Made by a program: the position numbers and the translations under genes. A stretch of DNA of 64,000 nt, from positions 496,001 to 560,000 of the forward strand of contig JAEUTO010000006.1 of assembly GCA_016787785.1 (NCBI GenBank), given 5' to 3'. The notes under the pieces were generated by a model, which did not search any database, was not told the origin of the DNA, and was given only the letters and a program-made list of their open reading frames with translations. The DNA is from Bacteroidia bacterium (lineage in GTDB: Bacteria > Bacteroidota > Bacteroidia > B-17B0 > Aurantibacillaceae). Below are positions 1 to 64,000 of the stretch, in pieces (position 1 is the first letter of the stretch; each line of letters begins with the position of its first letter).

Positions 1-393
1 ATTGGCGAAAAAGTTGTGCAACACAAAGCTCGTAAATATGGTGTAAGCAAATTTGGTTGGGATCGTTTTATAAATGGTTTTTTAGATCTGTTAACGATCA
101 CCTTTACTTCGAAATTCGGCAAACGTCCTATGCATTTTTTTGGTTTAGTGGGCACATTATTATTTTTAGTTGGTTTTGCTTTTGCATTTTATTTGGGAGC
201 CTATAAACTTTATTGCGCTTATACACACCATGCAGCGAGATTGATCACTGAGCGCCCGTCGTTCTATATTTCATTAACGTGTATGATCATAGGCAGTATG
301 ATGTTCTTAGCCGGTTTTATTGGCGAATTAATTTTGCGCAACAGCCCGGTTAGAAATAACTATCTTGTAGATGAGAAATTAAATCTAAAATGA
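1..393 (+). CDS. GT2 polyprenyl-phosphate glycosyltransferase, C-terminal fragment
   Basis: The reading frame is open from base 1, so the gene begins upstream of the window and only about 130 C-terminal residues are visible. The motif RKYGVSKFGWDRF, followed by a basic FGKRPMHFFG stretch and two membrane helices (visible residues about 47-69 and 89-113), is typical of DPM1/GtrB-like family 2 glycosyltransferases that load a sugar onto undecaprenyl phosphate at the inner membrane. The catalytic GT-A domain lies outside the window. The TGA stop overlaps the ATG of the next gene (ATGA), so the two are probably translated together. The family assignment is fairly secure, but the donor sugar cannot be inferred. 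Confidence 0.8.
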   Translation: MGEKVVQHKARKYGVSKFGWDRFINGFLDLLTITFTSKFGKRPMHFFGLVGTLLFLVGFAFAFYLGAYKLYCAYTHHAARLITERPSFYISLTCMIIGSMMFLAGFIGELILRNSPVRNNYLVDEKLNLK

Positions 394-989
394 AGGAAGA
401 GGGAAAAAAGCGACCACCACGTATCCCTTTAACTCCTGAGGAAGTAGCAGAATTAGTTGAGATCAAAAAGATCCGCGCCTTCAACAAAGTTCAACGTTTC
501 AAAAGATCATTCACTTATAAATTCTTAAACTGTTTTAATGTATTTTGTTTTTTCGTTTTCTGCGAATTAATTATTTCTTTTTATGGCCCTTGTCATTACC
601 AAACACACTATTCAAAAAATGTGCTGGTAACCTTTGGTGATAAAAAAAATGAAGCCGGTAAACGTAAGATCTCTGACATCGTGTTAATTGATGTACACGA
701 CAAAAACTATAAACTGATCGTAAATGAATTTATTGAAACACCCACAAAATACACAACCTTTAAAGTAGGGAAGGATTATTTGCTTCAACGTGAAATTAAA
801 GCTTATATAAATACGTCTGATGATTATTATAGGATCCAGGATGCCAGTCCTATCTTGTTCTTGTCGGTTTTTTTAGGGATCTTTTCGCTGATCTTTTTTT
901 CGTACAACTTAAATCAAAACTTTCATTCCTTAGGAGCCATCTCTATTATTAATGCCATTACACTGTTGGCCTTTCTTGGTATCTCGTAA
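390..989 (+). CDS. Hypothetical small membrane protein
   Basis: This 199-residue protein is not one I recognise. It has a basic, proline-rich cytoplasmic start (KKRPPRIPLTPEEV), a membrane helix at about residues 44-66, a soluble central segment of some 85 residues, and two hydrophobic helices near the C terminus (about 152-171 and 180-198). The ATG overlaps the stop of the upstream glycosyltransferase by the ATGA arrangement, which indicates an operon and a role near envelope glycan transfer. That role is inference from context only. No catalytic motif is visible. Confidence 0.7.
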   Translation: MKEEGKKRPPRIPLTPEEVAELVEIKKIRAFNKVQRFKRSFTYKFLNCFNVFCFFVFCELIISFYGPCHYQTHYSKNVLVTFGDKKNEAGKRKISDIVLIDVHDKNYKLIVNEFIETPTKYTTFKVGKDYLLQREIKAYINTSDDYYRIQDASPILFLSVFLGIFSLIFFSYNLNQNFHSLGAISIINAITLLAFLGIS

Positions 990-995
990 TAAAAA

Positions 996-1187
996 AAACA
1001 TAGCCACATAGGAAAGAGGTAAAACTTTACACCTAAGAGTTTACAAAGTCTCTTCGTCTTTGACGAAGAGATCCTATGTTTTCTTTATAAATTTTTAGAA
1101 ATTCCTCCTCCGCCCATTTGTTTTTCTGGACTCCATTTTGCTTCGCAAAACTTCCAAAATAGGACAAGCTATGCGCCTATGTGTTTA
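996..1187. repeat. Palindromic intergenic element, copy A (interrupted)
   Basis: This belongs to the same family as the elements at 33635-33775 and 40968-41123. It has a left arm containing ACATAGCCACATAGG, a central hairpin CTCTTCGTC-TTT-GACGAAGAG (1050-1070, 9-bp stem) followed by CTATGTTTTC, and a right arm CTATGCGCCTATGTGTTTA (1169-1187). The left arm is degenerate. Between hairpin and right arm sits a segment (about 1101-1160) that the other two copies lack and that contains a second repeat class (1120-1151). Confidence 0.7.
1120..1151 (+). repeat. Short dispersed repeat, copy 1
   Basis: The segment reading TTTTTCTGGACTCCATTTTG followed by CTTCGCAAAAC recurs in inverse orientation at 40236-40266, with only isolated mismatches. 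Its core ATTTTGCTTCGCAAAA is a stem-loop. It lies inside palindromic element copy A and looks inserted there. Confidence 0.65.
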
Positions 1188-1192
1188 ATTTT

Positions 1193-1813
1193 TTATTCTA
1201 GGAGATCAGAGCTATACATATCGCCGGGCGAGATCATATTCTCATCCATCGGAATATTCTTACCATAACGTTCTTCTAATTTCTTTTTTACTGCCGGATG
1301 CGTTAGATCAAATGCTTTTAAAGGTTTTAAAGCGCCTATATTTATGCCGAGCGTTTTGTTATAGAGTTTCCAGACATATTCAGAGCAATACATTTCTTTA
1401 TCATCCCAGCTAAAACCAAGGTCGTAGTGCAACCCTAATTTCGATTTGGCGTCCGATAACATTTTAATGATTGCCTCAGGTGTTAAAAGCGATTGATCTT
1501 TTAATCTTCTTATTTCGTAAGTACCATCGGCGCTCATGCTTGTAAAACCTTCCAGTGAGCTTCTCATAACGGGTTCTACGGCATGGTAAACATATTCTTT
1601 ACCATCTTCAAAAAAGATAACACCAACGTGCGTGTATTTTGATTTGGTTGCTAACTGAATAGCCTTTCCCTGGCCGGAAGGATTAACGATAAAAATAATG
1701 TCGCCATTCTTATGTGGTTTACCTGCTTTGTTTTTTTCTATTGTATGAAAAGCCGTAAAGCCAAATACAAAAAAAGAAATAATAAGGGTGGAGAGTAAAA
1801 TGATCTTGCGCAT
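1193..1813 (-). CDS. YiiX-like permuted papain-fold hydrolase
   Basis: The 206-residue protein has an N-terminal signal or anchor (residues about 4-23). It continues with the permuted NlpC/P60 (YiiX/YebB, DUF830) arrangement: GDIIFIV, then the catalytic histidine in YTHVGVI (His62), and later the catalytic cysteine in MYCSEYVWKLY (Cys143) with Glu145. In this family His precedes Cys, the reverse of classical papain order. Substrates are poorly known; lipid or peptide amide hydrolysis in the envelope is likely. The gene stands alone between a repeat and pfkA. The family call is good and the function is inferred. Confidence 0.8.
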   Translation of the reverse strand: MRKIILLSTLIISFFVFGFTAFHTIEKNKAGKPHKNGDIIFIVNPSGQGKAIQLATKSKYTHVGVIFFEDGKEYVYHAVEPVMRSSLEGFTSMSADGTYEIRRLKDQSLLTPEAIIKMLSDAKSKLGLHYDLGFSWDDKEMYCSEYVWKLYNKTLGINIGALKPLKAFDLTHPAVKKKLEERYGKNIPMDENMISPGDMYSSDLLE

Positions 1814-1944
1814 GATGGGATTTTTAAATAAAACGTTTGAAAAACGAGAAAGTTACAGGAGTTAACAAACTTTAATAAATGGAAGATGTAAGAGGTAAAG
1901 TGGAAAGGCAAAATACATTTTCCATTTTCCCTTTTACATTTAAT

Positions 1945-2916
1945 TTAGCTACTCAATATCTCTATCAACTCCTCAAGATCTTTATTTAATTTTTGGTGAT
2001 GCTTAACCGCTTTTGCAAAAGGTGTATACGAAACCTGTTTATTGATAATGCCGATCATTTCATTTTTATGTCCCGCCATTAAGGCTTTTACAGCATTAAA
2101 ACCAACAATGCTGGCATTCACACGTTCCATACAGCTTGGATTACCGCCACGTTGTATGTGACCTAAAATACTTACACGCACATCAAATTCAGGATTGTTT
2201 TTTTTGATCATTTCGGCTACTTTAAAACCGCCACCACTTTGATCGCCTTCTGCAACTACAATTATTTTACTGCTTTTGGTACTGCGCCAATTCTTCATTT
2301 TAGCAACTAACGATTCAGTATCGTGTTTTATTTCGGGAACCAATAAAGCTTCGGCACCGCTGGCAATGGCTGTTCTTAATGCAATTAAGCCGGCATCGCG
2401 ACCCATTACTTCAACCACAAAAATGCGGTCGTGACTTTCTGCTGTATCTCTTATTTTATCTATTGCGTCAATAACTGTGTTGATGGCAGTATCGTAACCG
2501 ATCGTAAAATCGGTTCCTACAAGATCATTATCAATAGTGCCGGCGCAGCCAACTATGGGAATAGAAATATGTTTACTTAATTCAATAGCGCCTTTAAAAC
2601 TGCCGTCGCCCCCAATAATAACCATGGCATCTACATTATTGGCAGTTAAGTTTTTTGCTGCTTGTAAAATACCTTCTTCTTTCATAAAGCGAGCACTCCG
2701 CGCTGTTTTTAAAATAGTGCCGCCCTTTTGTATGATGCCCGAAACACTTTCGCGTTTTAAATCCACAAAAACATTATCGATGAGGCCTTCGTAACCTTTA
2801 ATAAATCCAATAACTTCAATGTTATGGTACAACGCTGTTCTAACAATGGCGCGAATACAAGCGTTCATTCCCGGCGAATCGCCTCCGGAAGTTAATATGC
2901 CTATCTTTTTAATCAT
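1945..2916 (-). CDS. pfkA: ATP-dependent 6-phosphofructokinase
   Basis: PfkA phosphorylates fructose-6-phosphate in glycolysis. At 323 residues it matches the short bacterial class. Visible motifs are GILTSGGDSPGMNA at the N terminus, GGDGSFKGA (residues 102-110) and GTIDNDLVGTDFTIGYDTA (from 126) with the catalytic Asp129. The glycine in GGDGS and the AG before TIDND favour ATP over pyrophosphate as donor. The C-terminal ILGHIQRGG segment binds substrate. It is transcribed divergently from ruvX and has its own -7 box. Confidence 0.96.
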   Translation of the reverse strand: MIKKIGILTSGGDSPGMNACIRAIVRTALYHNIEVIGFIKGYEGLIDNVFVDLKRESVSGIIQKGGTILKTARSARFMKEEGILQAAKNLTANNVDAMVIIGGDGSFKGAIELSKHISIPIVGCAGTIDNDLVGTDFTIGYDTAINTVIDAIDKIRDTAESHDRIFVVEVMGRDAGLIALRTAIASGAEALLVPEIKHDTESLVAKMKNWRSTKSSKIIVVAEGDQSGGGFKVAEMIKKNNPEFDVRVSILGHIQRGGNPSCMERVNASIVGFNAVKALMAGHKNEMIGIINKQVSYTPFAKAVKHHQKLNKDLEELIEILSS

Positions 2917-2940
2917 AAAACTAAGTTACACTTTAAGTTT

Positions 2941-2948
2941 CAAAGTTA
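2941..2948 (-). promoter_or_regulatory. Predicted pfkA -7 box
   Basis: Minus-strand TAACTTTG matches the Bacteroidota TAnnTTTG element exactly and lies 24 nt upstream of the pfkA ATG. No convincing TTTG -33 element is visible. Confidence 0.5.
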
Positions 2949-3009
2949 AAAGTTTTGAAGGTTTAGAAAGTTATGTCTTTCGTCATGAGTCCTTAATCTT
3001 TGATCCACT

Positions 3010-3017
3010 TATTTTTG
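3010..3017 (+). promoter_or_regulatory. Predicted ruvX -7 box
   Basis: TATTTTTG matches TAnnTTTG exactly, 17 nt before the ruvX ATG, in the short divergent gap with pfkA. The -33 element is weak. Confidence 0.5.
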
Positions 3018-3034
3018 TAACTTTATCTCAGTAA

Positions 3035-3454
3035 ATGGGAAGAATTTTAGCAATAGATTATGGTAGTAAGCGGGTTGGATTAGCTGTTACAGATAGTTTG
3101 CGTTTAATTGCCAGCGGTTTAACTTCCATTCATAGTAAAGATCTTGTAAAATATTTAGACGACTATTTAAAAAAAGAAGTTGTTGATATTATTGTGGTAG
3201 GCGAACCAAAAACTTTAGCAAATAATAAAAGCGATAGCGCGCGTTTTATTGAGCCATTTGTAGTTCACTTAAAGAAAAAATTTCCTGACGTAAAAGTTGA
3301 ACGCTACGACGAACGCTTTACAAGTGCTTTAGCACAGCAAACCATGTTAATGGGTGGTTTAAAAAAGAAAGACAGGCAGGATAAAGCAACAGTTGATGTG
3401 ATCAGCGCAATTATTATTTTGCAGGATTACATGACCTCGTTAGAGTCTAAATAA
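3035..3454 (+). CDS. ruvX: Putative pre-16S rRNA nuclease RuvX/YqgF
   Basis: This 139-residue RNase H-fold protein has the family signature ILAIDYGSKRVGLAVTD at its start (catalytic Asp in DYG), a central VVGEPKTLANNKS, YDERFTSALA with the second acidic residue, and a C-terminal DKATVDVISA with the third. Its known role is 5' maturation of pre-16S rRNA; the length is normal. Its 3' end overlaps the convergent glycosyltransferase fusion gene by 8 nt. Confidence 0.93.
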   Translation: MGRILAIDYGSKRVGLAVTDSLRLIASGLTSIHSKDLVKYLDDYLKKEVVDIIVVGEPKTLANNKSDSARFIEPFVVHLKKKFPDVKVERYDERFTSALAQQTMLMGGLKKKDRQDKATVDVISAIIILQDYMTSLESK

Positions 3455-4868
3455 ACTTACATTTTCTGCTGGCGAATGCGCACATGCGTAATAAAATAAC
3501 ACCATGTTTAAAGCGAGAAATATTGGTCTCGCCATAAGTACGCTCTTTGTAACGTATAGGTACTTCAACAATTTTTAAATTTAATTTGTGCGCGCCAAAT
3601 AAAAGATCAAAATCACCAAAAGGATCGAACTCGCCAAAATATTTACGGTTCTTAATTAATTTAATGTAGTCTTTACGGAACATAACTTTTGTGCCGCACA
3701 AGGTATCTTTAAAACGCTGATCTAACAACCAGGTAAATGCCCAGCTAAAAAAGTGGTTGCCAAGGTAATTTAAAAAACGCATGGCCTCTTTATCCATAGG
3801 GTAAACAAGGCGCGTGCCGTTTATAAAATCGCCTTTGTTACTGGCAATGGCATTGTAGAATTTAGGCAGATCTTCAGGTGGTACCGTTAAGTCGGCATCC
3901 AATATCATTAGAATGTCACCTGTTGCAATACTATAACCTTCGCGTACAGCATCGCCTTTACCTTTACCTTTTTGCTGTCCGATTTTTATATCGTGTGTGC
4001 CGGCATATTTTTTCTGTATCTCTTGTATCTTTTGCCAGGTGTCATCCGTACTGTTACCTTCAATAAAAATAATTTCAATATGCTTACCAAATTTTGGTAA
4101 ACGTAAAATTGCATTTTCAATATTGCCACTTTCGTTACGGGCCGGAATTACAACTGTGGTAGAATATTTTGTGTCGTATTTTTCTTCGTTATTTTCGGGT
4201 AAGGGTTTAGCAAAGCTGTAAATATTTAACGTAAAAAAACGGAAGAACGGAAACTTAGCCAAATAACGGTTAAAAATGAACGATAGAATAGGGAAGAAGA
4301 AAGGGATGATCAAACGCTTGCTGTTGCGGTAAACATCAAAGCCCGAAATAAAAAGTAAATTATTAATATCGCGGGTGCTTAACCAGTTTTGCGTTGGTGT
4401 TTTTTGTTTTAAACCAATTAATTCTGAGAATTTAATAAGCGGTTCCCAAAACGAATTGTAGAACTGAACAATTACCTTGGTGTTTGGGTGACAACATTTT
4501 TTTACCTGCTCAAATACATTTTGAATGTCATCTACAAAGCCAATTAAATTACTTATTACAATAAGATCGAAGGTTTGGTTAAGTTGAATATTATTAGCAT
4601 CCATCACCAAAAAATCAATATTTTTTCCGGCGTGTTTTTCTTTTGCCCAGGCAATGTATTCTTCGCTAAAATCAATACCTACTTTTTTTGAACCCGCAAT
4701 TTTCGCTAGAAGATCTCCCGTTCCGCAACCAACTTCTAGTACAGAGCTGTCTTCATGCGAAAAATAGTTGGCGTAATTGCTAATTTCGTTCCAATAATAT
4801 GCGCCAAAAGTACGTTTGCGACGTTTCTTAGCCAGATTATTAAAATATGTTAGTCTTGTTCCTTCCAC
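3447..4868 (-). CDS. Fused SAM methyltransferase - GT2 glycosyltransferase
   Basis: A single 473-residue chain joins two enzymes. Residues about 1-225 are a class I SAM methyltransferase (VLEVGCGTGDLL at 43-54). Residues about 236-473 are a GT-A family 2 transferase of the dolichol-phosphate mannose synthase type (VVIPARNES at 239-247, KGKGDAVREGY near 302, LDADLTVPPEDL with the metal-binding DAD around 324-326). No C-terminal membrane helices follow. The start is GTG directly after the stop of the upstream methyltransferase gene, and no upstream ATG fits. It closes an operon of glycan genes and probably modifies and extends a lipid-linked glycan. The substrates are unknown. Confidence 0.85.
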   Translation of the reverse strand: MEGTRLTYFNNLAKKRRKRTFGAYYWNEISNYANYFSHEDSSVLEVGCGTGDLLAKIAGSKKVGIDFSEEYIAWAKEKHAGKNIDFLVMDANNIQLNQTFDLIVISNLIGFVDDIQNVFEQVKKCCHPNTKVIVQFYNSFWEPLIKFSELIGLKQKTPTQNWLSTRDINNLLFISGFDVYRNSKRLIIPFFFPILSFIFNRYLAKFPFFRFFTLNIYSFAKPLPENNEEKYDTKYSTTVVIPARNESGNIENAILRLPKFGKHIEIIFIEGNSTDDTWQKIQEIQKKYAGTHDIKIGQQKGKGKGDAVREGYSIATGDILMILDADLTVPPEDLPKFYNAIASNKGDFINGTRLVYPMDKEAMRFLNYLGNHFFSWAFTWLLDQRFKDTLCGTKVMFRKDYIKLIKNRKYFGEFDPFGDFDLLFGAHKLNLKIVEVPIRYKERTYGETNISRFKHGVILLRMCAFASRKCKFI

Positions 4869-5621
4869 TTATATTTTTTCAACTTCTATAGTACAAAATA
4901 AACCAAATTGTTTGGATAATGGCGAAAATAACCATTCCATTGCTTTTACGAAATTATACATAAAAAACGGAAGCATTGCACTTCTTGAAACGCCGCCGCT
5001 AATAATATAAGAAAAAGGCGAATGGTATTTTATTGAATTGATCTTTAATTGCGGAAAATCTTTTTTAAAAATGTCCAGATCGCGCTCAAAATAAATATGT
5101 GGTAAAGCCTGGTTGCTGTTTGAAAGTGGGTTGCCGGCCTTAATTTCTCTTTGCCCGTTCTCATCAAAAGGTTCGTGATGAAAGCGTTTATAAATGAACC
5201 TTCCAAGTGCAGAGTTGGCTGGTTCAGTCATGATGATCTTGCCACCTTTTACAAGGGTACGTTGCGCTTCTTTCAAAAACAAATGTGGCTTTGGTATGTG
5301 GTGAAAAACATTCAGCATGACGATACTTGCTAATTCATTTTCTTTAAATGGCATTTCTTCGGCACTAAAAACCATATCCACATTTGGTAAAGCTAAAATA
5401 TCGCTGGTAATTACTTCAGGAAATACTTCCTTTAAAAATCCGCCGCCAGAGCCGATCTCGAGGTACTTGCCATTTTTAATTTCTTTCGATTTCTTAATAA
5501 AAACTTCGTACCAATCGTTATACAACTGTTTTAAAAATGGCTTTTGCAAAATAATATCCCTGTGCGCTAAAGTTGCTTTAGGATCATCCAGATCAAAAGG
5601 TATGGTATACTTTTTAAACAT
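4869..5621 (-). CDS. Class I SAM-dependent methyltransferase
   Basis: The 250-residue protein carries YLEIGSGGGFL (about 53-63, SAM-binding motif I), ITSDILALPNVD, a FSAEEMPFKENELA segment and MLNVFHHIPKPHLFLKEA, the layout of Methyltransf_11-type enzymes. I start it at the ATG at 5621 (MFKKYT). A further in-frame TTG at 5636 would lengthen the overlap with the upstream FkbM gene from 8 to 23 nt. It lies between an FkbM methyltransferase and the methyltransferase-GT2 fusion, so the substrate is probably a surface glycan or its lipid carrier. This is inferred from context. Confidence 0.83.
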   Translation of the reverse strand: MFKKYTIPFDLDDPKATLAHRDIILQKPFLKQLYNDWYEVFIKKSKEIKNGKYLEIGSGGGFLKEVFPEVITSDILALPNVDMVFSAEEMPFKENELASIVMLNVFHHIPKPHLFLKEAQRTLVKGGKIIMTEPANSALGRFIYKRFHHEPFDENGQREIKAGNPLSNSNQALPHIYFERDLDIFKKDFPQLKINSIKYHSPFSYIISGGVSRSAMLPFFMYNFVKAMEWLFSPLSKQFGLFCTIEVEKI

Positions 5622-6357
5622 TTGTTCGGCTAGCAAAAATATTAAAATAATGTTCTTCGCCCAATGGTTCTAGCGATCTTACTTTTTCTGAAGTTAATTT
5701 TAATAAAGAATTCTCTTCCAGTAAATAGCAGACGAAGCCTTTGTTAACTAAAAAATTAAAATACTCTGTTACAGAGCTTCCTGCTTTTTTTAAACCATAA
5801 GGCCAGAACTCCGAAATTAATTTTACATCTTTATTTTTCTCAAGGATGTTTTGCATGCCTTGTATGGCCTGCATTTCAAAACCCTGAATATCCATTTTAA
5901 TAAAATTTACTTTTGTATTTGCGGATAAATGATCGTCAATGCTCACTGCGTCAATTTCAATTTCCTTATCGTACTCTTCGGGTTTATAAGTGCGGTGATC
6001 TACATTTAAATTTTTAGAAGTATAGATCTTTAATTTTTCAGTTCTTGGTCCAACGGCTTTATTATTTATTTTAATGTTCTTAAAATTTGCAGTTGTTTTT
6101 TTTAAGTGATCAAAGTTCTTTGTATCCGGTTCAAAACAATGTACTTCACCATTTTCACCAACAATATCAGAAAGAATGGTAGCGTAGAAGCCAATATTGG
6201 CGCCAATATCCAGCACTACATCATTTTTTTGAATGTGTTTTTTTAAGAGATCAATTTCAAAAGCATCTTGTTTATTCTTAAACAGTTTGTACATAGGTTT
6301 ATATAAACCAAATGCATTTTTGTAAAGAAAATTTCCAAGTTTTATGCTAAAAGACAT
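5614..6357 (-). CDS. FkbM-family methyltransferase
   Basis: The 247-residue protein shows the FkbM signature. VVLDIGANIGFYATIL (about 47-62) binds SAM, followed by VHCFEPD, and then FIKMDIQGFEMQAIQG near residue 154. FkbM enzymes O-methylate sugars or polyketides. Here the operon is of glycosyltransferases, so methylation of a surface polysaccharide is likely. The stop overlaps the next methyltransferase gene by 8 nt, and the start lies 2 nt after the stop of the upstream GT39-like gene, so translation is coupled. Confidence 0.9.
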   Translation of the reverse strand: MSFSIKLGNFLYKNAFGLYKPMYKLFKNKQDAFEIDLLKKHIQKNDVVLDIGANIGFYATILSDIVGENGEVHCFEPDTKNFDHLKKTTANFKNIKINNKAVGPRTEKLKIYTSKNLNVDHRTYKPEEYDKEIEIDAVSIDDHLSANTKVNFIKMDIQGFEMQAIQGMQNILEKNKDVKLISEFWPYGLKKAGSSVTEYFNFLVNKGFVCYLLEENSLLKLTSEKVRSLEPLGEEHYFNIFASRTNV

Positions 6358-6359
6358 CC

Positions 6360-8042
6360 TTAATATTTTATCTCGTAAATATAAGCTTGCTCAAAAGCCC
6401 CTTCGGTGTGCACCAATTTTAATTTTTCGGGATATTTTTGTCCAATAGGTGCAAAGATATTATGTACGGTATTTATAAAACCGGCACTTGCATTATTTGG
6501 ATCTAAACGCAGGCTTGCTAAAATAACATGTGTTACTTTTTTCTCGCGAAAAAAAGCTAATGCGCTATCCGGGTTTGATTGTTCTGTTAAACTATCTTTT
6601 TTAATAACAGAATAAATAGGGAAGAATTTTTTTCCTTTACCGTAAACAAAACTCATTGGCGCTTTACGGCTGGCCACTAAAGATTCTTTGCCTAAGCTAT
6701 CGGCGCACCATTCGCTGGCCTTTAAAAAATTTTGCCAGTCAGGTGTGTAGCCGTAATATTTATCACCTTTTAAATTCTTTTGTACAATTGGTATATTTTT
6801 AAATCCTCTTTTAAAGGATGAGAGGCAAACAGAGCCCATCATCATTACTGCAAGAAAAATATACACCATTTGGCCCATGCTGCCCGGTTTATTGGTGAAA
6901 GCATAAAAAGCGTATAAAATTAAAATAAGCAGAACCGGCATGCATATTAACGTAATACGCGGCTGATCCCATCTTGTTTGAAGAATAAAATAAGATAAAA
7001 TTATTTGCGCACCGGTAAATAAAGCAAATAACAGCATTACTTTATTCTTGTGTTTAAATAATTGCCAGAAACCAATGATAATAATTCCAACCGTTACAAG
7101 CGTTAAAAAGCCATATACTTCGGTATTGTTCTCATCTCTCCAGCCGAGTAATTGATAAAAACGTTTGCTTAAACCAAGATCACAATTATCAATAAAACGC
7201 TGTATAAAACCTCCAAAATCTTCGTCGCCCAAAGCTTTGTTGTATGGATCTTTTTGCAAGAGGATCTTACTTTGTCCTGAGAATTGATTTTGCGCGCTCC
7301 AGATACTTCTAACCAAAACTTCGTAAATAACTTTAAATACAAGAAAACTGGCCAAAGAAAAACCTGCGGCCTTCCAGTTCTTTTCAAATGCAAAAAATAA
7401 CAGCACTGCCGGAACAACAACAATGGCCGAACTTTTACATGTGCTTATTAAGAACATGCTTAAACCAAAAAGCAACCATAATTTTAATTGTGGTTTTAAC
7501 TGAACGTCGTCTTTTTTTACCGCGTCGAGGATCTTAACTGCATAAAAAAAGAACATGCCTTGTAAGAAAAAATAAAAGGCCTCCGTAAAGGTCATGCTGG
7601 CATAATAAATAATTAAATGGTTTGCCGCCTGGAAAATGGCCACAGGAATAAAAACAATGGCAGGTACACGTCCTTTTAAAGCTTTGTAAAAAAGAACAAA
7701 ACCAAGCACGGTGAACAGAACGGAAAATAATTTAAATAGAATAAGCTTAAAGCCAAAGATCTTTACTAATAAACCCAAAAACATGGGATATAACGGAGCG
7801 TTTTGTGTGTAGAAGTAAGTGGGAAACTCGTTCACATAACGCCAGCCGCCTTCCAAATAAAGGGCGTCGTCATGCGCTTCGCTAATACGTGCGTTAAAAG
7901 AAATGAAAGATAATAGAAGACACAGAGCAGTTAAACTGTAAAAGATCTTGGTATCGTTCTTAGCCGCCCAATTCTCAAACTTTTCGTAAACAGTTTTTGG
8001 ATTTTTAACTAAAGGTATTGCTACTTTTTTATCCTTACTCAT
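6360..8042 (-). CDS. GT39/ArnT-like membrane glycosyltransferase
   Basis: This 560-residue polytopic protein has an early membrane helix (TKIFYSLTALCLLLSFISF), then the acidic periplasmic loop motif EAHDDALYLEGGW typical of GT-C transferases (the DD pair corresponds to the catalytic acidic residues), followed by about ten further hydrophobic helices and a soluble C-terminal domain. Such enzymes move a sugar from a polyprenyl phosphate onto a periplasmic acceptor. I start at the ATG at 8042; the nearby in-frame TTG at 8051 lies inside a perfect -7 box. It heads the operon continuing through FkbM, methyltransferase and the fusion protein. Confidence 0.85.
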   Translation of the reverse strand: MSKDKKVAIPLVKNPKTVYEKFENWAAKNDTKIFYSLTALCLLLSFISFNARISEAHDDALYLEGGWRYVNEFPTYFYTQNAPLYPMFLGLLVKIFGFKLILFKLFSVLFTVLGFVLFYKALKGRVPAIVFIPVAIFQAANHLIIYYASMTFTEAFYFFLQGMFFFYAVKILDAVKKDDVQLKPQLKLWLLFGLSMFLISTCKSSAIVVVPAVLLFFAFEKNWKAAGFSLASFLVFKVIYEVLVRSIWSAQNQFSGQSKILLQKDPYNKALGDEDFGGFIQRFIDNCDLGLSKRFYQLLGWRDENNTEVYGFLTLVTVGIIIIGFWQLFKHKNKVMLLFALFTGAQIILSYFILQTRWDQPRITLICMPVLLILILYAFYAFTNKPGSMGQMVYIFLAVMMMGSVCLSSFKRGFKNIPIVQKNLKGDKYYGYTPDWQNFLKASEWCADSLGKESLVASRKAPMSFVYGKGKKFFPIYSVIKKDSLTEQSNPDSALAFFREKKVTHVILASLRLDPNNASAGFINTVHNIFAPIGQKYPEKLKLVHTEGAFEQAYIYEIKY

Positions 8043-8048
8043 AGACCC

Positions 8049-8056
8049 CAAAAATA
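8049..8056 (-). promoter_or_regulatory. Predicted -7 box of glycan operon
   Basis: Minus-strand TATTTTTG (exact TAnnTTTG) ends 6 nt before the ATG at 8042, implying a very short 5' leader. Confidence 0.5.
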
Positions 8057-8079
8057 GTAATAATTTAAAACTATTTGGC

Positions 8080-10779
8080 CTATTTCATTAAAGTTACGTG
8101 TCCTGTGTAGGTTTTTGGTTTAGCGCTGTTGTTATTGCTAACGCTTATTTTGTACACATAAACATCCTGTGGTAAAATATCGCCACCTTTTTTAGATTTT
8201 CCATCCCAACCTTGCGTAATATCAGTTGATGTATAAACTAATTGTCCCCAACGGTCAAAAATATCCATTCTGTATTTTTTAACACCTACTGCTTTTGGCA
8301 TAAAGATCTCGTTATTACCATCACCATTTGGTGTAAAGGAGTTTGGAATAAAGAAAGTAACATCTTCAACCACAGTTAATTTTTTAACAGTGCTATCCAT
8401 GCAACCATGATTGCTGATTACTTTTAAGTACACAAAATAATTTCCGATCTCAGGGAAAGTATAAGTAGGATTATGTTTACTGGAAGTGTCTTTTCCATTA
8501 CTGTAAAAATCCCAGTACCAATCTGTAACTGTAGCATTAGTGCTCTCATCAATAAACGTAACAATGTTATCATTTTCGTTTGGCGCATCGGGCGTATAAG
8601 AGAATTCTGCGTGTGGAATAGGGTAACCTTCAACGGTTGCAGTTGATTTACCTTTACAACCTTTAGAATCAGTTAAAGAAATATTTACAGTATGTATGCC
8701 GGCGGTAGTAAAGCACTGTGTTACTTTTGAAGAATCAACAAATGTATTACCGTTATCAAAGGCCCAGTTCACATTAGTAATAATCGGAGATCCTTTTTGG
8801 AATGTGAAGGAAGTACAGAACGGAACGCAGCCGCCATCTTTTGCAGGAGAAATTGTACCGTAAGGTAAACCTAAAACAATTGGAGTAATAACTACAGAAT
8901 TAAAGCATCCATGCCCATCAGCACCAACAAGGGTATACGTTGTTTGTAAACTATTAGAAACAGAAGAGATTGAGAATTGCGGGCCTAATTGAGCGATACC
9001 AAAGGTTCCTAACCACTTATAACTAATAGCACCATTGGCCGTGAAAGCGAAAGGCGTGCCATAACACGCTTCGGTATTGCCTGTAAAGCTTACATTGGGT
9101 TTTGGATAAACGTTACAAAATACTGTACCATTTGAAACACAACCTGCTGAAGAGGTTACTGTTACATTGTATGCGCCAGCATTTGCTGGAACTACATTAT
9201 TTATAACCGGATTTTGTGCTACAGATGAGAAACCGTTAGGTCCCGACCATTGGTATGTTGAACCGCCAGAAGCAGTTGGAAATAACTGTTCATCTATACA
9301 CGCGTTTGAACCCGCAACTGTAATTACAGGCTTTGCAAAAATTACTTGTGCAACGGTTGCTGTATTTACACATCCGTTAAGATCGGTTCCTGTAACGGTA
9401 TAAGTACCATTGTTAGCCATAATTGCGGAACCTATTACCGGATTTTGCTGAAACGAAACAAAACCGTTAGGGCCTGTCCAAACAAAAGACACAGCACCGC
9501 TAGCACCTAATGTAAGGCTGAAATTCTCACAAACATTACCGGATGTTACTGCAACGATATTCGGCAATGGGTTTACAACTAAAGCGGTACTTGCGGTTGC
9601 GGTACAGCCACTGGTTGCACCAATTAAATTATAAGTACCACTTAAATTTGGAGTGATATTAGCAAAATTTGGATTTTGAACATTAGAAGAATAACCATTA
9701 GGGCCGCTCCAGGTATAGGATGTAGCACCGTTTGCTGATAAATTAAAACTTTGTCCGGCACAGTAGCTACCCGAATTAGCGGCGGTAACGGTTGGATTTG
9801 CATTTACCTGTAATGTAGTTGTTGCTGTAGAGGTACACCCACCAGACGAACCTAACACTGTGTAAACACCTGCGTTATTAGGTTGTGCGTTTGGTACTGA
9901 AGGCGCTGCAATATTTGATATAAAACCACCGGGCCCAGACCACGTATAGGAAGTAGCGCCGCCGCCCGTTAAGTTAGCTGTAGCTCCCGCGCATATGGGT
10001 CCGTTGTTAACCGCCGTTGTTGTTGGGTTTTGCACTACTGTAATACTTTTTGTTACTGAACAGGTATTGGTAGCAGGGTTTGTACCTGTAGTTGTTCCAA
10101 TACAGGTATACGTGCCGCTGGCCGTCATATTTGGGATACTTGGCGTTGCAGAGGGGGAGTTAAAACCGCTAGGGCCTGTCCAGTTTACGCTTACAATTCC
10201 GGTGCCTGTTGTTACTGCAAGGGTACCAGTTTGGCCTGCGCATAACGAGTTTGTACCCGTAACGGTCATGCTGCACAACACGCCACAGTTAGTTTGCCCG
10301 GCACCTGGTTGATTGGAATTGCTTTGGTTAAAAGTTATTTGCTGATTTGAGTTAGAGAAATTAGTGATCAGTAATAAGTAAAATTGCCCGGCCACCGCAT
10401 TTGCTATTACGCAGGTTTCGGTAGCAGACCCAGAATAACTACAATCAACAGTATTACCAGCTGTTAAATTGCCGCAGTTACCGTTTAAGGTAGGGAAGGG
10501 GCCCCAGCAAATAAAATCGATATCCTGTGCGGCCGACATTGATATTGACATTGGACCGCTTGTAGCCATCTGAAAATAGAACCAGGCCGGGTTTGGTTGC
10601 GAACCTAAACAGCCATAGTTTGGCCCATTTTGAGCATTGCCGGCATTAACACCAGCAGGAAACTGCATGGTTTGCCCTGTACAAAAAGGTTGAGGGTTAG
10701 CACAGTTAGAATTGGTCTGGCTATATAATGTGGAAATAGATGCAAGAAAAATAAGAGAGAATAAGAGTTGTCTTAACAT
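8080..10779 (-). CDS. T9SS-secreted Ig/PKD repeat protein with gliding-type C-terminal domain
   Basis: The 899-residue protein has a signal peptide (MLRQLLFSLIFLASISTLYSQ would include the cleavage region) and an N-terminal Cys-rich domain of about 150 residues. Six Ig-like modules of 70-80 residues follow, each with a SYTWSGPNGF-like core, an early Cys and a late GC. Next come two PKD-like modules and a C-terminal domain starting FFIPNSFTPNGDGNNEIF with IFDRWGQLVY and QDVYVYKI. This last domain is the gliding-motility-associated (CHU_C, TIGR04131) T9SS sorting domain. It is probably a surface adhesin. The ATG at 10779 is chosen because the earlier TTG at 10785 lies within the -7 box. Confidence 0.9.
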   Translation of the reverse strand: MLRQLLFSLIFLASISTLYSQTNSNCANPQPFCTGQTMQFPAGVNAGNAQNGPNYGCLGSQPNPAWFYFQMATSGPMSISMSAAQDIDFICWGPFPTLNGNCGNLTAGNTVDCSYSGSATETCVIANAVAGQFYLLLITNFSNSNQQITFNQSNSNQPGAGQTNCGVLCSMTVTGTNSLCAGQTGTLAVTTGTGIVSVNWTGPSGFNSPSATPSIPNMTASGTYTCIGTTTGTNPATNTCSVTKSITVVQNPTTTAVNNGPICAGATANLTGGGATSYTWSGPGGFISNIAAPSVPNAQPNNAGVYTVLGSSGGCTSTATTTLQVNANPTVTAANSGSYCAGQSFNLSANGATSYTWSGPNGYSSNVQNPNFANITPNLSGTYNLIGATSGCTATASTALVVNPLPNIVAVTSGNVCENFSLTLGASGAVSFVWTGPNGFVSFQQNPVIGSAIMANNGTYTVTGTDLNGCVNTATVAQVIFAKPVITVAGSNACIDEQLFPTASGGSTYQWSGPNGFSSVAQNPVINNVVPANAGAYNVTVTSSAGCVSNGTVFCNVYPKPNVSFTGNTEACYGTPFAFTANGAISYKWLGTFGIAQLGPQFSISSVSNSLQTTYTLVGADGHGCFNSVVITPIVLGLPYGTISPAKDGGCVPFCTSFTFQKGSPIITNVNWAFDNGNTFVDSSKVTQCFTTAGIHTVNISLTDSKGCKGKSTATVEGYPIPHAEFSYTPDAPNENDNIVTFIDESTNATVTDWYWDFYSNGKDTSSKHNPTYTFPEIGNYFVYLKVISNHGCMDSTVKKLTVVEDVTFFIPNSFTPNGDGNNEIFMPKAVGVKKYRMDIFDRWGQLVYTSTDITQGWDGKSKKGGDILPQDVYVYKISVSNNNSAKPKTYTGHVTLMK

Positions 10780-10782
10780 ATT

Positions 10783-10790
10783 CAAAAATA
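10783..10790 (-). promoter_or_regulatory. Predicted -7 box of Ig/PKD gene
   Basis: Minus-strand TATTTTTG, an exact TAnnTTTG match, ends only 3 nt before the ATG, so the transcript may be leaderless. Confidence 0.5.
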
Positions 10791-10875
10791 AAGACTTTTT
10801 ACTAAATGTGTGACTTTTTAAATAAATAGAATCTACGGTTGGTGGTTAAAAACTACCTCTTTACTCAAAGGGGTG

Positions 10876-10917
10876 AAAAAAGACCTAAAAAAGCCGCGAA
10901 TATTTAGTTTTTTAGGT
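10876..10917 (-). terminator. Intrinsic terminator after marR
   Basis: On the minus strand ACCTAAAAAA pairs with TTTTTTAGGT (10917-10908 with 10892-10883). A C and a run of six T follow. It lies 15 nt beyond the end of the marR gene. Confidence 0.7.
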
Positions 10918-10931
10918 GTTTTATGATGGAT

Positions 10932-11384
10932 TTATTTTCCGCGTAAATTATCCAGTAATTCGTTCAAAATCTTAATTTGTTCTATACTCAAATTCTTAAA
11001 GATATCCTTGGTGGCATCATCAATAAAATCAAGATCCTTAAGCAAAGCAAGGCCTGATTCTGTGATAACAATGTTTACGCTGCGTCGGTCGTTTGGGCAC
11101 TCATTGCGAATAGCGTAACCTTTTGTAACAAGTTTGTCGAGTATGCGCGACGTATCGCTCATCTTATCGAGCATACGTTCTTTGATACATTTTAGAGAAC
11201 AGGGATTTGGGTATTGGCCGCGTAAAATGCGTAGCACATTATACTGTTGGGTAGTAAGGTCGAGACCTTTAAAAAATTTTTCGTAATGGCTGCTTAACCA
11301 ATTGGTAGTATACAAAAGATTTACAGCAAGTTTTTGTTGTGGCGTTTTAAATGAATTTTGCTGTATTTCGTCTTCTAATAACAT
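10932..11384 (-). CDS. MarR-family transcriptional regulator
   Basis: The 150-residue winged-helix protein has the MarR layout: helical dimerisation arm (residues about 10-45), LTTQQYNVLRILRGQYP, a recognition helix region in CIKERMLDKMSDTSRILDKL, the wing RNECPNDRRSVNIVITESG (DRRS is diagnostic), and a C-terminal dimerisation helix. It lies directly downstream of a YceI gene on the same strand. Twin palindromes in the yceI promoter are likely its operator. Its ribosome-binding GGAGG is buried in a hairpin in the 46-nt gap. A pairing with yceI suggests an envelope-stress or lipophilic-ligand sensor (inference). Confidence 0.9.
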   Translation of the reverse strand: MLLEDEIQQNSFKTPQQKLAVNLLYTTNWLSSHYEKFFKGLDLTTQQYNVLRILRGQYPNPCSLKCIKERMLDKMSDTSRILDKLVTKGYAIRNECPNDRRSVNIVITESGLALLKDLDFIDDATKDIFKNLSIEQIKILNELLDNLRGK

Positions 11385-11387
11385 TGT

Positions 11388-11417
11388 AAAAACCTCCGGA
11401 TCAATAAGACCCGGAGG
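11388..11417 (-). terminator. GC-rich hairpin between yceI and marR, sequestering GGAGG
   Basis: On the minus strand CCTCCGG (11417-11411) pairs with CCGGAGG (11399-11393) across an 11-nt loop and is followed by five T, which resembles an intrinsic terminator after yceI. Its 3' arm contains GGAGG 8 nt before the marR ATG, so the same structure would also hide a Shine-Dalgarno site. Confidence 0.65.
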
Positions 11418-11430
11418 CTAATTTAAGAAA

Positions 11431-12033
11431 TTATTTTTCTTTATTTAATTCAATATTAAGATCAATTTTTACGTCTTCGCTAACTGCAACTCCACCAGAT
11501 TCTAATGCTGCGTTCCACGCAAGACCAAAATCTTTACGGTTAATGGTACCAACAACTTTAAAGCCATTTTTAAAATTTCCATAAGGGTCTTTTACAACTT
11601 TAGAAGCGCCAATAGCAGTAAAAGTTACTTTTTTAGTAACACCGTGCATTGTAAGATCACCGGTTAACGTGTAAGCAGTTTTACCTAATTTTGCATTTGG
11701 TTTCATGCTAGTGCTTACAAAAGTAATTTTCGGAAATTTCTCTGCATCAAAGAAATCTGGACTTTTCAAGTGGCCATCACGTTTATCATCTTCAGTATTA
11801 ATAGAGTTTACATCGGCAGTAAAATCAACTTTTGCATCTGTAAAATCCATATCTGTTTTAGAACTAACTTTTCCTTCGTAAATTTTAAATTTACCTTCAG
11901 TTTCGCTCACCATCATGTGGGTAACAGAAAAACCAAGTTTAGAGTGAGAAGCATCAACTTTCCAGTTAACTTGAGCAGTTGCAGCTGACATCAAAATAAA
12001 AGATGCTGCCGCAGTTGTAAATAATTTTTTCAT
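11431..12033 (-). CDS. YceI-family periplasmic protein
   Basis: The 200-residue protein has a signal peptide (residues 1-20, ending SAATAQ). The YceI lipocalin-like barrel follows: WKVDASHSKLGFSVTHMMVSE, a central DGHLKSPDFFDAEKFPKITF, LTGDLTMHGVTKKVTF and FGLAWNAALESGG near the end. YceI proteins bind isoprenoids or other amphipathic ligands in the periplasm. It is the first gene of a two-gene unit with marR and carries a well-formed promoter with twin palindromes. Confidence 0.95.
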   Translation of the reverse strand: MKKLFTTAAASFILMSAATAQVNWKVDASHSKLGFSVTHMMVSETEGKFKIYEGKVSSKTDMDFTDAKVDFTADVNSINTEDDKRDGHLKSPDFFDAEKFPKITFVSTSMKPNAKLGKTAYTLTGDLTMHGVTKKVTFTAIGASKVVKDPYGNFKNGFKVVGTINRKDFGLAWNAALESGGVAVSEDVKIDLNIELNKEK

Positions 12034-12059
12034 AGTTTTTGTTTTTTAGATTTATAGAA

Positions 12060-12093
12060 CAAATGTATGTTATAACATTAAATGTTATAACAC
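12060..12093 (-). promoter_or_regulatory. yceI promoter with twin MarR-type operator
   Basis: Minus-strand TACATTTG (12067-12060) is an exact TAnnTTTG box, 26 nt before the yceI ATG. Directly upstream lie ATGTTATAACAT (12067-12078, a perfect 12-bp palindrome) and ATGTTATAACAC (12082-12093), centres 15 bp apart. They sit between the -7 and the expected -33 position, where a bound dimer would block RNA polymerase. The MarR protein encoded next door is the obvious candidate. Confidence 0.65.
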
Positions 12094-12100
12094 TAAATAG

Positions 12101-12769
12101 TTAAATTTTGATAAACTCAATGTTACCAGGTTGAATATCAGTAAGTAAAAGATTCGAGATCCTTATCCGTTTTAAGGTTAAAACATGGTAACCCAGTACT
12201 TTACACATTTTACGGATCTGTCGGTTCTTACCTTCGGTTAATATTATCCTCAGGGTATTTTCATTTATTCTCTCACAAAAACATTTTTTTGTAAGGTAAT
12301 TGTCTATTTCAACGCCATTCTTAAAACTAAAAACAAACTGGTCTGTTATTGTTTTATCCACCACAACATTATATTCTTTCTCTTTTTCAAATTTTGGATT
12401 GCATAATTCTTCTACCCATTTACCGTCATTACTCAATAACAATAATCCTTCCGATTGCTTATCCAGTCTGCCGGCAATTGCAAGATTTTTATAGTTAGTG
12501 AAAAAAGAAGCGAGGTTGCTATCCACATTTGTATTTAAGCTACTCTGAAAGCCCACGGGTTTATAAAATTTTAAATACACGAATTCTTTTTTTTGGCGTT
12601 TAATTACACCATTCACTTTTATCTCTGAAGCATCAGAAATAATGCAGTTCTCAGACACAGCCGCTCCATCAATTTCAATTGCTTTAGTATCAATAAGACG
12701 CTGTGCTTCCTTATTGCTAAGCATTAGCGTATGAACCAAAAAATATTTTACACGTCGGTAAAAACTCAC
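12101..12769 (-). CDS. RsuA/RluB/E/F-type rRNA pseudouridine synthase
   Basis: The protein (222 residues from GTG) has an N-terminal S4 RNA-binding module (RVKYFLVHTLMLSNKEAQRLI), then the pseudouridine synthase domain with KFYKPVGFQSS, the catalytic Asp in AGRLDKQSEGLLLLSNDG, KEYNVVVD, and the ending LTEGKNRQIRKMCKVLGY, which is diagnostic of the RsuA/RluB/E/F branch. The start is uncertain. An ATG at 12724 would cut the S4 domain, while GTG at 12769 keeps it but lies only 4 nt from a -7 box. It isomerises a uridine in rRNA; the exact site cannot be told from sequence. Confidence 0.88.
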   Translation of the reverse strand: MSFYRRVKYFLVHTLMLSNKEAQRLIDTKAIEIDGAAVSENCIISDASEIKVNGVIKRQKKEFVYLKFYKPVGFQSSLNTNVDSNLASFFTNYKNLAIAGRLDKQSEGLLLLSNDGKWVEELCNPKFEKEKEYNVVVDKTITDQFVFSFKNGVEIDNYLTKKCFCERINENTLRIILTEGKNRQIRKMCKVLGYHVLTLKRIRISNLLLTDIQPGNIEFIKI

Positions 12770-12773
12770 GCAC

Positions 12774-12781
12774 AAAGTTAG
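12774..12781 (-). promoter_or_regulatory. Predicted -7 box of pseudouridine synthase gene
   Basis: Minus-strand TAACTTTG (exact TAnnTTTG) ends 4 nt before the GTG start at 12769. Confidence 0.45.
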
Positions 12782-12878
12782 TCATTAGTTACAAGTGGTT
12801 AGAATTTAGTCTTTGATACTTCTTCAAAATAGTACCAAAGGTTTTTTAATCGTTTTTAAATAGCCTAATTTTACGTAA

Positions 12879-13604
12879 GTGAAAGAAATTATTTCAATAA
12901 AGAACATTCGAAAAACTTACCAGATAGGTGAAGAGATCATTCATGCTTTAAAAGATGTTTCGTTAACGATTTATAAGAACGAATACGTGGCGCTAATGGG
13001 ACCATCCGGTAGCGGTAAATCTACATTAATGAATATGCTGGGTTGTCTGGACAGTCCTTCTGACGGTGAGTACATCCTAAATAACCTGTCGGTTGCCAAG
13101 ATGAGCGACAACGAATTGGCTGAGGTGCGCAATAAAGAAATTGGATTTGTTTTTCAAACATTTAATTTACTACCAAGAGCTACAACACTTGATAATGTTG
13201 CCCTGCCATTGGTTTACGCAGGCTTTAGTAAAATAGACCGAGACAAACGTGCCAAAGAGGTATTAGAAAGTGTTGGTTTAGGTAATAGAATGAATCATAA
13301 ACCTAATGAGCTTAGCGGTGGCCAGCGCCAGCGTGTTGCCATTGCAAGAGCATTGGTTAACAACCCTGCTATCATACTTGCCGACGAGCCTACTGGTAAT
13401 TTAGATAGCAAAACATCGGTGGAGATCATGGGCCTTTTTGAAGAGATCCATAAAAAAGGAAATACCATTATTTTAGTTACCCACGAAGAGGATATTGCCC
13501 TGCATGCTCACCGGATAGTGCGTTTGAAGGATGGTTTGGTAGAGAGCGACACACAAAACACCAAAATAACCACCTATAAAACAAGGATCGACGCATTTAA
13601 CTAA
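12879..13604 (+). CDS. ABC transporter ATP-binding protein, LolD/MacB type
   Basis: The 241-residue ATPase has Walker [10 protein letters not shown] (41-49), a Q-loop in [11 protein letters not shown], signature LSGGQRQR (145-152), Walker B IILADEP (165-171) and the H-loop VTHEEDIA. The [24 protein letters not shown] segment and EPTGNLDS are typical of the LolD/MacB/FtsE group that powers lipoprotein release or efflux. No permease gene is adjacent, so its partner lies elsewhere. The start is GTG, with a TAATTTTA box (12866-12873) 5 nt upstream. Confidence 0.93.
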
Positions 13605-13668
13605 AAAAACATCATTTGCCGATTAAACCTTTTTATAATATACGCGTCTTAGAATAAATCGCACAAAA

Positions 13669-14520
13669 ATGAAAAAACTAAGCCATATTTTAATTTTAGG
13701 TTTGAGCCTTACATTAACTTTTTCTTCTTGTCAAAAAAAACAAATTAAAGAAGAGGATACCGATACACAATCGGCCGCTGAAAGTTCTTTAGCTACAAGT
13801 ATTGACAATGACATGAATAACATTGCCGACGAAGCCGGCAGAAATAAAAGTGTAAGCAGTTTTAAAACTTCGGAAGCGTCTGCAATTTTAAGCTCTTGTG
13901 CAACATTACATTTTGATACGTTGATAAGCAGCAATGCCGATTCAATAACTGTAAATTTTGGGAACAGCAATTGCCTTTGTAACGATGGCCGTTATCGCCG
14001 AGGAAAATTATTAATTGTGTATACTGGTAAATACCGCGATTCGTTAACCACTATTACCGTAACGCCACTAAATTATTACGTGAATGATAACAAAGTAAGC
14101 GGTAGTAAAACGGTAAAAAACTTAGGTCATAATGCACAAGGGCGTTTGGTTTACGACATTAGCGCAAATTTTTCTATTCTAAAAGCAGATAACAGTGGAA
14201 CAATTCAATGGGTTGGTACACGTCAACGTGAGTGGCTTGCCGGTGAGAACACATTACTTTGGATAGATGATAAATATTCCATTACCGGCAGTGCAAGTGG
14301 CACAAATGCAAACGGCAGAAGCTTTACATCTTCTATCACATCAGGCAAACCACTTATACGTGATATGAGCATTGGTTGCAGAAAGCATTTTATAAGCGGT
14401 GAAATTAAGCACACTCCACAGGGAAAACCAACCAGGATAATTGATTTTGGAAACGGTACCTGCGATGATCAGGCTACAGTTACAATTAATGCTAACACAT
14501 ACACAATTACACTGCCTTAA
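13669..14520 (+). CDS. Hypothetical lipoprotein
   Basis: The 283-residue protein starts with a lipoprotein signal (LILGLSLTLTFSSC, lipid-modified Cys at about residue 21), followed by a charged linker. The mature part is rich in Ser/Thr/Asn and contains paired cysteines (SSCATLHFD, NCLCNDGRYRRG, GCRKHFISG, GNGTCDD). I do not recognise a family. It stands alone and is followed by a strong terminator. It is probably exposed at the outer membrane, judging only from the signal. Confidence 0.8.
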   Translation: MKKLSHILILGLSLTLTFSSCQKKQIKEEDTDTQSAAESSLATSIDNDMNNIADEAGRNKSVSSFKTSEASAILSSCATLHFDTLISSNADSITVNFGNSNCLCNDGRYRRGKLLIVYTGKYRDSLTTITVTPLNYYVNDNKVSGSKTVKNLGHNAQGRLVYDISANFSILKADNSGTIQWVGTRQREWLAGENTLLWIDDKYSITGSASGTNANGRSFTSSITSGKPLIRDMSIGCRKHFISGEIKHTPQGKPTRIIDFGNGTCDDQATVTINANTYTITLP

Positions 14521-14543
14521 ACTAGCTCTGTATAATAAAAATT

Positions 14544-14574
14544 AACCCAAAATTGTATAAATTTTGGGTTTTTT
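14544..14574 (+). terminator. Intrinsic terminator
   Basis: AACCCAAAATT (14544-14554) pairs with AATTTTGGGTT (14560-14570) around a 5-nt loop, giving an 11-bp stem followed by TTTT. It lies 24 nt after the lipoprotein stop. Confidence 0.85.
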
Positions 14575-14632
14575 AATATAAATATATCGAGTAAATTTAT
14601 GGCAATATAAATTACCGTTGGTAAAGCGCACA

Positions 14633-15367
14633 ATGAGATTTTTATCGCTATTTATTTTTTGTTCCTTTTTCAGTTTTTCTCAAATTGATTCTGCTAAAAC
14701 ATTTGTTCCATTGGTAAGTATTCATTTTAGCGGACAAATTCCTGGCGGAGATCTTGCTAAGCGTTTTGGTCCGAATCTCAATATTGGAGGGTCGTTCATG
14801 ATAAAAACGAAACACAATTGGTTATTGGGTTTAGAATCCAATTATTGTTTTGGAAGAAATGTAAAAGAAAATGTACTAACACAGTTAAAGAACTCAGATG
14901 GATTTATTGTGGATAATGAAGGGTTTCCTGCCGACATACGTGTAACGGAGCGGGGCTTCGGCATACATTTAACCGGCGGTAAGATCTTTAAGTTCTTATC
15001 GGCTAATCCAAATTCAGGATTAATGGTAAATGTGGGTGCCGGTTATCTTCAGTCGAAAATAAAATTATACGATGCGCAGCAAAGAATTGCTGCTGTTAAG
15101 GGAGATCTTGCTCATGGCTATGACAGGCTTAGCGGTGGTGTTTCGTTTACACAATTTGTAGGTTATATGTTCTTAAGCGACAACCGTCTCTTAAATTTTT
15201 ATTTTGGCGTTGAAGGTTACGAAGCCTTTACACAAAGCATAAGAAAATTAAATTACGATACCGGTTTACCCGATACACAAAAGCGTTTGGATATGTTATT
15301 TGGCCTGAGGTTTGGCTGGATACTACCATTGTACAAAAAAACGCCAAACGAATTTTATTATAACTAA
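14633..15367 (+). CDS. Hypothetical outer membrane beta-barrel protein
   Basis: From the ATG at 14633 the protein has 244 residues with a signal peptide (MRFLSLFIFCSFFSFSQ). A series of alternating polar and hydrophobic strands follows, including LNIGGSFMIKTKHNWLLGLE, GFGIHLTGGKIFKFL, GLMVNVGAGYLQ, FTQFVGYMFL and a final LFGLRFGWILPLY. The pattern and the aromatic near-terminal strand indicate a small porin-like barrel. A TTG 15 nt upstream is less likely as start. It lies just before waaA on the same strand. Confidence 0.75.
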   Translation: MRFLSLFIFCSFFSFSQIDSAKTFVPLVSIHFSGQIPGGDLAKRFGPNLNIGGSFMIKTKHNWLLGLESNYCFGRNVKENVLTQLKNSDGFIVDNEGFPADIRVTERGFGIHLTGGKIFKFLSANPNSGLMVNVGAGYLQSKIKLYDAQQRIAAVKGDLAHGYDRLSGGVSFTQFVGYMFLSDNRLLNFYFGVEGYEAFTQSIRKLNYDTGLPDTQKRLDMLFGLRFGWILPLYKKTPNEFYYN

Positions 15368-15377
15368 CCCAAACACT

Positions 15378-16616
15378 ATGTTCTTATACAATTTGGTTAT
15401 TTATTTATATGGCTTGGTAATTAAATTGGCCTCAATAAATAAATTAAAAGCCAAACAATGGGTAACAGGACGTAAGAATTGGCGTGAGAACCTCTGTAAA
15501 AAAATAGCAATGCTTAATTCCGGCAATGTTTTGTGGGTGCATTGCGCTTCTTATGGTGAGTTTGAGCAGGGTAGGCCGTTGATAGAAGCCATTAAAAAAG
15601 AACATCCGGGTTATAAGATCGTTTTAAGTTTTTTTTCACCTAGTGGCTATGAAGCCTTTAAAGACTGGAGGGGGGCAGACCTGATATGTTATTTACCATT
15701 AGATACTAAAAAAAATGCAAGAGATTTTATAAGCATTGTTAAACCCAAGGCCTCTATTTTTATTAAGTACGAATTTTGGCTGAATTTTTTATTCGAATTA
15801 AAAAAACACAATATTCCCACTTACCTGGTTTCAGCAGTATTTAAACCGCACCATCCTTTCTTTAGATGGTATGGCGGCATTTTTAGAAGATCATTAAATA
15901 CATTCAATAAATTATTTATTCAAGATGAAGCTTCGGGTAAATTGCTTGAAAAAATTGATATCAAAAATTATGAAGTGTGCGGTGATACCCGATTTGACAG
16001 GGTTATAGAGGTAAAGGAAAATTTTAAAGAGATCGAACAGTTAAAGGACTTTAAAGGAAATAAAAAACTGATCATTGCTGGAAGTACTTGGGCAAAAGAT
16101 GAAGAACTTGTGCTAAAAACGTTTCTGCAGTTAAAAGACAAAAAAATTAAATTGGTTATTGTGCCTCATGATATAGATGAAAAGTATGTTAATGAAACTG
16201 TACATAAAGTGAAAACAGCAGGTTTAACATTTTCTTTATTTACTGATAAAATAAATAATGATGATGAGGTTTTAATTGTAAATGTAATGGGGCTGCTATC
16301 AAAAATTTATTTCTATGCTGATTGCTCTTATATTGGCGGTGGATTTAACAGTGGATTACATAATAGCTTAGAGCCGGCGGTATATGGTAAACCTGTTACT
16401 TTTTACGGAAAAGATTATGTGAAATTTAACGAAGCAGTTGATCTGATAAATATGGGTGCGGCTAAAGTTGTTGAAGATGAAACAGATCTTTTAAAAACAT
16501 TTAATTTATTTCTGTCAGATACGTTTGACCATCATCAACTTACTAATAAGTTACAGGCTTATTTTAAAACAAATTCAAATACTACAAATAAAGTTTTACC
16601 CTCTATTAAATTCTGA
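15378..16616 (+). CDS. waaA: 3-deoxy-D-manno-octulosonic acid (Kdo) transferase
   Basis: WaaA adds Kdo from CMP-Kdo to the lipid A precursor at the inner membrane. The 412-residue protein starts with a hydrophobic anchor (MFLYNLVIYLYGLVIKLA). The GT-B fold follows, with VLWVHCASYGEFEQGRPLIEA (Glu61 is the expected general base), IFIKYEFWLNFL, VCGDTRFDRVIE and the C-terminal nucleotide-binding region ADCSYIGGGFNSGLHNSLEP. I start at the ATG at 15378 because an upstream in-frame extension overlaps the barrel gene. Its presence implies conventional LPS. Confidence 0.95.
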   Translation: MFLYNLVIYLYGLVIKLASINKLKAKQWVTGRKNWRENLCKKIAMLNSGNVLWVHCASYGEFEQGRPLIEAIKKEHPGYKIVLSFFSPSGYEAFKDWRGADLICYLPLDTKKNARDFISIVKPKASIFIKYEFWLNFLFELKKHNIPTYLVSAVFKPHHPFFRWYGGIFRRSLNTFNKLFIQDEASGKLLEKIDIKNYEVCGDTRFDRVIEVKENFKEIEQLKDFKGNKKLIIAGSTWAKDEELVLKTFLQLKDKKIKLVIVPHDIDEKYVNETVHKVKTAGLTFSLFTDKINNDDEVLIVNVMGLLSKIYFYADCSYIGGGFNSGLHNSLEPAVYGKPVTFYGKDYVKFNEAVDLINMGAAKVVEDETDLLKTFNLFLSDTFDHHQLTNKLQAYFKTNSNTTNKVLPSIKF

Positions 16617-16635
16617 TCTTTTATTTCAGATATAA

Positions 16636-16643
16636 TATTTTTG
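16636..16643 (+). promoter_or_regulatory. Predicted -7 box before fkbM pseudogene
   Basis: TATTTTTG, exact TAnnTTTG, lies 27 nt before the GTG at 16671 (33 nt before the ATG at 16677). Confidence 0.45.
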
Positions 16644-16670
16644 AAATTAATACGTTTTAAATAAAACAAG

Positions 16671-17546
16671 GTGTTTATGTTTACGTCAGATTCAAAATAT
16701 GAGGCTCTATTAGGAAAAGAACAAACAGTAAAATTAATTAAGTTCTTTTCTGAAATAGAAAATGGAAAATATAATAAAGAGGAAACTATTTCTTTAATGC
16801 TTAAAGGAATAGAGTATCCAATTTATCTTCGTTGCATAAGAGCAGATATGCAATCTTTTGTAAATACATTTATTGACCCCTACTTAGAAAAAAAGCCTTA
16901 TTTAGAATGCACCAAGCTGGTTATAGATGCTGGCGCAAACATAGGCTGCACGGCTGTTTTATTCGCCAATTGGTGGCCCGATTGTAAAATTATTAGTCTT
17001 GAACCGGATAAAGAAAATTTTGAACTATCACTTAAGAACACTGAAAAGTACCCTAATGTTACAGTAGTAAATTGTGGTTTGTGGAACAAAGATGTGCAAT
17101 TAAAAATAGAAGCAGGGCAGGAAGATGGCTTTGTGGTAAGAGAAATAAGTGTTAAAGAAAAAGACATAAATCCTGAGAACCTTACAACAGGAGTATCAAT
17201 TGAACAGCTATTAAAAAAGTATGATCTCTCTCAGATCGATTTTCTGAAAATGAATATCGAAGGTAGCGAAAAAGAAGTATTTACCAAGAACTATTAGCAA
17301 TGGCTTCCAAAAACAAAAGCCATGCTTATTGAATTGCACGATGGAAAAAACTCCGGCTGTTCAAAAGCAGTATTTACAGCTGCAAATAAATATGATTTTG
17401 CGGTTGCCGAAACCGCGCCGTATGGCATATTATTTGCAAAGGAAGACATTTACAGAGCCTGGTATGCAAAATGGTACAAAGAAGAGATCTATAATCCAAA
17501 TATAAATAAAGAAAGATTTCCGCAATTTTATTTAGATAAGGAATAA
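16671..17546 (+). pseudogene. FkbM-family methyltransferase interrupted by an in-frame amber codon
   Basis: The frame is continuous across the whole interval except for one TAG at 17295-17297. Before it lie the SAM motif VIDAGANIGCTAVLFA, ISLEPD and the FLKMNIEGSEKEVF segment. Directly after it, in the same frame, come QWLPKTKAMLIELHDG and a normal C terminus to 17546. In intact family members this junction is continuous, with an acidic or polar residue at that place, so a single G or A to T change explains the stop. It is either a recent pseudogene, a sequencing error or a readthrough site. The start is GTG at 16671 or ATG at 16677. Confidence 0.8.
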
Positions 17547-17563
17547 GATTTTTTTTGATAAAC

Positions 17564-18688
17564 TTAACGTGTTGCCATTAATATACTTTCCCACAAAAGA
17601 TCGCCACTTTTTTCCCACGAAAACTTTTGTTTCTGAAAATTACCGTTAGCAATAAGGCTTTCACGTAATGCCGGTTTTTGAAAGATCTGCAGCATGGCAT
17701 TTTTAATTTCATTTACTTCCAATGGGTTCACTAAAAGGGCCGCATTGCCTGCCACCTCGGGCATGCTTGTAACGTTGCTGGTGATAATGGGTACTTGTGC
17801 CTGCATGGCTTCAACCAACGGAATGCCAAAGCCTTCGTAATAGGGTATAAAGGTTAGTGCAAGCGCGCTGCCAAGAACAAGATTCAATTCCTCATCCGCC
17901 AAACGTCCCGTAAATACAACCTCTTCTTTTAAATTTGTTTCTGCAATAATTTTGTTGATCTCTGCAACGCCCCAATACTTTGGTCCGGCAAGCACCAGCT
18001 TATGATCTGAGTTGCTTTCTTTTTTAAATAACGCAAAGGCACGAATTAGATTGCCAATATTTTTTCTTGGATGTAATGATCCAACATTCACAAAATAATC
18101 TTTACCGGCAGTATATTTTTGTTTTGTTTTTTGTTTTTCAGCAGCATCAACCGTTTTAAAAAAATGATTAATGCCATTGTAAACCACGTCTATTCTAGAC
18201 GGATCTATTCCGTAATTTCTCGAAATATCTTGTTTACTGTATTCAGAAACTGTAGCTATTCTTGTAGCTTCATGCGCAAATTTTGGAAAATAGTGGTTGT
18301 AATATTTGGCCGTTAACCATTTGCTGTCTTCTGGGTGATGTAAAAAGTTAATATCATGAATTACAGGTAACTGCTTGCACTTGGCGCCTAACGATAGGAA
18401 GCCATCCGGCGATAAGAACAGGTCGGGCTGCATTTTATCCAATAATCTTTTAACAGAATGTTGAAACCAGGCGTAATACAAAAAGGGGTGTCTTGCTTGC
18501 GGCGAGAGGATCAGCGGGGTAATATTATCAGAAAAAATAAAATCCTCGTCAAAATCCCGGTCAAATACAAAAACAAAATGTACATCGGGGTTTTTGGTAG
18601 TAATGTGCTTTAAAGTTTGGTAGGCAAACCAGCCCATGCCTTCAAGGCGATCTTTTAGTAAGATCCTAGTATTTACAACGATTTGCAC
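17564..18688 (-). CDS. Family 4 glycosyltransferase
   Basis: The 374-residue GT-B enzyme starts IVVNTRILLKDRLEGMGWFA and has PVIHDINFLHHP, a central VSEYSKQDISRNYGIDPSRI and VVYNGIN. Its C-terminal half holds FVNVGSLHPRKNIGNLIRAF and the EX7E-like YYEGFGIPLVEAM, all typical of GT4 mannosyl- or glucosyltransferases. The start is GTG, 4 nt after a perfect -7 box. It is divergent from the flippase gene and probably builds the same surface polysaccharide. The sugar is unknown. Confidence 0.92.
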   Translation of the reverse strand: MQIVVNTRILLKDRLEGMGWFAYQTLKHITTKNPDVHFVFVFDRDFDEDFIFSDNITPLILSPQARHPFLYYAWFQHSVKRLLDKMQPDLFLSPDGFLSLGAKCKQLPVIHDINFLHHPEDSKWLTAKYYNHYFPKFAHEATRIATVSEYSKQDISRNYGIDPSRIDVVYNGINHFFKTVDAAEKQKTKQKYTAGKDYFVNVGSLHPRKNIGNLIRAFALFKKESNSDHKLVLAGPKYWGVAEINKIIAETNLKEEVVFTGRLADEELNLVLGSALALTFIPYYEGFGIPLVEAMQAQVPIITSNVTSMPEVAGNAALLVNPLEVNEIKNAMLQIFQKPALRESLIANGNFQKQKFSWEKSGDLLWESILMATR

Positions 18689-18692
18689 CGGG

Positions 18693-18700
18693 CAAATCTA
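18693..18700 (-). promoter_or_regulatory. Predicted -7 box of GT4 gene
   Basis: Minus-strand TAGATTTG (exact TAnnTTTG) ends 4 nt before the GTG at 18688, which implies an almost leaderless mRNA. Confidence 0.5.
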
Positions 18701-18733
18701 TGAATTTAGTTTAGTTTTAACCATAAAAAAGGC

Positions 18734-18741
18734 TATATTTG
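18734..18741 (+). promoter_or_regulatory. Predicted -7 box of flippase operon
   Basis: TATATTTG (exact TAnnTTTG) ends 9 nt before GTG 18751. The in-frame TTG at 18739 lies inside this box and is therefore unlikely to be the start. Confidence 0.5.
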
Positions 18742-18750
18742 CTGCTTTTT

Positions 18751-20196
18751 GTGCAAAAAAAGAAGTTCATATTTGATTTAGCTATTCTCCTGATACTTAA
18801 TTTATTAATTAAGCCGTTTTGGATTTTAAGCATCGACCCTCAGGTTCAGATGAGCGTTGGAAACGCATCTTATGGCGAGTATTTTGTTTTGTTCAATTTT
18901 TCCTTCCTTATTGGTATTTTATTGGATTTTGGTTTGACCAATTTCAACAATAAGAACATCGCGCAACACTCCCATTTGTTAAGCAAACATTTTAGTAAAA
19001 TGCTCAGTCTAAAATTTGTTTTGGGTATACTGTATATTTCGGTTACACTACTTGTTGGTTTTTTTGTGTTGGGCTTCGAGGTTAGGTATATCAAGCTTTT
19101 GGTTGTATTGTGTATAAATAATTTCTTCTTAAGTTTTATTCTTTTCCTTCGTTCAAATCTACTTGCATTGCATTTATTCAGGATAGATAGTATCATGTCG
19201 GTATTAGACCGCGTTATCATGATCATTTTAGTGGCGGCTTTGATCTTTAATGTTTTCGGTTTGCATATTGATGTCATGAACTTTGTTTATGCTCAAACCA
19301 TTGGCTATGGTCTTACAGCGCTTATTGGTTTTTTAGTTGTATTAAATAAAACACACACATTTAAATTAAATTGGGATTGGGCTTTTAACCGCATGATCTT
19401 AAAAAAGAGTTTTCCTTTTGCAATTTTAGTTCTACTAATGACATTTTATAACCGTTTGGATAGTGTTATGATCGAGCGTATTTTACCCGGTAATCTTGGC
19501 AAAGAGCAAAGCGGCATTTATGCCAAAGCTTTTAGATTGCTGGATGCGGCCAACATGATCGCTTATTTATTTTCTGTTCAGTTATTACCATTGTTTAGCC
19601 GTATGCTAAAAAATAAAGAGAATATTGAGAATATTGTAAAGTTGTCGTTTACTCTATTGCTAACGCCGGCGTTGATCGTATCTGTGGGAAGTTTGTTCTA
19701 TGCTGATCGTTTTTGCGAGCTTTTATATAAGGGAAATACAGAGGGATACCAGATACTTGGCCTTCTTATGAGCTGTTTTACCGCCATTTCAATCACCTAT
19801 ATTTTTGGTACTTTGCTTACTGCCAATGGTAATTTAAAGTATTTAAATTTAATGGCAGTTAGCGGTATTTTAATAAACCTGATCTTAAATTTCATCCTAA
19901 TTCCAAGATATTACGCTTTAGGAAGTGCTGTGGCCAGCGTTGTTACGCAGTTTTTAACCTGTTTGATACAGGTATTTATTTCCTATAAGGTATTTAAATT
20001 TCACGTAAATAAAAGGCTATTGATCTCTGTCTTTTTATTCATAGTAGGCATTGTTTTTGCCAATTATTTCACCATGAATTTAACCACCTATTGGGTTTAT
20101 AATTTCGTAATTATGCTTATATTTAGTGGCTTATTAGCATTTATTACCGGAATGATAAACCCTAAATCCGTTTTGCGTTTCATAAAATATAAATAA
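18751..20196 (+). CDS. Wzx-like polysaccharide flippase
   Basis: About 481 residues fold into some twelve to fourteen membrane helices, as in the MOP superfamily (RfbX/Wzx). An early LDFGLTNFNNKNIAQHS motif (helix 2 loop), the conserved FYNRLDSVMIERILPG segment, GIYAKAFRLLDAANMIAYLF and a late YYALGSAVASVVTQF are typical. It moves undecaprenyl-linked oligosaccharide across the inner membrane. It leads a tight operon with two chain-length proteins (1-2 nt spacing) and a polymerase, the layout of a Wzx/Wzy pathway. Confidence 0.9.
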   Translation: MQKKKFIFDLAILLILNLLIKPFWILSIDPQVQMSVGNASYGEYFVLFNFSFLIGILLDFGLTNFNNKNIAQHSHLLSKHFSKMLSLKFVLGILYISVTLLVGFFVLGFEVRYIKLLVVLCINNFFLSFILFLRSNLLALHLFRIDSIMSVLDRVIMIILVAALIFNVFGLHIDVMNFVYAQTIGYGLTALIGFLVVLNKTHTFKLNWDWAFNRMILKKSFPFAILVLLMTFYNRLDSVMIERILPGNLGKEQSGIYAKAFRLLDAANMIAYLFSVQLLPLFSRMLKNKENIENIVKLSFTLLLTPALIVSVGSLFYADRFCELLYKGNTEGYQILGLLMSCFTAISITYIFGTLLTANGNLKYLNLMAVSGILINLILNFILIPRYYALGSAVASVVTQFLTCLIQVFISYKVFKFHVNKRLLISVFLFIVGIVFANYFTMNLTTYWVYNFVIMLIFSGLLAFITGMINPKSVLRFIKYK

Positions 20197-20197
20197 T

Positions 20198-21196
20198 ATG
20201 ATTGAAGAGATTACTGCTAAGGAATTAATACTAAAATTAATAAAGTGGAGAAAGGCTTTTCTCTGGATCACTATTATTACCACATTGGTAACCGGAACGC
20301 TTGTTTTTTTAATGCCAAAACAATATAAATCTACCGCGGTATTATTTGCCGCACGTCAATTTTCGGTTTCAAAATTGGTAATAGAACCAAACTCAGGTAA
20401 TCAGGAAGATTACATGCAAATAGGCGATGAGGACGATGTTGAAAAACTGATCCAGTTCCTTAGTTCAGATGCGTTAAAGATCAAAGTAGCAAATGCATAC
20501 AATTTGTGGGATCGTTGGAACATCAGGGATACCGTTTTCGGCTATCATTACCTAAAATTAAAATGGGATGATATGGTTGCTATTAAGCGCACCGAGTTTA
20601 ACAGTGTAAAGGTTGAGGTTTATGATTATACTGCTAATGGATCGGCACAGATCGCCAATGGCATAACAGATTATTGTGATACTGTAAAACATGAAATGAC
20701 CAGAGGAATAACCGCTGGCGTTGTAAAAATTGTAAAAGAAGAATACGAAAACACGTTACTTAGAATGAAGGAACTGGAAGACAGTCTTATGAAACTTAGA
20801 AAACTTGGTGTTTTGCATTACAAAGAGCAGGTAAAAGCTTATTCAAAAAGTTACGCCAAGGCACTTGAGAAAAATGATGCAGGCGCAATTAAGCGTTTGG
20901 AGGATAAATTAGATACCCTAAAAAAATATGGAAGTGCTTATCAGAACATACATGATAATTTAGAAAAATACAGTTTTAAATATCCCGATATTAAAGCTAA
21001 ATATGACGAGGCTTTGGTAAACTATAATACAAGTTTGCCAATTAAATTTGTGGTTGAAAGGGCGAAGCCTAATGAATATAAGGCAAAACCAAACAGGTTA
21101 TTAATACTAGGGGTGTCTGTAATTGCAAGTAATTTATTAGGTTTTCTGATTCTTTTGTTTCGTGATAAGTTTAACAAATTAAAACTGCAAGACTAA
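20198..21196 (+). CDS. Wzz/GumC-like chain-length determinant protein (first)
   Basis: The 332-residue protein has a membrane helix near each end (about 19-37 and 303-325) and a coiled-coil-rich periplasmic domain between them (LLRMKELEDSLMKLRKLGV, KRLEDKLDTLKKY). The conserved VVERAKPNEYKAKPNR-type proline segment precedes the second helix. This is the Wzz/PCP topology. No C-terminal BY-kinase domain is present. It starts 1 nt after the flippase stop and is followed by a second, divergent copy. Confidence 0.85.
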   Translation: MIEEITAKELILKLIKWRKAFLWITIITTLVTGTLVFLMPKQYKSTAVLFAARQFSVSKLVIEPNSGNQEDYMQIGDEDDVEKLIQFLSSDALKIKVANAYNLWDRWNIRDTVFGYHYLKLKWDDMVAIKRTEFNSVKVEVYDYTANGSAQIANGITDYCDTVKHEMTRGITAGVVKIVKEEYENTLLRMKELEDSLMKLRKLGVLHYKEQVKAYSKSYAKALEKNDAGAIKRLEDKLDTLKKYGSAYQNIHDNLEKYSFKYPDIKAKYDEALVNYNTSLPIKFVVERAKPNEYKAKPNRLLILGVSVIASNLLGFLILLFRDKFNKLKLQD

Positions 21197-21198
21197 TT

Positions 21199-22125
21199 AT
21201 GGAAAATATAAACTCTTTAAGCATTGTTAAAACCATCTTCAAGAACTGGAAGATGATCTTCCTGGTGATGTTATCTGCAGCTGTAATTTCTTACGGGGCA
21301 TCGTTCCTTATTAAAGATAAATTTAAATCCAGCGCGGTTGTTTATCCTGTTAACTTATTTCAAAATTCTGAGGAGTCGCCCAGCGAACAATTATTGCAGT
21401 ATTTTTTAAGTGAGGATGTAAAATATAAATTGGCTAAAGATTTTAAACTGTTTGATAGGTATGGCATTGATACAGTAACCTCAAAAGGTGGCAAAGCACT
21501 GTTCAATTATATGTTCATGGAGAATATTACCATCTCACCAACTATTTATGAATCCATAGAAATAAATGTAAAAGATGTAGATCCTGCTTTTGCTCAAAAG
21601 TTAAATGTTGCTTTGGTAAATAATACAAACAATCTTATCAGAGAAACTAAAAAAGCAATTGTTGGACAATATCTTGTTAATACTAAAAAAGTAATTGCTG
21701 TTCAATCAAAAGAATTGGATTCAATAAGCCAGTCTATATTAAAAATTAAAACCGAGTACGATCTTATTGATGCCGATTATCAGGCAAAATATTTAAGTAA
21801 GCAGATCTCTGCAGGATCGCCATTAAATGAAAACGGTTCTAAACAGGTAAGAGGTATTAAAGAAAGAGGTTCTGAGTTGCGCATTTTAAAAGGTAGAATG
21901 GAGTCCACCTTAAATTCATACTCACAAATTAAATTAAAGAACGATGCTTATTTGTTAGATGTTAGCGGTGACATGGATTATTATGTTTATGTAAGTAAAC
22001 CAAATTTTCAGGACAAAAAGTGTTCACCAGTTAGATGGATCATTGTTATGATCTCTTCTTTATCTGCATTGTTCATGTCTTTGGTATTTATTCTGTATAA
22101 GAACCGTTCAAAAGATTTCATCTAA
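21199..22125 (+). CDS. Wzz-like chain-length determinant protein (second)
   Basis: The 308-residue protein has the same topology as its upstream neighbour: a helix at about 17-37, a periplasmic domain with FKSSAVVYPVNLF, a helical core, a PNFQDKKCSPVRWI segment and a second helix at about 280-300. Sequence similarity to the first copy is low. Two adjacent PCP proteins may form a mixed oligomer or set different chain lengths (inference). It begins 2 nt after the first Wzz stop. Confidence 0.83.
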   Translation: MENINSLSIVKTIFKNWKMIFLVMLSAAVISYGASFLIKDKFKSSAVVYPVNLFQNSEESPSEQLLQYFLSEDVKYKLAKDFKLFDRYGIDTVTSKGGKALFNYMFMENITISPTIYESIEINVKDVDPAFAQKLNVALVNNTNNLIRETKKAIVGQYLVNTKKVIAVQSKELDSISQSILKIKTEYDLIDADYQAKYLSKQISAGSPLNENGSKQVRGIKERGSELRILKGRMESTLNSYSQIKLKNDAYLLDVSGDMDYYVYVSKPNFQDKKCSPVRWIIVMISSLSALFMSLVFILYKNRSKDFI

Positions 22126-22126
22126 G

Positions 22127-23578
22127 TTGGCAAGGTATTTTAGAACATATTTATTTCCAATTTTAATATTGGCCTACATTTTCGGCAATGCCTATGTAAT
22201 GGTCTATAAAAAAGATCTTTTTTATCCCTACAATTTATTACCGGTTGTTTTAATTATAGTTTACACAGCCATCTTTCATTTACAAAAACTGGTTTTCTTT
22301 TTAGCGTTCTGCACACCATTGGCAATTACCCTTAAGGAGTTAGGACTTTCAGACGGTATGGACCTTAGTTTGCCTTCAGAGCCCTTAATGGCGGGTATTA
22401 TGGTGCTTTACCTTTTTAATCAATTGAGCTCAAATATTGCCGATAAAAAATTTATCAATCATCCGGTTACATTATTAATTATTGTGCAGTTATGTTGGAT
22501 GCTTTTTACAACATTGACCAGTACTGAAATATTGATCTCGTTAAAATATCTTATTTCGCGCTTATGGTTTATTTTTAGTTGTTACATCATCATGCCGCAT
22601 CTTTTTCAAAGCAAGAAAAATATTATCACTTTTGTTTTTTGTTATGCTTCTGCATTGGCTTTGGTTGTGTTTTATACGGTTATTCAACATTCTAAATTTA
22701 ATTTTAACGATAAGGCTGCCGATTGGGTTGTATCACCGTTCTATAATGACCACACTGCTTACGGCGCGGCACTGGCCATGTTCATTCCAATTATGCTTTG
22801 CTTTGTATTTATAAAAAGTATTAAAGGTTATTTGCGTGTTTTTGCTTTAGGTTTATTTTGTCTTTTTGTGTTTGCAATTATCTTGTCATTTGCGCGTGCC
22901 GGATGGTTAAGTTTGATAGTAGCATTCTCAATTTTTATTACACTAATATTTAGAATAAAATTCAGAACTATTTTAGTTACGCTTATTACTTTAGGCAGTT
23001 TGTTTTATGTTTTTCAAACCGAGATTTTTATTGCACTTGGAAGAAATAATACCGATGCCGAAGGGGGATTCTCTAATAATATCGAATCGGTTTCTAATAT
23101 TTCTACAGATGCCTCTAACCTTGAGCGTTTGAACCGCTGGAGTTGTGCTATTCGTATGTGGAAGGATAAGCCTATTTTAGGCTGGGGCCCTGGCACCTAT
23201 ATGTTCAAGTACGCACCTTACCAATTAAGTAGCGAGCGCACGATAATTAGTACTAATTTTGGAACCAATGGTAATGCGCACAGCGAATACCTCGGCCCGT
23301 TGTCGGAACAAGGGATCTTTGGTTTACTGATAGTAATTGGTATGCTTTTATATTGCACCTCTTTAGGTTATAAATTGGTTTATTCTGTTGCTGAACCCGA
23401 GGTAAGAATATTGGTAATAGGTTTGTTCCTTGGCTTAATGACCTATTTCGTGCATGGATTTTTAAATAATTTTCTTGATACCGATAAACTTTCGTTGCCT
23501 TTCTGGTCTTTCTTAGCAGCTTTGGTTTCTATTGATCTCTATTATCGCAAAAAAGAAAAAACTCTTAAGGTACTTTAA
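22127..23578 (+). CDS. O-antigen polymerase/ligase (Wzy/WaaL superfamily)
   Basis: The 483-residue protein has about twelve membrane helices and the large periplasmic loop of the PF04932 family. The loop contains LNRWSCAIRMWKDKPILGWG, GTYMFKYAPY and NAHSEYLGPLSEQGIFGLL, where the His in HSEYL is conserved. An ADWVVSPFYNDHTAYGAALAM segment precedes it. It either polymerises repeat units or attaches them to lipid A; operon context with Wzx and Wzz favours Wzy. The TTG start lies 1 nt past the upstream stop. Confidence 0.88.
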   Translation: MARYFRTYLFPILILAYIFGNAYVMVYKKDLFYPYNLLPVVLIIVYTAIFHLQKLVFFLAFCTPLAITLKELGLSDGMDLSLPSEPLMAGIMVLYLFNQLSSNIADKKFINHPVTLLIIVQLCWMLFTTLTSTEILISLKYLISRLWFIFSCYIIMPHLFQSKKNIITFVFCYASALALVVFYTVIQHSKFNFNDKAADWVVSPFYNDHTAYGAALAMFIPIMLCFVFIKSIKGYLRVFALGLFCLFVFAIILSFARAGWLSLIVAFSIFITLIFRIKFRTILVTLITLGSLFYVFQTEIFIALGRNNTDAEGGFSNNIESVSNISTDASNLERLNRWSCAIRMWKDKPILGWGPGTYMFKYAPYQLSSERTIISTNFGTNGNAHSEYLGPLSEQGIFGLLIVIGMLLYCTSLGYKLVYSVAEPEVRILVIGLFLGLMTYFVHGFLNNFLDTDKLSLPFWSFLAALVSIDLYYRKKEKTLKVL

Positions 23579-23608
23579 GCCTTGATGTAAAGGGTAGTTT
23601 TTTTTTAC

Positions 23609-23616
23609 TATATTTG
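23609..23616 (+). promoter_or_regulatory. Predicted -7 box
   Basis: TATATTTG (exact TAnnTTTG) lies 23 nt before the ATG of the small lipoprotein gene. Confidence 0.45.
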
Positions 23617-23639
23617 AGTAACACCTTAAAAAAGAAGTC

Positions 23640-23990
23640 ATGAAAAATATTTCCACCTTTATCATTTCTGCAAGTCTTTTAGTTTTTGCTTTTAGTGCTT
23701 GTCAGAAGAAAACCGATTGCACGGCAAACATTACCTGTAAAGATGCTCAGGGTAAACCTATGAACGGGGTAGAGGTGCGTTTATTTGCTAATGTGAAAAC
23801 CGCCACAAATACTACAAAAGTGGCTGATGTAAAAGCTACTGGTGTTACTGATAAAGACGGAAAAGTTTCTTTTATATTTAAACTGCCAGCTATTTTTGAT
23901 GTTAATGCTTCTGTTGGAACTTCTACTGCTACAGCATTGATCAAATTAGAAGAAGGCAAAACAACTGAGAAAACAGTTGAGATAAAATAA
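23640..23990 (+). CDS. Small lipoprotein with Ig-like/transthyretin-type domain
   Basis: The 116-residue protein has a lipoprotein signal (SLLVFAFSAC, Cys at about 21). One compact beta-sandwich of the carboxypeptidase-regulatory/Ig-like kind follows: ANITCKDAQGKPMNGVEVRLF, VTDKDGKVSFIFKLPAIFDV and a final VEIK. Such domains decorate outer-membrane proteins in Bacteroidota, but no catalytic part is attached. It is monocistronic and converges on the esterase gene. Confidence 0.75.
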   Translation: MKNISTFIISASLLVFAFSACQKKTDCTANITCKDAQGKPMNGVEVRLFANVKTATNTTKVADVKATGVTDKDGKVSFIFKLPAIFDVNASVGTSTATALIKLEEGKTTEKTVEIK

Positions 23991-24033
23991 TTTCTAAAAG
24001 TCAGGAACGCTTATTTTTTAACTAAGTATATCT

Positions 24034-25803
24034 TTAATGGTTGATTATTAATTTTTTAATAACCGAAAAAGATGAGTTTTTTATTTTGATCAGGTAAACA
24101 CCCTGCAGCAACCCCTTAGTATCAATATATATTTCTGTATTTTCTTTATCAGTAAATTCAATAATTGTCCTACCTTCCATATCACTTAATGTAATCGTAT
24201 TTTCGCTAAATTTTTCTTTTAGGCCAATAATTACAGTTTCTTTTGCAGGATTGGGGTATATAGTTATATCTGTAGTTTGAGGCAAAAATGTTACTGGGAA
24301 TTCGAAAAACGATAGTGCACCAAGCGTGTTTTTTGAGTTTAAGATCCATGGACCACAATATAAATTGTCGTACGCATAATTATTAGGTAAATAAGTTATT
24401 TTCCTCGGTATTAGAGAATTTTCGGGAAATTGGAGAAAAACATTGTTGCCTGAACTTCTTACACCTGTTAACTTTAATGCAGAATAATTATATCCGTAAA
24501 AATAATCTTTCATGTAATATGTAAATCCTTTTATAGATTCAGATAATTGGAGATTAATTGGCATATTAAAATGTAGGCATATTTCGTCGGGTTGAGAAAT
24601 ATAAATTTTTTTTATTCTCGGTGGCAAAATAAGACTATCTGCATATTCAAACCCATAGATATACTTTTTAACTAAAGGCGCAATTTTATCAGCAATATTA
24701 TTGTACCCTTTTGTACTAAAATGACAATTATCGTTATTTCTATCCTGATAAGTGTTCCCTACTGTTGACATGATCGCAATATCATCATGTTTTTCTGCAA
24801 TTTTCACTTGCAGATCTCTAAACAGCCCCGTGATTGATTCAAAAGGACTACAACCTGTATTTATTTGAAAAAAGAAGATTTTTTCCGCGTTTGGATAATC
24901 ATTTTTCCATGAATTATATAGATTTTCAAATTTTTCAGTATACGCGATTGGATTTAGTTCAGGCAAAGCATCGGCTTCTCCCTGATGCCAAAATATACCC
25001 TTTACAAAATGACTAAGTCCATGGTAATTTAATTTTTTTAATAAACGATCATATGGGATGTTTAAATTTAAATGCGCAGAATCCGATGGATACTTAGACG
25101 GAAGAAGGAGATCAATTTTTGCTCCAGAAAATGCTCCGTTCACAAAACAGCTTGGAATATTTGTTGTATTAGCAAGTTCATTTTGAAGTTTCATTGCCCA
25201 CGCTCCAACAAAGCCAATTTCCCACCAAATGCATGAAGGTCTGGCAAATGTAAAATCTTTATCTAACGGAGTTCCACTGGCCTCATTATATTTTGCTGTA
25301 GACAGATTAAAACCAATTGAACGGCAATATTTATTTGAATACAATAAATTTTGGGTTTCACCACCTGGAGATGCGGTTAAACTATCGTCCAAAGCCAAAG
25401 AAGCTAGCGCATTCGATTGACCATTTACAATAAATATATCTCCACAAACAATATCTTTTACTGTTTTTACATGTTCTTCATTCGTATTATTTTTTAGAAA
25501 TATATCAATATTGTATTCCTTTAAGGCTGGGGCTATCAAAAGATTGATCAAAAAATTCCCATTATTGGCTATATTTATAACGCTATCTTTCAAAATCATA
25601 TTTTGAGAGTTATCGGAAAGTTTAACTCTTATTTGATTGTATGTCGAGTCATTATAATTGCCGGAAATGAGAATAACTCCAACGTTATCTGAATTTCTTG
25701 GGATAAACTGAAGATCGCTAGGGATTGAGGAAAATGATAATTGTGCACTTGCATTAATGCAAAAGAACATCAGCAATTGAATCGATATAAGATACTTAAT
25801 CAT
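24034..25803 (-). CDS. SGNH/sialate O-acetylesterase-like protein with T9SS type A sorting domain
   Basis: The 589-residue secreted protein has a signal peptide (about 1-20) and an N-terminal beta domain. The SASA/SGNH hydrolase region follows: block I IFIVNGQSN (Ser at about 130), GIFWHQGEAD, and DNCHFSTKGY with the catalytic Asp-His pair. A C-terminal beta domain begins ITIYPNPAKETV and ends GVYLIKIKNSSFSVIKKLI, the Por-type T9SS sorting signal. It probably removes acetyl groups from glycans outside the cell. The base composition matches its neighbours. Confidence 0.87.
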   Translation of the reverse strand: MIKYLISIQLLMFFCINASAQLSFSSIPSDLQFIPRNSDNVGVILISGNYNDSTYNQIRVKLSDNSQNMILKDSVINIANNGNFLINLLIAPALKEYNIDIFLKNNTNEEHVKTVKDIVCGDIFIVNGQSNALASLALDDSLTASPGGETQNLLYSNKYCRSIGFNLSTAKYNEASGTPLDKDFTFARPSCIWWEIGFVGAWAMKLQNELANTTNIPSCFVNGAFSGAKIDLLLPSKYPSDSAHLNLNIPYDRLLKKLNYHGLSHFVKGIFWHQGEADALPELNPIAYTEKFENLYNSWKNDYPNAEKIFFFQINTGCSPFESITGLFRDLQVKIAEKHDDIAIMSTVGNTYQDRNNDNCHFSTKGYNNIADKIAPLVKKYIYGFEYADSLILPPRIKKIYISQPDEICLHFNMPINLQLSESIKGFTYYMKDYFYGYNYSALKLTGVRSSGNNVFLQFPENSLIPRKITYLPNNYAYDNLYCGPWILNSKNTLGALSFFEFPVTFLPQTTDITIYPNPAKETVIIGLKEKFSENTITLSDMEGRTIIEFTDKENTEIYIDTKGLLQGVYLIKIKNSSFSVIKKLIINH

Positions 25804-25848
25804 GCTATTTCTTATTTTAAATATAATTTTTGCAAGGCGTAACTGCTA

Positions 25849-25856
25849 CAAAAATA
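25849..25856 (-). promoter_or_regulatory. Predicted -7 box of esterase gene
   Basis: Minus-strand TATTTTTG (exact TAnnTTTG) lies 45 nt upstream of the ATG at 25803. Confidence 0.4.
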
Positions 25857-25872
25857 GTTTAAATAAAATAAC

Positions 25873-27108
25873 CTAAAAATTCAAGTCACTTACTTTTAAA
25901 GTAAGTAGTGCAATATCATCGGGGAATTCGTTTTCACCCTTAAACTCTTCTGCAAAAAATAGTATAGCTTTATTTAAGAATTCAGGCGTAGCCTTTGCAT
26001 TCTTTTCTATTAATTCTTCAACGGCTTGCACACTAATGGTGTCATTCTCGGTATTCATTGTATCTGTTAAGCCGTCAGTATAACACACAAGTGTAAACTC
26101 CGAAGTATAATTAAAGATCTCTACATTAATAACCGGCAAAACTTCTGCAATGCCTAACAATGGGCAACCATTACTCAGTTCAGTAAATTTATTTTCGTAA
26201 AAAAGGATAGGGGGGTTGTGGCCTGCATTTATGTAAGTTAACTGCTGACTCTTGGTATTTAATTTAGCGAGAAATAATGATACAAATTTTTCATTTTTGG
26301 CATTTGTAATTACGCGCTTGTTTAACTCAATAACGATGTCTTTTAAATTATGGGTAAATGTAATAAGACTTTGTAATGTAGCTTGTATATTACTCATTAA
26401 CAAAGCCGCCGCCACTCCCTTACCGCTTACATCGGCCACACAAAAAACAAACTCGTGATTATTTAATTTAATAAAGTCGTAATAATCGCCGCCCACTTGT
26501 TGATGCGGTAAATACCTCGCCGCTACTAATAGTCCATCAGAGTTTGGAAGATCTTTAGGAAAGAGCATTTGCTGCATGCTTTGCGCCAGTTCTAACTCTT
26601 TTTTAATTTGTGCTCGTTGAATGTTCTCTTTAAATAATTTTTTATTTTCAATAGCAACAATAATAATATTGGTAAGCGTTTGTACAAAAGGTAAATGTTT
26701 TATGGCAGCACTAAGTTCAAGTTTCTCTTCGTTCACATCGCTTAGCAGAACATAAGCCATGGGTGTTTTTTTATGAAAAACCGGAATCACAATTTCAAAT
26801 TGCTTACTCAGTTCGCCTTTGCTAAAATTTATTGTCTCAATTTCGCTAATTGAAAGTAATTCATTCTCAAATACGATAGCTTCTGCATCTTTTTTTATAC
26901 CGTATTTCAATAAACACTTCCATTCTACATCAAAACTAAATAATACCAGTTTTCCCACACCCAAGCGGTTTTCCAATATGTCCTGAAAAAGATCAAGTAA
27001 CTGACCGGTAGAAAAATTATTATTAATAGCTTTAGTCACCTCAAGCAAAGCGTTTAACTTAAGGTCCTGGATGTGTTTTTGTTGCGTTATTTTTGATTGG
27101 TCAGACAA
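25873..27108 (-). CDS. GAF-SpoIIE (PP2C-type) serine phosphatase
   Basis: The 411-residue cytosolic protein has an N-terminal GAF-like sensor (residues about 15-170, beginning LEVTKAINNNFSTGQLLDLF). A linker ELAQSMQQMLFPKDLP follows, then a SpoIIE/RsbU phosphatase: VGGDYYDFI (metal Asp), VADVSGKGVAAALLMSN, YINAGHNPP, YTDGLTD and PDDIALLTLKV. It would dephosphorylate an anti-sigma antagonist or similar partner. TTG is the only plausible start, 4 nt past the stop of the phosphoribosyltransferase gene. It is the last gene of the lhgO-dapA operon. Confidence 0.92.
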   Translation of the reverse strand: MSDQSKITQQKHIQDLKLNALLEVTKAINNNFSTGQLLDLFQDILENRLGVGKLVLFSFDVEWKCLLKYGIKKDAEAIVFENELLSISEIETINFSKGELSKQFEIVIPVFHKKTPMAYVLLSDVNEEKLELSAAIKHLPFVQTLTNIIIVAIENKKLFKENIQRAQIKKELELAQSMQQMLFPKDLPNSDGLLVAARYLPHQQVGGDYYDFIKLNNHEFVFCVADVSGKGVAAALLMSNIQATLQSLITFTHNLKDIVIELNKRVITNAKNEKFVSLFLAKLNTKSQQLTYINAGHNPPILFYENKFTELSNGCPLLGIAEVLPVINVEIFNYTSEFTLVCYTDGLTDTMNTENDTISVQAVEELIEKNAKATPEFLNKAILFFAEEFKGENEFPDDIALLTLKVSDLNF

Positions 27109-27112
27109 TTTC

Positions 27113-27616
27113 TTAAGTTAAATAAACGGTTTCTTTACCTTTTTTTGAAAAATCTGCTTCTATATGTTCCTGTAAAGTGGTGCTTAATCTTAAGCCTACA
27201 AAATCGGCCTTTACCGGGAAACGTGTATGACTTCTGTCTACCAGAATTACCGTGTTTATTTTTTTTACAGGTTTATCTAAAAATAATTTTACGGCGTACA
27301 TTAATGTTTTGCCACTGTTTAAAACGTCGTCTACTAAAATAATAGTTTTGTTTACAAATGTCTTGTCTTCAAAATCTGTTAAGGGTTCACCTTCCCAGGG
27401 TTTATCTTTGTTTACAGTAATTTTTCCTAAGGTGATCTTTAATGGCGAGATCTTTTTTAATTTGTCACATAAATTGGTGGCCACCTTATAACCGTTACCT
27501 TCAATACCAACGATCAATAATTCTTTTTCAGAAAAATTATTTTCATAAACCTCGTAAGCTAACCTGCTTAATTTTTGGTTGATCTGTAATGTATCTAATA
27601 TTTTTACCTTACTCAT
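27113..27616 (-). CDS. PyrR-like phosphoribosyltransferase
   Basis: The 167-residue type I PRTase has the PRPP-binding motif IILVDDVLNSGKTL, and a VDRSHTRFPVKADFVGLRL segment that resembles the PyrR/uracil PRTase hood (VDRGHRELPI in PyrR). It could be a pyrimidine-salvage enzyme; an RNA-binding regulator role is less likely, since no pyr genes are near. The start overlaps the dapA stop by 4 nt (ATGA), so the two are co-translated. The precise base specificity is open. Confidence 0.82.
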   Translation of the reverse strand: MSKVKILDTLQINQKLSRLAYEVYENNFSEKELLIVGIEGNGYKVATNLCDKLKKISPLKITLGKITVNKDKPWEGEPLTDFEDKTFVNKTIILVDDVLNSGKTLMYAVKLFLDKPVKKINTVILVDRSHTRFPVKADFVGLRLSTTLQEHIEADFSKKGKETVYLT

Positions 27617-28497
27617 TTGTATTTTTTTATTAATTCTGCAAGGGTCTTTTTTACTTTATCATTTGGTTCGCACAATGGCAAACGCACATAAGGATCACAT
27701 TTTTTTAATAAACTTAAAGCATACTTAATGCCACCCGGGTTGCCATCTGCAAATAACTGGTCTGTAATATCTATTAAGCCGTAATGTAGTTTTTGTGCTT
27801 CAGTAAATTTGTGTTTTAAACTTAAGCGCACCATTTCACTATAGTCTTTTGGAAAAGCATTAGCTACAACAGATATTACGCCATCGCCACCGGCCGCAAT
27901 AACTGGTAAAGTTAAATTGTCGTCACCGCTTATTACTAAAAAACCGTTCGGTTTGTTTTTTATCAGCTTCATTATTTGTTCTATACTGCCACTTGCTTCT
28001 TTAGTAGCAACAATATTTTTAAAGTCGCGGGCAATTCGTAATTGGGTTTCCCAGGTAACATTACTTCCGGTACGGCCTGGAACGTTATATAAAATAATAT
28101 CTTTTTTAGTTGACTTTGCAACTGCTTTGTAATGCTGATAATAACCTTCCTGATTAGGTTTATTATAGTATGGCGCAACCGATAGAATTGCTTCAAAAGG
28201 TTTCAGATCTGTTTTTTGAATGGTCTCAATAACCTCTGCAGTATTATTTCCACCAATACCTAAAACCAAAGGCAATTTTTTAGCATTGGCTTTAATTACG
28301 GTTTCTATAACTAGTTTTTTTTCTTCTTTACTAAGCGTAACGCTTTCACCGGTTGTTCCTAAAACAACAATGTATTCTACTTTACCTGCGTGTAAATGCT
28401 TTACAATTTGCGTTAATGCAGCAGTATCTACATTTCCTTTTTTCGTAAATGGTGTTACAATTGCTACACCGGTCCCTCTTAAATTAGTATTACGCAT
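27613..28497 (-). CDS. dapA: 4-hydroxy-tetrahydrodipicolinate synthase
   Basis: DapA condenses pyruvate with aspartate semialdehyde in the lysine/meso-diaminopimelate pathway. The 294-residue protein has GTTGESVTLSKEE (Thr48, Thr49), YYNKPNQEGYYQHY, ILYNVPGRTG (Tyr137) and the Schiff-base lysine in VATKEASG (Lys166). The length is normal. It follows lhgO by 16 nt and overlaps the PRTase gene. Aldolase relatives such as NanA share the fold, but the NVPGRTG and GESVTL motifs favour DapA. Confidence 0.94.
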   Translation of the reverse strand: MRNTNLRGTGVAIVTPFTKKGNVDTAALTQIVKHLHAGKVEYIVVLGTTGESVTLSKEEKKLVIETVIKANAKKLPLVLGIGGNNTAEVIETIQKTDLKPFEAILSVAPYYNKPNQEGYYQHYKAVAKSTKKDIILYNVPGRTGSNVTWETQLRIARDFKNIVATKEASGSIEQIMKLIKNKPNGFLVISGDDNLTLPVIAAGGDGVISVVANAFPKDYSEMVRLSLKHKFTEAQKLHYGLIDITDQLFADGNPGGIKYALSLLKKCDPYVRLPLCEPNDKVKKTLAELIKKYK

Positions 28498-28513
28498 AAT
28501 TAAATATATAAAA

Positions 28514-29731
28514 TTATTTTAAATTAAAGTATTCTGTTGCCATTAAAGCAATTTCGTTACCGTAAGCCAGGCTTGCAGTAGCAGCAGGGCTTGGGCTATT
28601 TATCACATGCATGGCGTTACCATGTTTTTCAATTTTAAAATCGTCAAGCATTTCACCTTCGGGTCCAAGTGCCATTGCGCGTATACCACAGCGGGCAGCA
28701 ACTATCTCATCCATCTCTAAACTTGGAATTAATTTGCGAAGACGATTTAAAAAATAAGTTTTGCTAAATGCACCACGGTACTCATCCATACCAAAACGCC
28801 AGTGTTTACCAAAAAATTTCCAGGTGCCTTTAAAACCAAACGCATCAATCGTATCTTTAAAACTAAAAGCGGTTTTGCTGTATCCTTCGCGGTCAAATAC
28901 AAATACAGCATTAGGCCCACACTCGGTTCCACCATGTATCATACGTGTAAAATGCACACCTAAGAAAGGGAATTTTGGATTTGGCACAGGGTAAATTAAA
29001 TGTTTTACTTTATGCAATCCTTTTTCTGTAAGATCATAATAATCGCCTCTAAAGCCAATAATTTCAGCATCACTTTTCTGTCCTTCTTTTTTCGCCATTC
29101 TGTCGGCTTGTAAGCCAGAAGTGGTAATAATATATTTGCCAATAAATTTATCAGTTTTAGTGATCACGGTTGTGCTGTCTTGCCCTCTTTCAAAGCCAAC
29201 AACGTGTTGCGAGGTTAGTACTTTACTGCCGTTATTTTTGGCATTTACTAATTCTTTATATTTTTTTGCTACCTGGTCGTAATCAATAATGCCGGTGCAG
29301 CCAACACGAATACCTGCAATGCCTTCACAAAAGGGTTCAATTTCTTTAATGCGTTTTGGGTCTATGATCTCCATATCCTCAACGCCATTGGCAATACCGT
29401 TGTTGAAGACTTTGTTCATGTGCGCCAGTTCGCTTTCGTGTGTAGCAACAATTAATTTTCCGCAAATATCATGCGCTATTTTGTAGTCCTTAGCAAATTG
29501 TACTAGTTCCCTTCTACCATCAACACAGTTCTTTGCCTTGTACGAGCCTGGTTTGTAATAGATGCCACTGTGAATAACGCCGCTGTTGTGCGATGTTTGG
29601 TGCTGCGCCACTTCTTTTTCCTTCTCTAAAACCAAAATGGTTTTATTAGGATGATAAGTACACAATTTATAGGCTGTGGCAAGGCCAACTATGCCCCCGC
29701 CAACAATAATAATGTCAAATTTTTGTTCCAT
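28514..29731 (-). CDS. lhgO: L-2-hydroxyglutarate oxidase
   Basis: The 405-residue FAD enzyme starts with the dinucleotide-binding motif IIIVGGGIVGLATAY (about 7-21), then HQTSHNSGVIHSGIYYKPGS, the family hallmark, and later RGDYYDL, LIYPVPNPKFPFLGVHFTR and NSPSPAATASLAYG near the end. It oxidises L-2-hydroxyglutarate to 2-oxoglutarate at the membrane. I use the ATG at 29731 rather than an upstream in-frame alternative, because the FAD motif must lie near the N terminus. It leads the operon with dapA. Confidence 0.93.
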   Translation of the reverse strand: MEQKFDIIIVGGGIVGLATAYKLCTYHPNKTILVLEKEKEVAQHQTSHNSGVIHSGIYYKPGSYKAKNCVDGRRELVQFAKDYKIAHDICGKLIVATHESELAHMNKVFNNGIANGVEDMEIIDPKRIKEIEPFCEGIAGIRVGCTGIIDYDQVAKKYKELVNAKNNGSKVLTSQHVVGFERGQDSTTVITKTDKFIGKYIITTSGLQADRMAKKEGQKSDAEIIGFRGDYYDLTEKGLHKVKHLIYPVPNPKFPFLGVHFTRMIHGGTECGPNAVFVFDREGYSKTAFSFKDTIDAFGFKGTWKFFGKHWRFGMDEYRGAFSKTYFLNRLRKLIPSLEMDEIVAARCGIRAMALGPEGEMLDDFKIEKHGNAMHVINSPSPAATASLAYGNEIALMATEYFNLK

Positions 29732-29775
29732 AAAATACAGGTGTAAATGTACCAAATAAAGCCGGAATTTTGCTT

Positions 29776-29783
29776 TATCTTTG
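29776..29783 (+). promoter_or_regulatory. Predicted -7 box of FAH-family operon
   Basis: TATCTTTG (exact TAnnTTTG) lies 23 nt before the ATG at 29807. Confidence 0.5.
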
Positions 29784-29806
29784 CCTTTTAGTTTAACAAA
29801 TTACCT

Positions 29807-30412
29807 ATGAAAATTATTTGCATTGGGCGCAATTACGCCGAGCATGCCAAAGAGATGAAGGCCGATCTGCCAACAGAACCGGTGTTTTTTATGAAACCCG
29901 ATACGGCTCTGTTAAAAGAGGGCGATTTTTATATCCCGGATTTTACAAAAGACCTGCATCACGAGATAGAATTGGTATTAAAGATCTGCAAAGCCGGCAA
30001 ACATATTGACGAGCGTTTTGCGAATAAATATTATGATGAGATAGGCCTGGGCATTGACTTTACAGCGCGCGACATACAGGCAAAATGCAAAGAGAAAGGT
30101 TTACCATGGGAGAAGGCGAAAGCCTTTGATAATAGTGCCCCAATTGGTTCTTTTGTGAAGAAAGATACATTGGAACTTGATAACATCGCTTTTGAATTAA
30201 AAGTTAACGGACAAAGCAAGCAGCTAGGTAATTCAAAGGACCTGATCTTTTCTTTTGATAAAGTAATTGCCTATGTGTCAAAATTTGTGAGCTTAAAAGT
30301 GGGTGATCTTATTTATACCGGAACCCCCGAAGGCGTTGGCGCTGTTAAGATAGGCGACACCCTGGAAGGATCCATTAATGGCAAACAATTCTTAAAACTG
30401 AATATTAAATAG
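29807..30412 (+). CDS. Fumarylacetoacetate hydrolase-family protein
   Basis: The 201-residue protein matches the small FAHD1/YcgM branch. It starts [16 protein letters not shown], with metal ligands in HHEIELVL (Glu53, Glu55) and DFTARDIQ (Asp84), and a C-terminal [17 protein letters not shown] loop. Members act as acylpyruvases or oxaloacetate decarboxylases; which activity applies here cannot be told. It begins a short operon with yidD, 4 nt downstream. Confidence 0.9.
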
Positions 30413-30416
30413 ACCG

Positions 30417-30629
30417 GTGTTTAAAAAAATAGCCATAGCGTTTGTTAAATTTTACCAATATTGCATCAGGCCAATGTTGCCTAATTCATGCAGGTACACG
30501 CCATCCTGCAGCCAATATGCCGTTGAGGCCATTAATAAATATGGGGCTTTTAAAGGAGGTTGGATGGGCTTAAAGCGTATCTTAAGATGTAATCCATGGG
30601 GCGGCCATGGTTACGACCCGGTTCCATAA
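30417..30629 (+). CDS. yidD: Membrane protein insertion efficiency factor YidD
   Basis: The 70-residue amphipathic protein has the hallmark [15 protein letters not shown] and a glycine-rich end ([14 protein letters not shown]). YidD assists YidC-dependent insertion of inner-membrane proteins. The usual neighbours rnpA and yidC are not in this window; instead it follows an FAH hydrolase gene by 4 nt. GTG start. Confidence 0.95.
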
Positions 30630-30644
30630 CACATAAAATTTTTG

Positions 30645-30652
30645 TAAATTTG
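30645..30652 (+). promoter_or_regulatory. Predicted -7 box, leaderless arrangement
   Basis: TAAATTTG (exact TAnnTTTG) ends 3 nt before the ATG at 30656, so the transcript may begin at the start codon. Confidence 0.5.
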
Positions 30653-30655
30653 GGT

Positions 30656-31423
30656 ATGTTTAAAATAAAGGCTTTTATTTCTTTACTGTTTCTTTCATTA
30701 CTTATTGTGTCTTGTAAAAAGGATAATGAGATCGTTGTACCTGATGTGGCCAAACAGCCAACCGTTACCTTTAATTTTAAAGCTCTGGTAGATAACGCTC
30801 CACTTGTGCCAAATACAAAATGGTACAAGAACGCTAATAACGATAGTTTTTGCGTAACAAAACTCAATTACTACATCAGTAATTTAAAGTTCAGACGTGA
30901 TGATGGATCGGTTTATTCTGAGCCAAACTCGTATCATATTATTAAACATGTAGAAGGCGTAACCTCTTTTACGGTTTTAGATCTGCCTGAAGGAAATTAC
31001 AATCAAATAGAATTTTTAATTGGTGTTGATAGTTTAAGGAATATAAGCGGCTCGCAAACCGGAGACCTTTCGCCCGACAGTTTGATGTTTTGGGACTGGA
31101 GCACAGGTTATATCTTTTTTAAATTTGAAGGGCAGTATAAAAATACAACAACACCAGTTGCAGATTATTATTCTATGCACATTGGTGGTTTTAAAGCGCC
31201 GGATAATTTTATCAAAAAATGTACATTTAATTTAAGTACACATCTTATTGCAGAAAAGAATAAACGATCTAAAGTTTTTTACAATACCAGCATTAATGAG
31301 ATCTTTACAAACCCAATTATTGTAGATTTTAATACCTACGCAAGTGTTGGCGGTGGAAGAAAGGCTCAGCAAATTTCAGATAATTACCAGGATATGTTCA
31401 CTGTTGATCATATTGAGAACTAA
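30656..31423 (+). CDS. MbnP-like metal-associated lipoprotein
   Basis: The 255-residue protein begins with a lipoprotein signal (LLFLSLLIVSC). It has the MbnP-family pattern: VTFNFKALVDNAPL, LNYYISNLKF, IEFLIGVDSLRN, LMFWDWSTGYIFFKFEG and HIGGF. Family members are associated with copper chemistry together with MbnH di-heme proteins, but no mbnH is visible here. The start at 30656 is favoured over an in-frame upstream extension inside yidD. The downstream thioredoxin-fold gene overlaps its end, so the two may act together. Confidence 0.82.
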   Translation: MFKIKAFISLLFLSLLIVSCKKDNEIVVPDVAKQPTVTFNFKALVDNAPLVPNTKWYKNANNDSFCVTKLNYYISNLKFRRDDGSVYSEPNSYHIIKHVEGVTSFTVLDLPEGNYNQIEFLIGVDSLRNISGSQTGDLSPDSLMFWDWSTGYIFFKFEGQYKNTTTPVADYYSMHIGGFKAPDNFIKKCTFNLSTHLIAEKNKRSKVFYNTSINEIFTNPIIVDFNTYASVGGGRKAQQISDNYQDMFTVDHIEN

Positions 31424-32885
31424 CGTATCTTTTTCTAAAATCAACATTATAAAAACGATCAAAGCTATTTCTAAATATTTGTTTTTCCTTTTGATCTTTA
31501 GCAAAGGGATCTCTCAGAATATCATTATTAAGGGCAAAGCCCACAAAATGTATGCGGGCAAAATAATTGAGCTTAATTCGCTTAACGATTACATTACCAA
31601 CACCAAACAAAAAGAAGACAGAGATACCATTCAACCGGATGGATATTTTGAATTGCATTTTCAATCGGACTTTACGCAACCTGTTTTTTTAACTATTCAA
31701 AATGTAGTTGCCAAAATGTATGTGCAGCCCGATTTTGTGTATGGTATTACCATCCCTGAATTAGAAAAAGATTTTGATTATAATAATGATGCTGAGTTGC
31801 CTATAAACATTGGCATTGTTGGTACTGATACTACTGAATTAAACGTACTTACTTTCGATTATGAAAAACAGTTCAATAATTTGTTCGACCCCAAGGATAG
31901 CAAATTTTTAAACCGCCCTATGATGTTCAAGAGAGCCGATACACTTAAAAAGATCTGCGATACACGCTACAAAAAAATAAAGAACCCTTATTTTTTAAAT
32001 TATGTAGAGTACTCAATTGCCTCTATTAACGCCAGTGTGTCGCGTGGCGAGAATTATTTGATAAATGGTTATATTATTAATAAACCAATACAATATAACC
32101 ATTACGAATACATGCAGTTCTTTAATGCCTGTTTTAAAGGTTATTTAAATACCTATGCCTCTTCGCAAAAGGGCCAATCACTTTACAACATTATTAATGT
32201 AAAAGCAGATTATGATCTGTTATCGGAATTTATGAAAGGCGATAAATTCTTAAAAGCAGATTCGTTGCGCGAACTGGTTATTTTAAAAAATTTATGGGAT
32301 TTTTATTTTAGTGCCGATTTTGCACCGGAAGCCGTTGCCACAATTACTTCTGCGCTGCAACAAAAAACAAAAGTAAAGCAGCACAAGAAAATTGCCAACA
32401 ACATGCTGGCCTATTTTAATAAAATGCAAACAGGTTCTTTGGCTCCGGGCTTTTCTGCAAGAACAAAAGAGGGTACTATGGGTACTTTAAGTTCTTTTAA
32501 AGGGCGTTGGGTGTATTTAAATTTTTTCTCTACCTCTAATACCGAGAGTATGCGCGAGATGCCAAAGATTGATGCCCTTCGCAAAAAGTTTGGCGATAAA
32601 GTGGTGTTTGTCAGCATTTGCCTTGACGATAGCTTGAAGAGTTATACCAACTATTTAAAAACAAATCCAAAATTTAACTGGACCATCTGGTACAACAATG
32701 ATAAGTCGTTGACAAAAACAGCAAAGGATAATTATTTTGTTACAGGAACAGAAGCCTATTTTTTCATCAATAATTTTGGTTATTTGGCACAATCTCCGGC
32801 TTTAGCGCCATCAAAAGGCATAGAGTATAAATTAAACTCTATCTTTAAGCCAGCTAAGAAAAATACAAGAACCGGCATCCGATAA
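31413..32885 (+). CDS. Thioredoxin-fold protein lacking the CXXC motif
   Basis: The protein (about 490 residues if the TTG at 31413 is used) has an export signal ending FFLLIFSKGISQ, an N-terminal beta domain resembling DUF4369-type TlpA partners, a helical middle and a C-terminal AhpC/TSA-TlpA thioredoxin fold (GSLAPGFSARTKEG, WVYLNFFSTSNTESMREMP). Where TlpA proteins have WCGPC it has SNTES, so no redox cysteines are present. The start is uncertain; there is no ATG before the signal, and TTG 31413 overlaps the MbnP-like gene by 11 nt. Confidence 0.78.
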   Translation: MRTNVSFSKINIIKTIKAISKYLFFLLIFSKGISQNIIIKGKAHKMYAGKIIELNSLNDYITNTKQKEDRDTIQPDGYFELHFQSDFTQPVFLTIQNVVAKMYVQPDFVYGITIPELEKDFDYNNDAELPINIGIVGTDTTELNVLTFDYEKQFNNLFDPKDSKFLNRPMMFKRADTLKKICDTRYKKIKNPYFLNYVEYSIASINASVSRGENYLINGYIINKPIQYNHYEYMQFFNACFKGYLNTYASSQKGQSLYNIINVKADYDLLSEFMKGDKFLKADSLRELVILKNLWDFYFSADFAPEAVATITSALQQKTKVKQHKKIANNMLAYFNKMQTGSLAPGFSARTKEGTMGTLSSFKGRWVYLNFFSTSNTESMREMPKIDALRKKFGDKVVFVSICLDDSLKSYTNYLKTNPKFNWTIWYNNDKSLTKTAKDNYFVTGTEAYFFINNFGYLAQSPALAPSKGIEYKLNSIFKPAKKNTRTGIR

Positions 32886-32889
32886 ATTT

Positions 32890-33606
32890 GTGAATACAAA
32901 AATAAATAGCGCTTCCATTTGGCCTGAGCAAATTGTTTATGAAGACAATCATATTATGATCGTTAATAAACTACCGTCGGAAATTGTGCAGGGTGATAAG
33001 ACAGGCGATCTTCCTCTAAGTGAAAAGATAAAAGAGTTCATTAAAGTACGCGATCATAAACCAGGCAATGTTTTTTGTGGCGTTATTCATAGGCTCGATA
33101 GACCAGTGAGCGGTTTAATTATTTTTGCCAAAACAAGTAAAGCACTTTCACGCTTTAATGAATTGTTTCGCGAAAAAACAATTAAGAAAACCTATTTAGC
33201 GGTTGTAAAAAACAGACCACCAAAAATTTCTGATAAATTAATTCATTATATTTTAAAGAACGAAAAAACAAACATGTCTAAAGCGCATGTTAAACCTGTT
33301 GCAAATGGCTTGATGGCAGAGCTGGATTATGAATTAATTGCTTCATCAGATAATTATCATTTATTAAAGATCAATTTGCATACAGGCCGTCATCACCAGA
33401 TCCGCGCACAACTAGCTGCCATTGGCTGCCCGATAAAAGGCGATCTTAAGTACGGTTTTGCACGCACCAACGATGGTGGCTTTATTCACTTACACAGTTA
33501 TCAAATTAGTTTTACGCATCCTATCAAAGATGAGCCTTTAACGATCAAAGCTTTTCCTGTTACCAGCGATCCTGTTTGGAATTATTTTTCTAAAATGGAT
33601 GTTTAA
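32890..33606 (+). CDS. RluA-family pseudouridine synthase
   Basis: The 238-residue protein has the catalytic motif VIHRLDRPVSGLIIFAKTSKA (Asp in RLDR) and the C-terminal LHTGRHHQIRAQLAAIGCPI of RluA-type enzymes. No S4 domain is present, which matches the short RluA/TruC-like members acting on 23S rRNA or tRNA. GTG start, 4 nt past the thioredoxin-fold gene. A TAAATTTG at this junction overlaps the start codon and is probably fortuitous. Confidence 0.92.
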   Translation: MNTKINSASIWPEQIVYEDNHIMIVNKLPSEIVQGDKTGDLPLSEKIKEFIKVRDHKPGNVFCGVIHRLDRPVSGLIIFAKTSKALSRFNELFREKTIKKTYLAVVKNRPPKISDKLIHYILKNEKTNMSKAHVKPVANGLMAELDYELIASSDNYHLLKINLHTGRHHQIRAQLAAIGCPIKGDLKYGFARTNDGGFIHLHSYQISFTHPIKDEPLTIKAFPVTSDPVWNYFSKMDV

Positions 33607-33634
33607 GGTTTAACCACAAAACACTAAGAAAAAT

Positions 33635-33775
33635 TTAACCAAATAGACACATAGTTTTCAAAGTGTAACTAGTTTATAAAAGTAAAACATAGTTATTTTC
33701 TTTGCAAGGCAAAGAAAATTATGTGAACCTTATCTGCGGTTAGCTTTGATCTTTTTCTATGTTTCTATGTGTTTA
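33635..33775. repeat. Palindromic intergenic element, copy B
   Basis: Left arm TTAACCAAATAGACACATAG (33635-33654) agrees with that of copy C at 18 of 20 positions. The right arm CTATGTTTCTATGTGTTTA (33757-33775) is inverted. The central hairpin TTTTCTTTGC-AAG-GCAAAGAAAA occupies 33696-33718. It fills most of the gap before gldM. Confidence 0.8.
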
Positions 33776-33904
33776 AATAGTTTCAGAAACATCGAGCAAT
33801 AACTTATATTTTCAAAAAAGTTACAACTTGTTCAAAAAAATAAATTCTGTAACCATTTTTGATTTTTTGGCTTTATAGTTTATAACCCACTAAACTAAAA
33901 AACC

Positions 33905-35572
33905 ATGAGTAATGCAAAAGAAACGCCCCGCCAAAAAATGATAGGCATGATGTATCTCGTACTCACCTGTCTTCTTGCTTTAAATGTTACCAAAGAAGTA
34001 TTGCAGGGATTTGTTACCATTAACGAGAGCATTGAAACTACCAATTCAAATTTTACAGCCAACACACAAAAAATGCTGAATTCACTGCAGGATGCTATCA
34101 CCAATGGAAAAAATGAAGCAAAGCCATATTATGCAAAAGCAAAAGAAGTTACACAATTATCACAAAAAACATTTGACTACATAACTACACTAAAACAAAA
34201 CATACAGCAGTATACCGAAAATGTTAAAGGAGCAGATACCATGAAGTTAGCGCGGATTGAAAAGCTTGATGATTACGACAAGCCTACTTATTTATTAATT
34301 GGGCCTGACGAGACCAAACCGGCCGATACAAAATATTCGGCAAAGGAATTACGTAGAAATATTACAACCTTAACCACCGAGCTCAATAAAATGATAGATG
34401 AGATGAAGGATAAAAAAGGAACAATGTTGCCAACGGAAGATTACCAGATCTTAAAAGAAAAAATAAAATTATTTACACCGCATGATAATTTTAAAGATAA
34501 AGAAGGAAAGGCGATCAGTTGGGAAATAAAGAATTTTTACAATATGCCTCTGGCCGGCGTTATCACTAATCTTTCAAAAATGCAAAGTGATATACGTAAT
34601 ATTGAATCAGAGATGGTTACAACGTTTGCCGGAGCTGCAGGTAAGCTAACAATTAAATTTGATGTGTTACAAGCGCGAATAGTTCCGGTGAGCCAGTATG
34701 TGCAATCAGGATCACCATATTCAGCTGATGTTTTTTTAACAGCTTCTTCAACAAAATTTAATGCAGATAATATGCAATTCATTTTAGGAGATGTTGATAC
34801 TACAACGGGTAAATTAAGCGAGGGTGCAATTGCATTACCTATTGATAACGGCACAGGAAAGATAAATATACCAACAAGTGGTGCCGGGCATAAAGAGATC
34901 AAAGGCTGGATAAAGCTTAAAGGATTAGATGGTTTGTACAAATATTATCGGTACGAAAATGAATATGTTGTAGCCAATGCCGCAGTGGCGGTTAGTCCGG
35001 ATAAAATGAATGTTTTTTATATTGGGGTTGATAATCCATTAACGGTTTCCGCAGCGGGTGTGGCGCCAACAGATCTTGTGGTAAATGTGAGTGGTTGTGG
35101 GGCAAGTATTGCAAATAACGGTAACGGAAAATACACTACCAAAGCAAGCAGCACTGGTACCTGTATCGTTACCGTTATGGCAAAAACACCAAACGGTTTA
35201 AAACAGCAGGGCGCACCACAATTTTTTAGGGTGAAGCGTTTTCCTAATCCGCCCTTAAAAGTGGCTGGTAAAAGCACCTATGGCACAATTGAGATGAAAT
35301 TGAACGACGCTAAAAATATAAATGTTTTAGGTGTAGATAACGCCGGCTTTGATTTTGTGGCACAATTTAAAATGGAAAAATTTAATATGTGTGTTGTTAA
35401 TGCTTCCGGCATCAGTCAACCGTTCCCATGTTCCGGTTATGCTTTATCTCCGGCGGCCAAAGATGCCTTAACGAGGTTAAGGGTTGGTAATAAGATCTAC
35501 TTTGAAGATATCAAAGTTCAGGCTCCTGATGGACCAAGAGATTTTTCTGCAATAAAAGTGGTGGTTAAATAG
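33905..35572 (+). CDS. gldM: GldM-family type IX secretion / gliding motor protein
   Basis: The 555-residue protein has the GldM N terminus: a PRQKMIGMMYLVLTCLLALN membrane helix (about 8-32) that threads the GldL ring, then a long periplasmic part with helical bundles (to about residue 225) and beta domains (D2-D4), ending near DFSAIKVVVK. GldLM is the proton-driven motor of T9SS and gliding. Its usual neighbours gldK, gldL and gldN are missing on both sides, so this is either a stand-alone paralogue or a dispersed locus. It is followed by a good terminator. Confidence 0.9.
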   Translation: MSNAKETPRQKMIGMMYLVLTCLLALNVTKEVLQGFVTINESIETTNSNFTANTQKMLNSLQDAITNGKNEAKPYYAKAKEVTQLSQKTFDYITTLKQNIQQYTENVKGADTMKLARIEKLDDYDKPTYLLIGPDETKPADTKYSAKELRRNITTLTTELNKMIDEMKDKKGTMLPTEDYQILKEKIKLFTPHDNFKDKEGKAISWEIKNFYNMPLAGVITNLSKMQSDIRNIESEMVTTFAGAAGKLTIKFDVLQARIVPVSQYVQSGSPYSADVFLTASSTKFNADNMQFILGDVDTTTGKLSEGAIALPIDNGTGKINIPTSGAGHKEIKGWIKLKGLDGLYKYYRYENEYVVANAAVAVSPDKMNVFYIGVDNPLTVSAAGVAPTDLVVNVSGCGASIANNGNGKYTTKASSTGTCIVTVMAKTPNGLKQQGAPQFFRVKRFPNPPLKVAGKSTYGTIEMKLNDAKNINVLGVDNAGFDFVAQFKMEKFNMCVVNASGISQPFPCSGYALSPAAKDALTRLRVGNKIYFEDIKVQAPDGPRDFSAIKVVVK

Positions 35573-35597
35573 GTTTTAAACAACCGCCTGTGTTCAA

Positions 35598-35634
35598 AAA
35601 TGCGTTGCTAAGGGGGCAACGCATTTCCGTTTTT
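35598..35634 (+). terminator. Intrinsic terminator after gldM
   Basis: AAATGCGTTGC (35598-35608) pairs with GCAACGCATTT (35616-35626) around a 7-nt loop, followed by CCG and five T. Confidence 0.8.
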
Positions 35635-35649
35635 ACTAGTTTAGTATGA

Positions 35650-36678
35650 ATGAAAACAGTAAAAGTTTATACACAGGAAGACGTTCTTAAACTCACCCGC
35701 AAACGCAGTGGCGAATTAAAAGTTGGCGAGGTAGTTGATGCTACAAAAAAAGATTGGAAAACTGATCTTGAAAAAAGTTCGGCTAAATTTGTGATAGTTG
35801 GTATACCCGAAGATATTGGTGTGCGTGCCAATTACGGAAGGGCAGGAGCAAGCAGCGCTTTTAAACCGGCCATTGAAAGTTTTTTAATGCAGCAAAGCAA
35901 TTCTTTTTTAAATGCAAAAAATGTTTTTGTTTTGGGCGAAGTGTTTGTTGACGACCTGATGGAAAAAGCCTTAATGTACGAAGCGAAGGATAAGAACGAT
36001 ATGGTACACCTGAGGCAGTTAGTGGCTTTGGTGGATGAAAAAGTAAGCGACGTAATTAAGACCATTATTGAATTAAAAAAAGTACCCATTATTATTGGCG
36101 GTGGCCATAACAATTCTTATGGCAACGCCGCAGGCGCTTTTCATGCGTTGAATAAAAAAATAAATGTTATTAATTGCGACCCGCATTTGGATTTTAGGCA
36201 ACTGGAAGGAAGACACAGTGGTAACGGTTTTAGTTATGCTTTTAAAAATGGTTTCATAAACAAGTACGCTGTTTTTGCGATGCACGAACAATACAATAGT
36301 AAAATTGCGCTAGAACAATTTAAAAATAATCCTCAACAACTTTTTTATAATACTTACGAATCTGTTTTTGTGCGCGAAGAAATAGATTTTACTTCTGCTT
36401 TAAAACAATGTATAGGTTTTGTAAAGAATGATCTGTGTGGTGTAGAGTTAGATCTTGATGCCATTACCAACGTACCTGCCAGCGCTAAGACAAGCAGCGG
36501 CATCTCTCCCATACAAGCCAGGCAATATGCTTTTAATTGCGCTAAACATTTAAATGCCCTTTATTTTCACATTGCAGAAGGTGCTCCCGTGCTATCTCAC
36601 ATTAAAGCCGATAACAAAACCGGTAAATTAATCGCTTATTTAATGAGCGATTTTATTAAGGGATTTGAAGCGAAGTAA
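35650..36678 (+). CDS. Arginase/formimidoylglutamase-family hydrolase
   Basis: The 342-residue ureohydrolase carries the binuclear manganese motifs in order: GGGH (His153), CDPHLD (Asp177, His179, Asp181, in place of the usual DAHxD), RHSGNGF (189-194) and ELDLDAI (Asp268, Asp270). An N-terminal extension includes VGIPEDIGVRANYGRAGA. The second motif starts NCDPH instead of DAH; this is common in the HutG-like branch found in Bacteroidota. Its substrate may be formimidoylglutamate or arginine; no hut genes are near. Confidence 0.85.
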   Translation: MKTVKVYTQEDVLKLTRKRSGELKVGEVVDATKKDWKTDLEKSSAKFVIVGIPEDIGVRANYGRAGASSAFKPAIESFLMQQSNSFLNAKNVFVLGEVFVDDLMEKALMYEAKDKNDMVHLRQLVALVDEKVSDVIKTIIELKKVPIIIGGGHNNSYGNAAGAFHALNKKINVINCDPHLDFRQLEGRHSGNGFSYAFKNGFINKYAVFAMHEQYNSKIALEQFKNNPQQLFYNTYESVFVREEIDFTSALKQCIGFVKNDLCGVELDLDAITNVPASAKTSSGISPIQARQYAFNCAKHLNALYFHIAEGAPVLSHIKADNKTGKLIAYLMSDFIKGFEAK

Positions 36679-36710
36679 GAAGGACGCACGGATATTCAAT
36701 CAGTGTATAT

Positions 36711-37427
36711 CTACCAAATCCCAAACTGTTCATTGATCATGCTCTTGAACCATTTTTCTTTGCCGTATTGTTTTTCCATCTGGGCTTTTAGTTCGGGGAT
36801 GGTATAGATCTTTTTCTTTTTTGGTAAAATAAAAGTGGCGGGTACAGGATTAATTACCTCTACTTTTTTTGCAAAATAAACCACACCGCCATCTTCTGTA
36901 GCTAAACCTAAAATTGTGCCCGGTAAGCCATTAAAACTCTCAGGGCCGGTTGATGGTGTAATATCGTAACTGAACCAGGCATAAATGCGGGTACTGTCGT
37001 TTGCCTGCCACACGGCTTTTCTGCAAGCATAACCAGCAATTTTACGGCTGCTCTCGGTTATTTGCCATTGGCGTTTAAATAAACTGTCGGTTAAATGTAA
37101 TTCCTCACCCCAAATGGTTTTTATTAAATAACGTGTATGTGAATTGTAGTTTTGTAATACCGTATTTTTTGAGGTGGCCCAGCTTAAATTTTCTTTCAAC
37201 TCGCTTTCCTGTGGTTTAAAGATGGAGATGGTATCGGTAACAAACAATTCAAAATAATCTATTTTTATTTTGTCTTCTTCTTTCAACCAATTTTCTACAT
37301 TGCCTTTAAGCTTTTTGTAAAGATTGGTTTTGCGCTCAAAGGTTATTTTTGCTGAGCTGATCTGTGCATTTACCAAAATAAAAGTAAAGCTTAAAACCAC
37401 TACCAGTATTATTTTTTTAATAGTCAT
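36711..37427 (-). CDS. GLPGLI-family protein
   Basis: The 238-residue exported protein (signal peptide ending FILVNAQ) contains the family motif GPESFNGLPGTILGL, and a preceding ITESSRKIAGYACRKAVWQA, both standard for TIGR01200. Function is unknown. In Bacteroidota these proteins commonly sit beside TonB-receptor-like barrels, as here: the start overlaps the barrel gene by 11 nt, so they are co-translated. It probably acts in the periplasm or at the outer membrane. Confidence 0.93.
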   Translation of the reverse strand: MTIKKIILVVVLSFTFILVNAQISSAKITFERKTNLYKKLKGNVENWLKEEDKIKIDYFELFVTDTISIFKPQESELKENLSWATSKNTVLQNYNSHTRYLIKTIWGEELHLTDSLFKRQWQITESSRKIAGYACRKAVWQANDSTRIYAWFSYDITPSTGPESFNGLPGTILGLATEDGGVVYFAKKVEVINPVPATFILPKKKKIYTIPELKAQMEKQYGKEKWFKSMINEQFGIW

Positions 37428-40143
37428 CTTCTTCGTCCTCCTTTTTCTTCACGCTATTAAATTTAAAAATAACTCTCGCTAAAAAATAACGACGAATGAT
37501 CTGCGTTTTAGTATCGATGATCTTATTAGTAACAACCTCGCGTTGGTTGCTAATGTTTTGGTTTAAAATATCATTTGCTTCCGCAGAAACAATTAAATTT
37601 TCGTTCTTTAGAAATGTTTTACTTAACGCCGCGTTTAAAATAAAATAATTAAGGTTGTAGCCAACAGCCCGGTTGCCATTATTTACATAGTTACCCGTGG
37701 TGTTTATTTTAAATTTTTTTGGCAGCTTAACGGTAATGTTTCCATCAAAACCGTAGGTGTAATAAGATTTTAGCGAAGAGGCAATTGTTTGCTTTGGAAC
37801 ATTGTAACTGTAATTTGCTACTAATGTAATGTCTAAGATCTCTGTTTGTTTTTCAACGCCAAAGTTTGGCGATACATCAAACACCTGAGTTATATTTTTT
37901 TGATCGTTTACGTAGGAAATATTGTTGTTAAAGCTGGCGCTCATATTTGTATTTATTTTAAAAAAACGATTAAAAACAGTCATTGCGCCGCCACACCAGA
38001 GGCTTGTATAATAATTTCCATTAATATTTATAGGTGTAGTTATTGATTTTCCCTGGTCATCAAAGGTGGTGGTTTCGTTTATTTCATTTGATACGATGTT
38101 ATAATTTGCACCTGAATAAAAATGTCTGTCGCTTATACCTTTGTAGGTATAATAGTTAACATTTACGTTATGATTAAACTGGGGTTTTATGTTTGGATTA
38201 CCAATAGTAATTCGGTTTGGGTCGGTATTATCAACTACGGGTTGCATTTGCTGCAGATCTGGCGGTTGTGCATTGGAAAGATACATAGCGCTTAAATTAG
38301 AGCTTTGGCTAATGCGATAATTAAAGGTAGCTGCCGGTAAAATATTGGTAAAGGTTTGGCTTAATTTTTGACCTTTGGTGACGTTAATATTTTCCTGATA
38401 GATACTTCTGTAAGCTGCCTGCAATCCAATTCGGTATTTTTTTACTTCGTAAACTAATTTAGTACTTAACTTATTTGTCAATCGAAAATTTTTAAAATCA
38501 TTGCTTTGCGTAAGGTTAAGGTTATCATAACCCTGGCCGTTAAAATCCAGAGTAGTTCTGTTATTATTGTTTTTGTTATAGTTATAGCTATACGTTATTT
38601 CGGTTTTAAATTTTTTTGTCAGGGGCTCTGTATAGACGATAGAAGCAGCGTGTTCTTCTTTATGATTTGTTTGTGTTCGTTTTTGCAGTAATGTAGAATC
38701 GGGTAACTGGTTTTGATAATAATTGAAATTGGTATTTAGGTTGGCGTTTGATCTTGAATCGTAATAAAATGGTTGATAGTTAATGGTGATATTTCTATCC
38801 TTTTTCATGAAATTTCTATTCAGCTTAAATAGAATGTTCGCATCGGTTGTTTCAGAATGGTTAGAATTTATTATTGTTGTTTGGCGCGTTAATTCGTTAT
38901 TCTGACTAATGAACTTATCGGTTTGCGAATTTGTATTATCGCCAACTGTATAATACAATTTTGGTTTCACGGTTAACTCGGTTAACGAATCTAATTTTTG
39001 GGTTAATCTAAAATTAAATTTATGAATCTGGTTTTTAGAAGTGTTACTGCGTATTTGTTGATTTGAGTAACTCGTATCTTGTAAAAAAAATTGCGTATTG
39101 GTTTCGCTGCCGCTTGTAAGTTGGTTTTGATTAAACGTGTAATCGGTATTTATTTTTGTATTTTTTCCATACTTATCATTAAAATAAAAGCCTGATTTTA
39201 ATGTTTGAGGTACTCCAGTGCCGTTACTATTTGTGGTCCATGAATTGGTTTCGGGATCATAGTTGTTTTGACTTTCATTACTCAAACCAAATTTATTCTC
39301 ATCTTCCCATCCAAATGCTTGTTTGGGTGTATTGGCAAACAGGCCAAATAATGACATTTTTTGTTGTTTTTTAAACTTATTAATCAACACATCATTTTCG
39401 TAAAATTTATTAAAATCACTTGCGCCTGTAATTTTTCCGAAATAACCTTTTTTTGAATCATCCTTTAGTTTAAGGTTTACCACCTTAACAGTTTCTTGCT
39501 GCGCATCGGGGTCTTCACTTTTCTTTTCATACACCTGAACATTGTCAACGGTATTGGCATTTAAGTTACGCGTGGCAATGGTTGGGTCGCTTCCAAAAAA
39601 TTCGTCACCATCTACTAAAACCTGATCTACCTGTTTGCCCTGTATGGTAATTTTTCCGTTCACATCTACTTTAACGCCGGGTAATTTTTTCAAGAGGTCT
39701 TCAACGGTAGCATTAGCCTGTGTTTTAAACGAATCGGCTGTAAATATCAATGTATCCCCTTTGTAATAACTTTTTTCTTTGTAAGCAAAAATTTCTACTT
39801 CGTTTAATACAACCGAGCGGGGCGGCAATACAACGTTTTTAAAATTAAATGCAGTATCTGTTTTGTTGGGAACAAGTAAATAGGTTTTGTCGCTAAAATT
39901 TGGATGAGCGATAATAACAATGTAAGTGTCTAATGGAATTTTAATAGGTTTAAAAAGGCCTTCTTTATTGGTACGGGTAAAATTTACCAGTGTTGAATCT
40001 TTGAACTTTACAGCCATTAAAAGCGCGTTTGGTAAGGTGCTTTTGGAAGTTGTGTCATTGATGTTTCCCCAGAGCCTTATGTTTTGGGCTTTGGCAAAAG
40101 AGAAAATAAATAAGAAAAAAAGTAGGGATAACCTTTTTTTCAT
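37417..40143 (-). CDS. TonB-receptor-type outer membrane beta-barrel protein
   Basis: The 908-residue protein has a signal peptide (MKKRLSLLFFLFIFSFAKAQ), a carboxypeptidase-regulatory-like N-terminal domain, then a plug domain (EDLLKKLPGVKVDVNGKITI, QVLVDGDEFFGSDP) and a long barrel of the OMP_b-brl_3 type to the C terminus. No TonB box is obvious, so export or uptake is not settled. The ATG at 40143 is chosen; an in-frame upstream extension precedes the signal peptide and is unlikely. Operon with the GLPGLI gene. Confidence 0.9.
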   Translation of the reverse strand: MKKRLSLLFFLFIFSFAKAQNIRLWGNINDTTSKSTLPNALLMAVKFKDSTLVNFTRTNKEGLFKPIKIPLDTYIVIIAHPNFSDKTYLLVPNKTDTAFNFKNVVLPPRSVVLNEVEIFAYKEKSYYKGDTLIFTADSFKTQANATVEDLLKKLPGVKVDVNGKITIQGKQVDQVLVDGDEFFGSDPTIATRNLNANTVDNVQVYEKKSEDPDAQQETVKVVNLKLKDDSKKGYFGKITGASDFNKFYENDVLINKFKKQQKMSLFGLFANTPKQAFGWEDENKFGLSNESQNNYDPETNSWTTNSNGTGVPQTLKSGFYFNDKYGKNTKINTDYTFNQNQLTSGSETNTQFFLQDTSYSNQQIRSNTSKNQIHKFNFRLTQKLDSLTELTVKPKLYYTVGDNTNSQTDKFISQNNELTRQTTIINSNHSETTDANILFKLNRNFMKKDRNITINYQPFYYDSRSNANLNTNFNYYQNQLPDSTLLQKRTQTNHKEEHAASIVYTEPLTKKFKTEITYSYNYNKNNNNRTTLDFNGQGYDNLNLTQSNDFKNFRLTNKLSTKLVYEVKKYRIGLQAAYRSIYQENINVTKGQKLSQTFTNILPAATFNYRISQSSNLSAMYLSNAQPPDLQQMQPVVDNTDPNRITIGNPNIKPQFNHNVNVNYYTYKGISDRHFYSGANYNIVSNEINETTTFDDQGKSITTPININGNYYTSLWCGGAMTVFNRFFKINTNMSASFNNNISYVNDQKNITQVFDVSPNFGVEKQTEILDITLVANYSYNVPKQTIASSLKSYYTYGFDGNITVKLPKKFKINTTGNYVNNGNRAVGYNLNYFILNAALSKTFLKNENLIVSAEANDILNQNISNQREVVTNKIIDTKTQIIRRYFLARVIFKFNSVKKKEDEEDDY

Positions 40144-40235
40144 GTCAGGGTTTTGGGGTATAATGCAAAGATTGAAAAAGGTCACAATTAAACCAGTTAA
40201 TGACTTGTTAATAAGGATATATTAACCTTTTTTGG

Positions 40236-40266
40236 GTTTTGCGAAGCAAAATGGAGTTCAGAAAAC
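40236..40266 (-). repeat. Short dispersed repeat, copy 2
   Basis: Inverse copy of the repeat at 1120-1151; on the plus strand its hairpin core is TTTTGCGAAGCAAAA. The flanking GGGTTTT and AAAACCC (about 40235-40269) form an outer stem. Confidence 0.65.
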
Positions 40267-40297
40267 CCCTGACACTTCTTGACGACACTAGTGCGGA

Positions 40298-40329
40298 TTT
40301 GCAATCCCTGCTTGGTTTCCGTAACTTTA
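40298..40329 (+). promoter_or_regulatory. Predicted promoter of Sua5-family gene
   Basis: TTTG at 40298-40301, a 20-nt spacer and TAACTTTA at 40322-40329 match the Bacteroidota -33/-7 layout with one change. The -7 box ends 4 nt before the ATG, giving a near-leaderless transcript. Confidence 0.55.
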
Positions 40330-40333
40330 CAAT

Positions 40334-40957
40334 ATGTTACTAAGAATAAACGATAAGAATATCCCGGCTACTACGATCGCGCAAATTGTAAAATGTTTAA
40401 AAGAAGGCGGTATCATTATTTATCCAACAGATTCTGTTTACGCCCTTGGTTGCGATATTACACAACAAAAAGCCGTAGAAAGGATCTGTAAATTAAAAGG
40501 CATTAAACCTGAGAAATCTAATTTCTCTTTTGTGTGTTCGGATCTTAGCCATTTATCTGAATTTACAAAACCAATTCCTAATCATATTTTCAGGATCATG
40601 AAAAAGGCATTGCCGGGTCCTTACACTTTTATTTTGGAATCGAATAAAAATGTACCAAAACTCTTGAAACAAAATAAAGATACTATTGGTATAAGGGTGC
40701 CCGATAATGCGATCTGCAAAGAAATTGTAGAGCAGTTGGGCAATCCAATTATATCAACCAGTTTGCACGATACAAGCGATGATATCCTCGAATATTTTTC
40801 AGATCCGGAAGTGATCCATAACGAGTACCAGGACAAAGTGGATATAGTTGTGGATGGTGGTTTCGGAAATATTTACGCCTCAACAGTGATTGATTGTAGT
40901 GGTGATGAAATTGTTGTGCTAAGAGAAGGATTGGGGAGTTTGGATGTGCTTAATTGA
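40334..40957 (+). CDS. Sua5/YciO/YrdC-family protein (threonylcarbamoyl-AMP synthase-like)
   Basis: The 207-residue protein has the family signature GGIIIYPTDSVYALGCD, then ICKLKGIKPEKSNFSFVCSD, LPGPYTFILE and IGIRVPDN. The KPEKSNFSFVCSD segment is closer to YciO than to TsaC (KRP..P). TsaC makes threonylcarbamoyl-AMP for tRNA t6A; YciO may do so weakly or have another role. It is monocistronic, followed by palindromic element copy C. Confidence 0.88.
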   Translation: MLLRINDKNIPATTIAQIVKCLKEGGIIIYPTDSVYALGCDITQQKAVERICKLKGIKPEKSNFSFVCSDLSHLSEFTKPIPNHIFRIMKKALPGPYTFILESNKNVPKLLKQNKDTIGIRVPDNAICKEIVEQLGNPIISTSLHDTSDDILEYFSDPEVIHNEYQDKVDIVVDGGFGNIYASTVIDCSGDEIVVLREGLGSLDVLN

Positions 40958-40967
40958 CACGTAATTT

Positions 40968-41123
40968 TTAACCACATAGGCACATAGAAAAAGCATAAGC
41001 AAATCGCCTATTCAATAGTTACACAAAGTTTTCTTCGCGAAGCGAAGAAAATCTATGTTTCCTTGTTGTAAAATAAAATTTATAAGTACTTAAGATCAAA
41101 AACCTATGTGTCTATGTGGTTTA
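40968..41123. repeat. Palindromic intergenic element, copy C (best preserved)
   Basis: Terminal inverted repeats TTAACCACATAGGCACATAG (40968-40987) and CTATGTGTCTATGTGGTTTA (41104-41123) pair at 18 of 20 positions. A central hairpin TTTTCTTCGC-GAA-GCGAAGAAAA (41029-41051) follows the same geometry as copy B. The element fills the gap between two convergent genes. Confidence 0.85.
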
Positions 41124-41133
41124 TTTTTGACGG

Positions 41134-41553
41134 TCAATTCTTCAAAAAATAATTTAATGCCAGTTTATAACCCTTTAAACCAAGGCCACTAACGCTGCCC
41201 ACACATTTTGCACCTAAGTAAGAAACGTGTCTGAAATCTTCGCGCGCAAAAATATTAGAGATGTGCACCTCCAATACAGGCGTTTTTATTGCAGCAACAG
41301 CGTCGGCGAGTGCAACTGAAGTGTGCGTATAAGCACCGGCATTTAAAATTATACCGTCAAATGTAAAACCAAGTTCGTGTAGTTTATTAATTAATTCTCC
41401 TTCTACGTTACTTTGAAAATAAACGATCTCCACCTTTGGGTAGTGGCTTTGCAGGTCTTTTAAAAACTCATCAAAATTTAAATTGCCATACACTTCCGGC
41501 TCTCTTTTTCCTAATAAATTTAAATTTGGTCCGTTAATAATTGCTATCTTCAT
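41134..41553 (-). CDS. aroQ: Type II 3-dehydroquinate dehydratase
   Basis: AroQ forms 3-dehydroshikimate in aromatic amino acid biosynthesis. The 139-residue protein starts IAIINGPNLNLLGKREPEVYG (Tyr22 catalytic, with the flexible loop arginine), followed by NAGAYTHTSVALADA (Asn71) and EVHISNIFAREDFRH (His97, Arg108). The length is normal. Its ATG lies 3 nt from the ATG of the divergent gene at 41557. Confidence 0.96.
   Translation of the reverse strand: MKIAIINGPNLNLLGKREPEVYGNLNFDEFLKDLQSHYPKVEIVYFQSNVEGELINKLHELGFTFDGIILNAGAYTHTSVALADAVAAIKTPVLEVHISNIFAREDFRHVSYLGAKCVGSVSGLGLKGYKLALNYFLKN
41521..41528 (+). promoter_or_regulatory. Predicted -7 box inside aroQ
   Basis: TAAATTTG (exact TAnnTTTG) 28 nt before ATG 41557 lies within the aroQ 5' coding region. 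Confidence 0.4.
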
Positions 41554-41556
41554 GGT

Positions 41557-42003
41557 ATGAAATTAATAAACTTATTTATTATATCCATAAAAAATCATCC
41601 TGGCTTTTCTTTCGCGATCGCGCTCCTGTTTCTTTCTTTTTCTGCTTCGTCACAAACTCCTAGACTTAAGAATGAGGTCGCTTACAACCTTGGAGCAACC
41701 TTTATTGGCGGCCAAAAGAATGTGGCTGTTAAAGATAAGGCTAGTCTTGTATTTTACACCAAAAGCAAAACAGCTAAATGTTTTACAAAATGTAATTTTA
41801 TTGATCTTAAATACAGCGCCAAAAAAACAAAATTTAAATTTACAAAGGTAACGCCCGGCGATGTGCCTTGCCCAGACCATTTACTCGGCATTGAAGAAGA
41901 CCTTAAAGAAAATTTCCAAAAAATAACCTGTTACTTTTTGAAAGAAAATAAGATCTATTTTTTAAATAAGAAAGACACAGTGCTGATCTTTTATGAGCAA
42001 TAA
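41557..42003 (+). CDS. HslJ/META-like small exported protein
   Basis: The 148-residue protein has an export signal (ending FSASSQ) and a domain resembling META/HslJ: CFTKCNFIDLKYSAKKTKF, TPGDVPCPDHLLGIEEDLKENF and a final ENKIYFLNKKDTVLIFYE. The CN, CP and terminal LxLxxxxxxLxF pattern fit that family, but the match is from reading only. It overlaps xerD by 11 nt, so they are translated in series. Confidence 0.7.
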   Translation: MKLINLFIISIKNHPGFSFAIALLFLSFSASSQTPRLKNEVAYNLGATFIGGQKNVAVKDKASLVFYTKSKTAKCFTKCNFIDLKYSAKKTKFKFTKVTPGDVPCPDHLLGIEEDLKENFQKITCYFLKENKIYFLNKKDTVLIFYEQ

Positions 42004-42904
42004 CTGGAGTGGTTTTTATATACGATTTAAGCAGTATTTGCAATTAGAGCGTTCACTCTCCAAAAATTCAATTGAAGCGTATGCCGACGATCTTAAAAAA
42101 TTACAGAACTACTCTGATCTTTTTTTAGACGGCCAAACACCGGATAAATTCTCGTTCAAACAACTTCAAAATTTTATAGAGTGGATAGCGACATTGGGTT
42201 TTTCTGCTTCCACGCAAGGCCGTGTTGTTTCGGGAATAAAAACATTCTACAAATTTTTGTTACTAGAGAACGATATTAAACAAAGTCCGGCCGAACTTTT
42301 AGAGACACCCAAAATTCCAAGAAAATTACCGGTTTTTCTTACTATAGAAGAAATTGATAAAATGTTGGCCGGTATCGATCGTAGCACGCCCGAAGGTGAA
42401 AGGAATTACAGTATGCTCGAAACCCTTTACAGTTGTGGTTTAAGGGTAAGCGAACTTACGGCTTTAAGAATTACCGATCTGCATTTGAATGAAAATTATA
42501 TTAAAGTGGTTGGTAAAGGCAATAAAGAAAGGCTAATACCAATTGGTAGAAATGCGGTTAAACTGATTAAGAGTTATATTTCATCTACCCGCTCACAAAT
42601 ACAGCCAAAAAAAGGTTCGGAAGATATTTTGTATTTGAACAGGAGGGGAGCCATGCTTACGCGGGTAATGGTATTTTACATTATCAAAGACCTGGCAAAA
42701 AAGGCGGGTATAAAAAAAATACTTAGTCCGCACAGTTTCAGGCATTCGTTTGCCACTCATTTGGTGGAGGGCGGAGCCGATCTTAGAGCTGTGCAGGAAA
42801 TGCTGGGACACGAAAGTATAACCACAACAGAAATTTATACCCATTTGGACAGGCAATTTTTAAGAGATAATATCTTAAGTTATCATCCAAGGAACAAAAA
42901 ATAA
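41993..42904 (+). CDS. xerD: Tyrosine recombinase XerC/XerD
   Basis: The 303-residue recombinase has an N-terminal SAM-like core-binding domain (about 1-100) and a catalytic domain with all residues in place: Arg151 (CGLRVSEL), Lys175 (GKGNKER), His247 and Arg250 (HSFRH), His273 (LGHES) and the nucleophile Tyr282 (IYTH). It resolves chromosome dimers at dif. No integrated element, att site or phage gene is adjacent, so a housekeeping role is more likely than an integrase role. XerC versus XerD cannot be separated with certainty. Confidence 0.93.
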   Translation: MSNNWSGFYIRFKQYLQLERSLSKNSIEAYADDLKKLQNYSDLFLDGQTPDKFSFKQLQNFIEWIATLGFSASTQGRVVSGIKTFYKFLLLENDIKQSPAELLETPKIPRKLPVFLTIEEIDKMLAGIDRSTPEGERNYSMLETLYSCGLRVSELTALRITDLHLNENYIKVVGKGNKERLIPIGRNAVKLIKSYISSTRSQIQPKKGSEDILYLNRRGAMLTRVMVFYIIKDLAKKAGIKKILSPHSFRHSFATHLVEGGADLRAVQEMLGHESITTTEIYTHLDRQFLRDNILSYHPRNKK

Positions 42905-42911
42905 TAAATTG

Positions 42912-42919
42912 TATTTTTA
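42912..42919 (+). promoter_or_regulatory. Predicted -7 box
   Basis: TATTTTTA (one change from TAnnTTTG) ends 3 nt before the ATG at 42923. Confidence 0.35.
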
Positions 42920-42922
42920 GAC

Positions 42923-43729
42923 ATGAAGAAAGTTGTTTTTTTAGTTACCTGTTTAGTTGTTTTAAGTTCTTGCTCAGACCCAAAGCCGGAAGATCAAGAA
43001 GCGATTGTAAACGATTCAATTGCGGTTGCCAGTGAACTTATGGTTATTGAAAGCAAAGATAGAGGAGTAAGTATAATGAAAGGCTTTTGGTATAATCCGT
43101 CTTTTTACGAAAAAGTGAAAGCAACACAAAAAGTAAAAGATAATTTAAAAGGTACTTATCAATATTTTTATTTGAACGAGGAAGGTTTGATCCAGCGCAA
43201 TGAAGGCTTTACAAGCCAGGATAATATTCCTGTGACCTTTTCTTTACAAAACAATATACTTTCAATTATGGATAATGGAAAAACCATTTGTTGGTTATCT
43301 ATTAAAAATGACAGTACGGCTTTATTAAAAACAATTGGCCTTAATAAAGATACATTGAACATTAGTTTGAAAAAATTGAAAGGTGAAGCATCCAAAAGAT
43401 CAGAACTGGATCAATATGAATATTTGCTGGGTATTAATACCGTGGTTGGCAAATATATTAGTGAAAAAGGGGAACAGATAGAATTTAAAGCCGATGGTTC
43501 TTTTACAGGCTTTGACCTTAATACTGAATACTTTGTTGAAGGCCTTGGCTACGAGGGGCTTGACGGTGATTACGAGTTTGATGCAATTAGTATTAAAAAT
43601 GACGAAACACTGATGTCTTACAAGTGGACATTAGCCAATAATATCTTAACTTTGACGGAAATAGAGACTTCTGAAAACGGAACTGATTTTAAGCTGAGTT
43701 CTAAGCCTCTTATTTTTAAGAAAAAATAA
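42923..43729 (+). CDS. Hypothetical lipoprotein
   Basis: The 268-residue protein has a lipoprotein signal (LVTCLVVLSSC, Cys at about 17). The mature part looks like two copies of a beta-sandwich module: GTYQYFYLNEEGLIQRNEGF with NNILSIMDNGKTICWL, then GKYISEKGEQIEFKADGSF with NNILTLTE. It resembles lipocalin-like DUF sets but I do not name one. It lies 7 nt before ispH. Confidence 0.72.
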   Translation: MKKVVFLVTCLVVLSSCSDPKPEDQEAIVNDSIAVASELMVIESKDRGVSIMKGFWYNPSFYEKVKATQKVKDNLKGTYQYFYLNEEGLIQRNEGFTSQDNIPVTFSLQNNILSIMDNGKTICWLSIKNDSTALLKTIGLNKDTLNISLKKLKGEASKRSELDQYEYLLGINTVVGKYISEKGEQIEFKADGSFTGFDLNTEYFVEGLGYEGLDGDYEFDAISIKNDETLMSYKWTLANNILTLTEIETSENGTDFKLSSKPLIFKKK

Positions 43730-43736
43730 TTTTTAA

Positions 43737-44969
43737 ATGAAGACCTTTAATGTTCCTGAATTTTACAGGAGCCCCATCATATCAAAAGTAAAGCTATACC
43801 GTAAGGTGCAGGATCCGCGTAAAAAGGATAACAGTCCTACCGTATTGGATTTTGGTACTGTAAAATATTATATCGCAAGGCATTTTGGTTTTTGTTTTGG
43901 TGTTGAGAATGCTATTGAAATTGCATTTAAGGCCTTGGACGAAAATCCGGGGAAAAAGATCTATTTGTTAAGTGAAATGATCCATAACCCAGCCGTGAAC
44001 AAAGACCTTACAGAAAGAGGTGTGCTTTTTTTACAGGATACGTTGGGCGAACAATTGATTCCCTTTGACGCGGTTACGGCAAACGATATTGTAATGATAC
44101 CCGCATTTGGCGCACCGTTGCCATTATTAAAATTATTGGAAGAAAGAGGAATTAAGACCGAAGCGTACGATACAACCTGTCCTTTTGTAGAACGCGTTTG
44201 GAAAAAATCGGAGCAGATAGGTAAAACAGAGCATACAATTATCATTCATGGAAAATATAATCACGAAGAAACGCGCTCTACTTTTTCGCGCAGTGCTATA
44301 GATAGTAAGGCAGTTGTTGTGGTGCGAGACATGGAAGAATCAAAGCGTTTGGCCGAATATATTTTAGGAAGTAAGGGTCAGGAACAATTTGAAGAAGAGT
44401 TTAAAGGAAAATTTACTGAAGGATTTAATGTTAAAGAACATTTTAAAAAGATAGGGGTTATTAATCAAACAACTATGCTTGCTACCGAAACAGCAGAGAT
44501 TGCAGACTATTTTAAAACTGTTTTAGTAGAAAAATTCGGTGAACAGGATATTAAAACGCATTTTTCGGAAACACACGATACATTGTGTTACGCCACTAAC
44601 GAGAACCAGGACGCTACTTATGGTTTAATAGATACGGATGCCGATCTTGCAATAGTTGTAGGCGGCTATAACAGCAGTAATACGTCTCATTTAGTTGAGT
44701 TGTGTGAGCGTAAATTTCCAACCTATTTTATTTCGTCGGAAAAAGAAATAGAAAATGCAACAACCATTCATCACTACGATTATCCAAATAAAAAAAAGGT
44801 AACAACAACTAATTTCTTACCAACTAAAACACCATTAAAGATCGTCATTACCAGCGGCGCATCTTGTCCCGATTCTTTATTAGATGCAGTAATGAATAAA
44901 CTAAACACATTTATCGGCAACACAAAAAAGATAGATGATGTAATGGAAAATTTAAAGACTTATAACTAA
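43737..44969 (+). CDS. ispH: 4-hydroxy-3-methylbut-2-enyl diphosphate reductase
   Basis: IspH performs the last step of the MEP isoprenoid pathway with a [4Fe-4S] cluster. The three cluster cysteines are visible at Cys53 (FGFCFGVENA), Cys148 (DTTCPFV) and Cys377 (GASCPDS). The HNPAVN histidine (His83) and IIIHGKYNHEETRST are also present. At 410 residues it is the long form with an extra N-terminal segment and an insert, as in plants and cyanobacteria, and distinct from the roughly 315-residue E. coli form. Confidence 0.95.
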   Translation: MKTFNVPEFYRSPIISKVKLYRKVQDPRKKDNSPTVLDFGTVKYYIARHFGFCFGVENAIEIAFKALDENPGKKIYLLSEMIHNPAVNKDLTERGVLFLQDTLGEQLIPFDAVTANDIVMIPAFGAPLPLLKLLEERGIKTEAYDTTCPFVERVWKKSEQIGKTEHTIIIHGKYNHEETRSTFSRSAIDSKAVVVVRDMEESKRLAEYILGSKGQEQFEEEFKGKFTEGFNVKEHFKKIGVINQTTMLATETAEIADYFKTVLVEKFGEQDIKTHFSETHDTLCYATNENQDATYGLIDTDADLAIVVGGYNSSNTSHLVELCERKFPTYFISSEKEIENATTIHHYDYPNKKKVTTTNFLPTKTPLKIVITSGASCPDSLLDAVMNKLNTFIGNTKKIDDVMENLKTYN

Positions 44970-44992
44970 CGACTAAAATCTAACGACTGTAC

Positions 44993-45796
44993 ATGAATAT
45001 CAAACTAAACAAACCCCTTATTTTTCTTGACCTCGAAGCGACGGGCCTTAGTATTGGTTCAGACAGGATAGTTGAGATCTCGCTTTTAAAATTAAATATT
45101 GATAACAGCACTGAAACCAAGACACAACGGATAAATCCCGAAATGCCAATACCTGATCTTGTATCGCAGATCCATGGTATTTATGATAAAGATGTGGCAG
45201 ACTGTCAAACCTTTAAACAAGCGGCTCCGGAGTTGTTGCGTTTTATTGGCAAAGGCGATTTTGCGGGTTACAATTCTAACAAATATGATATTCCGTTATT
45301 AGCGGAAGAATTTTTGCGTGCAGAAGTAGATTTTGATCTTGAAGGCAGAAAATTAGTGGATGTACAAAATATTTTCCATTTTATGGAGCCGCGTAACTTA
45401 AGCGCGGCCTATAAATTTTATTGTAACAAACCTTTGGAGAATGCGCACAGTGCGGAAGCCGATGTGCTGGCTACTTTTGAGATCTTTAAAGCACAGGTGC
45501 AGCGGTATGAAGGGGTGGAAGTAACAGATGCGAAAGGAAATAAAACTATTCCTGTTGTAAATGATATTCCAAAATTAAGTGAGTTAACAACTGCCAAATC
45601 AAAAAATGCCGATCTGGCCGGCAGAATTGTTTTTAACGATAAAGGTGTAGAAGTGTTTGCTTTTGGAAAACATAAAGATAAACCGGTTACGGAAGTCTTT
45701 ACCAAGGAACCATCCTATTACAGCTGGATGATGCAAGGAGATTTTCCGCTGTACACAAAAAAAATTATTACCAAGATACGATTGACCATGAAGTAA
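44993..45796 (+). CDS. DnaQ-like 3'-5' exonuclease
   Basis: The 267-residue protein has the DEDDh exonuclease motifs: FLDLEATGL (ExoI, Asp and Glu), GYNSNKYDIPLL (ExoII, catalytic Asp) and NAHSAEADV (ExoIII, His and Asp). A C-terminal module of about 60 residues (VFAFGKHKDKPVTEVF, YYSWMMQGDFPLYTK) resembles the exodeoxyribonuclease X-type tail. It acts on single-stranded 3' ends and could be a proofreading-type or repair enzyme. No polymerase gene is near. Confidence 0.9.
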   Translation: MNIKLNKPLIFLDLEATGLSIGSDRIVEISLLKLNIDNSTETKTQRINPEMPIPDLVSQIHGIYDKDVADCQTFKQAAPELLRFIGKGDFAGYNSNKYDIPLLAEEFLRAEVDFDLEGRKLVDVQNIFHFMEPRNLSAAYKFYCNKPLENAHSAEADVLATFEIFKAQVQRYEGVEVTDAKGNKTIPVVNDIPKLSELTTAKSKNADLAGRIVFNDKGVEVFAFGKHKDKPVTEVFTKEPSYYSWMMQGDFPLYTKKIITKIRLTMK

Positions 45797-45811
45797 GCGC
45801 TAAACCAAAAA

Positions 45812-47803
45812 ATGTTCAATGTTAAATATATAATAAGCCTTTTCTTAATTTTTTGTTTCCTTTTCTCTTTTCCACAAGAGAATAAAGAAAGAGAGAAGCT
45901 AATACAAGAAATTGCGGTAGCTAAACCTGATACAATTAAAGTAAAAAAACTATTCGCGCTGGGGCGCCTTTACCCACTATCGGAAAATGATGCTTCGATC
46001 AAAGTACTGCAAGAGGCTTACAGCCTTTCTGTAAAACTAAAATACGCCAGGGGACAGATCAACGCGTTAAATGCGATAGCGGATCAACAGTGGAACAGAA
46101 CTAATTATGAAAAGGCGTTTCAGTATTATTATAAAGCTTACCGTGTAAGCGATTCAATAAAAGATCAAAAATTTGTGGCTCTGTCGTTATACAATTTAGG
46201 ATGGGTTGCTTGTATTCTTCAACACAATTATAAAGAAGATGGTTACTTATACCGATCGCTGCAAATAAGTCAAACCTCAAATGATCTTGGCGGAACATTG
46301 CGTGCTTATAACGCTCTTGGAAATTATTATTATGACCGATACAGTACACAAAGAGAAAAAAAATACTTTGACTCTACCGTTAAGTACACACAAAGAGGTA
46401 TCGATCTTTCTAAAAAAAATAAAGTATATGGCCCTTTGCCACCATTTTATGTGAACCTAGGCGATCTCTTTTATATCGCAAAAGATTACAAATCGGCGCG
46501 CTTTTATTATTTGAGCGCTGCCGATGGTTACAAAACCAAATCAGATTCTTTTAATTTGGTTTTTATCATGAGTAAGATCGCTCAGTGCAATGGCGAATTT
46601 AGAACGAGTGACGAAGACATAAATAATTTAAATTTTGCCAGAGCATATAGCAGAAAAAATCAGATCAAGGATCTTGAATCGGACGTGCTGCAAATGCTGT
46701 CGAACTTGTATTATAAGCATGGTAAATATAAAGAGGGTTTTGATGTGTTTAAAGAATACATTGAAACCAAAAAGGAACTGGATAAAAAATCATATGCTAC
46801 ATCGGTGACCAATTTAGAGAACAATTATTCACTTGAAAAGTCGGAGTTAAAAGTCTCTCAACTTAGTCAGGCAAACGAGATACAAGAGCTGAAAAATAAA
46901 CGAAAAAGTTATTTTATTTTTGCATTAATAGGAGTAGGGGTGGTTGTTATTTTTGTTGCCTTCCTGCTTTTTCGTCAGAATAAATTAAGGCAGCAAACCA
47001 ATATTCAACTACAGGAACAAAATAATATAATCAAGGAGAAAAAGCAAGAGATAGATCATAGTATACAATACGCAAAAGGAATTCAATTGGCTATTTTGCC
47101 GGAGATAAAAGAGCTTCACGATCAATTTAAAGAGAGCTTTGTATTGTACAAACCAAAGGATGTAATAAGCGGCGATTTTTATTGGTTCGCTAAGGTTGAA
47201 GATAGTTTTTATTGTCTTGCCGCAGATTGCACCGGGCATGGCGTACCCGGCGCTTTAATGAGTATTATTGGAATGGATAAAATTATTCAGGCTATTTTTG
47301 AAAAGAAGATTACTGAACCAAATAAAATACTTTCGTATTTAAATATTCAAATTAAAAATGTTTTAAAACAACACTCCGATGCATCTATACAAAAAGACGG
47401 TATGGATATTGCGATCTTAAAATTTGATGCTTCTAACTCTTTTGTAGAGTATTCCGGAGCAAACAGACCATTATTTTTGATAAGAGATAAAGAGATAATC
47501 GAGTATAAGGCAAATAAAACCGCCATTGCAGGTTTTACGGCGAATGACTATGAATTTAATACACATAAGATCTCATTATTAAAAAACGATAGTTTGTATA
47601 TTTTTACCGATGGCTATGCCGATCAATTCGGAGGCCCGTCGGGAGGCAAAAAAGTAATGACAAAGAAGTTAAAACAAATGTTAATTTCAATTATAGATCT
47701 TCCTGCCATTGAACAGCGGAATAGTCTGGAGACCGCATTTAATGAATGGAAAGGGAGTTTTGAGCAAACAGATGATGTGCTCATAGTTGGGATAAAAATT
47801 TAA
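45812..47803 (+). CDS. TPR - transmembrane - SpoIIE serine phosphatase
   Basis: The 663-residue protein has a signal peptide (about 1-22), seven or so TPRs in the periplasmic region (to about 360), and a membrane helix (about 368-389). A coiled coil then leads to a HSIQYAKGIQLAILP linker (about 415-430) and a complete SpoIIE/PP2C phosphatase: KDVISGDFYWF, ADCTGHGVPGALMSIIG (about 472-488), GMDIAILKFD, FTDGYADQFGG and TDDVLIVGIK. It is the full-length relative of the six truncated genes at 49220-58157, which end at the same linker. It should sense a periplasmic signal and dephosphorylate a cytosolic partner. Confidence 0.92.
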   Translation: MFNVKYIISLFLIFCFLFSFPQENKEREKLIQEIAVAKPDTIKVKKLFALGRLYPLSENDASIKVLQEAYSLSVKLKYARGQINALNAIADQQWNRTNYEKAFQYYYKAYRVSDSIKDQKFVALSLYNLGWVACILQHNYKEDGYLYRSLQISQTSNDLGGTLRAYNALGNYYYDRYSTQREKKYFDSTVKYTQRGIDLSKKNKVYGPLPPFYVNLGDLFYIAKDYKSARFYYLSAADGYKTKSDSFNLVFIMSKIAQCNGEFRTSDEDINNLNFARAYSRKNQIKDLESDVLQMLSNLYYKHGKYKEGFDVFKEYIETKKELDKKSYATSVTNLENNYSLEKSELKVSQLSQANEIQELKNKRKSYFIFALIGVGVVVIFVAFLLFRQNKLRQQTNIQLQEQNNIIKEKKQEIDHSIQYAKGIQLAILPEIKELHDQFKESFVLYKPKDVISGDFYWFAKVEDSFYCLAADCTGHGVPGALMSIIGMDKIIQAIFEKKITEPNKILSYLNIQIKNVLKQHSDASIQKDGMDIAILKFDASNSFVEYSGANRPLFLIRDKEIIEYKANKTAIAGFTANDYEFNTHKISLLKNDSLYIFTDGYADQFGGPSGGKKVMTKKLKQMLISIIDLPAIEQRNSLETAFNEWKGSFEQTDDVLIVGIKI

Positions 47804-47805
47804 AC

Positions 47806-47857
47806 GGAACAAGCGTTCTAAATAATTTGGAATATTCATTCCGATGTTTTAATTTTA
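47806..47857 (+). promoter_or_regulatory. tetR promoter with two candidate operators
   Basis: TTTG (47826-47829), a 20-nt spacer and TAATTTTA (47850-47857) form a -33/-7 pair before the TetR gene. Two inverted repeats, GAAC-N4-GTTC (47807-47818) and GAAT-N4-ATTC (47830-47841), have centres 23 bp apart. The second lies between the promoter elements, so autorepression by the encoded TetR protein is likely (inference). Confidence 0.55.
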
Positions 47858-47874
47858 CAGTCAAAATTTATCCT

Positions 47875-48456
47875 ATGCCAAAATACAAACAATTTAACAG
47901 AGACAAAGTGCTAGAAGCTGCATCTAATGTCTTTCACGAAAAAGGTTATAATGGAACGTCTATTGACGAAATTTTAACCGCCACCGGACTTAGCAGAAGC
48001 AGTCTGTATGATTCTTTTAAAGATAAACACAATTTATATTTACAGTCATTGGAATTTTATAAGGAATCGAATGATAAAAAATTTCAGAGTTTGGATGAAA
48101 AAGACCTTAACGGACTTCAAAAGTTAGAGACCATGTTTAAGGGTGTGGTTAACCATTTGGTTGAGAACCCTGATGATAACGGTTGTTTGCTGGTTAATGC
48201 CGCGGCGGAAATGAGCAAGCAATGTTTTAAAACATCGCAGGTGATATGTAACAATAAAGACGAAGTGCAAAATTTATTTTCATCGTGGATCAGCGATGCT
48301 GAACAAAAGAAAGTTGTGAAGCTTAATAAGCCCGCAAAAGTTTACGGACAATTCCTTTACAATACACTTTGTGGCTTGCGCGTAATGAGCCAAAGTGGTG
48401 CCGGAAAAACCGAATTAAATAACGTGGTTAAAGTAGCGCTGGATTCTTTAAATTAA
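47875..48456 (+). CDS. TetR-family transcriptional regulator
   Basis: The 193-residue protein starts at the ATG at 47875, because the in-frame upstream extension would place 16 atypical residues before the helix-turn-helix. The DNA-binding domain is DKVLEAASNVFHEKGYNGTSIDEILTATGLSRSSLYDSFKDK, and residues about 70-193 are the ligand/dimer domain (GCLLVNAAAEMS). Candidate operators lie in its own promoter. Its ligand is unknown. Confidence 0.9.
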   Translation: MPKYKQFNRDKVLEAASNVFHEKGYNGTSIDEILTATGLSRSSLYDSFKDKHNLYLQSLEFYKESNDKKFQSLDEKDLNGLQKLETMFKGVVNHLVENPDDNGCLLVNAAAEMSKQCFKTSQVICNNKDEVQNLFSSWISDAEQKKVVKLNKPAKVYGQFLYNTLCGLRVMSQSGAGKTELNNVVKVALDSLN

Positions 48457-48458
48457 GT

Positions 48459-49223
48459 ATGATCATTGATACTCACACCCATCTTTATGCCGAAGAATTT
48501 AATGCAGATAGAAAAGCATTAATTCAGAAAGCTATAAGCAATGGTGTTCAGAAATTTTATTTGCCCAATATAGATTCTACTTCTATTGATGTAATGCATC
48601 AAATGGAAGTAGACTTTCCTGATAATTGTTTTGCAATGATGGGGTTGCACCCATGTAGTGTTAACGCTACCGTTGAAGCCGAACTGGCAATTGTAAAAAA
48701 CTGGCTCGAAAAAAGGAAATACAAAGCAGTTGGCGAAATAGGCATTGATCTTTATTGGGACAAAACTTTTTTAAAAGAACAGCAACACGCTTTTAAATTG
48801 CAATTGCAATGGGCGCTTGATTATAATTATCCGGTTTCAATTCATTGCCGCAATGCCTTTGATGAGATATTTGAAATACTTATTTCCTTCAATAAATTAC
48901 CAAAGGCCATATTTCATTGTTTTTCGGGAAGTGCCGAGCAGGCTCAAAAAATTTTAGAGCTTGGTAATTTTAAATTGGGAATAGGGGGAGTGCTTACTTT
49001 TAAAAATTCGGGTCTTGATAAAGCAATAGAACATGTTGATCTGGAACACCTGGTGTTGGAGACCGATGCGCCTTACCTGGCGCCTGTGCCTTTTAGAGGC
49101 AAGCGCAATGAGCCTTCTTATTTATTAGAGGTTGCGAAAAAATTGGCTCAACTAAAAAATGTATCTATGAGCGAAGTGGAAAGTATAACTACTAAAAACG
49201 CTCAGTTTATTTTTGGTGATTAA
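48459..49223 (+). CDS. tatD: TatD-family metal-dependent DNase
   Basis: The 254-residue amidohydrolase-fold protein has the TatD metal motifs: IDTHTHLY, GEIGID, PVSIHCRNAF, IFHCFSGSAEQA and LVLETDAPYLAPVPFRGKRNEP (the family hallmark). It is a 3'-5' exonuclease or DNA quality-control enzyme. It starts 2 nt after the TetR gene, and its TAA stop overlaps the convergent stop of the TPR gene by 4 nt within TTAA. Confidence 0.94.
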   Translation: MIIDTHTHLYAEEFNADRKALIQKAISNGVQKFYLPNIDSTSIDVMHQMEVDFPDNCFAMMGLHPCSVNATVEAELAIVKNWLEKRKYKAVGEIGIDLYWDKTFLKEQQHAFKLQLQWALDYNYPVSIHCRNAFDEIFEILISFNKLPKAIFHCFSGSAEQAQKILELGNFKLGIGGVLTFKNSGLDKAIEHVDLEHLVLETDAPYLAPVPFRGKRNEPSYLLEVAKKLAQLKNVSMSEVESITTKNAQFIFGD

Positions 49224-50776
49224 CTTTTATCTTTTAAGAACCTTGCCATATACTTTTCTGATGGCAACAAACTTGTTTGAATGCGTTTAGCGTAATGAAT
49301 ACTATCTAAGATCTCTTTTTGTTTTATATCAACCATATTTTTTTGATCTTCAACTAGTTTTTTTTGTAATTCGATCAATTTTTTTTGTTTACTGGTTACT
49401 CTAAAACGATTGACCATAAAAGCGGCAAATAGAATGGTAAGTCCTAAGCTTCCGTATAAAAAATAACGCTTGTTTGTTTCTTGTCTTAATCGGATATCAG
49501 TCACTTTTTTCTCTTCAACAACTTTTATACTATCCGCGGCGGCTTTTTTTTCGTATTCAATTTGAAAACCTTTTTTGATTGCAGCCTTTTTAGACGCGTT
49601 ATTGCTAAGGCTATCTGCTTTTTGTATAAATAATTCATACATAGTTAAAGCTTCATCGTATTTTTTTTGTTTCTTATAGATCTCTGATAATATTTTTGCT
49701 GCATCGCTTATAAATTCGGGTGTGCCAATTTTTTTTGCTACATCAAAACACTTTTCACCATATAGCTGCGCCTCTTTTAAATTATTGGTTAAAAGCATAT
49801 GTTTTGCAAGAGAATGGTAAGATAGAACGATACCGGTTGTGTGATTTGTTTCGATTCTAAGCGCAAGCGCTCTTTCATAAAGCTTTAAAGATTTTTCACG
49901 GGCTGTTCGGATACAGTTTATTTCGCTTGAACATCTTGGATCGCCAAAATCATCATAAAATCCGGCCAGCACATTTAACGATCCGGCCAGGTCAACTTTA
50001 TTATTGATAGAATCTTCTATCTCTATTGCTCTTTCCAATAACAATAAGGCCTTTTTACGGCCGCTCGCAAGACACTCTTCTTTGGTACCTTTGCAATACA
50101 CGTCGCCTCTTTTTGAATAAATATTTGAAACGTTATTTAAAACGGTTGCCAGCGAGCTCAAATTTCTTTTTTTTGTGTGAAGTATTAATGCGCGCTCATA
50201 ATAGGTTAGCGCTTGCAGGAATTCGCCCTCAGCGTTAAAAATATAGGCCATATTGTTGTATACAGTAGCGGCCTGGTTGGTATCTTTTTGCTCAATGGCT
50301 ATTTTTAGAGCTGAGTGATAATATTCGAGGGCAAGCGGCACGTTTCCTTCTGCTTTAGAAGCAAAGCCAAGGTTAATGTAGGTAGAACCGATGCCACTTG
50401 TGAATTTGTAAGTTTTTTGAATTTCCAGGGCAAAACCATAATATTTTTTTGCATTTGCAAAATCTCCCAAACTATTGTAGTGATACCCTTTGTTACTTAA
50501 GGCAACCGAGAGGTAGTCTGAATAAGTACGCCTAAGTTGACCGTTACTTTTTTGCGCCGCTTGTTTTGATAGTAATATTAATTTATCGTTGTAAATGGGC
50601 CACACCGTTTCTTCAAGACCGCTCTCAATATAGTTCAACAAAGAACTGCATTTTAGCGTATCGTGAATGTTGCTTGAAAGCATTCGGGAAATTGAATCAT
50701 CGGCTCTTTTTTGAGCACATAACTGTACTACAAAATGAAAAAAAATAAACGCTATGTTAATCCTTTTTAAGTTCAC
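49220..50776 (-). CDS. Truncated TPR-coiled-coil sensor, array member 1
   Basis: This is the last gene of the six-gene array. It encodes about 518 residues from the GTG at 50776, which gives a signal peptide MNLKRINIAFIFFHFVVQLC and overlaps the upstream stop by 20 nt. About seven TPRs follow, then a membrane helix (RYFLYGSLGLTILFAAFMVN), coiled coil and the terminal KEILDSIHYAKRIQTSLLP. Two TPRs carry extra Cys-containing inserts (CKGTKEECLASG and CSSEINCIRTA) that members 2-6 lack. The chain ends 14 residues after LLP, with no phosphatase domain. Confidence 0.88.
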   Translation of the reverse strand: MNLKRINIAFIFFHFVVQLCAQKRADDSISRMLSSNIHDTLKCSSLLNYIESGLEETVWPIYNDKLILLSKQAAQKSNGQLRRTYSDYLSVALSNKGYHYNSLGDFANAKKYYGFALEIQKTYKFTSGIGSTYINLGFASKAEGNVPLALEYYHSALKIAIEQKDTNQAATVYNNMAYIFNAEGEFLQALTYYERALILHTKKRNLSSLATVLNNVSNIYSKRGDVYCKGTKEECLASGRKKALLLLERAIEIEDSINNKVDLAGSLNVLAGFYDDFGDPRCSSEINCIRTAREKSLKLYERALALRIETNHTTGIVLSYHSLAKHMLLTNNLKEAQLYGEKCFDVAKKIGTPEFISDAAKILSEIYKKQKKYDEALTMYELFIQKADSLSNNASKKAAIKKGFQIEYEKKAAADSIKVVEEKKVTDIRLRQETNKRYFLYGSLGLTILFAAFMVNRFRVTSKQKKLIELQKKLVEDQKNMVDIKQKEILDSIHYAKRIQTSLLPSEKYMARFLKDKS

Positions 50777-52247
50777 CGGTGTTTTTTGGAAGGACTTTTG
50801 ATATATATTTTTCTGTTGGCAGCAAACTTTGTTGTATGCGTTTCGCATATCTTATGCTATCCAACACTTCTTTTTGTTTTTCTTCTACGAGATTTTTTTG
50901 CGCTTCAACGATCGCTTTTTGTTCTTCAATAATATTTTTTTGTTTACGGGTTATTCTAAAGCGATTAAACATAATGCCTCCAAAAACAAAGGTCAACAAA
51001 AGGCCGGCGTATAAAAAATACCGTTGATCTTTTTCTTGTTTGAATTGAATGGCTGTTAGTTTTTTTTCTTCGGCAACTTTTACGCTATCCGCAGCTGCTT
51101 TTTTATCATACTCGTACTTCAGTTGAGACTTGATAGACGCTTTGCGGGTTTCCTGACTATAGATACTGTCTCTCATCTGTATGTAGAGTTCATAGTTCTC
51201 TAAAGATGCCTTAAAATTCTTTGTTTTCCGGTATATTTGTGCGAGTGAGAGCGCACAATTTCTTATTAGTTCCGGGTTTTGTATTTCTTCGGCAATTTTC
51301 ATGGCGCTCAGGCTATGTTTTAGCGCCTTGTCAAGATCATTCATGTTAAGGTAAATGGCACACAGCATATCATGCGCTGCTGACAAAACAGGCTTATAAA
51401 TTTTTGCTTGCTTGTCGTTAATTATTTTAGTGCAATTCTCAATAGCGTTATCGTAATCTTTATTTATAAGATAGATCTTTGAAATGTTTCTTAAGGCCAT
51501 TAAGTAACCTGTGTGATCATTTATTTCTTCGAGCAAGTTTTTACTTTCAGTAAAATACTTTAGAGCGTTGGTATAGTCTTTTTTGTCTAGATAAACCCCA
51601 GCCATATTTGTTAATGAGTAGGCAGTACCACGTTTATCTTTAATTTTTAATTGTATCTTATAAGCTTTTTCATAGTACTCAAAAGCTTTTGTTAGGTCTT
51701 TTTGTTTATGGTGGGTTAGTCCAATACTTACCAAAAGTCGGGCTGTTAATTCACTTAAATTCTCTTTTTCTGCAATTGCCAAACTGCTGGCGTGAAGCTC
51801 TAATGCTTTTGATATATTTCCTTTTAAGTTATAAGCTTTACCAATGTTATATAATGATTCGGCGTAACTGCTTTTATCGTTAATTTTTTTAGAAAGATCA
51901 AGGCATTCGCTAAAGTAGACTATTGAGGAATCTATTTGTCCGGTTAAATTAAATAGATAGCCCTTGTTATTTGAAGCTGCAATTAATTGTTTGTGATAGA
52001 ATAGGGATCTATCGTTACCGGATATTATTTTACGTTTTGAGAGTTGATAAACCTGTTGGTTGTATACCGGCCACAAATTATCATCGGGTATTGTTTCCGC
52101 AAGTCTTAACAGTATGGCGCACTTAGCCGAATCGTTATTGGCAAGACTGAGTTCATGTTTAAGTGAATCCAGCAATCTATCTTGACCGGCTAATTCAGTA
52201 CAGGTGAAGCAAATCAAAAGTATGAAGTACGATCTAAGTTCTTTCAT
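50757..52247 (-). CDS. Truncated TPR-coiled-coil sensor, array member 2
   Basis: A 496-residue protein with an export signal (MKELRSYFILLICFTCTELA), a conserved pre-TPR segment (AKCAILLRLAETIPDDNLWP), seven 40-residue TPRs, ELYIQMRDSIYSQETRKAS, KKAAADSVKVAEEKK, a membrane helix (YFLYAGLLLTFVFGGIMFN) and coiled coil. It ends EVLDSIRYAKRIQQSLLPTE plus about 17 residues. The ATG overlaps the preceding gene's stop (ATGA), indicating translational coupling. It is a sensor without an enzymatic domain. Confidence 0.88.
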   Translation of the reverse strand: MKELRSYFILLICFTCTELAGQDRLLDSLKHELSLANNDSAKCAILLRLAETIPDDNLWPVYNQQVYQLSKRKIISGNDRSLFYHKQLIAASNNKGYLFNLTGQIDSSIVYFSECLDLSKKINDKSSYAESLYNIGKAYNLKGNISKALELHASSLAIAEKENLSELTARLLVSIGLTHHKQKDLTKAFEYYEKAYKIQLKIKDKRGTAYSLTNMAGVYLDKKDYTNALKYFTESKNLLEEINDHTGYLMALRNISKIYLINKDYDNAIENCTKIINDKQAKIYKPVLSAAHDMLCAIYLNMNDLDKALKHSLSAMKIAEEIQNPELIRNCALSLAQIYRKTKNFKASLENYELYIQMRDSIYSQETRKASIKSQLKYEYDKKAAADSVKVAEEKKLTAIQFKQEKDQRYFLYAGLLLTFVFGGIMFNRFRITRKQKNIIEEQKAIVEAQKNLVEEKQKEVLDSIRYAKRIQQSLLPTEKYISKVLPKNTGELKKD

Positions 52248-53734
52248 GTTTTGTTTTTTAAAATTCTGTCCATAAATTTTTCGGTTGGCAGTAAACTTTG
52301 TTGAATACGTTTTGCATAATGTATACTATCCATTACTTCTTTTTGCTTTTCTTCCACCAGTTTTTTTTGTTTTTCAACTACTGTTTTTTGTTGTTCAATA
52401 ATGTTTTTTTGTTTTTTTGTAACACGAAAGCGATTAAACATAAATATTCCAAACACCAAAGTTAGTAACAGGCCCGAATATAAAAAATAACGCTGGTTCG
52501 CCTCATTCTTTAATTGGATGGCAGTTAGTTTTTTTTCCTGAACCACTTTGATACTATCCGCTGCAGCTTTCTTTTCGTATTCGTATTTAAGCTGTGATCT
52601 TAGGCTTGCCTTTCGTGTTTCCTGGTTGCTAATACTATCGCGCATAAGAATGAATAGTTCGTAATTTGCTAAAGCATTTTTCGCATCGTTTAACGATGTA
52701 TATATTTTATACAAGAGCAGGGCAGAGCCTTTTGCATTCTCGGCATAACCTATTTTTTTGTTTTCCTCTACACTGCGCGATACGATCTGCAAAGCTTCTT
52801 TAAATTTACCTTGTTTATAGTATATGTTGCCAATTGCGTTTAATGAAGTTAAAATTGATTCTTTGTCATCAACCTCCTGTGCGTTTTTAAGACTTTCAAA
52901 ATTTGTGCTTAAGGCTTTTTGGTAATCGCCGTTGTTCTCGTAGATCTCGGCTATGTTACTTAATGTTATAGAAATACCGGTCTTATTCTTTAATTGCGTA
53001 TGTATGTTCAAACTCTTTTGAAAATAAAGCAGCGCTTTATTCCTGTCTTTTTTTAGAAGATAAATATGGCCAATATTATTAAGTGCTGTGGCAGTTCCGG
53101 GTTTGTCTGCAATTGCAATTTTTAGTTTTAAACTTTGTTCGTAATAGTCTAGCGCTTTTTCAATGTCGTTTTGGTGCTCGTAAATGCTTGCGATGTTATT
53201 ATACGATTGCGCTATGCCTCTTTTATTGCCGATCGCTTCCTGAATTTTGAGACTTTTAGCATAATACTCTAATGCCTGTGCAATATTGCCCTGGTTGTCA
53301 TATATAAACCCAATATTATTAAGGCAAACCGCAATGCCTTCCTTGTTACCAATTTGCGACATAATGGCCAAACTACGGTTGTAATAATCGATTGCCTCGG
53401 GTATATTGCCTTTTGAATCACTTAAGTAACCGGAGTTATTTAACGCCGCGGATAAGTATTTTAGAAATGTTTTTTTAGAGATGGAATCTTTCAGGCCGGG
53501 ATCTTTTAAATTTTTCTCTGCAAGATCTTTCATTTCGATATTATATTTTGCCCATATACTTTCTTCTGCGTATGACTCTACAATAACATTTAAAAGAAAA
53601 CAACGTGTGGTGTCGTTTTTTGCCAATTTTACTGCGTTGAGAAGCGAGTCAAGTGTTTTGTTTTGAGCTAGCAACCATTGGCCGGCAGCACAAACAAAAA
53701 GTAGAAGTAAAAAATATGATCTTGCCTTTTTCAA
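52244..53734 (-). CDS. Truncated TPR-coiled-coil sensor, array member 3
   Basis: A 496-residue member with a TTG start directly after the upstream stop. The signal peptide (KARSYFLLLLFVCAAGQWLL), eight TPRs with the NNIGFIYDNQGNIAQALEYY-type consensus, YELFILMRDSISNQETRKAS, a membrane helix (YFLYSGLLLTLVFGIFMFN), coiled coil and terminal MDSIHYAKRIQQSLLPTE are all present. The C terminus follows LLP by 14 residues. The nearly identical TPR spacing makes it a recent paralogue of members 4 and 5. Confidence 0.88.
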   Translation of the reverse strand: MKKARSYFLLLLFVCAAGQWLLAQNKTLDSLLNAVKLAKNDTTRCFLLNVIVESYAEESIWAKYNIEMKDLAEKNLKDPGLKDSISKKTFLKYLSAALNNSGYLSDSKGNIPEAIDYYNRSLAIMSQIGNKEGIAVCLNNIGFIYDNQGNIAQALEYYAKSLKIQEAIGNKRGIAQSYNNIASIYEHQNDIEKALDYYEQSLKLKIAIADKPGTATALNNIGHIYLLKKDRNKALLYFQKSLNIHTQLKNKTGISITLSNIAEIYENNGDYQKALSTNFESLKNAQEVDDKESILTSLNAIGNIYYKQGKFKEALQIVSRSVEENKKIGYAENAKGSALLLYKIYTSLNDAKNALANYELFILMRDSISNQETRKASLRSQLKYEYEKKAAADSIKVVQEKKLTAIQLKNEANQRYFLYSGLLLTLVFGIFMFNRFRVTKKQKNIIEQQKTVVEKQKKLVEEKQKEVMDSIHYAKRIQQSLLPTEKFMDRILKNKT

Positions 53735-55213
53735 TTAACTTCTCTTATTTAATGTACGTTCTAAATATTTTTCTGTAGGTAATAAACTTTGCTGTATTCG
53801 CTTGGCGTAACGAATGCTATCCATTACTTCTTTTTGTTTTTCTTCCACCAATTTTTTCTGTTTTTCAACTAATGTTTTTTGTTGTTCAATAATGTTTTTT
53901 TGTTTTTGGGTTATCCGAAAACGGCTGAACATAAAAACGGCAAAAACCACTGTGAGTAATAAACCTGCATATAAAAAGTAGCGACGATTCTCTTCTTCCT
54001 TGAATTGAAGCGCGCTTAGTTTTTTTTCTTCTGCAACCTTAACGCTATCGGCTGCGGCCTTTTTTTCGTAGTCATATTTTAATTGACTTTTTATTGTCGC
54101 CTTTCGTGTTTCAGCATTAGAAATGCTGTCTTGCATTTGAATATAGAGCTCGTACATTTGTAAACTTTGCGTATATTTTTTTTGCTGAAAATATAGTTGT
54201 TTTAAAATAAAAGCAGATTCAAAGATTTCTTTTGGGTAGCCCATTTCTTTACTAATTTTTAAAGCTTCACTCGCATACAGAAACGCGTCTGAATATTTTT
54301 TTTGCTTGAAATACGTACGTGCGATACAATTTTTTGAGTTGGCGATGCTGGCTTTATCGTCTATCAAAAGTTGTGTTTCTAATGCTTTTTTAAATAGTAT
54401 TTGTGCCTCGGTAATATTATTTTGTTGTTCGTAAACGCCACCAATAAAGTTTGTAGTTAGAGCCGCGCCACGCTTATCTTTTACCTCCTCAAATAATTTT
54501 AAACTCTTGTAATAATAATTTAAGGCTTTGTCGTAATTTTTTTTGAAGAAATATATTTGCGCGATAGAATTTATAGAGTAGGCAATACCTTGTTTATCCT
54601 TTATCAGTAATTTTGCCTTAAGGCCTTTTTCATAATAATCTAGCGCTTTTGCAGTATCGCCTTGGTTGTAGTAAAGAATACCCAGATTATTAAGAGCGTA
54701 TCCTATACGTTTTTTATCATTTAACTCTTCGAAAATTTTTAAACTTTTTTGATAATAGTCTATTGCAACAATAACATTGCCTAAATTATAGTAGATAGCG
54801 CCAATGTTATTGTACGTGTCTGCCAGGGTAGTCTTATCACCGGTTGATTTCAACAGAACTAAATTCTCGTTGAAATATTTGAGTGCCAGATCTGGCTTAC
54901 CGCTTTGAATAGCCGAAAATCCTTTATTATTTATGGCAATTGTTTTGTAATTAATATATTTTTTCTCTAACCCATCGGCTATTTTAGAATTCAGCCTTTT
55001 GTTTGAGATAAGAAGTAGTTGCTCGTTATAGTTTTCCCATTCGCCGTCAGGTGTAACATCTATTAACTGATTTAAAAGGTTACATTTTTCTGTATCGTGT
55101 TTTGCAATTTTAAGTGCAATTCTAAGCGAATCAACGGTTTTGTCTTGTGCAAATAACGACGCTGTTAGCATAAAGACAAATACTATTAGAATATATTTTT
55201 TCTTCAGCGTCAT
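53735..55213 (-). CDS. Truncated TPR-coiled-coil sensor, array member 4
   Basis: A 492-residue member that starts at an ATG overlapping the upstream stop (ATGA). A signal peptide (KKYILIVFVFMLTASLFAQ) is followed by seven or eight TPRs (NNIGAIYYNLGNVIVAIDYY), YELYIQMQDSISNAETRKAT, KKAAADSVKVAEEKKLSALQ, a membrane helix (YFLYAGLLLTVVFAVFMFS), a coiled coil and the end MDSIRYAKRIQQSLLPTE plus about 12 residues. The 3' 300 bp are especially close in DNA sequence to those of members 3 and 5. Confidence 0.88.
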   Translation of the reverse strand: MTLKKKYILIVFVFMLTASLFAQDKTVDSLRIALKIAKHDTEKCNLLNQLIDVTPDGEWENYNEQLLLISNKRLNSKIADGLEKKYINYKTIAINNKGFSAIQSGKPDLALKYFNENLVLLKSTGDKTTLADTYNNIGAIYYNLGNVIVAIDYYQKSLKIFEELNDKKRIGYALNNLGILYYNQGDTAKALDYYEKGLKAKLLIKDKQGIAYSINSIAQIYFFKKNYDKALNYYYKSLKLFEEVKDKRGAALTTNFIGGVYEQQNNITEAQILFKKALETQLLIDDKASIANSKNCIARTYFKQKKYSDAFLYASEALKISKEMGYPKEIFESAFILKQLYFQQKKYTQSLQMYELYIQMQDSISNAETRKATIKSQLKYDYEKKAAADSVKVAEEKKLSALQFKEEENRRYFLYAGLLLTVVFAVFMFSRFRITQKQKNIIEQQKTLVEKQKKLVEEKQKEVMDSIRYAKRIQQSLLPTEKYLERTLNKRS

Positions 55214-56688
55214 TTTTTATTTAAAACCCGGTTAATAAATTTTTCTGTGGGTAACAGACTTTGCTGTATGCGCTTGGCATAGCGGATGCTGTCCATTATC
55301 TCTTTTTGTTTTTCTTCTACAACCTGTTTTTGTTTTTCAACCAAAATTTTTTGATCCTCAATAATATGCTTTTGTTTTTTTGTTATACGGAAGCGGTTAA
55401 ACATTACACCGCCAAATACGAGGGTTAACAATAAACCTCCATACAAAATGTAACGCTGATTTTCTTCTTGTTTAAAGCGCAGGGCTGTTATTTTTTTTTC
55501 TTCCACCACTTTAACACTGTCGGCTGCGGCTTTTTTTTCGTACTCGTATTTTAGTTCATTTTTAATTGAGGCTTTTCTCGTTTCCTGATTGCTAATGCTA
55601 TCACGCATTCGAATATAAAGCTCATAGTTAAGTACCGCGCTTTGATAGTTGCCCAAAGCTTTATAGATCTGGGTTAAGTGGTTAGCGGCGTTTCTTATAT
55701 TTTCGGGATTCCCTATTTCCTTACCCAATTCTAAACTTTTATTGCAAGACTCTAACGCTTTTTCGTATTTTTTTAGTTTATAGTAATTACTGCCGATGTT
55801 GTTTAATGAATAGGCGGTTCCTTTTTTATCGCCAATTTCTTCGCGTATTTTTAAACTTTTTTCAAAATAGTCCAGGGCTTTCGAATAATTACCCTGATGA
55901 TTGTAAATGGCGCCGATGTTATTTAAACCATACGCAAGCCCCTCTTTATTTCCTATTTCTTCCTGTATCAAAGTACTTTTTTCAAAACAAGCTATCGCTT
56001 TGGCAAAATTGTTTTCCATGAAATAGGCGCTTCCAATATTGTTTAGTGAAGTGGCGATCCCGTTTTTATTTTGGCTTGCTTCTTGTATTTTAAGGCTTCT
56101 ATTATAATACTCTAATGCTTTACTTATATCGCCCAGTTTTTTGTAGGCTGACCCTATGTTGTTTAGCGAGTAACCGATCCCATCTTTGTGACCGATCTCT
56201 TCCTGTATTTTTAAACCTTTAGAATAAAACTCGAGGGCTTTGGGAATATTGCCCTGTCCATCGTAAATAACGGCAATGTTGTTTAAAGAGGTTGCGAGTC
56301 CTTTTTTATCGCCAATTTCTTCTTGAATTTTCAGGCCTTTGTCATAATATTCTATTGCCTTACCAACATTGCCCTGCGAGTCGTAACTAAGCCCAATGTT
56401 ATTTAATGAAGCCGCAAGATGTTTTTTAAACATAAGATAATCGGAATGGTTTGCAGAAATTGCTTTTAATTTTGTTTCTGCTAAAGTTTTTAATTGCAAA
56501 TTATATTGTTCCCATTCCCCATCGGGCGCTGTTTCGGCTAACTGAGAAAGTGTATTACAGCGCGCAATATCGCTCTTGGCAGTTTTAAGCTCCAGTTTTA
56601 ACGAGTCCAGAATTCTATCCTGTGCAAAGCAAAAACTAATTGCCAACTGATAAATGCCAATAATGCTTATATATAAGGTTTTCTTCAA
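55210..56688 (-). CDS. Truncated TPR-coiled-coil sensor, array member 5
   Basis: A 492-residue member with a TTG start overlapping the upstream TGA. It has the most regular TPR region: at least eight repeats reading SLNNIGSAYKKLGDISKALE with KSLKIQEEIGDK between them. The signal peptide is followed by a pre-TPR PDGEWEQYN segment. A membrane helix (YILYGGLLLTLVFGGVMFN), coiled coil and final MDSIRYAKRIQQSLLPTE plus about 12 residues complete it. There is no output domain. Confidence 0.88.
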   Translation of the reverse strand: MKKTLYISIIGIYQLAISFCFAQDRILDSLKLELKTAKSDIARCNTLSQLAETAPDGEWEQYNLQLKTLAETKLKAISANHSDYLMFKKHLAASLNNIGLSYDSQGNVGKAIEYYDKGLKIQEEIGDKKGLATSLNNIAVIYDGQGNIPKALEFYSKGLKIQEEIGHKDGIGYSLNNIGSAYKKLGDISKALEYYNRSLKIQEASQNKNGIATSLNNIGSAYFMENNFAKAIACFEKSTLIQEEIGNKEGLAYGLNNIGAIYNHQGNYSKALDYFEKSLKIREEIGDKKGTAYSLNNIGSNYYKLKKYEKALESCNKSLELGKEIGNPENIRNAANHLTQIYKALGNYQSAVLNYELYIRMRDSISNQETRKASIKNELKYEYEKKAAADSVKVVEEKKITALRFKQEENQRYILYGGLLLTLVFGGVMFNRFRITKKQKHIIEDQKILVEKQKQVVEEKQKEIMDSIRYAKRIQQSLLPTEKFINRVLNKK

Positions 56689-58157
56689 ACGTTGTTTTTA
56701 AAAATGCGTTCAATATATTTTTCGGTTGGTAATAAACTTTGCTGTATGCGTTTAGCATAACGGATGCTATCCATTACTTCTTTTTGTTTTTCTTCAACCA
56801 AAGTTTTTTGACGTTCTACAATTGTTTTTTGATCTTCAATAATTTGCTTTTGTTTTTTTATGATGCGGAAACGATTAAACATAAAACCACCAAATACCAA
56901 TGTTAATCCCAGACCACCGTATAAAAAGTAGCGTTGGTTCTCTTCTTGCTTTAATTGCAGGGTTGTTAATTTTTTTTCTTCAACTACTTTAACGCTATCA
57001 GCCGCGGCCTTTTTTTCGTATTCGTATTTTAATTGTGTGCGGATAGAAGCCTTGCGGTTTTCGTTATTTAGAATACTATCATTCATTAAAATATACAGCT
57101 CATACGTTTCTAATGCATTTTTATGATCACCTTTGGCTTTGTAAACCTCATTTAACTGGTAAGCCACAAATTTTATATTTTCCGGGTAGCCAAGATCTTT
57201 ACAAATTTTCATTGACGTTAAGCAATACTCCAGGGCCTTATTGTAGTTTTTTCGTTTCAGATATATTTCTGCAATGTTATTATAGGTATAAGAGATACCG
57301 GTCTTATCGTCGATCTCTTCATGGATCTTTAAACTTTTGTTATAATAGTTCAAAGCTTCGTCCTCTTTCTTTTGGAAGAAATACATGCGGCCAATGTTGT
57401 TCAACGATTCTGCAATACCGCGCTTATCATTCATGCTTTCGCGTAGCTTTAAGCTTTTTTCAAAACTCTCTAGCGCTTTATTGATGTCATTGTTTTCGAA
57501 ATATAAATTGCCAAGATTATTTTGTGCGTATGCCATACCCAAAACGTCGTTGGTTAGTTTATTAATTAACACACATTTATTGTAGCATTCAAACGCTTTA
57601 GCCAATTCTTTTTGTTGATAATAGATGCCACCGAGGTTATTTAAGAGCCTGGAAGTGGAGTAATGGTCATTTATACTTTCTGATATTTTTAAACTCTCAA
57701 TAAAGTATTCTAATGCTTTTGCAATGTTGCCCTGTTTGTAATAAATGCCACCAATATTGTTTAGCGAATTGCCAATGCCAGATCTGTTTCCGATCTGTTG
57801 CTGTATTTTTAAGCTTTTGTTGTTGTATTCAAGTCCTTTGGCATCGTTGCCGGTTTCGTCTGCAAAAAAGGCGGTATTGTTATAGGCGGCAGCCAGGTAT
57901 TTTAAATAAACGTTGTGTAAAGGATCGCCAGAACGGGTTGTTTCGAGGTTTTTACCGGCCAGCTTTTCCATTTCGAGATTATAAGCCATCCAAACGTTGC
58001 CGTCGCTTTCAGCCTCTATCATCGCGTTTAAGATGTTACACCTTGTAGTGTCGTGTTTTGCGTTTTTCAGGGCTGTCTTAAGGGAGTCATTTGTTGTATT
58101 TTGCCCAAAATAAACCGCCGGAACGCAAAGAAGCAATATTTTCAGGTATTTTAGCAC
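56685..58157 (-). CDS. Truncated TPR-coiled-coil sensor, array member 6 (first in operon)
   Basis: A 490-residue member and the promoter-proximal gene. GTG start, with a signal peptide (MLKYLKILLLCVPAVYFGQ). Eight TPRs follow, including SLNNIGGIYYKQGNIAKALEYF, then YELYILMNDSILNNENRKAS, KKAAADSVKVVEEKK, a membrane helix (YFLYGGLGLTLVFGGFMFN), coiled coil and the end MDSIRYAKRIQQSLLPTE plus about 12 residues. A -7-like box TACTTTTA ends 4 nt upstream. Confidence 0.88.
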   Translation of the reverse strand: MLKYLKILLLCVPAVYFGQNTTNDSLKTALKNAKHDTTRCNILNAMIEAESDGNVWMAYNLEMEKLAGKNLETTRSGDPLHNVYLKYLAAAYNNTAFFADETGNDAKGLEYNNKSLKIQQQIGNRSGIGNSLNNIGGIYYKQGNIAKALEYFIESLKISESINDHYSTSRLLNNLGGIYYQQKELAKAFECYNKCVLINKLTNDVLGMAYAQNNLGNLYFENNDINKALESFEKSLKLRESMNDKRGIAESLNNIGRMYFFQKKEDEALNYYNKSLKIHEEIDDKTGISYTYNNIAEIYLKRKNYNKALEYCLTSMKICKDLGYPENIKFVAYQLNEVYKAKGDHKNALETYELYILMNDSILNNENRKASIRTQLKYEYEKKAAADSVKVVEEKKLTTLQLKQEENQRYFLYGGLGLTLVFGGFMFNRFRIIKKQKQIIEDQKTIVERQKTLVEEKQKEVMDSIRYAKRIQQSLLPTEKYIERIFKNNV

Positions 58158-58161
58158 CAGC

Positions 58162-58169
58162 TAAAAGTA
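58162..58169 (-). promoter_or_regulatory. Predicted -7 box of the TPR array
   Basis: Minus-strand TACTTTTA (one change from TAnnTTTG) ends 4 nt before GTG 58157. The direct repeats at 58190-58203 and 58225-58238 lie just upstream. Confidence 0.4.
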
Positions 58170-58189
58170 TCAATTAATTTTAGATGAAA

Positions 58190-58238
58190 AAGGCTTTAAA
58201 ATGTACATTATTTTGAGTAATTTTAAGGCTTTAAAATG
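58190..58238. repeat. Direct repeat upstream of the TPR array
   Basis: AAGGCTTTAAAATG occurs at 58190-58203 and again at 58225-58238, 35 bp apart. One copy overlaps the expected -33 zone of the minus-strand promoter. It could be an activator or repressor site. Confidence 0.5.
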
Positions 58239-58307
58239 GTATTTTCGCCCAAGTGGGCAAATAAAGCGATTTTGGGGCATAAATAATCCCTATTTTTTTG
58301 AAAAAAG

Positions 58308-58338
58308 TTTGTTCTATCAAAAAAACTTCATACATTTG
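58308..58338 (+). promoter_or_regulatory. Promoter of the rplM ribosomal operon
   Basis: TTTG (58308-58311), a 19-nt spacer and TACATTTG (58331-58338) match the Bacteroidota -33/-7 consensus exactly. The leader before GTG 58377 is about 35 nt and holds a weak CCTTATTTAAGG hairpin (58343-58354). Confidence 0.75.
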
Positions 58339-58376
58339 CACCCCTTATTTAAGGAAAAGACTAAAAAAATCATAAA

Positions 58377-58832
58377 GTGGACGCATTAAGTTATAAAACA
58401 AAATTTGCCAATAAAACCTCTGCAGAGAAGGAATGGTTATTGGTTGACGCTGAAAATGAAGTAGTTGGAAGATTAGCTTCAAAAGTAGCCATGTTATTAC
58501 GTGGAAAGCACAAAGCAAGCTATACCCCGCATGCAGATGCAGGAAGTAATGTAATTATCATTAATGCTGAGAAAGTTCGCTTTACCGGCAAAAAATTAAC
58601 AGATAAGGAATACGTTCGTTACACTGGTTTTCAAGGTGGACAGCGTTTTACGACTCCAAAAGAATTGTTAGCTAAAAAACCTGAAGAGATCCTTGCTCAT
58701 GCTATTCATGGTATGTTGCCAAAAGGTCCATTAGGCCGTCAGTTAAATACGAATATCCGTATTTTTGCCGGTACTAACCATGGTCATGATGCACAACAAC
58801 CTAAAAAAATTGATCTAAGTAAAATTAAGTAA
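58377..58832 (+). CDS. rplM: 50S ribosomal protein L13
   Basis: L13 binds 23S rRNA early in large-subunit assembly. The 151-residue protein has the family core WLLVDAENEVVGRLASKVA, MLLRGKHKASYTPHADAGSNVIIINA, KYVRYTGFQGG-like KEYVRYTGFQGGQR, and HAIHGMLPKGPLGRQL. GTG start, no alternative ATG. It is first of rplM-rpsI-rpsB, the usual bacterial order. Confidence 0.98.
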   Translation: MDALSYKTKFANKTSAEKEWLLVDAENEVVGRLASKVAMLLRGKHKASYTPHADAGSNVIIINAEKVRFTGKKLTDKEYVRYTGFQGGQRFTTPKELLAKKPEEILAHAIHGMLPKGPLGRQLNTNIRIFAGTNHGHDAQQPKKIDLSKIK

Positions 58833-58843
58833 TTATAAAGTAA

Positions 58844-59230
58844 ATGGAAGTAATCAACACATCTGGTCGCAGAAAAACTTCAGTAGCTCGCGCTTACGTA
58901 ACAAAAGGAAGCGGTAACATCGAAGTAAACGGAAGAGAGTATAAAGAATATTTTAAAACTCCAACATTACACTATTATGTAACACAATCTTTAAAAGTGT
59001 CAAACGCTTTAAATGATTATGATGTAAAAGTAAATGTTGCCGGTGGTGGTATTACAGGACAAGCACAAGCAATTCGTTTAGCTATTGCAAAAGCATTAGT
59101 AGAAATGAATGCAGATCTTAAAAAAGACTTACGCGCTGCAGGTTTAATTACCCGCGACCCACGTATGGTTGAGCGTAAGAAATTCGGTCAGAAAAAAGCC
59201 CGTGCACGCTTCCAATTCAGCAAACGTTAA
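58844..59230 (+). CDS. rpsI: 30S ribosomal protein S9
   Basis: S9 sits at the small-subunit head near the P site. The 128-residue protein has GRRKTSVARAYVTKGSG, VNVAGGGITGQAQAIRLAIA, and the basic C terminus ending KKARARFQFSKR, with the terminal Lys-Arg that contacts tRNA. It follows rplM by 11 nt. Confidence 0.98.
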   Translation: MEVINTSGRRKTSVARAYVTKGSGNIEVNGREYKEYFKTPTLHYYVTQSLKVSNALNDYDVKVNVAGGGITGQAQAIRLAIAKALVEMNADLKKDLRAAGLITRDPRMVERKKFGQKKARARFQFSKR

Positions 59231-59258
59231 TCGATTTAAAAAAGAAGAGAATATACAA

Positions 59259-60122
59259 ATGTCAGCAAGAACAACATTTAACGAATTACTTGAAACAGGT
59301 GCACACTTTGGTCACCTTAAAAGCAAATGGAATCCAGCAATGGCTCCTTATATCTATGCCGAAAAAAATGGCATTCATATTATTGACTTAAACAAAACCA
59401 TCGTAAAGATCGATGAGGCTGCAGAAGCTTTAAAACAAATTGTTCGTTCAGGACGTAAAATATTATTTGTTGCTACAAAAAAGCAAGCAAAAGATATCGT
59501 TGCAGAAAGAATTAAAGCAATTAATATGCCTTACGTTACAGAACGTTGGCCGGGTGGAATGTTAACTAACTTCGCTACTATCCGTAAATCGGTACGTCGC
59601 ATGAGCCAAATTGACAAAATGACCACTGATGGTACTTTTGGAAACATCTCAAAACGTGAGCGTTTACAATTCTCTCGTGAGCGTGCAAAATTAGAGATCA
59701 ACTTTGGTTCTATTGCTGATCTTTCTCGTTTACCTGCTGCATTATTTATTGTTGATATCACTAAAGAACATATCGCTGTAGCTGAAGCTAAGCGTTTAAA
59801 TATTCCAACATTTGCAATTGTAGATACTAACTCAAATCCAAATTTAGTGGATTACGTTATTCCTGCAAATGACGATGCTTCTACTTCAATTGCTTACATT
59901 ATTGATCTAATGGCAACTGCAATTAAAGAAGGTTTATCTGATCGTAAGATGGATAAAGAAGCTGGTAATGCTGAAGAATCAGATACTAAAGAATTAAGCC
60001 AACACGAAGCTGAAGAGTTAGCGGATGGTGCTATCATCAAAGGTGCTGTTAAAGGTACTGATGAAGAAGAAAAAGGTGGTGCTAAAAAACCACGTCGTAG
60101 AGTAACGACTGCAAAAAAATAA
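59259..60122 (+). CDS. rpsB: 30S ribosomal protein S2
   Basis: The 287-residue protein begins FNELLETGAHFGHLKSKWNP, and has FVATKKQAKDIVAERI, WPGGMLTNFATIRKSV and TFAIVDTNSNPNLVDYVIPA, all diagnostic of S2. I start at the ATG at 59259; the frame is open further upstream inside rpsI but this is not S2-like. A C-terminal tail of about 55 acidic then basic residues (EAGNAEESDTKELSQHEAEE, KKPRRRVTTAKK) extends beyond the E. coli protein. It is followed by a strong terminator before tsf. Confidence 0.97.
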   Translation: MSARTTFNELLETGAHFGHLKSKWNPAMAPYIYAEKNGIHIIDLNKTIVKIDEAAEALKQIVRSGRKILFVATKKQAKDIVAERIKAINMPYVTERWPGGMLTNFATIRKSVRRMSQIDKMTTDGTFGNISKRERLQFSRERAKLEINFGSIADLSRLPAALFIVDITKEHIAVAEAKRLNIPTFAIVDTNSNPNLVDYVIPANDDASTSIAYIIDLMATAIKEGLSDRKMDKEAGNAEESDTKELSQHEAEELADGAIIKGAVKGTDEEEKGGAKKPRRRVTTAKK

Positions 60123-60144
60123 TTAGAACTACACTATTTAAAAG

Positions 60145-60178
60145 CGGTCATTCTGTAATCAGGCTGACCGTTTTTTTT
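60145..60178 (+). terminator. Terminator between rpsB and tsf
   Basis: CGGTCA (60145-60150) pairs with TGACCG (60165-60170), with an inner CTG/CAG pair, followed by eight T. Confidence 0.82.
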
Positions 60179-60216
60179 GGAAAAAATATAAATAAACAAT
60201 TAAAAAAGTAAATAAA

Positions 60217-61041
60217 ATGGCTATTACAGCAGCAGAAGTTAATAAGTTACGTCAGCAAACAGGTGCTGGTATGATGGATTGTAAAAAAGCATTAGAAGAA
60301 AGCAATGGCGATTTTGAAGCCGCTGTGGATTTTCTTCGCAAAAAAGGCGCAAAGGTTGCGGCTAACCGTGCCGACCGTGATGCGAGAGAAGGAGTAGTTC
60401 TTGCAAAAACAGCTTCGGATAATAAAACAGCTGTAGTTGTTAGTGTTAATTGCGAAACAGATTTCGTTGCAAAAAATGCAGAGTTTATTGAGTTTGCAGA
60501 GAATGTTGCGAAAATTGCTTTAGATAAAAAACCGGCAGATATTGATGCGTTAAAAGCATTACCATATAATGGCGACGTTACTGTTGCTGATAAATTTATG
60601 GAGCAAATTGGTAAGATCGGTGAGAAAATTGATATTGGTTATTACAGTATCGTTAACGCTGAACAAGTTGTTGGCTATATTCACCCGGGTAACCGTTTGG
60701 CAGTTGCCGTTGGATTTAATAAAGGTGTTTCTGCCGAAGTTGCAAAAAATATTGCTATGCAGGCAGCGGCAATGGCTCCTGTAGCTATTGATAAAGACGA
60801 TGTAGATAAAACTACTATCGAACGCGAATTAGAGATCGCCCGCGAAACTACTCGTGCTGAAGGTAAACCTGAAGACATGGTTGAGAAGATCGCTCAAGGT
60901 AAATTAAATAAATTCTATAAAGATTCTACTTTATTAAATCAAGAATACTTTATCGATAATAAAATGACGGTTCGTCAATTTTTACAAAGCGTAGAAAAAG
61001 ACCTAACGGTTTCGGCACTAAAACGCTATTCATTATCTTAA
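60217..61041 (+). CDS. tsf: Elongation factor Ts
   Basis: EF-Ts exchanges GDP on EF-Tu. The 274-residue protein has the UBA-like start KLRQQTGAGMMDCKKALEES, then EGVVLAKTASDNKTAVVVSVNCETDFVAKN across the core (the hallmark NCETDFVA), and KFYKDSTLLNQ near the C terminus. It follows rpsB after an internal terminator, so its level may be set partly by readthrough; no clear promoter of its own is seen. Confidence 0.97.
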   Translation: MAITAAEVNKLRQQTGAGMMDCKKALEESNGDFEAAVDFLRKKGAKVAANRADRDAREGVVLAKTASDNKTAVVVSVNCETDFVAKNAEFIEFAENVAKIALDKKPADIDALKALPYNGDVTVADKFMEQIGKIGEKIDIGYYSIVNAEQVVGYIHPGNRLAVAVGFNKGVSAEVAKNIAMQAAAMAPVAIDKDDVDKTTIERELEIARETTRAEGKPEDMVEKIAQGKLNKFYKDSTLLNQEYFIDNKMTVRQFLQSVEKDLTVSALKRYSLS

Positions 61042-61049
61042 TAATTTTA

Positions 61050-61079
61050 AATCCCGGCTTTTTAGTCGGGATTTTTTTT
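61050..61079 (+). terminator. Terminator after tsf
   Basis: AATCCCG (61050-61056) pairs with CGGGATT (61067-61073), followed by six further T. Confidence 0.82.
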
Positions 61080-61108
61080 AACCAGTACAAAAAATAAAGT
61101 CCTCAAAA

Positions 61109-61816
61109 ATGAAATACAAACGCATTCTCTTAAAACTTAGTGGCGAAGCCCTTATGGGTAACAAAGGTTTTGGTATAGATCAGGAACGTCTTGGCGAATA
61201 CGCGCGCGAAATTAAATCGCTTTACGATGCCGGTTGCCAGGTGGCAATTGTTATTGGCGGTGGAAATATCTTCCGCGGTATACAAGCCGAAAAAGGTGGT
61301 ATGGATCGTGTACATGGAGATTATATGGGAATGCTTGCTACTGTTATTAATAGTATGGCAATACAAAGCGCGTTAGAAGTATTAGGCGTGCAAACCCGTT
61401 TACAAAGCGCTATTAAAATGGAACAGATCTGCGAACCTTTTATACGCCGCAAAGCAGTGCGTCATTTAGAAAAAGGACGTGTAGTTATTTTTGGTGCCGG
61501 TACCGGTAACCCTTATTTTACAACAGATACAGCTGCCGCACTTCGCGCAATTGAAATTGAAGCAAACGTAATTTTAAAAGGAACACGTGTAGATGGTATT
61601 TACACCGCCGATCCTGAAAAAGATAAAACAGCAACCAAATACGATACCATTTCTTTTGAAGAAGTATATAACAAAGGTCTTGAAGTAATGGATCTCACAG
61701 CCTTTACCTTATGCAAAGAAAATAAATTACCGATCATTGTTTTTGACATGAACAAAAAGAATAATCTTAAGAATTTAGTAGAAGGGCAAAAGGTTGGAAC
61801 GCTTGTAGAGATGTAG
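61109..61816 (+). CDS. pyrH: UMP kinase
   Basis: PyrH phosphorylates UMP to UDP. The 235-residue protein shows [12 protein letters not shown] at the start, [51 protein letters not shown] and [13 protein letters not shown], all standard for the hexameric bacterial enzyme. It is separated from tsf by a terminator. Its TAG stop abuts the first arm of the repeat cluster. Confidence 0.97.
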
Positions 61817-61967
61817 CTTCGACGGGCTCAGCTACCGGGTACATATCCGGTCATTGAGCTTGTCGAAATGAACTTTCGATAATACCCCATACGGTCATTG
61901 AGCTTGTCAAAATGAACTTTCGATAATACCCTATTCGGTCATTGAGCTTGTCGAAATGAACTTTCGA
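61817..61967. repeat. REP-like inverted arm plus 44-bp tandem repeats
   Basis: An arm CTTCGACGGGCTCAGCTACC (61817-61836) faces an inverted partner at 61848-61868. The unit beginning CGGTCATTGAGCTTGTCGAA occurs at 61848, 61892 and 61936, a 44-bp period, the third copy being partial. Each unit contains TCGAAA-TGAAC-TTTCGA, a small hairpin. Confidence 0.85.
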
Positions 61968-61975
61968 ATTGCTGA

Positions 61976-62266
61976 TTAATTAGACTTATCTTTAGCTCTG
62001 GAAAGGCCAGGTAAACTTTCATAGTTGCCATTAATTAAAGCTTCTTTCTTTTTTCTGCTCCATCCCTGAACCTGTTTTTCTCTATTGAATGCGAGATCTA
62101 TTCTTGGATACTCTTCATAATAAACTAATTTTACAGGAAGTCTTGTTTTAGTGTAATTTGCTCCAAAACCGTTTTGATGCTGATCTACTCGTTCTCCAAG
62201 CTTAATAGTACTTCCTGTATAATAACTGTCATCAGAGCATTTTAGTATGTACATAAAACCAGTCAT
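61976..62266 (-). CDS. GIY-YIG family endonuclease
   Basis: The 96-residue protein has the GIY-YIG core: MYILKCSDDSYYTGSTIKL (the YIL and YTGS halves), GERVDQHQNG and REKQVQGWSRKKKEALI with the conserved Arg and Glu positions. Such small stand-alone members (the UhpG/UPF0213 type) are often next to repeats in Bacteroidota. Its role may be repair or repeat-related cleavage (inference). It lies 9 nt beyond the 44-bp repeat cluster. Confidence 0.9.
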   Translation of the reverse strand: MTGFMYILKCSDDSYYTGSTIKLGERVDQHQNGFGANYTKTRLPVKLVYYEEYPRIDLAFNREKQVQGWSRKKKEALINGNYESLPGLSRAKDKSN

Positions 62267-62277
62267 TCAAATATCAT

Positions 62278-62661
62278 CTACAACACCAGTTCTTCAAACA
62301 AACGCTTGGCAGTTTGTTCCAGGTCTGTGCACAAGCCCGGATGCGGCCTTGAGGTTTGTATCACCGAACTTTTTACAGCAGTTAGCCATCTAAAGCGCGA
62401 CGCTGTATCCATCTCTGCTATTGGTCCGCCATCTTTATCACCGTTGGTTATTTTTTCAAAAGAACGTAAGTTAAGTGTGATCTGTTCAAGATCGATATCC
62501 TTGCAAAAAAAACTTAATTTTTTTTCGTTCACCTCAAAATACATTTTAATGAATTTTTCTTTTTTGCAAAACAAGATAATGCCTACATTAATGAATTCTT
62601 CACGTTCTACCAAAGGCACAACACGAATAACAGAATATTCATATAGATATTTATCTTGCAT
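62278..62661 (-). CDS. DUF3037-family protein
   Basis: The 127-residue protein begins YEYSVIRVVPLVEREEFINV and GIILFCKKEKFIKMYFEV, then ends ASRFRWLTAVKSSVIQTSRPHPGLCTDLEQT, the DUF3037 pattern. Function unknown. It overlaps the HipA-like kinase gene by 11 nt. That pairing is widespread and suggests a shared system. Confidence 0.85.
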   Translation of the reverse strand: MQDKYLYEYSVIRVVPLVEREEFINVGIILFCKKEKFIKMYFEVNEKKLSFFCKDIDLEQITLNLRSFEKITNGDKDGGPIAEMDTASRFRWLTAVKSSVIQTSRPHPGLCTDLEQTAKRLFEELVL

Positions 62662-63430
62662 CGATCGCCTCTTTAGTGAAACTGTCTGCGTAATTTAAAC
62701 GTTTTAATAAGAACTGAAGATACACTTCTTTTATTTCCTCCGGCGTTTCCTGCGTATCTTCCCAATGCAACCATTCATCAGGAATAAGCGCCACAACTTT
62801 GCGGAGCTTTTCTTCCGTCAATAATTTTTTAAATTCAATATTAACCTCGTTCAATAAAGTTGCTTTTGGTAAGAGCACATGATCTTTTATAAATGCAAAA
62901 GCACTTGTTGCTTTCGTTTCCCAGTTGGTCCAGGTGTATTGAAAATAAAGGCAAGAGCCATGATCGATCAACCATAGTTCTTTGTTCCATATCAACATAT
63001 TTGTGTTTCTGAAGGTGCGATCAACATTTGTAATGAATGCATCGAGCCAAACAATTTTTGAAGCGAGTTCTGCATTTATGGGACTAACTACAGGGTCATA
63101 ATTGATAGCGCCTGATAAAAAGTGAAGCGCTAAATTTAATCCCTGACTTGCTTTAAGCAGGTCCTGAATTTCTTCATCGCCTTCGGTGCGGCCAAAAGCC
63201 TCATCAAGATTGGCAAACACCAGCTCAGGAACTTTTAAACCCAACAGGCGGGCAATTTCTCCACCAATTAATTCGGCAATTAATGTTTTTACACCGTGAC
63301 CGCCACCCTTGAATTTTAAAACATATTTAAAATCGTCATCTGCTTCTGCTAATGCCGGTAACGATCCGCCTTCACGCAAAGGCTGTATGTAGCGGGTAAC
63401 ATTAACGGTGCGAAGCTTTGCTTGTGACAT
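62651..63430 (-). CDS. HipA-like kinase-fold protein
   Basis: The 259-residue protein has the kinase-fold motifs of the HipA_2 group: VLKFKGGGHG (Lys39), a WLDAFITNVDRTFRNTNM catalytic loop (Asp137, Asn144) and LIDHGSCL with the metal-binding Asp156. It lacks the HipA N-terminal subdomain and no HipB antitoxin is adjacent. Instead DUF3037 follows with an 11-nt overlap. Targets unknown. Confidence 0.85.
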   Translation of the reverse strand: MSQAKLRTVNVTRYIQPLREGGSLPALAEADDDFKYVLKFKGGGHGVKTLIAELIGGEIARLLGLKVPELVFANLDEAFGRTEGDEEIQDLLKASQGLNLALHFLSGAINYDPVVSPINAELASKIVWLDAFITNVDRTFRNTNMLIWNKELWLIDHGSCLYFQYTWTNWETKATSAFAFIKDHVLLPKATLLNEVNIEFKKLLTEEKLRKVVALIPDEWLHWEDTQETPEEIKEVYLQFLLKRLNYADSFTKEAIDAR

Positions 63431-63448
63431 AATGAGCTGTTAGTTAAA

Positions 63449-63456
63449 CAAAAATA
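63449..63456 (-). promoter_or_regulatory. Predicted -7 box of HipA-like operon
   Basis: Minus-strand TATTTTTG (exact TAnnTTTG) lies 18 nt before the ATG at 63430. Confidence 0.45.
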
Positions 63457-63489
63457 GTGATTTTTAAAATGATATTTAAGCCTGGCAGT

Positions 63490-63825
63490 TTAAACCAAAG
63501 CCATCACATCTTCAATACTAATTCCCATATGTGTTTGAGAGAAGATACACTTACCGTTTGAGATAATTAGTACCTGTGGTGATTCATGCATCACGCCATA
63601 ACGTTCTGCAATGGCATTTGAAATATCGCGGTGAGCTAACAGATCTAAATAGTAAGGTTTTATTTTTTTATCGTTTTCAGCGTTCCATTTTCTGTCCATT
63701 CGCCCATAGGCCGCATCGCTGATGCTGCAACGTGTGCTATGTTTAAAGATCATTACTTTTTGTTCGGTAGATTCGCGATCAATTATTTCTAATTGCGAGA
63801 TATCGTTGAGTTCATTCCATTTCAT
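63490..63825 (-). CDS. ytxJ: YtxJ-like thioredoxin-fold (bacillithiol system) protein
   Basis: The 111-residue protein has VMIFKHSTRCSIS with a single Cys, YLDLLAHRDISNAIAERYGV and ESPQVLIISNGKCIFSQTHMGIS, the layout of the bacillithiol-system YtxJ group. The FKHSTRC motif replaces CXXC, so a monothiol mechanism is likely. It is monocistronic, with a TATCTTTA box 4 nt before the ATG. Confidence 0.9.
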   Translation of the reverse strand: MKWNELNDISQLEIIDRESTEQKVMIFKHSTRCSISDAAYGRMDRKWNAENDKKIKPYYLDLLAHRDISNAIAERYGVMHESPQVLIISNGKCIFSQTHMGISIEDVMALV

Positions 63826-63890
63826 CTTATAAAGATAAAGCTTTTTTACCCGGACTTTTGTTAAGGTTTGTTAGGCTTGGGAATACGATT

Positions 63891-64000
63891 TTCCTCCTCC
63901 GTCGCTATCGCGCCACCTCCTCCAAAGGAGGATACTATGTGTGCTTACGCGTAATCGAACAATGCTTAGGCAGTCAGTGTCCCCCGCTTGAGGGGGTGGC
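63891..64000. repeat. GC-rich hairpin repeats at the window end
   Basis: TTCCTCCTCCG (63891-63901) also occurs at 1101-1111. CCTCC-TCCAAA-GGAGG and CCCCC-GCTTGA-GGGGG are hairpins in this stretch. It has no open frame and is richer in G and C than its surroundings; the last element is cut off by the window edge. Confidence 0.6.

Follow-up and report, generated by a model that had tools for sequence, protein, structure and literature searches.

We analysed a 64,000-nucleotide stretch of a Bacteroidia genome (the window, G000:C10:496001-560000, where G000 denotes the own genome of 4.6 Mb in 16 contigs) and found that the arms of its three intergenic palindromes, built on the word CACATAG, also bracket a gene for a GxxExxY protein elsewhere in the same genome. 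The association between arms and gene is well supported. It is somewhat probable that the palindromes constitute a non-autonomous family whose arms are the putative recognition sequence for the GxxExxY protein, itself encoded elsewhere between the same arms, and we infer that this predicted nuclease moves the repeats.

All three copies (996-1187, 33635-33775, and 40968-41123) lie where the original prediction had placed them. The order in which it listed their central hairpins is reversed relative to the copies: the stems are CTCTTCGTC/GACGAAGAG in copy 996-1187, TTTTCTTTGC/GCAAAGAAAA in copy 33635-33775, and TTTTCTTCGC/GCGAAGAAAA in copy 40968-41123. The parts of the elements, together with the GxxExxY genes of the same genome, are given in Table 1.

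Table 1. Parts of the three palindromic elements (window positions) and GxxExxY genes of the own genome.
Feature	Position	Strand	Basis or remark
Element 1 left arm (ACATAGCCACATAG)	998..1011	+	arm pattern at G000:C10:496999-497011
Element 1 central hairpin CTCTTCGTC-TTT-GACGAAGAG	1050..1070	.	compared with G018 ortholog
Foreign repeat (CCTCCTCCGC...GCTTCGC...GGACAAG) in place of element 1 right half	1100..1168	.	missing from G018 ortholog
Element 1 right arm (CTATGCGCCTATGTG)	1169..1183	-	sequence and G018 comparison
Probable relic of CACTAAG/CACAAAG-word arm, left of element 2	33612..33626	+	judged by eye
Element 2 left arm (ACCAAATAGACACATAG)	33638..33654	+	alignment and mismatch scan
Element 2 central hairpin ATTTTCTTTGC-AAG-GCAAAGAAAAT	33695..33719	.	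sequence
Element 2 right arm (CTATGTTTCTATGTG)	33757..33771	-	arm pattern
Element 3 left arm (AACCACATAGGCACATAG, word twice)	40970..40987	+	arm pattern and alignment
Element 3 inner CACAAAG ... CTATGT pair	41022..41058	.	encloses hairpin TTTTCTTCGC-GAA-GCGAAGAAAA (41029-41051)
Element 3 right arm (CTATGTGTCTATGTGGTT)	41104..41121	-	arm pattern and alignment
Partner gene, outside window	G000:C12:26513-26969 (L033)		GxxExxY, intact
Second GxxExxY gene, outside window	G000:C6:228520-228847		frame-disrupted, in-frame stops; one-mismatch left arm, exact right arm
Third GxxExxY gene	C10:194070		TACGAAT-word arms

Element 1 is not a plain copy, its right half having been taken over by a second repeat (approximately 1100-1168); the ortholog in the related genome G018 is a plain 135-bp element. 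The hairpin loop of element 1 reads TTT in the window and AAA in the G018 ortholog on an identical stem, which resembles a hairpin flip. Repeats of the second type (CCTCCTCCGC...GCTTCGC...GGAGGA) were seen inside or beside CACATAG elements, by eye at G000:C10:450986-451082 and in G020 (L161) as well as in the window. At the site of the probable relic to the left of element 2, the G018 ortholog has a palindrome with CACTAAG/CACAAAG words. A search of plasmid records with element 3 gave no match. A known structured RNA family was also considered and rejected: four weak E-value matches were obtained in six loci, all under the gathering scores, and within the window Rfam returned no match at the gathering threshold.

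The original prediction called for further copies in the genome, and these are abundant: CATAGNNACATAG arms occur 24 times in forward and 29 times in reverse orientation, compared with 2 and 1 for the reversed pattern, so that the copy number (53 arms versus 3) is far above chance. A mismatch scan of the own-genome arm loci and the window, allowing at most four mismatches over both arms combined, gave 30 two-armed elements of 97-189 bp (median about 134 bp), and the same scan of reversed sequences gave none. In an alignment of 25 copies (the 26 elements of a first, less complete scan, minus the odd L024 and L036, plus window element 2), the arms AACCACATAG(A/G)CACATAG ... CTATGTGCCTATGTGGTT are almost constant, the mean column identity is 53%, and the hairpins align poorly between copies. 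Judged by eye only, the arms in this alignment (AACCACATAG...CTATGTGGTT) carry no constant GTAG or CGTC tag. As dispersed, polymorphic palindromes with conserved arms and a retained central hairpin, the elements are indeed MITE- or REP-like, as had been proposed.

Two observations touch on the distribution of the arms. At G030:C1:2513701-2514557 and 3095184-3095911 the arm pattern is repeated in tandem (periods about 214 and 104 bp), and just after position 1634 of L016 (G000:C6, after 392291) a CTCCGTGCCTCTGTGG stretch, by its look a CACAGAG-type arm, lies downstream of a CACATAG element.

A perfect interior stem of at least 8 bp is present in 24 of the 30 elements, compared with 27 of 1,200 shuffles, and 24 stems are distinct; pairing is therefore kept while the sequence changes, a caveat being that for each copy the best perfect stem was taken. 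From kept pairing it had been concluded that the structure is selected or copied as a fold. The pairing itself stands; selection on the fold need not follow from it, because template switching in replication can also perfect palindromes. It seems to us as likely as not that quasi-palindrome correction through template switching, and not selection for a folded RNA or DNA, lies behind the compensatory changes in the stems. The loop difference of element 1 on its unchanged stem is what a hairpin flip would give, and the Rfam result at the gathering threshold also agrees with this explanation; very few orthologous pairs show such a change, however, and the explanation bears only on the covariation argument and is no rival for the link between arms and gene.

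A TnpA-REP transposase had been suggested as the mobiliser. The PF01797 profile finds no Y1 gene in the own genome, which is scored 100% complete, and the same search gave matches in 5 of 14 control genomes. Y1 genes are present in 30 of 38 genomes, G018 included. Ten of the 12 Y1 loci fetched from relatives were scored, truncated loci being left out: inverted arms exceed the control 95th percentile in three of these ten, and CACATAG stands on both sides in none. With no PF01797 match at home and no paired CACATAG at the Y1 loci of relatives, Y1/TnpA-REP was rejected as the mobiliser in the own genome. The same two results make it highly improbable that these are ordinary REP/REPIN elements with a Y1 HUH transposase (RAYT) as their mobiliser, even if the short palindromes, their many intergenic copies, and the Y1 genes of most relatives would suit such an origin.

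The gene between the CACATAG arms is of a different kind. In the genome-wide list, only one inward-facing pair of exact arms is 260-1,000 bp apart, and it flanks the intact GxxExxY gene on C12 (Table 1), whose ORF of 141 aa ends with a stop codon that abuts the right arm. The C12 protein matches TIGR04256 with E 3.8e-36 and 124 bits (curated cut-off 35), and the GxxExxY protein matches PF13366 with 120.7 bits (cut-off 22); PF13366 and TIGR04256 represent a PD-(D/E)XK nuclease family. An exact-arm pair 2.6 kb apart (C13:430572/433198) proved to be two whole elements, and in 790 kb of G000 and G018 no other gene lies inside a gene-sized CACATAG arm pair (260-3,000 bp apart). Since the interiors of the elements do not clearly resemble that of the cassette (best local score 30, shuffles 27), the elements are not simple deletion derivatives of the cassette. 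A defence-system reading was also considered; PADLOC gave no match for the GxxExxY protein.

Across 29 diverse proteins, E35, Y38, D75, K87, Q99, and N116 are invariant and E85 is found in 90% or more, and these positions include the D...ExK active-site residues (D75, E85, K87). The protein is under purifying selection, with dN/dS of 0.02-0.22 in the 12 of 14 ortholog pairs that have finite dS, which is near saturation in several. An AlphaFold2 model of the G018 protein is of modest confidence (pLDDT 68, pTM 0.59). Its best structure match is Cas4 SSO0001 (Z 6.5 over 99 residues, 4.1 A; Z below 8 is not decisive), and among the matches listed PD-(D/E)XK nucleases lead, including McrC, BglII, BstYI, and Hjc, with unrelated proteins at similar Z. 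A sequence search of the PDB gave nothing significant, the best E being 0.068 (2f8l) and that of Cas4 4ic1 0.79. Eight plasmid records contain a GxxExxY protein, at less than 60% identity. In the passages of the literature that could be searched, with most subscription papers and all preprints lying outside the search, the term GxxExxY is very rare, no function of these proteins is stated, and no link to palindromic repeats is made; the strings CACAGAG and CACCCTGAGC occur in no paper of the literature searched.

The arrangement recurs in relatives. PF13366 matches occur in 49 of 60 genomes, the own one included, with up to 19 per genome, and 113 loci, the fetched subset of all these matches, were studied. 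Inverted arms scored above the 95th percentile of off-gene controls (n = 217) at 88 of the 113 loci and above the 99th at 79, compared with 0 of 25 loci above the same 95th-percentile score for ParE toxins, another small patchy family (25 scored out of 30, truncated loci left out). The GxxExxY arms consist of iterated 7-8 bp words that vary by locus: CACATAG, CACTAAG, CACAGAG, CGCAAAG, CGCAGAT, TACGAAT, CATATAAG, and others.

Arm word and protein are correlated. On a tree of 109 of the 113 proteins (four short ones were left out), the words, which were picked after the arms had been viewed, change 45 times versus a shuffled mean of 82, with none of 200 shuffles as low. This uncollapsed count overstates the case, because several arm words stem from one vertically inherited site: by flank homology, 134 of 6,328 locus pairs are at a common site, and it follows from such common flanks that the CACTAAT loci and five of the six TACGAAT loci are single inherited insertions. 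A Mantel test that is independent of the words gave r = 0.168 without same-site pairs, the maximum of 999 permutations being 0.089. Collapsed to 59 site groups, the tree has 35 word changes versus 45.4 when shuffled (0/200 as low), and CACATAG alone, collapsed to 8 rows, has 3 changes versus 7.6 (0/500 as low); it should be noted that the collapse by flank homology also lumps some unrelated sites. As to concerted change of the two arms, the within-locus score was higher in 38 of 64 pairs, the choice of arms being biased. The co-diversification of word and protein suggests that each predicted nuclease recognises its own word.

Iterated arms also occur around other genes. Four-helix-bundle genes (PF05635, the 23S rRNA IVS protein; L047, L048, L179-L207) have inverted arms above the control 95th percentile in 21 of 28 loci (28 of 31, truncated loci left out). 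Since these are not known nucleases and sit in similar arms, a nuclease is not needed for the iterated-arm layout. Their arm words differ in style from those of GxxExxY genes (e.g., AGTTGGCAG, GTTTCAGG, TTAGGTG).

This similar layout with other words keeps alive the main rival, according to which the GxxExxY gene would be cargo: any sequence with such arms would be spread by an unknown recombinase or by the replication and repair of the host, and the gene would hitch-hike or have inserted there. The GIY-YIG gene that G006 carries between other repeats at the element 3 site (see below) would fit this explanation, and so does the fact that GxxExxY catalysis is a prediction only. We nevertheless consider it unlikely, since in several phyla each protein subfamily has its specific arm word, the 28 four-helix-bundle loci contain no more of the GxxExxY words than isolated single or double matches, the protein is under purifying selection, and no second gene was found between gene-sized CACATAG arms in the sequence compared from G000 and G018.

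The association of CACATAG with its protein subfamily was also observed in a separate collection, which was scanned using eight aligned close proteins, seven of the CACATAG type and one of the CATATAAG type. The scan found 80 loci, of which 7 repeat earlier ones by sequence comparison and 73 are new. CACATAG stands on both sides of the gene in 58 of the new loci, on one side in 9, and on neither in 5, with CACAAAG in the remaining one; control windows have CACATAG on both sides in 0 of 155 cases. Looser words raise the count from 58 to 70 of 73 under a rule that has no control. After collapse by flank, CACATAG is on both sides in 25 of 32 site groups, one of which is a chain of 36 loci. By record title, the hosts of CACATAG-type genes include Flavobacterium, Chryseobacterium, Pedobacter, an Ignavibacteriaceae MAG, and two Pyrinomonadaceae MAGs (phylum Acidobacteriota); this wide spread comes in part from MAG bins, some of them doubtful, and contigs under the titles Rhizobium and Klebsiella (L223, L235) seem out of place.

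The number of spare arms varies to a moderate degree with the gene type present. In 37 genomes of the genus, with gene type assigned by hand from the fetched loci and phylogeny ignored, the median number of spare CATAG arms is 10 with a CACATAG-type gene (n = 17) versus 1 without (n = 20, p = 0.007), and that of spare CTAAG arms is 7 with a CACTAAG-type gene (n = 6) versus 0 without (n = 31, p = 0.004). The main CACTAAG test excludes G006 and G028, whose CACTAAG arms are mixed or one-sided; with these two doubtful genomes added the association weakens to p = 0.035. All six CACTAAG-gene genomes also carry a CACATAG-type gene. Many CATAG arms and no matching-arm PF13366 gene among those fetched were found in G020 (34 arms), G019 (17), G011 (13), and G028 (12).

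Comparison of orthologous sites shows that both cassette and elements differ in presence between genomes. With the C12 cassette in it, the spacer is 580 bp long in G000 and 586 bp long in G018. The same spacer measures 76-99 bp in 12 of the 16 other genomes with both flanks and 127 bp in G021 and G016; the values for G017 and G009 (153 and 258 bp) include flank, because one flank match stops short. This comparison draws on 19 of the 25 loci fetched (a single flank in one case), and G025 and G035, outside the spacer search, also have flank in common with the C12 cassette.

At the compared sites G018 is the relative most alike, its contig C16 being collinear with G000:C10 at about 87%. Between G000 and G018, the same short element is found at three sites (window element 1 among them, with the foreign piece in G000), one common site has a different interior, and one G018 element lies opposite an empty G000 site. 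At two element sites of G000, that of window element 2 included, G018 has a palindrome with other words. At the empty sites in relatives no target-site duplication was recognised, and divergence (about 87% identity) may hide one. At G000:C10:251079-251223 and its G018 ortholog, the two sister species differ in the words of their palindrome, CACATAG in one and CACGAAT/CACTAAT in the other.

The site of element 3 is similarly varied. G018 carries the element; in G020 another repeat, with one residual arm, stands in its place; and G009, G015, G017, and G019 have no CACATAG arm there. In G006 (C1; L162 2174-2545) the site holds a GIY-YIG gene (PF01541, E 9.9e-19) between GTCACCCTGAGCTTGTCGAAGGGT-type repeats. 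A residual CTATGTG arm lies beside this gene, as if it were nested in a CACATAG palindrome.

According to simple ORF calls, the genes neighbouring the 30 elements are arranged in tandem in 17 cases, convergently in 12, and divergently in 1, and many elements of the 26-element set are near stop codons, as 3'-end terminators would be. Such positions could mean that the words are operators by which GxxExxY or a partner controls its own transcription, the dispersed palindromes then being regulatory sequences or terminators that are not mobile. This appears improbable to us: presence differs between sister species at orthologous sites, where other repeat types replace elements, the arms stand on both sides of the gene, and the orientation bias fits the purging of promoter insertions as well.

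For the partnership of palindromes and GxxExxY protein that we favour, a mechanism can be outlined. The protein would bind the iterated word of the arms; the palindrome, extruded as a hairpin or cruciform, would be cut by it; and repair or template switching would copy the element into new intergenic sites. The gene cassette itself remains largely at its site and is inherited vertically, as RAYT genes are.

More tentatively, as a proposal that we take seriously without leaning towards it, GxxExxY proteins may serve as the enzymes of a hitherto undescribed class of mobile systems in prokaryotes, found in several phyla. A PD-(D/E)XK nuclease would read a diversifying tandem word (CACATAG, CACTAAG, CACAGAG, CGCAAAG, TACGAAT, and others), its cassette would be bracketed by that word, and short palindromes would be spread in trans; cassettes with four-helix-bundle or GIY-YIG genes would form parallel classes, competing for the same intergenic sites and nesting in them.

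GxxExxY genes are common (49/60 genomes), small, and unstudied, and through the link to the palindromes a specific DNA target can be predicted for each protein. If true, this link would account for a class of repeats that is abundant between bacterial genes. It would also mean that the REP-type pattern, in which one conserved gene is accompanied by a population of short palindromes, has arisen a second time around an unrelated enzyme.

Among known systems, the bracketed gene itself belongs to GxxExxY (TIGR04256 / PDDEXK_3) by the curated cut-off, a family that the literature passages at hand do not connect with palindromic repeats. The intervening sequences of 23S rRNA, described as a single small ORF between complementary ends (PMC4990558), resemble the cassette in having one small ORF (S23/four-helix bundle, PF05635) between complementary or iterated inverted arms; they differ in protein and words, and CACATAG elements are intergenic and do not lie in rRNA genes. 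MITEs of insertion sequences likewise have terminal inverted repeats in common with a gene-bearing element, dispersed non-autonomous copies, and empty sites in relatives. In contrast to IS-derived MITEs, whose terminal inverted repeats are those of a transposase gene, the bracketed gene here is GxxExxY and not a DDE or HUH transposase, the interiors lack clear similarity to the cassette, and target-site duplication was not recognised.

The closest comparison is with REP/REPIN sequences and their RAYTs ('REPtrons'). There the transposase, the RAYT, is of the HUH type, and a GTAG or CGTC tag marks the REPs (cf. PMC3733652). RAYTs are described as single-copy and vertically inherited (PMC8049555), and TnpA-REP as co-evolving with REP (PMC8266576); a 2025 REP survey lists two Flavobacterium genomes. 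The CACATAG system differs in its PD-(D/E)XK protein, its arms of tandem 7-8 bp words, its elements of about 134 bp, and the lack of a Y1 gene; with a protein other than a Y1 HUH transposase, it does not count as a RAYT system. In layout it is alike, namely in its many short intergenic palindromes without genes of their own, in the one conserved, vertically inherited gene type between the same repeats, and in the co-diversification of repeat and protein. Taken together, the best reading is a REP/RAYT-like partnership with a PD-(D/E)XK nuclease in place of the HUH transposase.
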